Shown: piece after piece, positions 1 through 39,354 of the stretch
How positions within the stretch are numbered: the first letter of the stretch is position 1
How the letters are laid out: the number at the start of each line of letters is the position of its first letter
Source: Methylococcaceae bacterium
GTDB lineage: Bacteria; Pseudomonadota; Gammaproteobacteria; Methylococcales; Methylomonadaceae
NCBI GenBank assembly: GCA_900299045.1
Contig: OMIH01000071.1
Coordinates: 1-39,354, forward strand
Length of the DNA: 39,354 bases
Reading direction: 5' to 3'
Translations under genes and position numbers: made by a program
The notes under the pieces: model-generated
Databases searched by the model: none
Told to the model about the DNA's origin: nothing
The model's input: only the letters and a program-made list of their open reading frames with translations

Positions 1-361
1 CTATATACTCATGCACCATTTGATTTCGTAAACTTCGCGCGATCAACCAGTCATCCACACTGGATAGCACACCTAATTTTTCAGCTTTGTTAAAGTTATC
101 AATGGCAGGACCAACACGTTCATTCAATGCCTCGAGTCAAACAGGAAGCAGTTTGTCACCCACCGTATCTTGCAATCGAGCAAAGCGACTAGAAAAAGCC
201 TCTACTTTCATTGCAAACTCAGGATCTTGATCTAACGCAAGAGCATGATCCGACGTAAAACAAGGTAAAAAAACGGATTGTTGAGCAAAAACGAGATGCT
301 CAATTTCTTTGCGAATAACGCGCACCAAAAACTCAAGACGAGCGTGAGTTACTTTGATCAT
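1..361 (-). pseudogene. HEPN/HepT-like (DUF86-type) protein interrupted by an in-frame TGA at 137-139; extends past the window start
   Basis: ORF 137-361 ends ...GDKLLPV*. Reading on in the same frame gives LEALNERVGPAIDNFNKAEKLGVLSSVDDWLIARSLRNQMVHEYI, which carries the HEPN RX4HXY motif (RNQMVHEY). Start overlaps the stop of the upstream MNT gene. Confidence 0.75.
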
Positions 362-657
362 AGCAATACGCCTTGATTAAGGGCGATTTCATGTATCGGC
401 AAGCGCGTCAGATTGGGTGCAAGCAATAAAACGTCTATTTTTTGCTCACCGATTCTACGCATCACTTTTGATTGAATTTGTGCTGCTAACAGAGCGGGAT
501 TGTTCACGTCATGTTCAATCCTTATTAATAAATCAATATCACCGCCTTTTTTGTTGTCGTCCAATCGTGAACCAAACAAAAAAACGCTTGAATCAGCGCT
601 GCACAGTTCCAGTGTAACGTTTTTAATAATCGTTTTTTGTTGCGCGGTGAGTCTCAT
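358..657 (-). CDS. MNT-family nucleotidyltransferase (antitoxin-like partner of HEPN), intact copy
   Basis: Motif FLFGSRLDDNKKGGDIDLL (GS...DXD) typical of minimal nucleotidyltransferases; 4-bp overlaps with both neighbours. Confidence 0.85.
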   Translation of the reverse strand: MRLTAQQKTIIKNVTLELCSADSSVFLFGSRLDDNKKGGDIDLLIRIEHDVNNPALLAAQIQSKVMRRIGEQKIDVLLLAPNLTRLPIHEIALNQGVLL

Positions 658-1199
658 AAGGCGTACTTTCTCGACACAATCTCAAAGCATTCCATTGAAA
701 AATCATTGGAAGTCGGATGAATGTTAAGTTCACTGTGACAGAATGCAATTAAATTACCTGAAATTTGATAAAGTCGAGCAGTTAACTCACGAAGTGTATT
801 GAAATGATCAGCCATTTGATAATAACTGGTTTCATAATCATGTGCGGCTAAATTTCGTGCGGTTCGGAGTTGTTGCCAAATTTCAATAGATTCAATAATG
901 TCATGTTTTTCAAAAAAAGCTAATATTTTCAAAAAGTGATCGCTATTTTCACCCATTAATAGGTAAGTATGGCGCATAGCGGAAGCGAGCGTATCTTGAA
1001 GTTTAGCGAAGCGTTCGTTGAATGATGATAACGATTCAAATAAAGCGAGTTCTTTTTTCTTTATCTCAAGTGTCTCACCCTGTAACGGAAAAGGTAATTT
1101 TTGTGTCGTCGCATCCAAAAAATAAACACAACGCTCAATTGCCTCTAGTAATTGGGATAAATGTGCTTTTTCAGCATCCAATAAAGCTTTTCCCATCAT
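654..1199 (-). CDS. HEPN/HepT-like protein, intact copy
   Basis: RX4HXY motif in RNLAAHDY; all-helical composition; start overlaps the upstream MNT gene and stop overlaps the downstream MNT gene. Confidence 0.8.
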   Translation of the reverse strand: MMGKALLDAEKAHLSQLLEAIERCVYFLDATTQKLPFPLQGETLEIKKKELALFESLSSFNERFAKLQDTLASAMRHTYLLMGENSDHFLKILAFFEKHDIIESIEIWQQLRTARNLAAHDYETSYYQMADHFNTLRELTARLYQISGNLIAFCHSELNIHPTSNDFSMECFEIVSRKYAL

Positions 1200-1487
1200 A
1201 ATAACTCACTTGTTTTCAATGCAACTTTCGCAAAGGGTATCAAGATATCATCATTGCCAATCGTAATCAAATCAACAGGTAAATTTAACTGCGCTTCTAG
1301 CGCATTTTTAATTTGTGCACGTTGCATGAGGGTTAAAACTTGAGGCGTTTTAAGTAGTAAATCAACGTCACCCCCTTTAGCATGATCATTCAAACGGTGA
1401 ACCAAATAAACGAATTTGCGTTTCTTGTGGCGAAATATCACGGATAATATCAGTGATTAATGCAACCTGATTGGATGTTAAGCGCAT
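1196..1487 (-). pseudogene. MNT-family nucleotidyltransferase, apparently frameshifted
   Basis: From ATG at 1487: MRLTSNQVALITDIIRDISPQETQIRLFGS. The frame then shifts at the GG at 1396-1397 (one extra base) to RLNDHAKGGDVDLLLKTPQ... in the ORF 1196-1441 frame. Removing one G restores FGSRLNDHAKGGDVDLL, paralogous to 358-657. Confidence 0.75.
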
Positions 1488-1497
1488 GGCATGAAAC

Positions 1498-2598
1498 TTA
1501 GTTTGAGGCGCGAAAATCATGAATGATATCAATAATTTTATCCTGTGAGTCATGCGACAATTCTGGATAAATCGGTAAACAAATCACTTCTTCAGAGATT
1601 TTACGCGCTATGGGTAAATTGGATGGTGCAGCAGAGGGTAAACCACGATACATGGGAAAATCACTAATGAGTGGATAAAAATAACGTCGCCCAAAAATGC
1701 CGTTTTCTTTTAATTTTTCGTAAAGTGCGTCACGATTTTTTTCAACAAAAATAGGGGAATACGCGTAATTAGCCACGTGAGAGCCACTATTTGCAAAGCG
1801 AATGCCCGTAATGTTTTTTAAACCTTCACGATAACGCACATCAATGATTTGACGTTTCGTCAGCGCATCGTCAATACCTTTGAGTTGAAGCAAACCAAAC
1901 GCCGCGTTAATTTCGCTCATTTTGCCATTGATGCCTGCCGCGACAACGGTCACTTCATCGACAAAACCAAAATTTTTCAAATGATCAATACGTCGTTTCG
2001 TTTTTTCATCGGGGCAAACGATAGCACCGCCTTCAAACGTATTAAATACTTTGGTGGCGTGAAAACTTAATACAGATAAATCACCGTGATTTAAAATACT
2101 ACCGTCTTGATTTTTGACGCCAAACGCATGCGCAGCGTCGTATATGACTTTCAAATTGTAGTTATCAGCTATTTTTTGAATGCGCTCAACATCGCAAGGG
2201 TAGCCGTAGCAATGAACAGGCATAATGGCGGTTGTTTGCGGTGTAATGGCAGCTTCGATTTTAGCGGCATCAAGATTGAGTGATATAGGGTCAATATCGA
2301 CAAAAACAGGTTTGATGCCATTCCATAATAGCGAATGTGCTGTCGCAACAAACGAATAAGGTGTCGTAATAACTTCGCCAGTGATTCTCAAGGCTTGAAG
2401 CGCTGTAATCAATGCAATTGTGCCATTGGTAAATAACGCTAAGTGCTTTACGCCCAAATAATCACATAACGCTTGCTCAAGTTGCTGATGAAATGTGCCG
2501 CCATTAGTGAGAACTTTATTTGCCCAAATTTGTGCTAAATACGGCATAAATTCGTCAAGAGGAGGCAAAGTCGGTTGTGTAACGTAAATATTTTTCAT
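1498..2598 (-). CDS. DegT/DnrJ/EryC1/StrS-family PLP-dependent aminotransferase
   Basis: ALFTNGTIALITALQAL, TTPYSFVATAHSLLWNGIKPVFVDID and SFHATKVFNTFEGGA (PLP lysine) motifs; 4-bp overlap with the upstream gene. Confidence 0.9.
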   Translation of the reverse strand: MKNIYVTQPTLPPLDEFMPYLAQIWANKVLTNGGTFHQQLEQALCDYLGVKHLALFTNGTIALITALQALRITGEVITTPYSFVATAHSLLWNGIKPVFVDIDPISLNLDAAKIEAAITPQTTAIMPVHCYGYPCDVERIQKIADNYNLKVIYDAAHAFGVKNQDGSILNHGDLSVLSFHATKVFNTFEGGAIVCPDEKTKRRIDHLKNFGFVDEVTVVAAGINGKMSEINAAFGLLQLKGIDDALTKRQIIDVRYREGLKNITGIRFANSGSHVANYAYSPIFVEKNRDALYEKLKENGIFGRRYFYPLISDFPMYRGLPSAAPSNLPIARKISEEVICLPIYPELSHDSQDKIIDIIHDFRASN

Positions 2599-3089
2599 TT
2601 CTCGTTGAATGATGAATTTGCTGTATAAACCGCACCACGTTGTTTAAAACAACGCGAACTAAATAAAATTTGTTTTTCAACCGCGCTTAAATCGCATTGT
2701 TTAATGAGTTGTGCAAGTTGGTTTTCTACCGTGACTTTATTTTTTCCATGAATCATACAGTACAAATTATAAGACCATTCTGGCAGCATTGGACGTTGAT
2801 AACAAAGTGTGACAAAGGAAAATTTCAACATTTTTTGTGCCACGATGTCAATTTCTGCTTCAGGTATGCGCCAGACAATCATTGCGTTAGCTCGATAACC
2901 CAACGTTGCGTGTTTGACGATAATACCTAACCTTTTGATGGTACCCTTTTTTTGCAGGTAACGTAATCTTTCGATGACTTGTGATTCACTTAAGCCAATT
3001 TTTTCACCGATAGTAGCATAAGGATGCGAACAAATCGGCAAGCCTTCAGCAAGTTGCGCTAACAAGAGATGATTTTTGCTTTCAATCAT
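2595..3089 (-). CDS. Lrp/AsnC-fold siroheme decarboxylase-like subunit (AhbA/AhbB, NirDLGH family)
   Basis: Winged-helix N-terminus followed by GYRANAMIVWRIPEAEID...VTLCYQRPMLPEWSYNLYCMIHGK, typical of NirL/NirH-type proteins. Confidence 0.8.
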   Translation of the reverse strand: MIESKNHLLLAQLAEGLPICSHPYATIGEKIGLSESQVIERLRYLQKKGTIKRLGIIVKHATLGYRANAMIVWRIPEAEIDIVAQKMLKFSFVTLCYQRPMLPEWSYNLYCMIHGKNKVTVENQLAQLIKQCDLSAVEKQILFSSRCFKQRGAVYTANSSFNEK

Positions 3090-3549
3090 TTGCTAAATCC
3101 AATCGGAAACTTAAATCAATAAAAAACTCTTTGATCAACGGAAAACGGAGAACGCGATAGCCGGTTTCATTTTCAATAGAGGCAATCGTTTTGTCCAAAT
3201 GTGAAGAATGCGAAGCGATCAACACAAACCAAAGATTTACCTCGTGTTCACGCTCGTAATTATGATTCACTTCCGTGTATTGATTGATTTGCGCGGCAAC
3301 ATGCTCTATTTCATCTTGAGGAACAGACATGGCCGCAAGCGTACTCACGCCAAGTTGATTGGGTGGAATAATGGCGCCAATACGACTAATACATTGTTTT
3401 TCATCTAATTCGTTTAATGCGTCGATGACGTCATTTTCACTCACACCAAGTTGATTGGCGATATTGGCATAAGGCGTTGGCGTTAGTGGAAAATCTCGTT
3501 GAAAATCATTGAGTAATTTTTTTTGTAAATCGGACAATTCAAGCACCAT
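3082..3549 (-). CDS. Lrp/AsnC-fold siroheme decarboxylase-like subunit (AhbA/AhbB, NirDLGH family)
   Basis: LGVSENDVIDALNELDEKQCISRIGAIIPPNQLGVSTLAAMSVP...VNHNYEREHEVNLWFVL, typical of NirD/NirG-type proteins; overlaps the next gene by 8 bp. Confidence 0.8.
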   Translation of the reverse strand: MVLELSDLQKKLLNDFQRDFPLTPTPYANIANQLGVSENDVIDALNELDEKQCISRIGAIIPPNQLGVSTLAAMSVPQDEIEHVAAQINQYTEVNHNYEREHEVNLWFVLIASHSSHLDKTIASIENETGYRVLRFPLIKEFFIDLSFRLDLAND

Positions 3550-4721
3550 TACATCCCAATTTTGTGCGCCCGAGCGCTAAAGAAAATGCCGTTAGGTTTA
3601 TCAGCAGGCAATCGAGTGATTTCTCTGAGCGTGTCGGTGTCGTAAATAACGACTTGATTCTCATCGCGCACGGCTACCCATACATTTTCACCGCGTGGCG
3701 TAAATTCAAAATGCAATACGGCTTTGCCGGGATTGAGTGTGTGCGTGACGCTCAAGGTGCTAGCATCAATAATTTGTACTTTATCATTGCTAGGTAGTGC
3801 AAAATTAACCCAAATCTGCCGCCCATCGGGTCTTGCTATGACAAAAACAGGTTGACCTAAAACGGGAATTGTTTTGACAAGTTGCCACGTGCGATTATCC
3901 ACCACAAGCACTTCATGTCGTCCAATAGCCGGTACAAAGACATAATCACTTGTCATTGCCCAGCCTTCAAAATGTGGCATTTTATAGATGGGCAGTTGCT
4001 CGTCATCGTTACCGTAATTTTCAAGTACCCGTTTCACGCCATTTTCAGGGTGCCATAAATCCAGTAAAGCTAAACCTTTTTCTGCAAATAATCCTGCGAT
4101 GTAATAACGCCCATCAGCTGAAATCATCGCATCGTAGGGTTGTTTGCCAATATGTTTAAATTTGTCGATTTTAGGCTGTTTAATGTCGGTGGTATCAATG
4201 ACCCAAATTTCACCTGCATCAAATAAGCTGACGACAAAGCGATGATTAGGCGCATCAACAAGACCAACGGTTTTGGATAATTGATTGTTGCCATAACTTG
4301 CTGGAATATCGGCTAATAATTCCAGTGACTCTGCCGAAAATAATTTCACGCCAGGGGGAGAGTAATTGGAAACCGCGATAATACTGCCATCTTGAGAAAT
4401 TGCACCGCCAATACTATTCCCCCCTTGAATTATTCGATGACTGACCTCATCTTGGAGCAAATCTATTTTGCTTAGACCGCCATCGCGTCCAAAAACATAC
4501 GCAAAACGCTGATCACGTGAAAAAACAACTGAAGCGTGCGACAAATCACCAAGGTCTTCGATGCGTGAGAGTGATGTTTTTTGCGTGGTATTTACAATCA
4601 GTACGGAGTGCGCTTCACGCTCGATAACAAGCCCTAAATCACCAGTAGGGCGATACTCATCGGCGTTCACATTAGGTGTAATAAGTAAACTCAAACTGAG
4701 AAAATAAAATAATTTGGTCAT
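3549..4721 (-). CDS. nirF: NirF-like cytochrome d1-type beta-propeller protein (heme d1 biosynthesis)
   Basis: Signal peptide; repeats such as YVFGRDGGLSKIDL, YDAMISADGRYYIAGLF and GWAMTSDYVFVPAIGRHEVLVVD are NirF-like; directly upstream of two NirDLGH-type genes. Confidence 0.8.
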   Translation of the reverse strand: MTKLFYFLSLSLLITPNVNADEYRPTGDLGLVIEREAHSVLIVNTTQKTSLSRIEDLGDLSHASVVFSRDQRFAYVFGRDGGLSKIDLLQDEVSHRIIQGGNSIGGAISQDGSIIAVSNYSPPGVKLFSAESLELLADIPASYGNNQLSKTVGLVDAPNHRFVVSLFDAGEIWVIDTTDIKQPKIDKFKHIGKQPYDAMISADGRYYIAGLFAEKGLALLDLWHPENGVKRVLENYGNDDEQLPIYKMPHFEGWAMTSDYVFVPAIGRHEVLVVDNRTWQLVKTIPVLGQPVFVIARPDGRQIWVNFALPSNDKVQIIDASTLSVTHTLNPGKAVLHFEFTPRGENVWVAVRDENQVVIYDTDTLREITRLPADKPNGIFFSARAHKIGM

Positions 4722-4868
4722 ATTTTTGTCATCGTTCGATGGGTTGAAAAATTCAAAGGAAGTTGTGAAATGGATCAGACTATGATAGCAAGAAATATAA
4801 TGAAATATTGTTTAAAAATGGTAAAATTACCCATATTGCGATTTAACGACACACAAGGATTTTAATTT

Positions 4869-5729
4869 ATGACAAACGCTTTAGCTATACCTGTGAATTT
4901 ATCTGTTGGGACGTTTGACGCTTATTTAAATGTTGTTCGTCAAATTCCACAATTAACAGTTGAAGAAGAATATGATCTCGCTTGCCGATTTCATGATGAA
5001 GGTGATTTAGAGGCGGCACGTCGATTAGTGATGACAAATTTGCGTTTTGTTGTCCATATTGCGCGTGGTTATAGCGGTTATGGACTGTCCATGCCAGACA
5101 TTATTCAAGAAGGCAACGTGGGACTGATGAAAGCCGTCAAGCGATTTGATCCCCATGTAGGCGTTCGCTTAGTGTCTTTTGCTGTGCATTGGATTAAAGC
5201 AGAAATTCACGAATACGTGATTAAAAATTGGGGCATTGTGAAAGTTGCCACCACAAAAGCGCAACGGAAATTATTTTTTAATTTGCGCAAAGCAAAAAAA
5301 GATTTAAATTGGCTCTCACATGATGATGCGATTGCTATTGCTGATGATCTCAATGTTAATGTCAGCGATGTTTATGAAATGGAAAAGCGCCTTGGCAATC
5401 ATGATGTATCGTTTGATATGTCAAGTGATGACAGCACGGACGATGAAAATTACGCAGCGCCAGTCAATTATTTACAAACCTATCATGGCGACCCCGCTGA
5501 ATTGCTCGAAGCATCTGATTGGGAAGGCAATGAACATGAGTTGTTAACGGAGGCGCTTAAAGTGCTTGATGAACGCAGTTTGGATATTTTATCTAGTCGC
5601 TGGCTCGTTGAGAAAAAAGCGACGTTGCAAGAATTAGCCGAAAAATATAACGTATCTGCGGAACGTATTAGGCAACTTGAGCAAAATGCGATGAAAAAAT
5701 TACGCGGTGCAAGCGTTTTTGTCGCATAA
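4869..5729 (+). CDS. rpoH: RNA polymerase sigma-32 factor RpoH
   Basis: Sigma-70 family regions 2 and 4, plus the RpoH box [13 protein letters not shown]. Confidence 0.95.
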
Positions 5730-5747
5730 TTTTTAGCTATAAACAAC

Positions 5748-5787
5748 AAAAAGCCTTTGACCAAAATGAGGTCAAAGGCTTTTTTTA
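5748..5787 (+). terminator. Rho-independent terminator downstream of rpoH
   Basis: AAAAAGCCTTTGACC-aaaatga-GGTCAAAGGCTTTTTTT: perfect 15-bp stem followed by a T tract. Confidence 0.9.
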
Positions 5788-5802
5788 TGTAGCTAGATGG
5801 GG

Positions 5803-7257
5803 CTAGAGTAAAACCACATCGTATTGTTCTTGATTATAGCTGGCTTCGGAGCGAAATTTAATTTGCACATTGAGAAATAATTCAAGCTCGGTGAGCATGT
5901 CCGCTTTTTCATCGAGCAACATTTCAACCACTTCATGTGCGGCAAGCACAAGAATTTTTTGCACATTGTATTGGCGAACTTCTCGAATAATTTCGCGGAA
6001 AATTTCAAGGCAAACGGTTTCGGCTGTTTTCAGAACACCGCGACCATCGCAAGCAGGGCAGGGTTCGCATAAAATGTGTTCTAAACTTTCTTGTGTGCGT
6101 TTGCGTGTCATCTCAACCAATCCTAAAATTGACACTTCTGTAATTTTAGTTTTTGAGCGATCTTTTTCTAAATGCCGCTCTAAGGCTTGCAATACCTGAT
6201 TTTGATGGTCGGTGCTTTTCATATCAATAAAATCGATAATGATAATGCCACCTAAATTACGCAATCGCAGTTGACGCGCGATAGTTTGCGCGGCTTCTAA
6301 GTTTGTTTTGAAAATCGTTTCTTCTAAATTTCGCCCACCGACATAACTGCCCGTATTAACGTCAACGGTCGTCATGGATTCTGTTTGGTCAAAAACCAAG
6401 TGCCCACCTGACTTGAGTAAGACTTTTCGTGCTAACGCTTTTTGAATTTCATCTTCCACGCTGTAAATATCAAACACAGGGCATTCACCAGTGTAATGTT
6501 CAATTACATGAATAATTTCAGGGACAAAAATTTCAGCGAATTCAATTAAACGTTGGTACGTTTCTTTTGAATCGACGCGAACACGCTCAATGCCTTCACG
6601 GTATAAATCCCTCAATGTGCGCACACTTAGCGGCAAATCTTTATGAATAAATTGTTTAGGTGCCGCCGTAGCAATTTTGACATGAATGGATTCCCATAAT
6701 TTCAGCAGAAATTCCATATCAGCAATTAACACGGATTCCTCAACGCATTCAGCGGCTGTTCGCGCAATAAAACTGCCGCAATCATGTTCTTGTCGAAATT
6801 TTTCTAGGCAATTTTTTAAGCGTGTTCGCTCTTCGGCATTTTCAATGCGCTGAGATACGCCCGTATTTACCGAATAAGGCATGTAAACTTGAAAACGCGA
6901 GGGGATGGATATGTCTGTTGTTAAACGTGCGCCTTTCGTGCCTAGCGGGTCTTTAAACACTTGTACAATGACGTGTTGTCCTTCGTGTAGATAATGCTCA
7001 ATATTGGCAGAGCCTTTTTTTTCTAATTCTTTTGGGCACAGGTCAGATAAATGCAAAAAAGCGGTACGCGGTAAGCCAATATCTATAAAAGCGGCTTGCA
7101 TACCAGGTAGGACACGACACACCTCGCCTTTATAAATATTACCAATTAAGCCCACTTTACAGCTACGTTCAATAATCAACTCTTGCAGTACGCCATTTTC
7201 AATGACGGCAACGCGGGTTTCTGGTGGGGTGACGTTAATTAAAATTTCTTCACTCAT
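5803..7257 (-). CDS. rng: Ribonuclease G
   Basis: RNase E/G family: GNIYKGEVCRVLPGMQAAFIDIGL, TVDVNTGSYVGGRNLEETIFKTNLEAA, GIIIIDFIDM, CPACDGRG. Confidence 0.93.
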   Translation of the reverse strand: MSEEILINVTPPETRVAVIENGVLQELIIERSCKVGLIGNIYKGEVCRVLPGMQAAFIDIGLPRTAFLHLSDLCPKELEKKGSANIEHYLHEGQHVIVQVFKDPLGTKGARLTTDISIPSRFQVYMPYSVNTGVSQRIENAEERTRLKNCLEKFRQEHDCGSFIARTAAECVEESVLIADMEFLLKLWESIHVKIATAAPKQFIHKDLPLSVRTLRDLYREGIERVRVDSKETYQRLIEFAEIFVPEIIHVIEHYTGECPVFDIYSVEDEIQKALARKVLLKSGGHLVFDQTESMTTVDVNTGSYVGGRNLEETIFKTNLEAAQTIARQLRLRNLGGIIIIDFIDMKSTDHQNQVLQALERHLEKDRSKTKITEVSILGLVEMTRKRTQESLEHILCEPCPACDGRGVLKTAETVCLEIFREIIREVRQYNVQKILVLAAHEVVEMLLDEKADMLTELELFLNVQIKFRSEASYNQEQYDVVLL

Positions 7258-7826
7258 GCCATTAACTCGATACCTTCAAGACGAAGTAATTGCGCCGTTT
7301 CAAAAAGGGGTAATCCCATAACACCTGAAAAACTGCCCTCAATGCGTTCAATAAATATACTGCCTTGTCCTTGTATGGCGTAACTACCGGCTTTGTCAAT
7401 GGGTTCACCGCTGTGCCAATACGCCTCAATTTCATGGTCTACGAGCGCTCTAAATGTCACTTGCGTCACACTCAGTGCGCTGTGTACCTGTTTACCTTGC
7501 AATACGATAGCGGTAAACACATGATGTGTTTTACCTGATAAATCGCCGAGCATGGCAAGCGCATCGTCTTTATTTTTAGGTTTGCCCATAATTTTACCCT
7601 CTAAAACAACGGCAGTATCTGCGGAGAGAATAGGGAGAGATGGATTAAATTTTTGCATACATGTAGCGGCTTTTTCAATGGCAAGTCGCTGTACATAATG
7701 CGTAGCGGTTTCGTTCAAATGCAGCGTTTCGTCAATCTCGGCAATATGAATAATGTGTGGCACATGAATTTGCTCAAGCAATTCTCGGCGGCGGGGTGAG
7801 GCAGATGCAAGAACGATTTTAGGCAT
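7254..7826 (-). CDS. maf: Maf-family nucleotide pyrophosphatase
   Basis: IVLASASPRRRELLEQI, ILSADTAVVLEGKIMGKP; overlaps the rng start by 4 bp. Confidence 0.92.
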   Translation of the reverse strand: MPKIVLASASPRRRELLEQIHVPHIIHIAEIDETLHLNETATHYVQRLAIEKAATCMQKFNPSLPILSADTAVVLEGKIMGKPKNKDDALAMLGDLSGKTHHVFTAIVLQGKQVHSALSVTQVTFRALVDHEIEAYWHSGEPIDKAGSYAIQGQGSIFIERIEGSFSGVMGLPLFETAQLLRLEGIELMA

Positions 7827-8039
7827 AAAAAGGCAGTCAGTAACAGTTAATTTAAATGGGTATAGTAGTTTAATTATTTAATAAATAAAGTATTTTTAAT
7901 AAGCTTGAAAATAATTTGTAATTTATAGCTTTGACATTTGTTATCAGTTCATGGTAAAAATATACCCGTCGTTGCAAGACGACCTCTTTGAAGAGAGAGT
8001 AAAAAATAATTATTATAATAACGTTATGAGGATTTAGCG

Positions 8040-8234
8040 ATGACTGATACACATGAAGAAAAAGATTATTTCTGGTTCTATATTGCTGGTTTAATTGCTG
8101 TAACTATCGTTTTAGTTTTAATGTTAAAAGCTGACGAAACTAAACATTTGCAAAGCGGTGCGGTAGCACAAAGCCAAGCAGAAGTTTTCGCAAAAATTGA
8201 AAACAAGCATCGCAACAGCAGCAACAACAACTAA
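8040..8234 (+). CDS. Small single-pass membrane protein of unknown function (64 aa)
   Basis: One hydrophobic helix (FWFYIAGLIAVTIVLVLML) with a polar tail; upstream GAGG ribosome-binding site at about 8028. Confidence 0.65.
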   Translation: MTDTHEEKDYFWFYIAGLIAVTIVLVLMLKADETKHLQSGAVAQSQAEVFAKIENKHRNSSNNN

Positions 8235-8282
8235 TTTTTCGGCTATTTAGCAATAAATAGCAAGAAAAGCGTTGTTCTAAAC

Positions 8283-8318
8283 TTAGCCCCACTTTTGACG
8301 CGTCGAAAGTGGGGCTAA
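8283..8318. terminator. Near-perfect 36-bp palindrome between convergent genes, possible bidirectional terminator
   Basis: TTAGCCCCACTTTTGACGCGTCGAAAGTGGGGCTAA, 36-bp palindrome with a single mismatched pair. Confidence 0.6.
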
Positions 8319-8332
8319 TTCGTTTTAGGGTG

Positions 8333-9379
8333 TTAACTTTTTGATTCTACTTCGGCAAGGCGATCTTCTAACTGTTTTATTTTTTTGACTAAATCAGGTA
8401 ATTGAGAAATCGCAATTTGCTCACGATACGCTATACGTTTTTCCTTAGCAGGACTTCCAAAAACTTGCGTTTTAGCGGCTACATCATTAGCCACGCCTGC
8501 GCGAGCCATCACAACCGCACCTTGTCCAATTTTGACGTGATCTGCTATGCCAGCGCTACCGGCTAAAATGGCGTAGTTATCAATGTTACACGACCCCGAA
8601 ATGCCCGTTTGACCACACACGATAACGTGCTGACCAATTTTGTTGTTGTGACCAATTTGCACCAAATTGTCGATTTTACTGCCAGAGCCTATGGACGTGC
8701 TACCTAATGCACCACGGTCAACGCATGTATTTGCCCCAATTTCGACGTTATTGCCGATAACGACATTACCTACCTGTGGCACTTTAATATGGGCACCATC
8801 ACGGAATTTATAGCCAAAACCATCTGCGCCAATAACAGCACCTGAGTGAATAATCACATCATCACCAATTTCAACATTATCGTACAGCACCGCATAAGGA
8901 TAAATAAGGCAACGTTTACCTATTTTTACATGTTGACCAATGCACGCCCCCGTTAAAATAGATGTATTTTCACCAATGTCAGCATACTCATCAATGACTG
9001 CAAACGCACCGACGTGAACATGACGTGCTAAAGACGCTGTTTTCGCAACGACGGCGTGAGGTGAAACGGTTGGCGAATAAAGTGTTTGCGGGTGCAAGAG
9101 GTTAACGGCTTGAATAAATGCTCTTTCAGGATCAGCGCAGCGCAGTAAAACCAACGATTCAGGCACTTCTTGTACGTCAAAATCCTCTTTTAAAAAACAG
9201 GCAGAGGCTTGTGTTGATTGCGCAAAATGGCGATAACTTGCTTGCGTTAACTGCGTGACTTGCCCTGTTTTTGCCGCAGCAATGTCATTTGCTGCGGTAA
9301 TATACACCTCAGAATGTTTATGATTACCTTCCATGGTCGCTCCGCAAAGTAACGCTAGTTCATGAATTGTGATTGCCAT
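8333..9379 (-). CDS. lpxD: UDP-3-O-acylglucosamine N-acyltransferase LpxD
   Basis: Hexapeptide repeats; [46 protein letters not shown]. Confidence 0.95.
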
Positions 9380-9408
9380 GTTTTATCCTCTTTTGTTTTT
9401 CAATAAGT

Positions 9409-9900
9409 TTAATCACCGTCGCTTGCAAACCAGTGTCCTGATTGACCGCCTGATTTTTCAAGTAAGCGTATACCATTAATGATCATGCCGCGATCAACGG
9501 CTTTGCACATATCATAGATAGTCAGCAGAGCTACCTGCGTGGCGACGAGTGCTTCCATTTCTACGCCAGTTTGTCCTGTTGTTTTTGCTGTAGTTTGGCA
9601 GCGAATACGTTGTTTTTCCCTGTCCACTGTTAAATCAATGCCTACGTGTGTTAGGGCAAGCGGATGACACAAAGGAATTAAATTAGCGGTTTGTTTGCTT
9701 GCCATAATGCCAGCAATACGCGCAATGCCCAGCACATCGCCTTTTTTATGTCCGCCATGAAGAAGTAAATCTAAGGTATTAAGTTGCAGATGAATAAACC
9801 CTTCAGTAATGGCTATGCGTGTTGTGATATGTTTATTTCCGACATCAACCATGTGAGCATCACCTGCCGTGTTGAAATGGGTCAGTTGCGTTGTTGTCAT
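9409..9900 (-). CDS. moaC: Cyclic pyranopterin monophosphate synthase MoaC
   Basis: [46 protein letters not shown]. Confidence 0.95.
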
Positions 9901-9909
9901 GTGAGAGTT

Positions 9910-10641
9910 TTATGGTTTAACCGCGGTAACAAGTGCATTGACACCACTGCGATAGGATAAATTAATGGCTGAAAAACCGGTTTCATGTAATGCTTCAAGT
10001 GCAGGTGTTTCACGCATAATATGATTTTCTGATTCATCATTAAATAAATGAATTATCCAATGTTCTAGTAAATCGAGCTTGTTCTCGGCTACTAATACGC
10101 GAAAATACCCAGCGACTTCTTCTTGTGTGGTTTTGGTGTGCAGTGAAATATTATCAAGTGCATAACGATCACCGTTAATGAATTTGCCGCCCGATTTTAG
10201 AACGCGATAAATTTCAGCAATTACGTCAGTACGATACAAATTCAAAAAATTATGCAAGGTATACGCAGAGGCAACTACATCGACACTCGCGCTGGGTAAA
10301 TAATGTAGCGCAGAGAGTGCGTCAACCGGTGAGAACGTCAGTTGCCCAGACTCAACCCATGCGCTGAGGTGATTTTTAGCTTGCTCTTGCATCACGGGTT
10401 CATTATCTACACTCAAAATGCGTGTATTTTCAGCGGCATTAAGTAGGGCAAGGGTTGTAATGCCCGTTCCACCGCCCAACTCAACGACATTGAGCGTATC
10501 GTTTTTTTTCCTTGAGGCAAATTGTGCAAGCGTGTCACCCACTAAATGACTCATTTTAGTCGCTTCGGGGCAAATCAAATTGAGCATATCGTAATCTTTA
10601 CCAATAACGCCCGAAAATAAAGCATCGTAATTTTCACTCAT
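9910..10641 (-). CDS. Class I SAM-dependent methyltransferase
   Basis: VVELGGGTGITTLALL motif I; VVASAYTLHNF; IYRVLKSGGKFINGD. Confidence 0.85.
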   Translation of the reverse strand: MSENYDALFSGVIGKDYDMLNLICPEATKMSHLVGDTLAQFASRKKNDTLNVVELGGGTGITTLALLNAAENTRILSVDNEPVMQEQAKNHLSAWVESGQLTFSPVDALSALHYLPSASVDVVASAYTLHNFLNLYRTDVIAEIYRVLKSGGKFINGDRYALDNISLHTKTTQEEVAGYFRVLVAENKLDLLEHWIIHLFNDESENHIMRETPALEALHETGFSAINLSYRSGVNALVTAVKP

Positions 10642-10645
10642 AAGT

Positions 10646-10951
10646 TTAGGATTCCTTTTTTGCGTCTAATTTTGCTTGATAAGCGGCAAGCTGCTCAGGC
10701 GTTGCCGGTATTTGATAGGCTGTTTTCCATTCTTCGTAGGGCATGCCATACACTATGTCGCGTGCTTGATCGTAATTCAGTTCAATGTGTTGTTCTTGTG
10801 CACTCGCAAGATACCATTTTGCTAGGCAATTTCGACAAAAGTCGGCAGTTAACATTAAATCAATATTTTGCACGTCTGAATGTGCTTTTAAATGAGCGAC
10901 CAATCGTCGAAAAGCGGCGGCTTCTAGTTCTGTTTGTTGCGTGGGCGTCAT
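10646..10951 (-). CDS. DUF1244-family protein
   Basis: AAAFRRLVAHLKAHSDVQNIDLM...FCRNCLAKWY...DQARDIVYGMPYEEWK. Confidence 0.85.
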   Translation of the reverse strand: MTPTQQTELEAAAFRRLVAHLKAHSDVQNIDLMLTADFCRNCLAKWYLASAQEQHIELNYDQARDIVYGMPYEEWKTAYQIPATPEQLAAYQAKLDAKKES

Positions 10952-11112
10952 GACATTCTCGCTAGTAAAGTTCGATTAAGGGATCGCGTGCATTCTAGCA
11001 GAATTATCTAACCTATACATTGCGCAGCAAAGATTTTACAATAATGTGTCAGTTTAAGCGTGATGCTTTTACTTTTTTGATGTTATCCACTCTACTTAGC
11101 CGTGTCATTTTA

Positions 11113-11652
11113 ATGATTAAACAACTTGCTGAATTTTTTCCTATCCTGCTTTTCTTTATTGCATTTAAACTTTACGATATTTATGTTGCTACTGCGGTTG
11201 TTATTGTAGCGACCATCTTGCAGGTGGCTTATGCGTGGTTTAGATACCGTAAAGTAGACACTATGCAGTGGATTACGCTTGCCTTGGTCGTTGTGATGGG
11301 GGGATTAACCCTTATTTTACATGATGAGCAATTTGTGAAATGGAAGCTGTCCATTATTGAATGGTTATTTGGCGGTGCTTTTTTAGGCAGTCAATTTATA
11401 GGTAAAGCCCCTTTTATTGAGCGAATGATGTCAAGTCAACTCACGTTGCCAGCGGTAATCTGGAAACGACTCAATTTGTGTTGGGCAGGTTTTTTCATTA
11501 GCGTTGGTTGCTTAAATGTGTATGTTATGTTTCATTACAATACTAATGATTGGGTGACATTTAAAACCTTTATCGTGCCAGCGATGATGGCGGTATTTAT
11601 TATTGTACAAATGATTTTTCTCTATAAGCATTTACCCGATAACGAGGTTTAA
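11113..11652 (+). CDS. yciB: Inner membrane septation protein YciB/IspZ family
   Basis: [27 protein letters not shown]...; start moved inward from the ORF-track start at 11020 to the conserved Met. Confidence 0.9.
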
Positions 11653-11656
11653 TACT

Positions 11657-11959
11657 ATGCTTTATGCCATTATTTGCGAAGACACGCCCAATAGTTTGCC
11701 AAAAAGACAACAGGCACGTCCTGCGCATTTAGCAAGACTGCAGCTATTACAAGATGCAGGGCGTCTTATTCTTGCTGGCCCGCATCCAGCCATTGATTGT
11801 GAAAATCCTGCCGATGCTGGATTTTCGGGTAGTTTGATTGTGGCTGAGTTTGCCTCACTCGATAGTGCAAAAGAGTGGGCGAATGCCGATCCTTATCTTG
11901 ACAGCGGTGTGTATGCGCATGTTACCGTGAAACCCTTTAAACAAACTTTTCCTTCATGA
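11657..11959 (+). CDS. yciI: YciI-family protein
   Basis: [47 protein letters not shown]. Confidence 0.9.
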
Positions 11960-12237
11960 CAAACGAAACCATCGATACCATTCGTCATTGTTTGACGACA
12001 GAATTAAAACCCAGCTTACTGGAAATTATTGATAATAGCGCTGCACATGCCGGTCATGCAGGCGCACGAAAAGGCGGTGGGCACTATAATGTCACTATTG
12101 TGAGCGCCGCATTTGAAAAGAAAACCTTAGTTCAACGCCATCAGCTCATCTACGCTGCATTAGGTGAGTTGATGAAACACGAAATTCATGCCTTAGGCAT
12201 TAACGCACTTACTTCCACTGAAGAAAATAAAGGATAA
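11956..12237 (+). CDS. BolA-family protein
   Basis: Short alpha/beta BolA fold; [48 protein letters not shown]...[10 protein letters not shown]. Confidence 0.9.
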
Positions 12238-12242
12238 ACTAA

Positions 12243-13190
12243 ATGAAACGTACTTTACCGCTTTTCCTAATTGCTGGTTCAGTTTTACTTGCTGGTTGCG
12301 ATCAAAAAAATGCTTCTGCACCCGCTCCTGTCGCAACGGTTGATAAAGCTGATGCTGTTGCGGTGGTAAATGGTCAATATATTCCAAAAACAGCCTTGGA
12401 AGAGCTTGAAAAAGAAATTGCACAGCGCAGTCATGGTCAAACATTCCCTAAAGAAAAATTAGTGGATGAACTTATTCAACGTGAATTGTTAATTCAAGAT
12501 GCGACGGCTAAAAAATTAGATCAATCACCTGAATTTATTTCACGTTTAGCTGATGCAAGAAAAGCATTGCTTTCTCAATCTGAATTACAAAAATTCATTG
12601 CAGAGCATCCTGTAACAGATGCTGAAATTAAAGCAGAATATGACAGCAAAGTGGCAGCAGAAAAAGGCACTGAATATAAAGCGCGTCACATTTTAGTCAA
12701 AACAGAAGCGGAAGCGAAAGCGATTATTGCTGAACTCGATAAAGGCGGTGATTTTTCAAAAATAGCGAATAAAAAATCATTGGATGGTAAAGAAGCGCAA
12801 AATGGTGGTGATTTAGGCTGGTTCCTCGCTGCGCAAATGGTTGCGCCTTTCTCTGATGCGGTGGCGGCATTAGAAGATGGTAAATACACAAAAACACCTG
12901 TCCAAACACAGTTTGGTTTTCATGTCATTTTACGCGAACAATCACGTCCACAAACACCACCGCCGCTAGATGCTGTCAAAGAGCAATTAGCGCCTTATTT
13001 GCAACGTCAAAAAATTGAAAATATGCTTAAAGAATTACGCTCAACAGCCAAAGTTGACGTGTTAATTCCACTCACTGATGAGAAACCAAAAGCAGCAGCA
13101 GAAGAACCTGCTACCATTGAGTCTGTTCAACCTGCCGACACCGCGCCTGCAGCAGAAAATGCAGCGCCAGCAGAAGCTGCAAAAAAATAA
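12243..13190 (+). CDS. Parvulin-type (PpiC) peptidyl-prolyl isomerase lipoprotein
   Basis: Lipobox LLAGC; KARHILVKTEAEAKAI...GGDLGWF...PVQTQFGFHVI; Ala/Pro-rich C-terminus. Confidence 0.92.
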   Translation: MKRTLPLFLIAGSVLLAGCDQKNASAPAPVATVDKADAVAVVNGQYIPKTALEELEKEIAQRSHGQTFPKEKLVDELIQRELLIQDATAKKLDQSPEFISRLADARKALLSQSELQKFIAEHPVTDAEIKAEYDSKVAAEKGTEYKARHILVKTEAEAKAIIAELDKGGDFSKIANKKSLDGKEAQNGGDLGWFLAAQMVAPFSDAVAALEDGKYTKTPVQTQFGFHVILREQSRPQTPPPLDAVKEQLAPYLQRQKIENMLKELRSTAKVDVLIPLTDEKPKAAAEEPATIESVQPADTAPAAENAAPAEAAKK

Positions 13191-13291
13191 CGTATCCTGC
13201 AAGCACACATTCCCACGTTTGATTTACGGTGAATGTGTGCTTTCTCAATTCAATCATACTGCTGTTTTTAAGTAAAGTGGGAGCATGGGAC

Positions 13292-14250
<959 letters not shown>

Positions 14251-14275
14251 ACAAAAAAATAAACCTTATTTTTAA

Positions 14276-14539
<264 letters not shown>

Positions 14540-14540
14540 T

Positions 14541-14570
14541 AAAAAGGGCGATACGAATTCGCCCTTTTTT
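14541..14570. terminator. Bidirectional terminator between the convergent ferredoxin gene and proS
   Basis: AAAAAGGGCGA-tacgaat-TCGCCCTTTTTT stem-loop. Confidence 0.8.
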
Positions 14571-14598
14571 ATACCTACTATTTGTAATGCGCGCGTTG

Positions 14599-16314
14599 TT
14601 AGCGATGTAACTTAGCGTGAATAAACGACACAATGTCTGCCATTGCAATATCTTGCGCTTGTTCATCACAGCGACCTTTATATTCAACAGTGTGTGAATC
14701 AAGTCCCCGATCACTGATGACAAGACAATGGGGAATGCCAATTAAATCCATATCCGAGAACATAAAGCCAGCGCGTACTTTACGATCGTCAAACAGCACT
14801 TCAATGCCTGCGTGGGTTAAATCGAGATACAGCTTTTCAGCATACGTTTTTAAGCGTTCTGATTTGTGCATATTCATCGGGCAAATTGCCACTTGGAAAG
14901 GCGCTAGATTGACTGGCCAGATAATGCCTCGTTCATCATGATTTTGCTCAATCGCAGCAGCAATAACGCGCGATACACCAATGCCGTAACAACCCATAAT
15001 CATAATTTGATTTTTACCCGCTTCGTTAATCACGCCCGCTTTCATCGCTTCGCTGTATTTGGTGCCTAGCTGGAAAATATGTCCTACTTCAATACCACGC
15101 GCAATGGTCAATGTTCCCTGTCCATCGGGACTTAAATCCCCTTCGATAACCGTACGCAAATCTGCAACGTGCGCAGGCAATGCCACATCACGCTCCCAAT
15201 TGACGCCTTGATAATGTTTGCCATCTTGATTTGCACCGCACACAAAATCAGACAGCACGGCTACGCTATAATCGGCAATCACGGGAATGGTTAATCCAAT
15301 CACACCAATGGATCCGGCTTTGCATCCACATGCACGCTGGATATCTTCATCGCTAGCTAATTGCAGAGGAGAAGCAACGCCTTCAATTTTTTCAGCTTTA
15401 ATTTCATTTAATTCGTGATCACCACGCACAAGTAATGCGACAAGGCTATTTTCTTCACTGCCTTTGACAATTAACGTTTTCACGCATTGCGTGGGTGAAA
15501 CGGTTAAAAAGGCGCAAATATCCTCGATACTGTGTTGATTTGGCGTATCAATTAACGTTAATGTTTGCGTTGCTGCACCACGGTGTTGCGTTGGCATTAA
15601 CGCGTGTGCTTTTTCCACATTTGCGGCGTATTCACTTTGGGTTGAAAAGGCAATCGCATCTTCACCTGAATCAGCAAGAACGTGAAATTCATGTGAACCC
15701 GCCCCGCCAATAGAGCCAGAGTCCGCAATCACCGCGCGGAATTTTAAGCCAAAATGATTAAAAATAGCCGTGTAGGCTTTATACATGATGTCATACGTTT
15801 CATGTAAACTTTCTTCGGTTAAATGAAAGGAATACGCATCTTTCATAATAAATTCACGCGCACGCATTACGCCAAAACGTGGACGAATTTCATCACGGAA
15901 TTTTGTTTGAATTTGAAAATAAGTAATCGGTAATTGCTTATAGCTTTTAATTTCGTGACGCGCTAAATCGGTAATAATTTCTTCGTGCGTGGGACCTAAG
16001 CAAAAATCACGTTGATGGCGATCTTTTAGTCGTGCGAGTTCTGCGCCATATTGCTCCCAACGTCCCGTTTCTTGCCAAAGTTCAGCAGGTTGAAGTCCGG
16101 GCATGAGTACTTCAAGTGCACCCGATTTTTCCATTTCGTCGCGCACAATTTTTTCCACTTTACGCAACACGCGCAGACCAAGTGGTAGCCAAGTGTATAA
16201 GCCAGACGCTAATTTGCGAATAAGACCAGCGCGAATCATCAATTGATGGCTGATAATTTCCGCATCAGAAGGTGTTTCTTTAACAGTATTTAAGGGAAAA
16301 GAAGAGGTACGCAT
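14599..16314 (-). CDS. proS: Prolyl-tRNA synthetase (bacterial type with insertion domain)
   Basis: [52 protein letters not shown]; class II aaRS motifs; LGPTHEE. Confidence 0.96.
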
Positions 16315-16384
16315 GAGTGTAGTGTCTTTAAAAAGTAATAAAAAGCGTTCATTTTACAACGTTAACGCAAATCATAGGCAAAAA

Positions 16385-16416
16385 AAAGCTCTCAGTGTTC
16401 TTACACAATGAGAGCG
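16385..16416 (-). terminator. Probable terminator downstream of the small membrane-protein gene
   Basis: Imperfect hairpin GCTCTCAgtgttcttacacaaTGAGAGC; on the minus strand the stem is followed by a T tract (plus-strand AAAAAAA). Confidence 0.55.
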
Positions 16417-16491
16417 AAGAGGTCAAACAAGACAATGAGGAGTCGATGTTTGCTGTAATACCAGGAGGTAGTATGTTCGAGGAGGTAACGC

Positions 16492-16644
16492 TTAACCGTA
16501 AAATTCACGGTTTAAATAAACATTGCTTAAAATAGCTGCCGAGGCAAATAATACGGTTGATATCACAAATTCGCCAGAAATGAAACCAACAATGCCAACA
16601 ACAAAGATCAAGCCAATCAATATATCTCTATAGAATGTGTTCAT
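16492..16644 (-). CDS. Small two-helix membrane protein (50 aa)
   Basis: MNTFYRDILIGLIFVVGIVGFISGEFVISTVLFASAAILSNVYLNREFYG; start moved inward from the ORF-track start at 16689. Confidence 0.6.
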   Translation of the reverse strand: MNTFYRDILIGLIFVVGIVGFISGEFVISTVLFASAAILSNVYLNREFYG

Positions 16645-16807
16645 GATAATGCACCTAAGGTTGTTGTAAAAAATATGTAAATAACTCACTTGGTGGTTAC
16701 TATACAGATGCGCTTATTAGTTGACAATATGGTGTTTTATTGATTTATAGTTTCCTAATTAAGCATAAATAAACCGGTAAACCTGCCGATGACTATGACC
16801 GAAACGT

Positions 16808-16846
16808 AAAAGCCGCTTTTAGGACACCCTAAAAGCGGCTTTTTTT
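16808..16846. terminator. Strong intrinsic terminator near the pilA 3' end
   Basis: AAAAGCCGCTTTTAGG-acac-CCTAAAAGCGGCTTTTTTT, perfect 16-bp stem. Confidence 0.85.
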
Positions 16847-16868
16847 AACTTGTTAAAATGATGAAAAA

Positions 16869-17309
16869 TTAACAAATACCTGCGTTAACACACGTGCTGT
16901 TTGTTGTGTCAGTTGCCCAAATCACTTTTCCTGTTGTCGTCGCAGGTTTGAGAATGTAGGTTTCACCGTTTAATCCGTTTATGCTTACAGCTGTAGCGGT
17001 AATCACGCCATCTTTTGTTGTAAGAGTGGTTAAATAACCATTATTAGTATTAGTTGCTGTTGCAATGTCCGAAGGTACACCATTTGAGCCCCCAGTACAG
17101 CCCGTAATGGATGTTGTATTTTGAAAACAAAGCTCAACCCCTGTTTTTGCAGCGGATGTCGCCATCACCACTTCAGAAAATTTGGCTTTTTTGACGTAGG
17201 TTTGATAACTCGGTACGGCAATGGAGGCTAAAACGCCAATAATAGCGACAACAATCATCAATTCAATGAGTGTAAAACCTTGTTGAGTATTTGGTGCGGT
17301 AAGTTTCAT
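16869..17309 (-). CDS. pilA: Type IV pilin (PilA-like major pilin)
   Basis: Class III prepilin signal [40 protein letters not shown]-terminal disulfide-loop cysteines. Confidence 0.93.
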
Positions 17310-17480
17310 CGGGAAAATTCCTTTGTTGATTAAATTATTGAGGAAATTCTTGATGTTACCTATCAACCTTTTTTGATGCAAAAAATAAAGTCAAATTTGT
17401 GACGCAATTCACAGTTGATTGATTGCTTTTATTGAGGATTGGGATAAACACAGTTGGTTTATCCCAATTTTTTATGGAAA

Positions 17481-18293
17481 TTAAATTTTGACTAAAATCT
17501 CGCCACGCCCAATTTCAGACATATCACCAGCAAAGCGATGTACACGATTAAATGCGATGGCGTTATTTGCAAAAGAGGAGTTTAAATTTGCAAATGATTT
17601 GAATAGCATAGGCAAAAAAGCAAGGGTATGCTGACCGCAATCATTGAAGCTTGCAGATAAATTGGGTTTATTCCAAAGCAGTAGCGTACCACGGCGCATC
17701 GCATAACCAATATGTTTGCCGGTATTTCCCATCACAGCAATGGTGCCAGCAATCATGCGCGAACCACAATAATCCCCCGCGTTACCTTCAATTAAAATCG
17801 TACCGCGTCTTAAATGATCTCCAACACGATCTCCCGCATTACCCTTTACTAAAATAATGCCACCTTTCATTCCATTTTTATTACCAGGCAGTGCGCCACC
17901 TAAAAAATCACCGGCATCCCCTAAAATTTCAAGTTGACCTTTTTTCATTTCACAACCGGCATAGATACCGGTATTACCTAAAATTTTAATTAAACCTGAT
18001 TGCATACCGATGCCACAATAAGCGCCCACATCGCCTTCAATGTGAATTTCACCACCACTCAGCTCTTTGCCAATGTAATCCAGTTTTGAAAAACTATTTT
18101 TAATGACAATTTTTTGCGTATCAAAACCGCTAATTGAAAATAACGCATCAACGCGCAATTTTTGTTTACCGCATTGCAGTTCAATAGCGGCTATTTGTAT
18201 GGGTTCTAAACCTGCAAGCAAATGGCAGACAAGTGGCGACATATCAACGCGTTGATCGGGTCGACTTTTTAGCTTAAACGTTAACGCACTCAT
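17481..18293 (-). CDS. fhcC: Formyltransferase/hydrolase complex subunit C (FwdC/FhcC-like, H4MPT C1 pathway)
   Basis: Right-handed beta-helix repeats GDVGAYCGIGMQSGLIKILGNTGIYAGCEMKKGQLEILGDAGDFLGGALPGNKNGMKGGIILVKGNAGDRVGDHLRRGTILIEG. Confidence 0.93.
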   Translation of the reverse strand: MSALTFKLKSRPDQRVDMSPLVCHLLAGLEPIQIAAIELQCGKQKLRVDALFSISGFDTQKIVIKNSFSKLDYIGKELSGGEIHIEGDVGAYCGIGMQSGLIKILGNTGIYAGCEMKKGQLEILGDAGDFLGGALPGNKNGMKGGIILVKGNAGDRVGDHLRRGTILIEGNAGDYCGSRMIAGTIAVMGNTGKHIGYAMRRGTLLLWNKPNLSASFNDCGQHTLAFLPMLFKSFANLNSSFANNAIAFNRVHRFAGDMSEIGRGEILVKI

Positions 18294-19189
18294 GCCATAA
18301 TCTCCTGTAGATGAAAGTGAAAGGGACCTAATTTTCCACCGTAATTACCTGCGCTAATACGCTCAATACCATTCGCAGCCCCTAAATCACAAACAGCCTG
18401 CATACCCACACGCATAGCTTTATCAATATCTTCTTTCGTTAAGCCATCAATAACGATTTCCATAACGGATTCAATATTGGGTGATAAATCGGTTTTTTTC
18501 GTGGAACCTTTCAATGTAGGGCAGAACGCATCGTTGGTTGACGCGTTGAGGGTTTTATATTTTGAACCGACTTTTGAACCTGAACGCACCACACCACCAG
18601 GAAAGGGCATAATGACGTTAGGGATTTTTTTCATTTCTTCAATAGCGGCCTCACAAGCGGCTAATGCTTGGGGTTGGGATTGTGCCAAGACTAAAAAATT
18701 ACCGCCACCAACGGCATCCACTTGACCTGTGGTAGCTTCGGCTAAAAACTCGCCGTCCATGACAGGAATACGCCAGTAGCGTTTGCCTGAAATGACTTTC
18801 GATGTTTGAAAACCATCGCCAAAATAACGTAAATTTTTACCAAGTGGAATACGAATACCACCATCAATACCTGCAAATAAAGCTGATGTTGGTGAGGTTA
18901 ATACGCACTGTCCTGAGCGTGTTTCGAGTTGTTTTGCAAGGCCTTTACCGCCCATTGCAAAAATCATAATCGAAACGCCAGGGCGACCATCAGGTGTTTC
19001 CTCTGGGGTTAAGACACGCTCAATGCCTGCTTCACAGCCGCAAGCAATAACCGAGGTAGCAAAACCGGTCATTGCTTGCGCAGCAATCATTGCCCATTTT
19101 TCATTTTGCGCGGTAATAATTGCCCGCGTTCCTTTCATTGGAAACGCTTCCGCAAAGGTCGCGTCTATGGTGACACCGTTAATAATCAT
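18290..19189 (-). CDS. fhcD: Formylmethanofuran--H4MPT formyltransferase (FhcD/Ftr)
   Basis: INGVTIDATFAEAFPMKGTRAIITA...ACGCEAGIER...PDGRPGVSIMIFA...CVLTSPTSALFAGI; overlaps fhcC by 4 bp. Confidence 0.95.
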   Translation of the reverse strand: MIINGVTIDATFAEAFPMKGTRAIITAQNEKWAMIAAQAMTGFATSVIACGCEAGIERVLTPEETPDGRPGVSIMIFAMGGKGLAKQLETRSGQCVLTSPTSALFAGIDGGIRIPLGKNLRYFGDGFQTSKVISGKRYWRIPVMDGEFLAEATTGQVDAVGGGNFLVLAQSQPQALAACEAAIEEMKKIPNVIMPFPGGVVRSGSKVGSKYKTLNASTNDAFCPTLKGSTKKTDLSPNIESVMEIVIDGLTKEDIDKAMRVGMQAVCDLGAANGIERISAGNYGGKLGPFHFHLQEIMA

Positions 19190-19246
19190 GGGGGAGTTAT
19201 CCTCTTTATTTTTAAATTTTTTTAAATATTGACTGAGATGATTTGA

Positions 19247-19732
19247 TTACCCTTTTTTCATAATCCTAGCTTGCTCACGTTTCCAGTCTTGATCTTTTGA
19301 TGCGGCACGTTTGTCGTGGAGTTGTTTGCCTTTCGCTAAACCGATTTCGAGTTTTGCGCGTCCATTTTTCCAATACATTGATAGGGGAATAATCGTATAA
19401 CCTTTACGTTCAACACTACCGATCAATTTATTGAGTTCATGGCGATTGAGTAGCAATTTTTTTCTGCGCACCGCTTCAGGTTTAATATGCGTTGAAGCGG
19501 AGAGTAGGGCGGAAATATGTGCTCCAAGCAACCACGCTTCGCCTTTCTTGATGTCAACGTAACTTTCTTTAAGCTGAACACGTCCATCACGCAAACTTTT
19601 TACTTCCCAACCCTCAAGCACTAATCCCGCTTCAAAACGCTCTTCAACCGAATATTCAAACGTTGCTTGACGATTTTTGGCAATCGTTGAATTTTGTCCT
19701 TCTTGTTTTTTCTTCGTTTTTTTATCTGCCAT
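19247..19732 (-). CDS. smpB: SsrA-binding protein SmpB
   Basis: [43 protein letters not shown]...[25 protein letters not shown]. Confidence 0.96.
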
Positions 19733-19734
19733 AA

Positions 19735-21057
19735 TTATTTTGTTTTTCCAACCGTGACTGTTTGCAGATTCGCCAAATTGACACGACGTTTAAACGCCTC
19801 AGCAATATCGGCAGCAGTGACTTTTTGAATATTGTCTTGGAATGTGTCTAAATAATCGAGTGGCATTTCATAAAAACCAATCATTGTGACATAGTTTGCC
19901 AATTCTTTATTAGTATCAAAACGCATCGGGAAACCACCTACAATATTATTTTTTGCGGCAGTTAATTCAGTTTCACTGACGCCTTTTTCAATGAAATCCG
20001 CTAAGGTTTGATTCAATACCGCTAAGGCTTGTTGCGTTTGATCATTTCGCGTTTGCAAACTCGCCACAAAGACACCTTCTTTCAAAAAAGGCACAAACGC
20101 ACTCGATGCGCTGTAGGCAAGTCCACGTTTTTCACGCACTTCATCAAAGAGTTTAGACACTAAACTACCGCCACCTAAAATATGATTTCCAACATAAAGC
20201 GAGAAATAATCAGGATCTTTTCGGTAAGTTCCTTTTAATCCGACTAAAACGTGCGTTTGCGTTGAAGGAAATTCAATGTGTTGTGTCGTGGCGTGTGTAA
20301 GTGCGGGAACGTCAGGCAATGGCGCGGGTTTTTGACCTTGTGGCAAAGCGGAAACTAAATTTTCAGCGGTTTGCTCTGCTTGCACTTTTGACAAATTCCC
20401 TACAATGACCACAATGGCATTGCTTGCGGTGTAGTACGTTTTATAAAATTTTTCGATGTCCTTGACGGTCAAGGCGTCAACGGTGTCTAAATTGCCCGAT
20501 GTAGGGTGTGCGTAAGGGTGATCACCATAAATCGTTTTATAAAAAAGCAGATTTGCTTGCTCTGCCGGTGATTCTTCACGCTGCTTTAAACCCGCAAGTG
20601 TACGCTTTTTTTCGCGTTGAAAATCCGCTTTTGCAAAACGTGGCTCACTTAAAATAACGCGCATGGTGTCAATGGCTTTATCAAATAACGGCTTTTCAGT
20701 GAGTGTACGCAGTGACACGCTTGCGCTGTCCATTGAACTGCTGGCACTAAAATTGGCGCCGACACTTTCAAAACGCTGTGCAATATCCTCCGCATTCCAT
20801 TTACCTGCACCAGTGTCAAGCAAACCGGTGGTGAGTGCGGATAAACCAAATTGCGCCCCATCTCTTGCGCTTCCGGCATCGAAAACGACTTGAACATCGA
20901 CCATAGGCAAACTATCTGTTGGCACAAAATACACGCGACTGCCCTTTGTGGTTTGCCAATGTTCAATGGTGGCTGCTGCCCATGTATTTTGGTTAAATAC
21001 TATTACCGCAACAACAAAAATAATTTTTTTAGGTTTTAAAAAGTGAAGTAAACGCAT
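19735..21057 (-). CDS. M16-family peptidase-like protein lacking the HXXEH zinc site (non-catalytic type)
   Basis: M16 fold motifs ([36 protein letters not shown]), but the expected HXXEH segment reads [10 protein letters not shown]. Signal-like N-terminus from [10 protein letters not shown]. Confidence 0.88.
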
Positions 21058-21126
21058 AAAAATATCGCCAAAAAGAGTAAAAAATAGGTTTAAGTATTCT
21101 GGTGAGATTACCACAAATTACCCACC

Positions 21127-22128
21127 TCACAAGTCTAATAATTCGTTTGCTAAGTCAATAATGCGATTAGGAGCTATTTCGCTAATGGAATAATCCTGTT
21201 TATTGAGTTTTTTAGGATTCACTATTGACGAAGATTTGAGGGTTTTATTGATATCGGTTTGATAAACGCGGCTCACCGGTGTGCATCCAAATAGGGTAAT
21301 GGAAGGCGTGTTGAGTCCCCATGCAAAATGCGTCGGTCCCGTATCATTACCGATGACCAAATCGACTTCTGACAGTAATGCTTTGACATCATTCAAATCC
21401 AGCGCTGGCAAAACGCGAATAAAATCCGATTGGTGTGCCATCTCTTCAGCAACAAGTCGTTCATTTTCATTTCCCCAAATGACAAGGCAATTTTGCGCTA
21501 ATCTATTGGCGACCTCGACAAATTTTTCCGCTGGATAATTGCGGCTAGCCCAAGTTGAGCCAATGACAAATACACTATTTTTTAAATCTGAACGCAAAAA
21601 AGACCTAAAATCAACGCGTGGTGGTTCAAAGAATAGAAAGGGTTCTTTATTCAAAATAGCATCATGCGAAATGGAAAAATTCAGCGGCTGAGATAATACC
21701 GCTACATTACGATCAATCGTATTGGCATCATAGGCAATCGCAACTTTATGCGAATAAAAGAAACTGGCAAGCGGTTCACGAATGGATTTTGCATCAAACC
21801 CTGCAATATTTTTGCCTAAAAATCGTGAAGTAATCGCAGATTTTAGTAACCCTTGCGCGTCAATAATGATATCGTAGTTGTTTTTAGCGTACGATTTAAC
21901 GGCTTGAATTTCATGAAAAATGGCGAGTTTGTTTTTTTTCACCGCTTTTAAATTGATCGTTAATATACGATGAATATGCGGATTATGCGCTAGCACCTCT
22001 GCAAAACGTGATTCAACAAGCCAATCAATTTGGCTATCAGGGAATTGTTTTTTGATAAACTGTAGCGCTACCATCGCATGGACGATGTCACCTAAGGCAG
22101 ATAGTTTGACAATAGCGATTTTTTTCAT
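21127..22128 (-). CDS. waaC: Lipopolysaccharide heptosyltransferase I
   Basis: IAIVKLSALGDIVHAMVALQFIKKQFPDSQIDWLVESRFAEVL; GNDTGPTHFAWGLNTPSITLFGCTP. Confidence 0.9.
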   Translation of the reverse strand: MKKIAIVKLSALGDIVHAMVALQFIKKQFPDSQIDWLVESRFAEVLAHNPHIHRILTINLKAVKKNKLAIFHEIQAVKSYAKNNYDIIIDAQGLLKSAITSRFLGKNIAGFDAKSIREPLASFFYSHKVAIAYDANTIDRNVAVLSQPLNFSISHDAILNKEPFLFFEPPRVDFRSFLRSDLKNSVFVIGSTWASRNYPAEKFVEVANRLAQNCLVIWGNENERLVAEEMAHQSDFIRVLPALDLNDVKALLSEVDLVIGNDTGPTHFAWGLNTPSITLFGCTPVSRVYQTDINKTLKSSSIVNPKKLNKQDYSISEIAPNRIIDLANELLDL

Positions 22129-23123
22129 CGTTCAATCAACGTAATCACTTGATGCGGCAGAATATCAGTTAGGCATTGACGGTGTCCGAGTGGACATTCG
22201 CGTTTAAAACACGGTGAACACGCCAAGTTTAATGAAATAATCTGTGCTTTCACATGCAACGGTGGGGTGAAATGCGGATCTGAGGAGCCATAAAGCGCAA
22301 TGACTTTTCTATCAAGTGCCGCGGCAATGTGCATTAAGCCCGAATCGTTCGTCACAACCGTATGCGCAAGTGATATTAAATCGACCGCTTGCGTTAAATT
22401 CGTTTTTCCAGCGAAATCATAGCACGCATTATGGCAATGTTCATTGATGGTTTGCGTGATTTTTTGGTCTTTTTCTGAGCCAATCAACCATACTTGCCAG
22501 CCTTTGTCGAGTTTGTGTTGAGCGAGTTGAGCAAAATGGTTTTCTGGCCAACGCTTTGAACTTCCGTATTCCGCCCCTGCACACAGCACTAAAACAGGTT
22601 TTTCCAATGCTAAATTGAATTTTTTAATGACAGCTTTTTGTTGATGTTCATTTACTTTCAACGCAGGCAAATCATAAGAAATCGATAAAGGCGTTTCATG
22701 TTTAAAACCCAAGGCAACAAAGCGTTGTACCGTCATTGTTAATTGCTTTTTATCTAGCAATCGAATGTCATTTAACAGTCCAAAACGGCATTCCCCTAAA
22801 AAACCCGTACGTTTAGGAATCTTAGCGAAAAAAGGAATCAATGCCGATTTCCATGAATTAGGAAGTACGATGCTCTGGTCGTATTTTTCGCTACGCAGTG
22901 TTTTCCCTAAATCAAACCGCGCTTTTAAACCAAATTGTCCATGTGTTAACGGCATGACAAATGTCTGTGACACTTCGGGCATACGCGCAAGTAAGCCTTG
23001 CGACCATACGGGCGCAAGGACATGGATTTGACAGTTAGGATGTGTATTTTTGAGCGCAATAAATAAGCTTTGCGCCATCACCATATCCCCCACCCATGCG
23101 GGTGCAATTATGAGAATTTTCAT
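22125..23123 (-). CDS. waaF: Lipopolysaccharide heptosyltransferase II
   Basis: ILIIAPAWVGDMVMAQSLF; AGAEYGSSKRWPENHFAQLA; VTNDSGLMHIAAAL; CSPCFKRECPLGHRQCL. Confidence 0.93.
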   Translation of the reverse strand: MKILIIAPAWVGDMVMAQSLFIALKNTHPNCQIHVLAPVWSQGLLARMPEVSQTFVMPLTHGQFGLKARFDLGKTLRSEKYDQSIVLPNSWKSALIPFFAKIPKRTGFLGECRFGLLNDIRLLDKKQLTMTVQRFVALGFKHETPLSISYDLPALKVNEHQQKAVIKKFNLALEKPVLVLCAGAEYGSSKRWPENHFAQLAQHKLDKGWQVWLIGSEKDQKITQTINEHCHNACYDFAGKTNLTQAVDLISLAHTVVTNDSGLMHIAAALDRKVIALYGSSDPHFTPPLHVKAQIISLNLACSPCFKRECPLGHRQCLTDILPHQVITLIER

Positions 23124-23175
23124 TATCGACCGTGTTTAATACTCAAAACAAAAGCGATTGTGTTATCGATAACTT

Positions 23176-25221
23176 TTATAAGCCAAAAGATTGATCTAAT
23201 AAGGCATTATCAATATGACCCGCACGGAAGGTTTTGCCTGATTCAACTGCCGTAACGATCACGCTCGCGGGGCTAAATAACATCGCGTCAATTTTGAAAA
23301 AATCATATTCATACGCTTTGAAAATATCCGCAAATGGTTTGCCGTAATCTTTGGAGGTTGAGCTAGGTAGCGCTTCGGCTAATTTTTTAGCGTCTTCATC
23401 ACTGCCTTTAACAAAAATGTGTACTTGACCGGCAAATAAAATCGCATCATTTGTGCGCCCCATTGCTTTAACAAAATTAGGATGGGGAGGGCAAATAGGG
23501 GCAAAACCGCTGCCATCGACGATATTTTCTAAAGGAAAATGCAGCGCGTGTGCTTTGTGCATCGCAACTTCTAATACCCGCGCAACGACTTGAACACCAC
23601 CCGCCAAACTGCTTGTTGGCGTGACAATAATGGTTAATTTTGATGGCTCAACACCACACGCTGCAGCGACTTTTTCAACAATCGCTAAAGGGGGAATCGC
23701 ATCATTTTCAATCACTAAAACAGGGCAATCACTGTCATCGTGATAGGCAAGTTCTTGATATAATTCTTCAACAGGCAAGGTTTGACCGTCTTTTTGCTTG
23801 GCTGCCATGGCGCGTGCAGGACCTGAACCAAGCGCGTAGTATTTTTCATGCGACAAACTCCAGCCGGCATATTGACTGCCTAAGCAGGCAAGTACAGGAT
23901 TGCCTGTATGGACATTGACCGATAAAGGCCAATGATCGGTGTATGTGCTATGTGTAATGGTGACAGTTCCCATACCGCCTAAACAAATTTCAGCAATAAT
24001 ACGACCCGCTTCTAAGCCGCCAACGTGCTTAATACCTGCATCAATGATGGTGCAACCATGTTCTAGTATTTCAACGCCAACGCGCAATTTGTCGGCTTGT
24101 TCAATAAGTTGTTTAACGAGAGGGTGGGCGAGTTGATTAACGCTGGCTTTTTGTGTCATTAGTAGAGACCTTTTTATGTGTTGTTGAATCATTGCAAATG
24201 TGTGTTGCACATCGTGCATCGTTTTTCTGTGTGCAATGATACTGCAAATAGGCGAATTTTGGCGAATTATTGCATTTTTTGACGGTAAATCGGTGCAATA
24301 GGCTGACCATAAATAGCGATTGGGAATAGCCGTATCGCGTTTGGCGTAGATAATCTGGTAACCCGAAATTTGTGATTGACTAAAGGGTATGTGACGAATC
24401 TTCTTAACACTGCACTCAATGTGGCGCGTGATTAAACTTGCGTCATAGAGTTGCGCACTAGCGGGGGGGCGTGTATTGATTTCTAAAATAAATAAAGTGT
24501 TATTATTTGCAATAAAATCAATGGAATGTAATCCCTTTAATGAAAAGAAACGACTTAATGTTAACACCCAAACGGTGATTAAATCGCGCTGTTTAGGCGT
24601 TAATGCAGAACAGTTAATGATGCTAGAAAATAAGAAATCATCGTGTGTTAATTGGGTATTAAAACCCAGTATGTCAACGTCTTTGCCATCACTTAAAAAT
24701 AATGCCGAACCACTGGCGCCGGCTTGAAATTGTTGAAAATAGACTGGCGTTTGTGGAAGAGGAGTTTGCGATAACCGTGAAATATCCACCCCGCCTAATC
24801 CCTTCATGGGTTTTATCAACCAATTTTGAGTTGATTTTGGTGGTGAAAAAACGGTTTTTGGAAAAGGAATGTCGAATTTTTTGAGTGACCTAAAAAAAAA
24901 TGCTTTGTCTTGTACTTTTGTGAATGTTTCAGGTGAGTTGCCCACTAACGGTAAACAAGAGGCTAAATACGGCAAACTATCACTAAAATATTCAAATCCA
25001 CTGCCATAAATAGCATAGTCAATCTGATAATTGTTTAAAAAATAGCCGACGGTAGGGATTAAATTGGCTAGGGAAAGTGAATCGACTTTTTTGAAATCGA
25101 GTGCATAATGGCGCGTATCGCAATCGCCATAGCAATCTATAGCCAGCACACAAAATCCTTCACACTTCGCCATTTGCGCGAGCATTCGCGCAGAATTGGC
25201 AATAATTAAAACGGTGGTCAA
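23176..25221 (-). CDS. mch: ATP-grasp domain (aa 1-354) fused in frame to methenyltetrahydromethanopterin cyclohydrolase Mch (from aa 355, Met at 24159)
   Basis: C-terminal part [58 protein letters not shown]...[23 protein letters not shown]...[11 protein letters not shown] is Mch. The N-terminal part has ATP-grasp features ([42 protein letters not shown]). No stop between them. Confidence 0.93.
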
Positions 25222-26531
25222 CGTGCTAAAATCTTCTGATTTTCGATTGCAATGCGCTTGATTTTACGTCGTTCAAAAAATTGCACGCCCACGTAAGTAG
25301 ACCACGCCACAAACGCTAAACCCACACATAAACTACTATACGCAAGTTGCCAAGGAATGCCCGTTGTCATCATGGAGAATTCAGACATTCCACCAATACC
25401 CGCTAACACGTTAAGTGGCATGAAAATCAAACTCATGACAGTCAATCGTTTAATGTCCTTATTCTGATTAACGTTAATAAAACCGACCGTGGCATCCATT
25501 TGGAAATTGATTTTATTAAATAAAAATGAGGTATGACCATCAAGCGATTCAATATCACGCAGAATTTCACGTACGTCTTCGTGTTGTTCTTCTGACAAAA
25601 ATTTCCCACGCATCAAAAACGAGAGAGCGCGGCGTGTATCAAGTAAATTACGACGAATACGACCGTTTAAATCTTCTTCCTCGGCAATAGCCGCCAGAAT
25701 TTTTGCGGCTTCTTCGTCAGTCATATACGATTTAAATACTTGCCGCCCGACAAATTCGAGTTCGCTGTAAATATCCTCAAGGGCATTAGCCGAATATTCA
25801 ACGTCAGCGGCATATAAATCCAGTAATAAGCCTTTTGCATCCGAAACATAACCAGATTCATTACGCGCTCGTAAGCGTTGAAGTCTAAATACCGGTAATT
25901 CTTCGCTACGCACAGAAAAAAGCGTGTCTTTGTTGAGGACAAACGCCACGGCAACGTTGCGAGATTCGCTTTTTCTATCGAGTAGAAAATCAGAATGTAA
26001 ATGCACTTCGCCATTATCTTCAACGTAAAATCGCGCACTGGTTTCTAAATCGGTCAATTCGCTTGGATTGGGTAGCTCTACGCCAAACACCTCGCTCGCC
26101 CAAATTAAATGCTCCTCTTCGGGCATAACAAGATCAATCCAAATGGGTTTTGCGTGGGTTAAATCGTCTTTGGTTTCGATTGAAATTTGGCGGAGCAAAC
26201 CGTCATGCAAATCAAAGACACGAATAATCATATTTCGGTTGCGTGGTTTAAAATCGGCTGCTAACTCAAGGCGAATGTCATAGGACATAGCAAGCAAAAC
26301 TTCTTCTTTTTGAGACTCAGCAATCAAATCCCAAATAATTTGCCTATCATCGGGCGAGAAAACTTCAAGCATTTGCGCCATTGCATTCGCGTCGAGTTGT
26401 TCAAGTAATCGCTGCAGTTCGACTAAGTTTTGTTTTCGCACCAACTCTTCCACTAAACGGTGACGCGCCAACACACTACGCACGTTTAAAATCGTTTCTT
26501 GATGGTCATACGTTTCTTCTTGATTGCTCAT
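25218..26531 (-). CDS. Hybrid divalent-cation transporter: MgtE_N-like intracellular domain plus CorA-like domain with two C-terminal TM helices
   Basis: N-terminal helical repeats ([35 protein letters not shown]...) resemble MgtE_N; C-terminal [31 protein letters not shown]...[22 protein letters not shown] is CorA-like; 4-bp overlap with the mch-fusion gene. Confidence 0.85.
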
Positions 26532-26559
26532 AAGCTATATTTTTTTGCATTCGATATTA

Positions 26560-28968
26560 TTAAGGGGCAAACTGATAATTGTTTTTTCCGTTTTCTTTGG
26601 CTTTATACATGGCTTTATCGGCACTGCTCAATAACTTGGCATAATCGCAGCAGGTGTCTGAATACACGGCAATGCCCATACTGGGGGTGACATGAAGCGT
26701 TTGACCTTCATGGGGCAAGGTTTGATGAAGGGCATTGAGCAATTTATCGGCTACGGGCACGATATGACTGACATCCGTTAAATGTACTAAGACCACCACA
26801 AACTCATCACCACCCAGTCGGGCAACTAAATCACGACCACGAACATTTTTCATTAACCGCTCAGCCGTAGACTTTAATACCTCATCACCCACCGCGTGAC
26901 CTAACGTATCATTAACGGCTTTAAAACCATCTAAGTCAATGAAGAGTAACGCTAAGAGTTGTTGGCTTTTTTGAATAGAGATCAACACATTATCTACAGC
27001 GGATTGCAATGCCATGCGATTCATTAAACCGGTTAAGCTATCGTAATTAGCGAGATACTCAATTTGTTCGGTTGCTTGTTTTTGCTGAGTAATGTCTGAG
27101 AAAATACCAATATAATTCATCACTTCGTTTTTCGCATTATGAATGGTTGTGATGGTTAATAATTCAGGGAAAACCGAACCGTCCTTGCGTTGATTCCACA
27201 CTTCACCTTTCCAAGTGCCGTGTGTATTGATTTCAAACCACATCGCAGCATAAAAGTCATCATCTTGCTTGGGGGTACTTAAAAAACGTGGATCTTTTCC
27301 TAAAACAGCGTCAATGTCATAGCCTGTGATGTCGGTAAAGACGCGATTAATTAGCGTGATTTTATTATTTTCATTGGTCACAAAAATGGCATCGCCAACA
27401 TGATCAAACACTTTCGCAGCGAGTTTAATTTTTGTTTCCATCTCACGTTGAAGCGTGACGTCTTGCAATGTACTGACCATGCGAATCACCTCGCCCTGTT
27501 CATTAACGTGACTTTCAATACATTGATAAATAAGTTTGCGCACGCCATTTTTGCAATCAATATGGTATTCCATATCATAACTGCCTTTAACGCAACGGGC
27601 ATGAACCAGTGTTGCGGCGACATTATCACGATCCGACGATTTAATAAAACTCAAGAATTTTTCATAATTCCATTCGAATTCATCGGCGGTTATGTCAAAA
27701 ATACGATAGACTTCATCTGAGAAATACCATTCATTACTTTGCAAGTCCCAATCAAAATCGCCTAGTTTGGCAATCCGTTGTGCGTCGGTTAATCGCATGA
27801 CATTGTATTTGAGCTTATCTAAATTATCTAAGAGGTGATGTCGCATTAACTGTAATTTAGATAATAAATGCCCAATTTCATCTTCATAAAAAATGACAAT
27901 ATCGTTGTCATAATTTCCTGCGCTAATTTGTTCAAAATGCGTCATCGCGTGATTGAGTACAGCAAGACGTTTTTTCAACTGGTAAAAGAGTAGCATAAAA
28001 CACACACTCAATAAGCCAGCACCACAAAGCATATAGGTTCGTTCGATCAACAACGTATTGAAGCGTTTTGTTAATTGCGTATGTAGACTATCGACAATCA
28101 CGGGGTAGAGTGCCATAGTTTGCGAAATAATTTCTGTCCCTTGCGCATAAAAATTTTCATCATTGATTGATGCGTCTTTTGTGATACTTTGTTGCTCTAC
28201 AGTGAGCAAAAACTGTTCAATATTACGTTGAATTTCCAATGTGCTTTGTTGGTGCGCCTCTTGGAACTTGGGCAAGGTACTCAATATTTTTTCTAAATGT
28301 AGATCAAATGTACGCAGTGATAAACGCACGAGATAAACCAGTTCGACTATTTTGGCTTGTTCTGAAGCGGTAACAGCGTGATGCGCAATCATAGTTCCAC
28401 TTGCAAAGCCTCGCAATTGACCTATGCTTTCAGTAAGCTCAGGCACGCTTTTAATCATTCCATTCATGAGATAATGTGTTGATAAATCATTATCTAAGCT
28501 TAGATTGCTGCTATTGGCGACATCCTCAATCAACGCGGATGTGTTGTCAATTAACAGTGTGTGCATATTAAAGCTATCGCGGACACCGAACATCAAATGG
28601 GTTGTTTTAAGATGTTGCCAGCGTTGCTGTAGATCGCTTAATAATGTGCAGGGCAATACAATTTTGGGCAATTGACATTGCGCAACCTCTGCATCGAAGG
28701 TGGTATCTATGTGTTTTTCTAATTCATCTAATGCGTTGTCAAGTCCACGAGTGCCGTTGAGTAAGCGATTTGCCATGCCACGATGTTGCGCCACTAAAAT
28801 ATTTAGCTGCTGTAGCTCGGCGATGATGTCTACGCCCATTTTTTCCCGATTGAGCAAATTTACATCGCGTTCTTCATGGATGACTATCCAACTCAATGCA
28901 CTGAGTACAAAGATGAAAACAACACTTATCATTATGTTAAGTAATGTTTTAATCGATAATTTACGCAT
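26560..28968 (-). CDS. Membrane-bound sensor diguanylate cyclase (periplasmic helical sensor, HAMP-like, PAS-PAS, GGDEF)
   Basis: Two TM segments; PAS motifs (VTNENNKITLINRVFTDITGYD); RGRDLVARLGGDEFVVVL with an intact GGDEF and upstream RxxD I-site. Confidence 0.92.
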   Translation of the reverse strand: MRKLSIKTLLNIMISVVFIFVLSALSWIVIHEERDVNLLNREKMGVDIIAELQQLNILVAQHRGMANRLLNGTRGLDNALDELEKHIDTTFDAEVAQCQLPKIVLPCTLLSDLQQRWQHLKTTHLMFGVRDSFNMHTLLIDNTSALIEDVANSSNLSLDNDLSTHYLMNGMIKSVPELTESIGQLRGFASGTMIAHHAVTASEQAKIVELVYLVRLSLRTFDLHLEKILSTLPKFQEAHQQSTLEIQRNIEQFLLTVEQQSITKDASINDENFYAQGTEIISQTMALYPVIVDSLHTQLTKRFNTLLIERTYMLCGAGLLSVCFMLLFYQLKKRLAVLNHAMTHFEQISAGNYDNDIVIFYEDEIGHLLSKLQLMRHHLLDNLDKLKYNVMRLTDAQRIAKLGDFDWDLQSNEWYFSDEVYRIFDITADEFEWNYEKFLSFIKSSDRDNVAATLVHARCVKGSYDMEYHIDCKNGVRKLIYQCIESHVNEQGEVIRMVSTLQDVTLQREMETKIKLAAKVFDHVGDAIFVTNENNKITLINRVFTDITGYDIDAVLGKDPRFLSTPKQDDDFYAAMWFEINTHGTWKGEVWNQRKDGSVFPELLTITTIHNAKNEVMNYIGIFSDITQQKQATEQIEYLANYDSLTGLMNRMALQSAVDNVLISIQKSQQLLALLFIDLDGFKAVNDTLGHAVGDEVLKSTAERLMKNVRGRDLVARLGGDEFVVVLVHLTDVSHIVPVADKLLNALHQTLPHEGQTLHVTPSMGIAVYSDTCCDYAKLLSSADKAMYKAKENGKNNYQFAP

Positions 28969-29013
28969 AAAATGAATCCTACCCCAAATCAAAAGTCACA
29001 AGTACAACCTAAC

Positions 29014-29421
29014 TTATTTTACAAAACAGCTTTTTTCTGCGGCATCTTCGTTATCTTTTAATTGCTTACGCAATGTTTTTCCTTTTTCAGGATCACGGAA
29101 TACAGCGCCATTTTCACCTGCCATTGAGCGTAAATACGACACGGTTTTTGCAGCGTCAAAATCACTAAAACGCATTGTTTCCGCAATTTTATCGATTTTG
29201 CATCCGCACGCATATTGATTAATATAGGTTAACCCGCCATGTTGCGCGACGCAGTTCAAAACATACTCAACACGCTCACGCGTTGGATAGTCATTGATAA
29301 AGCTTGCGGTAGTAGTGGGTTGAGCGGTATTTTCTACCGTTTTTTCTGGTGTATTTGCACAACCAGTAAGGAGAAGAGGAAGCGTGGTTGCAAGGAGCGC
29401 GGTTGTTAACGTATGTTTCAT
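29014..29421 (-). CDS. Small cysteine-containing lipoprotein of unknown function
   Basis: Lipobox LLLTGC; C-X16-C-X-C pattern (VLNCVAQHGGLTYINQYACGCKIDKIAE) plus a C-terminal Cys. Confidence 0.8.
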   Translation of the reverse strand: MKHTLTTALLATTLPLLLTGCANTPEKTVENTAQPTTTASFINDYPTRERVEYVLNCVAQHGGLTYINQYACGCKIDKIAETMRFSDFDAAKTVSYLRSMAGENGAVFRDPEKGKTLRKQLKDNEDAAEKSCFVK

Positions 29422-29472
29422 GTGGACGTTTTCCTTTAAAATTAAAAATATTTAACTAATAGATTAACACCA

Positions 29473-30054
29473 ATGACCTCGCAAACAAAAGTAGCTGGCG
29501 TTATTCTCGCCGGTGGTCGAGCGCAACGTATGAATTTTGAAAATAAAGCGCTGATGCTATATCAGGGGCAACCCTTGATTGCTTATTCGTTTTTTGCTAT
29601 GCGTCCGCTTGTAGATGAATTGTTAATTAATGCAAATGGTTCGCATACGCTTTATCAAACATGGCGTGTTCCCGTTATTGCCGACATGAAGGCAGACTTT
29701 TCTGGACCGCTTGCTGGCGTTTTAGCGGCAATGAATTTTGTGGATGCGGATATATTACTGGTTGTTCCCTGTGACGCCCCTTTTATTACTACAGAGCAAC
29801 TAGAACGATTATTGCGCGAACATCAACTTTATCAATCAGCCATTACAGTGGCTTGCTGTGGTGAGCAAATTCATTCGGTCTTTATGGTTGTAAATACGCA
29901 TTTAAAAACCAGTTTAGAACACTATTTAGCCAAAGGTGAGCGCAAAGTTAGACGCTGGTTTATGGAGCATCAAACGCATTACGTTGACTTTGGCGACCAT
30001 ACACGTGGTTTTGAAAATATCAATACGCTCGACGAATTGCGTGCTATTGTGTGA
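29473..30054 (+). CDS. mobA: Molybdenum cofactor guanylyltransferase MobA
   Basis: GVILAGGRAQRMNFENKALMLYQGQPLIAYSF; ADMKADFSGPLAGVLAAM; VVPCDAPFI. Confidence 0.93.
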   Translation: MTSQTKVAGVILAGGRAQRMNFENKALMLYQGQPLIAYSFFAMRPLVDELLINANGSHTLYQTWRVPVIADMKADFSGPLAGVLAAMNFVDADILLVVPCDAPFITTEQLERLLREHQLYQSAITVACCGEQIHSVFMVVNTHLKTSLEHYLAKGERKVRRWFMEHQTHYVDFGDHTRGFENINTLDELRAIV

Positions 30055-30892
30055 CCACTACCTCAAAATCCAACAATCGAATAGCGTTTGCTAGCTCATC
30101 CATCGCCGCTAATGGCATGATTTGCAAATCGATGGCTTCGGGTTGCTGTGAAGGGCGTGCGAGCGTGTAGAGCGTAATATTTCTGATATTGGTTTGATTT
30201 CGTACATGTGTTAAAAAATCAATAAAACCTGCTTTTTCAGTGAGTGTGAGTCCTTGCTGACGATAATCCACTAAGCAGATTTGTATTTTTGTTTTGCAGA
30301 GCTCACTTGCAATCTGTAAATTTTTGAATACAGATTCATTGCGTTGCGCTGAATGATTAAATTTTGCTCGCCCCTCTGGGGTTGCGCTGTCCATTTTAAA
30401 CCAAATTTCACCATCGTATTGATTGAGTATATGGAGTCCTTTTTGCACAGCTGGGCGATGAATGAGGCTACCATTGGTAATCAACACAAAATGACTTTGA
30501 GGAAAAATATCAAATTCATTTGCAATCTCACCAATCAATGAAACAGCGAGGTCAAAGTTTTTCAAACTGGTGGGTTCTCCATTGCCTGCAATAGCAATAT
30601 CCTTAATGACGCGCTGCGCTATATCTACTTCCATGTCCTCATAAAAGCGTCCGTGCAGTACCGAATTTAAAAAAAAGCGTAGTTCACTTGCCAGCAAATC
30701 CAAGTGAATGTCGGGCGCTGCCCCATTTTTTAATTCAGGGACTTGGCAATAAATACATCGCCAATTACACGCGTTATTAATATTGAAATTGATGCCAATT
30801 GATAATCCACCCGCACGACGTGAAAGAACGGGATACACATACGTTAAACCGGTAATATTACGATTGTGATTGGTAACGGTGAGTTTTGACAT
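30044..30892 (-). CDS. Radical SAM protein of unknown substrate
   Basis: CNWRCIYC (CX3CX2C) cluster motif; AIAGNGEPTSLKNF; 3' end overlaps mobA by 11 bp. Confidence 0.88.
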   Translation of the reverse strand: MSKLTVTNHNRNITGLTYVYPVLSRRAGGLSIGINFNINNACNWRCIYCQVPELKNGAAPDIHLDLLASELRFFLNSVLHGRFYEDMEVDIAQRVIKDIAIAGNGEPTSLKNFDLAVSLIGEIANEFDIFPQSHFVLITNGSLIHRPAVQKGLHILNQYDGEIWFKMDSATPEGRAKFNHSAQRNESVFKNLQIASELCKTKIQICLVDYRQQGLTLTEKAGFIDFLTHVRNQTNIRNITLYTLARPSQQPEAIDLQIMPLAAMDELANAIRLLDFEVVVTQ

Positions 30893-31051
30893 GGTTAAAT
30901 TGAGAAATAACAAGAGGCGCTAAGTATAGCACACACGCCAAGTAGATATTTTTTGTGTGGTATACTCTCCAGCGATGCACAGCAAGGTTTTGTTGTGTTT
31001 ACTTTTCAAAAATGATAACAATAAAAACGACAAATTAACGAGGAAAACATC

Positions 31052-31804
31052 ATGTGTTGGAGTGGTGAAGCATCGGGGGTGCTTGCAGCAGTTGGCTTGG
31101 GGACAGCGTATTACATCGCAAAAAAAGGGGAGTCCAAAGAACTCTGGATTCCATTAACCTATTTTGCATTAATGGAATTACTTCAAGCGTTTACTTATGT
31201 GTATATTGATTTGTGTGATAATCCTAATAATCAAATTTTAACGATGCTAGGGTATTTACACGTCGCCTTTCAGCCATTTTTTGCCAATATGGTGGCAATG
31301 TATTTTATTCCTGAAAGTATTAAACTCAAAATTCGTACAACGGTTTATACCATTTGCGCGGCAGGTTCTATTTTGATTTTATTTAAAATGTATCCATTTG
31401 CATGGGCGGGAACGTGTGTTATTGGTACAGAAGGTTTTTGTGGACCTCATGTCTGCTCCGTGTCGGGTGCATGGCATATTGCTTGGCAAATGCCGCTCAA
31501 TGGCTTGCTTTCACACCCTATTGAATGGTTGTTTAATTTCAATTGGGGTTTGCATGTATTGGCGTATATTATTGTTGCCTTTATTTTGCCGACGCTTTAT
31601 GGCTCATGGCGATTTGTGTTATTCCACTACTTCATGGGACCTTGGATTTCAGATATTACCACCGATGATCCTAATGAATACGCGGCAGTGTGGTGCTTGT
31701 TTTCGATTGCGTTGTGTGTATCCGTGATCAAATCACCTGTGCGCAAGTATTTGCACGTGACTAGTTGGCCATTTTATAAAAAACACGTAGGAGATTCGTT
31801 GTGA
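31052..31804 (+). CDS. Multi-pass membrane protein with conserved N-terminus MCWSGEAS (DUF5765-like)
   Basis: MCWSGEASGVLAAVGLGTAYYIAKKGESKELWIPLTYFALMELLQAFTYVYIDLC; about 7 hydrophobic segments; RBS AACGAGG upstream. Confidence 0.8.
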   Translation: MCWSGEASGVLAAVGLGTAYYIAKKGESKELWIPLTYFALMELLQAFTYVYIDLCDNPNNQILTMLGYLHVAFQPFFANMVAMYFIPESIKLKIRTTVYTICAAGSILILFKMYPFAWAGTCVIGTEGFCGPHVCSVSGAWHIAWQMPLNGLLSHPIEWLFNFNWGLHVLAYIIVAFILPTLYGSWRFVLFHYFMGPWISDITTDDPNEYAAVWCLFSIALCVSVIKSPVRKYLHVTSWPFYKKHVGDSL

Positions 31805-31865
31805 CGATGACCTAAATTGTTTGCATCGTGTTTGGGCATGATACAAACAATTGAAATTCAAAGTT

Positions 31866-31898
31866 AAAAAAAGCCAACACAGTGTGTTGGCTTTTTTT
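31866..31898. terminator. Bidirectional terminator between the convergent MCWSGEAS gene and the cupredoxin gene
   Basis: AAAAAAAGCCAACAC-agt-GTGTTGGCTTTTTTT perfect stem with flanking A and T tracts. Confidence 0.9.
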
Positions 31899-31915
31899 AT
31901 ACCACAAAGCACAAG

Positions 31916-32815
31916 TTATTTATGTAATGTGTGTTGTATTTTTTTAATTAATTGAGCGGTTAATGCAATAATGGCATTATTGATTGTTTTCAGAAGGTCT
32001 ATCACATAAGCTAAAATCTCTGCCGCGCTCATCCCTTTGAATTTTTGCACTAAAAATGGGGCTAGCAATAAGCCTAGTGCGAGTCCTATAACCGTGACAC
32101 CTGAAAATGTGCTGTCTTCTGGCGTTGCGGGCGTGGACGATGTCGCTGCAACGGGTGCTGCCGTTTTTTCAGCTACGGTGGGTTCTGCATTGGCTTCTTC
32201 GTGTGCTTTTGCTAAAAGTTCGGGCAGTGTAATTTTATAATCGTCAGCAATGGTATTTGCCGTTACGTTGGGTATACTTGGCAAATCGCCATCGCCTTTA
32301 CCCACTTTTAATTGGGCTTTCATGCCCTTTTCCATGTGTTGAGCAATATCACAATGCACTAAATACGTTTTATCTCCCGGTGGCAAAATCAGTGTACCCG
32401 AAATTTTTGCAGGTCCTGAAACTTCTAAATGGAACATACCTTTAGGATACAAATATTTAGGCAGACCGTGCATCATCCACTGATGGCGAACGTTGTCATC
32501 GTTGATAAAATGAACGGTTAATTTTGTACAAGGCTTGAATTGAAATTCTTGTGTGTCGAAGGCAAACATTCTGCCTGGAAATTTTTCGGCGTATTTATGC
32601 CCTGCATGAACGGTAATTTCTTTGGTTTCTGAGATTTTTTCGCAACCACCAGGTAGGGTATCAGGATTGTTGCCCATGACCATGCCACCAGCCATATCCA
32701 TTAAATGCCCATCACCGTGGTTCATTAATATACCATCGTGATCTTGATAATCTTGAGCAAATGTCGGTAGCGCAAACAGCGCCGCCATGACGCTTACCGA
32801 TACTAATTTCATCAT
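31916..32815 (-). CDS. Periplasmic membrane-anchored cupredoxin-domain protein (type 1 copper motif, Met/His-rich N-terminus)
   Basis: Signal peptide; HDGILMNHGDGHLMDMAGGMVMGNNP; HCDIAQHMEKGM (C-X4-H-X4-M) and an upstream His in NVRHQWMMHG; low-complexity linker then C-terminal TM helix. Confidence 0.87.
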   Translation of the reverse strand: MMKLVSVSVMAALFALPTFAQDYQDHDGILMNHGDGHLMDMAGGMVMGNNPDTLPGGCEKISETKEITVHAGHKYAEKFPGRMFAFDTQEFQFKPCTKLTVHFINDDNVRHQWMMHGLPKYLYPKGMFHLEVSGPAKISGTLILPPGDKTYLVHCDIAQHMEKGMKAQLKVGKGDGDLPSIPNVTANTIADDYKITLPELLAKAHEEANAEPTVAEKTAAPVAATSSTPATPEDSTFSGVTVIGLALGLLLAPFLVQKFKGMSAAEILAYVIDLLKTINNAIIALTAQLIKKIQHTLHK

Positions 32816-32869
32816 TCTTTTTGCCTCTTGAATAAGTAAAACGACGTCCTTGTCTGAATTTGTCGCGGT

Positions 32870-33484
32870 TTATTCTTTGATTTTGCCAACTAAACCATCG
32901 ATAGCGCGTTTGAAACCCGCGTTTGATAAATAAACGACATACAAGCCAGCAAAGGCAAAGAACGCATACAAAAAGAGTTCATTTTTAGATGCTTGTTGAC
33001 CTTTACCTGCTTGGAAACTCATGTGTGCATCAAGACGCTCGCTTCCCGCTTCACCATCTTCTGGTAATAAGGTAATGTGGATGAGATATTTACCCACCTC
33101 AGGCACCCCTTCTGGCAATGAAAGCATTACCGTGCCGGATTTGTGTTTTGCCGCTTCTTGGAAGAAAACACGTGTCCCTTCGGGTTCTTTGGTGACTTCA
33201 AATTCGACGGCTCTATTACGGTATTTCATGTCTTGGTAATCAAATACCAATTGAATTAATGAGTCGGTGCTTGGAATATTGCCGCAAAAATCTTCAGCTG
33301 GGAAGGCTTTAGGTTGATAAGCTGTGTAGTGAATCCAGTGATCTTTTTCTAATTCAAATTTACATTGATCCGTATCGGTACCAGCAGCGCCGCCATGCGC
33401 CCATAATGCCGACGAAAAAAGTAACGCTGTTAAACCGAGTGAACTTTTTTTAATCATTTGCGCTATGTTCATAAGTCTTCTCAC
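32870..33484 (-). CDS. Secreted, C-terminally anchored 'AHGG' protein of unknown function, putatively copper-associated
   Basis: Signal peptide ending ALWA|HGGAAGTD (N-terminal His after predicted cleavage); CKFELEKDHWIHYTAYQPKAFPAEDFCGNIPSTD; C-terminal TM segment LFLYAFFAFAGLYVVYL. Confidence 0.82.
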   Translation of the reverse strand: MRRLMNIAQMIKKSSLGLTALLFSSALWAHGGAAGTDTDQCKFELEKDHWIHYTAYQPKAFPAEDFCGNIPSTDSLIQLVFDYQDMKYRNRAVEFEVTKEPEGTRVFFQEAAKHKSGTVMLSLPEGVPEVGKYLIHITLLPEDGEAGSERLDAHMSFQAGKGQQASKNELFLYAFFAFAGLYVVYLSNAGFKRAIDGLVGKIKE

Positions 33485-33666
33485 TTGAAATAGTTATTAT
33501 TGTAAATGCTATTGCTTTATATCGCTATCGCACGAGGCTAACTTTAACACGTCATTTGATGCAAATAAAGTAGTTAGACTCGCGCATAAATAATGCCAGA
33601 GTGAACAAATAATTGATATGCACAGAAATAATCGCAAAAATAAGCAATTGCGCATAAATATAAAGC

Positions 33667-33709
33667 GTTTCAGTGAAACAGATATGAAACAAACGTGTTT
33701 CAATGAAAC
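33667..33709. promoter_or_regulatory. Pair of dyad operator-like sites GTTTCA-N-TGAAAC with a half-site between them
   Basis: GTTTCAGTGAAAC at 33667-33679 and GTTTCAATGAAAC at 33697-33709; centres exactly 30 bp apart; TGAAAC half-site at 33685-33690. Confidence 0.5.
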
Positions 33710-33909
33710 AAAAAACAAAGCGCAACTTAACGCGAGGAAATGGAAATGCGAGAAGGTAATGAAGGGTTGGGTAGTGGGATTCTTGCAGCAAATGTTAAAT
33801 TCATTTTGGTGTGCCAGGAAAAAAAAGCGCAGTGATGCGGTGGATTATTGCTATCTGTCCTTAATTTTCGTAGACTTGGAGTAATTTTCTCAATTTGGAG
33901 TTCTGTAGT

Positions 33910-35547
33910 ATGGCATCGTTGACCGCTAAGCCCGCTTGGGCGGCATTACAAAATCATTATGACCACATTCATAATCAACGTTTAGTCGATAGTTTTAAAA
34001 ACGATTTGAATCGACACGAAAAATTTTCGATTACGTTTAATGATATTTTGTTCGATTATTCAAAAAATCGCATCAACGATGACACTTTGCCGTTATTGAT
34101 TGAACTTGCTAAACAATCGGGGCTATCAGAAAAAATTCATGCCATGTTTTCGGGTGAAAAAATCAATGTTACGGAAGGTCGCGCTGTACTTCATACTGCA
34201 TTGCGTAATCGTAGCAACACGCCTATTTACGTTGACGGTGTGGATGTTATGCCACAAATTAACGCGTCACTTAAAAAAATGCGTGCTTTCTCCGAGCGTG
34301 TGCGTTCGGGCGAATGGAAAGGTTACAGCGGTAAAGCCATCACTGATATTGTCAATATCGGTATTGGGGGATCAGATTTAGGACCTAAAATGGTCACAGC
34401 CGCGCTACATCCTTACGCTACCCCCGCACTACGTGTTCATTTTGTGTCTAATGTGGATCAAACGGATTTAATTGAAACGATTGAAAATCTGTCACCTGAA
34501 ACCACGCTGTTTTTAGTTGGCTCAAAAACCTTTACGACACATGAAACCATTACCAATGCAAATTCAGCTCGTGCTTGGCTACTGAAAAGTGCGCCAGACA
34601 GTTCTGCGGTAGCTAAACATTTTGTTGCGCTATCAACTAACGCAAAAGAGGTGGCTGCATTTGGTATTGATACCGATAATATGTTTGAATTTTGGAATTG
34701 GGTAGGCGGGCGCTATTCACTTTGGTCAGCAATTGGCTTATCAATTGCGCTGTATGTTGGTATGAACAATTTCGAAGAATTGCTCGAAGGGGCGTACGCG
34801 ACCGATCAACATTTTAAGCAAACGCCTTTTGAAAAAAATATCCCTGTCATTATGGGCTTGCTAGGCATCTGGTATAACAACTTCTTCAAAGCTGAAACGC
34901 ACGCCATGCTCGCTTATGATCAATCAATGCGCTATTTTGCAGATTATTTTCAGCAAGGTGACATGGAGAGTAACGGTAAAAGCATTTCCATTACGGGTAA
35001 AAAAGTCGATTACAGCACGGGACCCATTATTTGGGGACACCCAGGGACAAATGGACAACATGCGTTTTATCAACTCATTCATCAAGGTACAAAATTAATT
35101 CCTTGTGATTTTCTCGCACCAGCAATTAGCCATTATCATTTACCCGAACATCACAAAATTTTAATTTCAAACTTCCTTGCACAGCCTGAAGCATTAATGC
35201 ACGGTAAATCAGCACAAGAAGTCAAGCGAGATTTAACCGAGGAAGAATGCAAAGATGACGTGTTGGTTGCATCTAAAGTGTTTGATGGCAATAAACCCTC
35301 TAATGCGTTTTTGTTTAAAAAATTAACGCCAAAAACGTTAGGTTCACTCATTGCGCTTTATGAGCACAAAATTTTTGTGCAAGGCGTGATTTGGAATATT
35401 AATTCTTATGACCAAATGGGCGTACAACTTGGGAAAGTGCTTGCAAAAGTGATTTTGCCTGAACTCAACAATGATGACGTGATTACTAGCCATGATTGCT
35501 CAACTAATGCGCTAATCAATGCCTATAAAAAATTAGCTAAAGAGTAA
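33910..35547 (+). CDS. pgi: Glucose-6-phosphate isomerase
   Basis: [68 protein letters not shown]; start set to [10 protein letters not shown]. Confidence 0.96.
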
Positions 35548-35565
35548 TGTGTTTCTTGCATTCCT

Positions 35566-35603
35566 AATTGATGGCACATTAAAAAATTGATAGCACATTA
35601 AAA
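35566..35603. repeat. Two-copy 19-bp tandem repeat (AATTGATrGCACATTAAAA)
   Basis: 35566-35584 AATTGATGGCACATTAAAA and 35585-35603 AATTGATAGCACATTAAAA, one mismatch. Confidence 0.85.
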
Positions 35604-35634
35604 AAGCCTTGTGATCTTCATCACAAGGCTTTTT
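35601..35634. terminator. Bidirectional terminator between convergent pgi and the 35655-36050 gene
   Basis: AAAAAGCCTTGTGA-tcttca-TCACAAGGCTTTTT. Confidence 0.88.
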
Positions 35635-35654
35635 AGTTTTAGGCTCTAAAAAAA

Positions 35655-36050
35655 TTAGATAAGGCTTTTGGCATCAAGCACTTGTTTGTGCGCTTCACGC
35701 AACTTAGCTTCTGCTTGTGGTGCATTGCCGTCTTGAACGTCTTTACGTGCTGCTTTAACGTTATTGGTGGCTTTTGATACGGCACGCGCAACACGATCGT
35801 TCGCGTTCACTTCTTTTGAGAAATCAGACGCATCTTTAATCAATTTCGCCGCAATTTCAACATCACTGCCTGATGCAATAGCGTCAACAGCTGTTTGAAT
35901 TTTACCTGCCAGTATATCAATAGCTTGTGCTGCTGGGTAGGTAATGCGACCTGGATCTGATTCAGCAAAAGCGGTAGAAGAAACCGTGCCTAAAGAAACG
36001 GCAACCATTACAGCTAATGCAATTTTTTTTAATACTTTCATCAACGTCAA
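35655..36050 (-). CDS. Secreted small alpha-helical protein of unknown function
   Basis: Signal peptide (LKKIALAVMVAVSLGTVSSTAFAES); helical, Ala/Lys/Asp-rich remainder. Confidence 0.75.
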   Translation of the reverse strand: MTLMKVLKKIALAVMVAVSLGTVSSTAFAESDPGRITYPAAQAIDILAGKIQTAVDAIASGSDVEIAAKLIKDASDFSKEVNANDRVARAVSKATNNVKAARKDVQDGNAPQAEAKLREAHKQVLDAKSLI

Positions 36051-36175
36051 TCCTCAATTGTTATTATTTTTGAGTGGTAAAAAATAGCCATCGTTAAACG
36101 ATGTGCTGGCGTCAATTCTAAACACATTTTCGAATTTTTCAACCAATCACTCAATTAAGCCTGCTTTTTTTGCGA

Positions 36176-37006
36176 TTAATCAATAGTCCATTTAACCATA
36201 CCACTGTAGGCGGTAATCAAAACGACTGCACCAAAAAATAGACGATACCATGCAAAAATAACAAAATCATGCTCACTGATGTAACGTAAAAGGGCTTTGA
36301 TAGCGAGTAATGCACTACCGAAAGCCGCTACCATGCCTAAAAGAAAATGAGGGGCGTCAGCGGCTAAATCGAGCAATTCACGATGTTTATACAAATCATA
36401 TAAACTCGCTGCGGTCAACGTTGGAATGGCTAAGAAAAAAGAAAATTCCGTGGCGGCTTGTCGCGACAGTCCAAAGAGCAGACCGCCAATAATTGTTGCG
36501 CCAGAGCGTGATGTACCTGGAATGAGTGCTACTGATTGCGCTAATCCTAATTTAATCGCATCCCATTTCGAGAGTTCATCAACTGTGTGAATACGCACCG
36601 TATGCGCTCGTTTTTCAGCCCAAAAAATAATCAATGCACCGATGATAAACGCTAACGCCACCGGAATAGGTTTGAATAAGAGCGCTTTAATGTACTTGCT
36701 AAACAGGAATCCTAATAGTGCCGCAGGAAAAAATGCAATCACCAAATTGAGTGTAAACTGCTGCGCTATTTTTTTACGTTGGTGGAGACCGCTAAATGTA
36801 GCGTAAATGCGTTTGCGATACTCCCAACATACCGCAAAAATAGCGCCCATTTGAATGACTAATTCAAATAATTTACCTTTTTCGTCATTAAAATTGAGCA
36901 AGTCACCTACTAAAATAAGATGTCCTGTACTCGAAATAGGCAAAAATTCAGTGAGTCCTTCAACAATGCCTAAAATCAATGTATGAATAGCGAGTAATAA
37001 ATCCAT
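36176..37006 (-). CDS. uppP: Undecaprenyl-diphosphatase (BacA/UppP)
   Basis: [63 protein letters not shown]. Confidence 0.96.
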
Positions 37007-37035
37007 AAAGCTCTAACGTAAAATAGGATAGGAGA

Positions 37036-37371
37036 TTAACGTTTTAAATTAATCGTAATACTTGCACCGTCAACGGATTTGATTTTATCTGCCTCAGGTT
37101 CAATTGACATAATCGTTTGTGTATCAAGCTCTAATTCCCGTTGAATTTTTTTGGGTTTCTCAATCACAAATTCGGGTTTAATTTGAGCGGTTGTTTTTGA
37201 TTCAATGGTGTTTTCAATTTGCGCAGGCAGGGATAAATCAAGTACTTTGTGAACAGGCGTTGTGTCGATTGGTTTGACTGCTTTTTGTTTTTTTGCGCTA
37301 TCGCTAAACCCCGTTAATCCGATGAATGTTACCGTTAAAAAACTGAGTAGAAAAAAACGATGTGTTTTCAT
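37036..37371 (-). CDS. Hypothetical secreted protein
   Basis: N-terminal hydrophobic signal (FFLLSFLTVTFIGLTGFS); no recognised domain; follows fumA by 6 bp. Confidence 0.6.
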   Translation of the reverse strand: MKTHRFFLLSFLTVTFIGLTGFSDSAKKQKAVKPIDTTPVHKVLDLSLPAQIENTIESKTTAQIKPEFVIEKPKKIQRELELDTQTIMSIEPEADKIKSVDGASITINLKR

Positions 37372-37377
37372 AAATAA

Positions 37378-38898
37378 TCACTTCTTCATTACTTGAATAG
37401 AAATATCACGCATTTTCGCTTGCCACTGTGTTGGCGCGAGATGGTGAATTGAGGTGCCTTGCGTATCAACAGCGACCGTGACGGGCATATCTTCAACCAC
37501 AAATTTATGAATGGCTTCCATGCCTAAATCGGCAAAGGCAAGAATTTTTGCATTTTTTATTGCTTTTGAAACCAAATACGCTGCCCCACCCACCGCAATT
37601 AAGTAGATAGACTGATATTTTTTAATGGCATCAATGGCATCACTGCCACGCTCTGATTTGCCAATCATGCCAAGTAACCCTGTTTTTTCTAATAAGGGGG
37701 CGGTAAATTTATCCATACGCGTTGCGGTAGTGGGACCGGCAGGACCAACCACTTCATCGCGTACAGCGTCGACGGGTCCAACGTAGTAGATAAATTTATT
37801 TTTAAAATCAACAGGAAGTGCTTCACCGCGCTCGAGTATATCACAAAGACGTTTGTGCGCTGCATCGCGTCCAGTTAACAATGTGCCACTCAGTAGCAGC
37901 GTTTCCCCTACCTTCCATGATTGAATATCGTCATGCGTTAATGTATCTAAATTGACTTTTCGGGCAGTTGTTGTGTCACGCGCAATATGTGGGTAATCTT
38001 CTAAGCTAGGGGGTGTGAATTGTGCAACACCGCTACCGTCCAATACAAAATGCACATGACGCGTCGCCGCACAATTTGGAATGATTGCGATGGGAAGATT
38101 GGCGGCATGCGTGGGATAATCAAGAATCTTGACATCTAAAACCGTTGTTAATCCCCCTAAACCTTGTGCACCAATGCCTAGCGCGTTGATTTTTTCAACC
38201 AGCTCTAAACGCAATTCATCAAGACGATTTGTGGCACCTTTGGCTTTGAGTTCGTGAATATCAATCGATCCCATGCACGCTTGTTTTGCAAGTAACATCG
38301 CCTTTTCTGCTGTCCCGCCAATGCCAATACCTAAAATACCTGGCGGACACCACCCCGCTCCCATACTAGGAACCGTTTTTAATACCCAGTCCACAATATT
38401 GTCTGAGGGATTGAGCATCGCAAATTTTGCTTTTGCTTCTGAGCCACCGCCTTTTGCGGCAATTTCAATATCGACTTTATCACCCAGTACAAATTCGGTA
38501 TGTATCACAGCGGGCGTATTATCTCGCGTATTAGTACGCATACCCACAGGATCACGCAAGATCGAAGCGCGTAGTGGATTATCGCTATTCTGATAAGCAC
38601 AGCGGACACCTTCGTTAACCATGTCACTGAGGCTAAGTGTGGTTTCCCACTGCACGGACATACCAATTTTAATGAAGACGGTCACAATTCCCGTATCTTG
38701 GCAAATAGGGCGCTTGCCTTGAGCGCACATACGCGAATTGATTAAAATTTGCGCCATTGCCTCTTTTGCTGCGGGACTTTCTTCACGCAAATAAGCCTCA
38801 TGCAATGCGGTAATAAAATCTTTTGGGTGGTAGTATGAAATAAATTGCAGGGCTTGCGCGATGCTTTCAATAAAATCATCTTGACGAATAAGGCTCAT
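37378..38898 (-). CDS. fumA: Class I (4Fe-4S) fumarate hydratase
   Basis: ICQDTGIVTVFIKIG; GGGSEAKAKFAMLNPS; GIGGTAEKAMLLAK; GPAGPTTATRMDKF; DLGMEAIHKFVVEDMPVTVAVD. Confidence 0.94.
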   Translation of the reverse strand: MSLIRQDDFIESIAQALQFISYYHPKDFITALHEAYLREESPAAKEAMAQILINSRMCAQGKRPICQDTGIVTVFIKIGMSVQWETTLSLSDMVNEGVRCAYQNSDNPLRASILRDPVGMRTNTRDNTPAVIHTEFVLGDKVDIEIAAKGGGSEAKAKFAMLNPSDNIVDWVLKTVPSMGAGWCPPGILGIGIGGTAEKAMLLAKQACMGSIDIHELKAKGATNRLDELRLELVEKINALGIGAQGLGGLTTVLDVKILDYPTHAANLPIAIIPNCAATRHVHFVLDGSGVAQFTPPSLEDYPHIARDTTTARKVNLDTLTHDDIQSWKVGETLLLSGTLLTGRDAAHKRLCDILERGEALPVDFKNKFIYYVGPVDAVRDEVVGPAGPTTATRMDKFTAPLLEKTGLLGMIGKSERGSDAIDAIKKYQSIYLIAVGGAAYLVSKAIKNAKILAFADLGMEAIHKFVVEDMPVTVAVDTQGTSIHHLAPTQWQAKMRDISIQVMKK

Positions 38899-39293
38899 AA
38901 CGTTTCATTGGTCTTAGTAGAAAAAAAATAGCGCATGACATCAATCATCGCTTTGTGATCCAAAACACCAGCACTTTCACGGCAACTGTGCATCGCCCAC
39001 ATGGGATTGCCAACATCAACCGTGCGCAGTCCAAGTTGCGATACAATAGACCCAATCGTACTACCACAAGGCAAATCATTGCGATGCGAATACAATTGAT
39101 AAGGCACATTGGCTTTCTTGCACCAGTCGATAAACATGGCTTGCGACACACTATCGGTAGCATAACGTTGATTGACATTTACTTTGACCACAACACCTTG
39201 ATTGATATGCACGGCGTGCTGCGTATCGTAGACGTTTGGAAAATTGGGGTGATAAGTATGCGCCATGTCTGCGCTAATCATAAAGCTCTGCGC
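38895..39293 (-). CDS. apeB: M18 family aminopeptidase, C-terminal fragment truncated at the contig end
   Basis: SADMAHTYHPNFPNVYDTQHAVHINQGVVVKVN...QLYSHRNDLPCGSTIGSIVSQLGLRTVDVGNPMWAMHSCRESAGVLDH; upstream bases are adapter. Confidence 0.92.
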   Translation of the reverse strand, partial: AQSFMISADMAHTYHPNFPNVYDTQHAVHINQGVVVKVNVNQRYATDSVSQAMFIDWCKKANVPYQLYSHRNDLPCGSTIGSIVSQLGLRTVDVGNPMWAMHSCRESAGVLDHKAMIDVMRYFFSTKTNETL

Positions 39294-39354
39294 CTGTCTC
39301 TTATACACATCTGACGCTGCCGACGATACTCCTTGTGTAGATCTCGGTGGTCGC
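39294..39354. other. Illumina Nextera adapter / i5 index / P5 contamination
   Basis: CTGTCTCTTATACACATCTGACGCTGCCGACGA (39294-39326, reverse complement of the Nextera read-1 transposon adapter), then TACTCCTT (39327-39334, an 8-nt index), then GTGTAGATCTCGGTGGTCGC (39335-39354, P5 reverse complement). Confidence 0.98.

Follow-up and report, generated by a model that had tools for sequence, protein, structure and literature searches.

The window, a stretch of 39,354 nucleotides from a Methylococcaceae bacterium, carries two adjacent genes on its minus strand. Judged by its sequence, the upstream gene encodes a member of the PmoD/AmoD family, and the downstream gene encodes a membrane-anchored type-1 cupredoxin (CUP). 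Both products are predicted to be secreted and C-terminally anchored, as originally proposed: both open reading frames lie on the minus strand, and hydropathy gives the PmoD-like protein and CUP one strong C-terminal hydrophobic segment each. The locus consists of the following features.

32870..33472, minus strand: PmoD/AmoD-family gene, 200 aa from the ATG at 33472 (open reading frame list and match to PmoD 6CPD)
33398..33472, minus strand: predicted signal peptide of the PmoD-like protein, ending ..SSALWA (sequence, (-3,-1) rule)
33395..33397, minus strand: codon for the predicted mature N-terminal His, A/HGGAAG with the slash marking cleavage (conservation among orthologues)
33284..33364, minus strand: Cys41 to Cys67 stretch with His49-Trp50-x-His52 inside, Cx7HWxHx14C (alignment; both Cys invariant in 105/105)
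32924..32986, minus strand: C-terminal transmembrane helix of the PmoD-like protein (AF2 helix 138-158 in mature numbering, in a block with pLDDT of about 85-95; hydropathy)
32816..32869, minus strand: 54-bp intergenic gap with a Shine-Dalgarno-like AAGAGG ahead of CUP
31916..32815, minus strand: CUP, a membrane-anchored type-1 cupredoxin of 299 aa (open reading frame; Pfam Cu-oxidase_2)
32756..32815, minus strand: predicted signal peptide of CUP, ..ALPTFA/QDYQDHD (sequence; hydropathy)
32321..32485, minus strand: type-1 copper ligands His111, Cys155, His160 and Met165 of CUP (conservation in 126 homologues)
32036..32116, minus strand: C-terminal transmembrane segment of CUP; a long predicted helix comes after it (hydropathy; AF2 helices 219-239 and 244-278 in mature numbering)
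31865..31899, minus strand: terminator-like 16-pair stem and T-run after CUP (palindromic, also serving the convergent DUF5765 gene; the scanner's overall number of hits is no higher than in shuffles)

The PmoD-like protein most likely starts at the ATG at 33472. The 204-aa frame of the original prediction, which opens with the GTG at 33484, is present, and the ATG is preferred because it is preceded by a Shine-Dalgarno-like GAGAAG and matches the start position of nearly all orthologues. The start codon of CUP is the ATG at 32815, with AAGAGG ahead of it. Co-transcription of the two genes is likely, given the short gap between them and the stem with its T-run past CUP. Upstream of the PmoD-like gene lies gpi, in divergent orientation, and the PmoD-like gene stands outside any pmo operon, with gpi and DUF5765 genes as neighbours. 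The DUF5765 gene (31052-31804, plus strand), which is convergent to the pair, encodes a multi-transmembrane protein, and this adjacency is kept only in close relatives. Chance or spurious reading frames are ruled out by identities of 60-90% over dozens of genomes. The window also contains the tetrahydromethanopterin C1 genes MCH and FTR, as expected of a methylotroph. In a single 681-aa frame (23176-25221, minus strand), an ATP-grasp domain and methenyl-H4MPT cyclohydrolase (MCH) are encoded together, apparently as a fusion of two C1-pathway proteins. At 2595-4721 (minus strand), siroheme decarboxylase NirDL-like proteins adjoin a cytochrome-d1-type beta-propeller (NirF/NirN-like), and these heme d1 genes hint that a methanotroph-like genome may encode cd1 nitrite reduction.

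The upstream product had been described as an AHGG protein without assigned function. This description has to be abandoned, as the protein falls into the copper-binding PmoD/AmoD family, of which one operon-encoded copy in Methylosinus is required for copper-dependent growth (PMC6189053). The assignment follows from matches to 6CPD, the crystal structure of PmoD Met49242_1452 (Fisher et al. 2018, PMC6189053). The single window sequence finds this chain with a phmmer E-value of 0.013, and a profile of relatives that includes the window protein reaches E=2.6e-24 and pairs Cys41 and Cys67 of the window protein with Cys41 and Cys65 of 6CPD. Orthologues are encoded in 58/61 relatives, and pmoB is present in 51/61. 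Among 89 orthologues at family level, H30 (predicted to be the first residue of the mature protein), C41, W50, H52, C67, H114, H136 and H154 are invariant, and H49 is nearly so. The AF2 model of the mature protein consists of a beta-sandwich and a C-terminal helix pair (mean pLDDT 79), with residues 1-8 modelled at pLDDT below 50. A fold search with this model returns only generic beta-sandwich, FetP/FtrA and CrdA matches, at a TM-score (query) of about 0.4.

The window protein resembles the PmoD of 6CPD in its signal peptide, periplasmic beta-sandwich, two invariant cysteines, C-terminal transmembrane helix and occurrence in CuMMO organisms. In contrast to that protein, it carries the motif Cx7HWxHx14C, has a predicted N-terminal His in place of the Glu of the crystallised protein, and is encoded outside a pmo operon beside a cupredoxin. 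In the alignment the CuA motif Cx7MxHxnC is absent from the window PmoD: the His is kept, the position of the CuA ligand Met49 is occupied by Trp (a Trp/aliphatic position), and one residue is inserted. In the CuA-forming PmoD, Met49 and His51 are essential, and the M49A exchange abolished CuA (PMC6189053). In view of the published mutants, a CuA site is not expected in the window PmoD, nor does its motif, which lacks this Met, support one. A second PmoD class occurs in the window's genus (L094 1350-2015, L095 2274-2846, L096 2443-3057, L076 231-863, L276 1557-2126). Its members are predicted lipoproteins that lack the N-terminal His and are encoded convergently to pmoB, beside a CopC-like gene where the locus reaches far enough.

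After the signal peptide end ..SSALWA, the predicted mature protein starts with HGGAAG, and this His is identical in 89/89 family-level orthologues, the cleavage site being deduced from the (-3,-1) rule and conservation. Over 133 distinct PmoD-family sequences, about 120 have a post-signal His, of which 117 start with HG after Ala or Gly and three, counted by eye, read S/P-HGG. Exceptions are a DGG start in family f6 and the copC-linked copies, which are predicted lipoproteins; the alphaproteobacterial PmoD copy that matches the 6CPD chain reads RA/EGG. All constructs of Fisher et al. carry a vector-derived Ser-Met at the N terminus (PMC6189053), and the profile alignment places the start of the 6CPD chain about three native residues ahead of Cys41. 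Hence, the published constructs apparently lack the native N-terminal His. We consider a copper site at the native N-terminal His of PmoD a lead that sequence conservation provides, as distinct from evidence for a histidine brace.

CUP carries the complete ligand set of a type-1 (blue) copper site, namely His, Cys, His and Met. H111, C155 and H160 are kept by 126/126 homologues; at position 165, 124 have Met and the other 2 Leu, which bears out the C-X4-H-X4-M motif noted originally. The Met/His-rich N-terminus, also part of the original prediction, includes Met39, Met45 and Met47, which are kept in 125, 123 and 125 of the 126 sequences. This Met cluster suggests Cu(I) binding. A cysteine pair (C58/C96) is near-invariant as well. 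Conserved ligands are found in the homologues of both proteins. The Pfam family Cu-oxidase_2 matches CUP at 22.7 bits (cut-off 20.4), a partial match covering residues 150-174 only. A CUP profile finds no solved chain in the PDB at E<=0.01, and neither NCBIfam nor the PDB profile supplies a name. The AF2 model of CUP, made like that of the PmoD-like protein on a single chain, is poor (mean pLDDT 60), and the fold search accordingly covered the PmoD-like protein. Nitrosocyanin is a red-copper variant among cupredoxins. CUP shares the type-1 ligand pattern with cupredoxins of the nitrosocyanin, plastocyanin and sulfocyanin type, and differs from them in its Met-rich N-terminus, the additional C58/C96 pair and the C-terminal anchor.

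CUP orthologues or paralogues are present in 60/61 relatives, and the window's family has two forms, the long form of the window and a shorter paralogue. The homologue in G381 (L224 7306-8307, minus strand) has a very long His/Asp-rich N-terminal stretch with dozens of His, suggesting metal buffering. G027 encodes two identical short CUP copies about 11 kb apart (L099 2940-3959 and 13611-14327, minus strand), with a recurrent ORF family near both and one copy without an adjacent MCO (multicopper oxidase); they are perhaps the result of a recent duplication. In N. oceani, Noc2499 is annotated as a 'hypothetical periplasmic protein' after AmoD and shows 13-fold ammonium induction (PMC3772326); it may be an orthologue of CUP. 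In the open-access literature, to which our search was confined, we found no description of CUP, of the order PmoD-MCO-CUP or of a pair upstream of pmoC.

The two genes are evidently part of a conserved module composed of PmoD, a two-domain MCO and the cupredoxin. CUP relatives are encoded at 456 places in the named genome collection. Of the best 80 of these, all from Methylococcales-type or uncultured relatives, 79 have PmoD as the gene immediately ahead of CUP, so the pair extends beyond the window genome as originally supposed. In the neighbourhoods of 40 loci, PmoD and CUP often flank an MCO of about 575 aa, and a small membrane protein with a VTT domain (DedA-like) frequently comes next. 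In several families the module directly follows pmoB: the order pmoC-pmoA-pmoB-PmoD-MCO-CUP is found on one strand in G043, G056 and G070, and G309 shows the same order from pmoA on. In the window's genus, a short CUP paired with an MCO precedes pmoC at a distance of about 220 bp (L076, L094-L096, L276).

The module MCO is of the two-domain type and matches both domains of 2zwn and 3g5w at E=7e-29. The latter we take to be the Nitrosomonas europaea enzyme. As in these oxidases, the T1 and trinuclear-site ligands are kept and nearly invariant; unlike them, the module MCO is about 575 aa long, with an extra N-terminal region and a C-terminal transmembrane anchor seen as a hydrophobic segment, and its gene is displaced from the window locus. 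PmoD itself, its CuA subclass and its occasional proximity to an MCO have already been published (PMC6189053, PMC6688271). According to passages of PMC6688271, pmoD of Methylococcus capsulatus adjoins an MCO (MCA2130) and is down without copper, and one pmoD of Methylacidiphilum kamchatkense lies beside an MCO. These loci share the PmoD-MCO adjacency with the module, whereas a cupredoxin partner, a pair by pmoC and the in-operon order are not mentioned in those passages. A works-like analogy is provided by the metal-oxidising uptake system FtrA/FtrB, in which a beta-sandwich metal-presenting protein acts with a cupredoxin and a membrane protein; no sequence relation to it was found, and the PmoD model matches FetP/FtrA weakly (TM about 0.4).

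In the window's lineage, the MCO is displaced from the module. On contig C61, the MAG of the window has a second MCO, which falls together with the MCOs encoded inside the cluster in other genera (support 100/100). Loss of the module MCO in this organism is therefore ruled out, and only its linkage to the pair is lost. No pmoA or pmoB was found in the MAG. A true loss of pmo is also rejected as the explanation, as contig C81 stops 49 bp past a pmo-type MCO; the pmo operon was most likely lost at this assembly break. The original notion of the pair as a module is accordingly incomplete, since the MCO is normally included and here resides on another contig, and copper delivery or redox function persists as the leading idea. 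None of the three findings named originally as contradicting it came up: the predicted cleavage stays ahead of the His, ligand residues are conserved in the homologues, and the two genes occur together in other genomes.

We further compared the distribution of the components over 369 genomes across the gammaproteobacteria. Strong CUP matches occur in 11 genomes, PmoB in 10 and PmoD in 13. Both CUP and PmoB are present in 9 genomes (Fisher p=1.7e-15), and PmoD is encoded in each of the 11 with CUP (p=2.1e-19). Outside the window's order, CUP and PmoB still share 6 genomes (p=1.6e-11). These p-values treat genomes as independent and count genomes instead of independent gains, so they are only indicative. 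The pairing with a C1 or CuMMO context, proposed originally, is in line with these figures. In G053, a member of the window's order, PmoA, PmoB, PmoD, CUP and a close MCO are all absent. G272 has PmoB and PmoD without CUP. Its PmoB-like sequence lies in a 910-aa ORF (L227 5857-8589, plus strand; usual PmoB about 415-450 aa), a possible fusion, with PmoD nearby. Nine PmoDs and a CuMMO, but no CUP, are encoded in the alphaproteobacterial genome G595, so a CuMMO does not generally require CUP. Nor is the module confined to CuMMO bearers, because G104 keeps it without CuMMO. In this complete, single-contig genome, which lacks PmoA and PmoB, a cytochrome c oxidase operon immediately precedes PmoD-MCO-CUP in one shared orientation (L218 7545-15001), with genes for COX2-cytochrome c, COX1, two COX3-like proteins and COX4 ahead of the module.

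We propose that the module handles copper at the membrane surface for copper membrane enzymes, above all the pMMO/AMO-type monooxygenase, and assign this reading a probability of about one half. All three proteins are predicted to be secreted and tethered by C-terminal helices, and their site of action would thus be the periplasmic side of the inner membrane. PmoD would bind copper via its N-terminal cluster of Cys41, His49 and His52, perhaps with the mature N-terminal His, and would pass it to the monooxygenase. The Met-rich CUP and the MCO would form a redox couple that sets the oxidation state of copper for transfer; alternatively, they might keep labile Cu(I) from causing damage. We infer copper binding by the window-class PmoD, the partnership of MCO and cupredoxin, and delivery to the monooxygenase. 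The window locus without its MCO counts against this proposal, and general copper homeostasis in cells with a high demand for copper could also explain the co-occurrence.

The physiological reductant of pMMO/AMO is debated, and CUP, with or without PmoD, might instead carry electrons to these enzymes, the MCO being a partner or an overflow oxidase. The textbook type-1 ligands of CUP, its anchoring in the membrane beside the enzyme, the position of its gene upstream of pmoC or downstream of pmoB and the tight co-occurrence with CuMMO would all suit such a role. An O2-reducing MCO is, however, an odd constant partner for an electron donor, and G595 sustains a CuMMO without CUP. In G104 the module is attached to another copper membrane enzyme, a cytochrome oxidase with its own COX2-cytochrome c, which argues for copper handling over an electron donor dedicated to pMMO. 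Together with the Met cluster, which points to Cu(I), these observations lead us to favour copper delivery over electron donation, which we regard as unlikely. A CueO-like cuprous oxidase system, protecting cells with copper-rich intracytoplasmic membranes, would account for the complete copper sites of the MCO, and the high copper load of CuMMO bearers would by itself lead one to expect the co-occurrence. Copper tolerance genes are widespread in bacteria, yet CUP is absent from about 97% of the class sample, and a location in or by pmo/amo operons is unusual for a tolerance system. Passages of PMC6688271 do report copper-up expression for a pmoD beside an MCO, but deletion of PmoD in OB3b, a different copy, impaired growth specifically under pMMO conditions (PMC6189053). 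Tolerance as the main function thus strikes us as quite improbable.

The PmoD-like protein could also be a His-brace redox enzyme itself, resembling LPMO or CopC and paired with the cupredoxin for electron transfer. The histidine brace suggested originally keeps some footing in the invariant predicted N-terminal His (89/89) and in five further His that are invariant or nearly so (H49, H52, H114, H136, H154). Against it count the replacement of this His by Asp in family f6 and by Glu in the CuA-type PmoD, a fold search that recovers no specific brace protein, and the low confidence with which the N-terminus is modelled. We judge this enzyme role very improbable.

In a bolder form of the copper-handling proposal, PmoD, MCO and CUP would together make up a machine dedicated to inserting copper into membrane copper enzymes, namely CuMMO and, in one lineage, a heme-copper oxidase. 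The native N-terminal His of PmoD would then be a copper ligand missed through vector residues, and the CUP-MCO couple would set the redox state of the metal; we offer this version tentatively, as less likely than not. The routes by which pMMO/AMO acquires its copper and its electrons have long been debated, and this question lies behind the loss of activity on isolation (PMC6189053). As CUP and the MCO track CuMMO across the gammaproteobacteria, they are concrete candidates for missing components of pMMO/AMO, and the post-signal His of most PmoD homologues, apparently missing from the published constructs, could revise the view of the site of PmoD.
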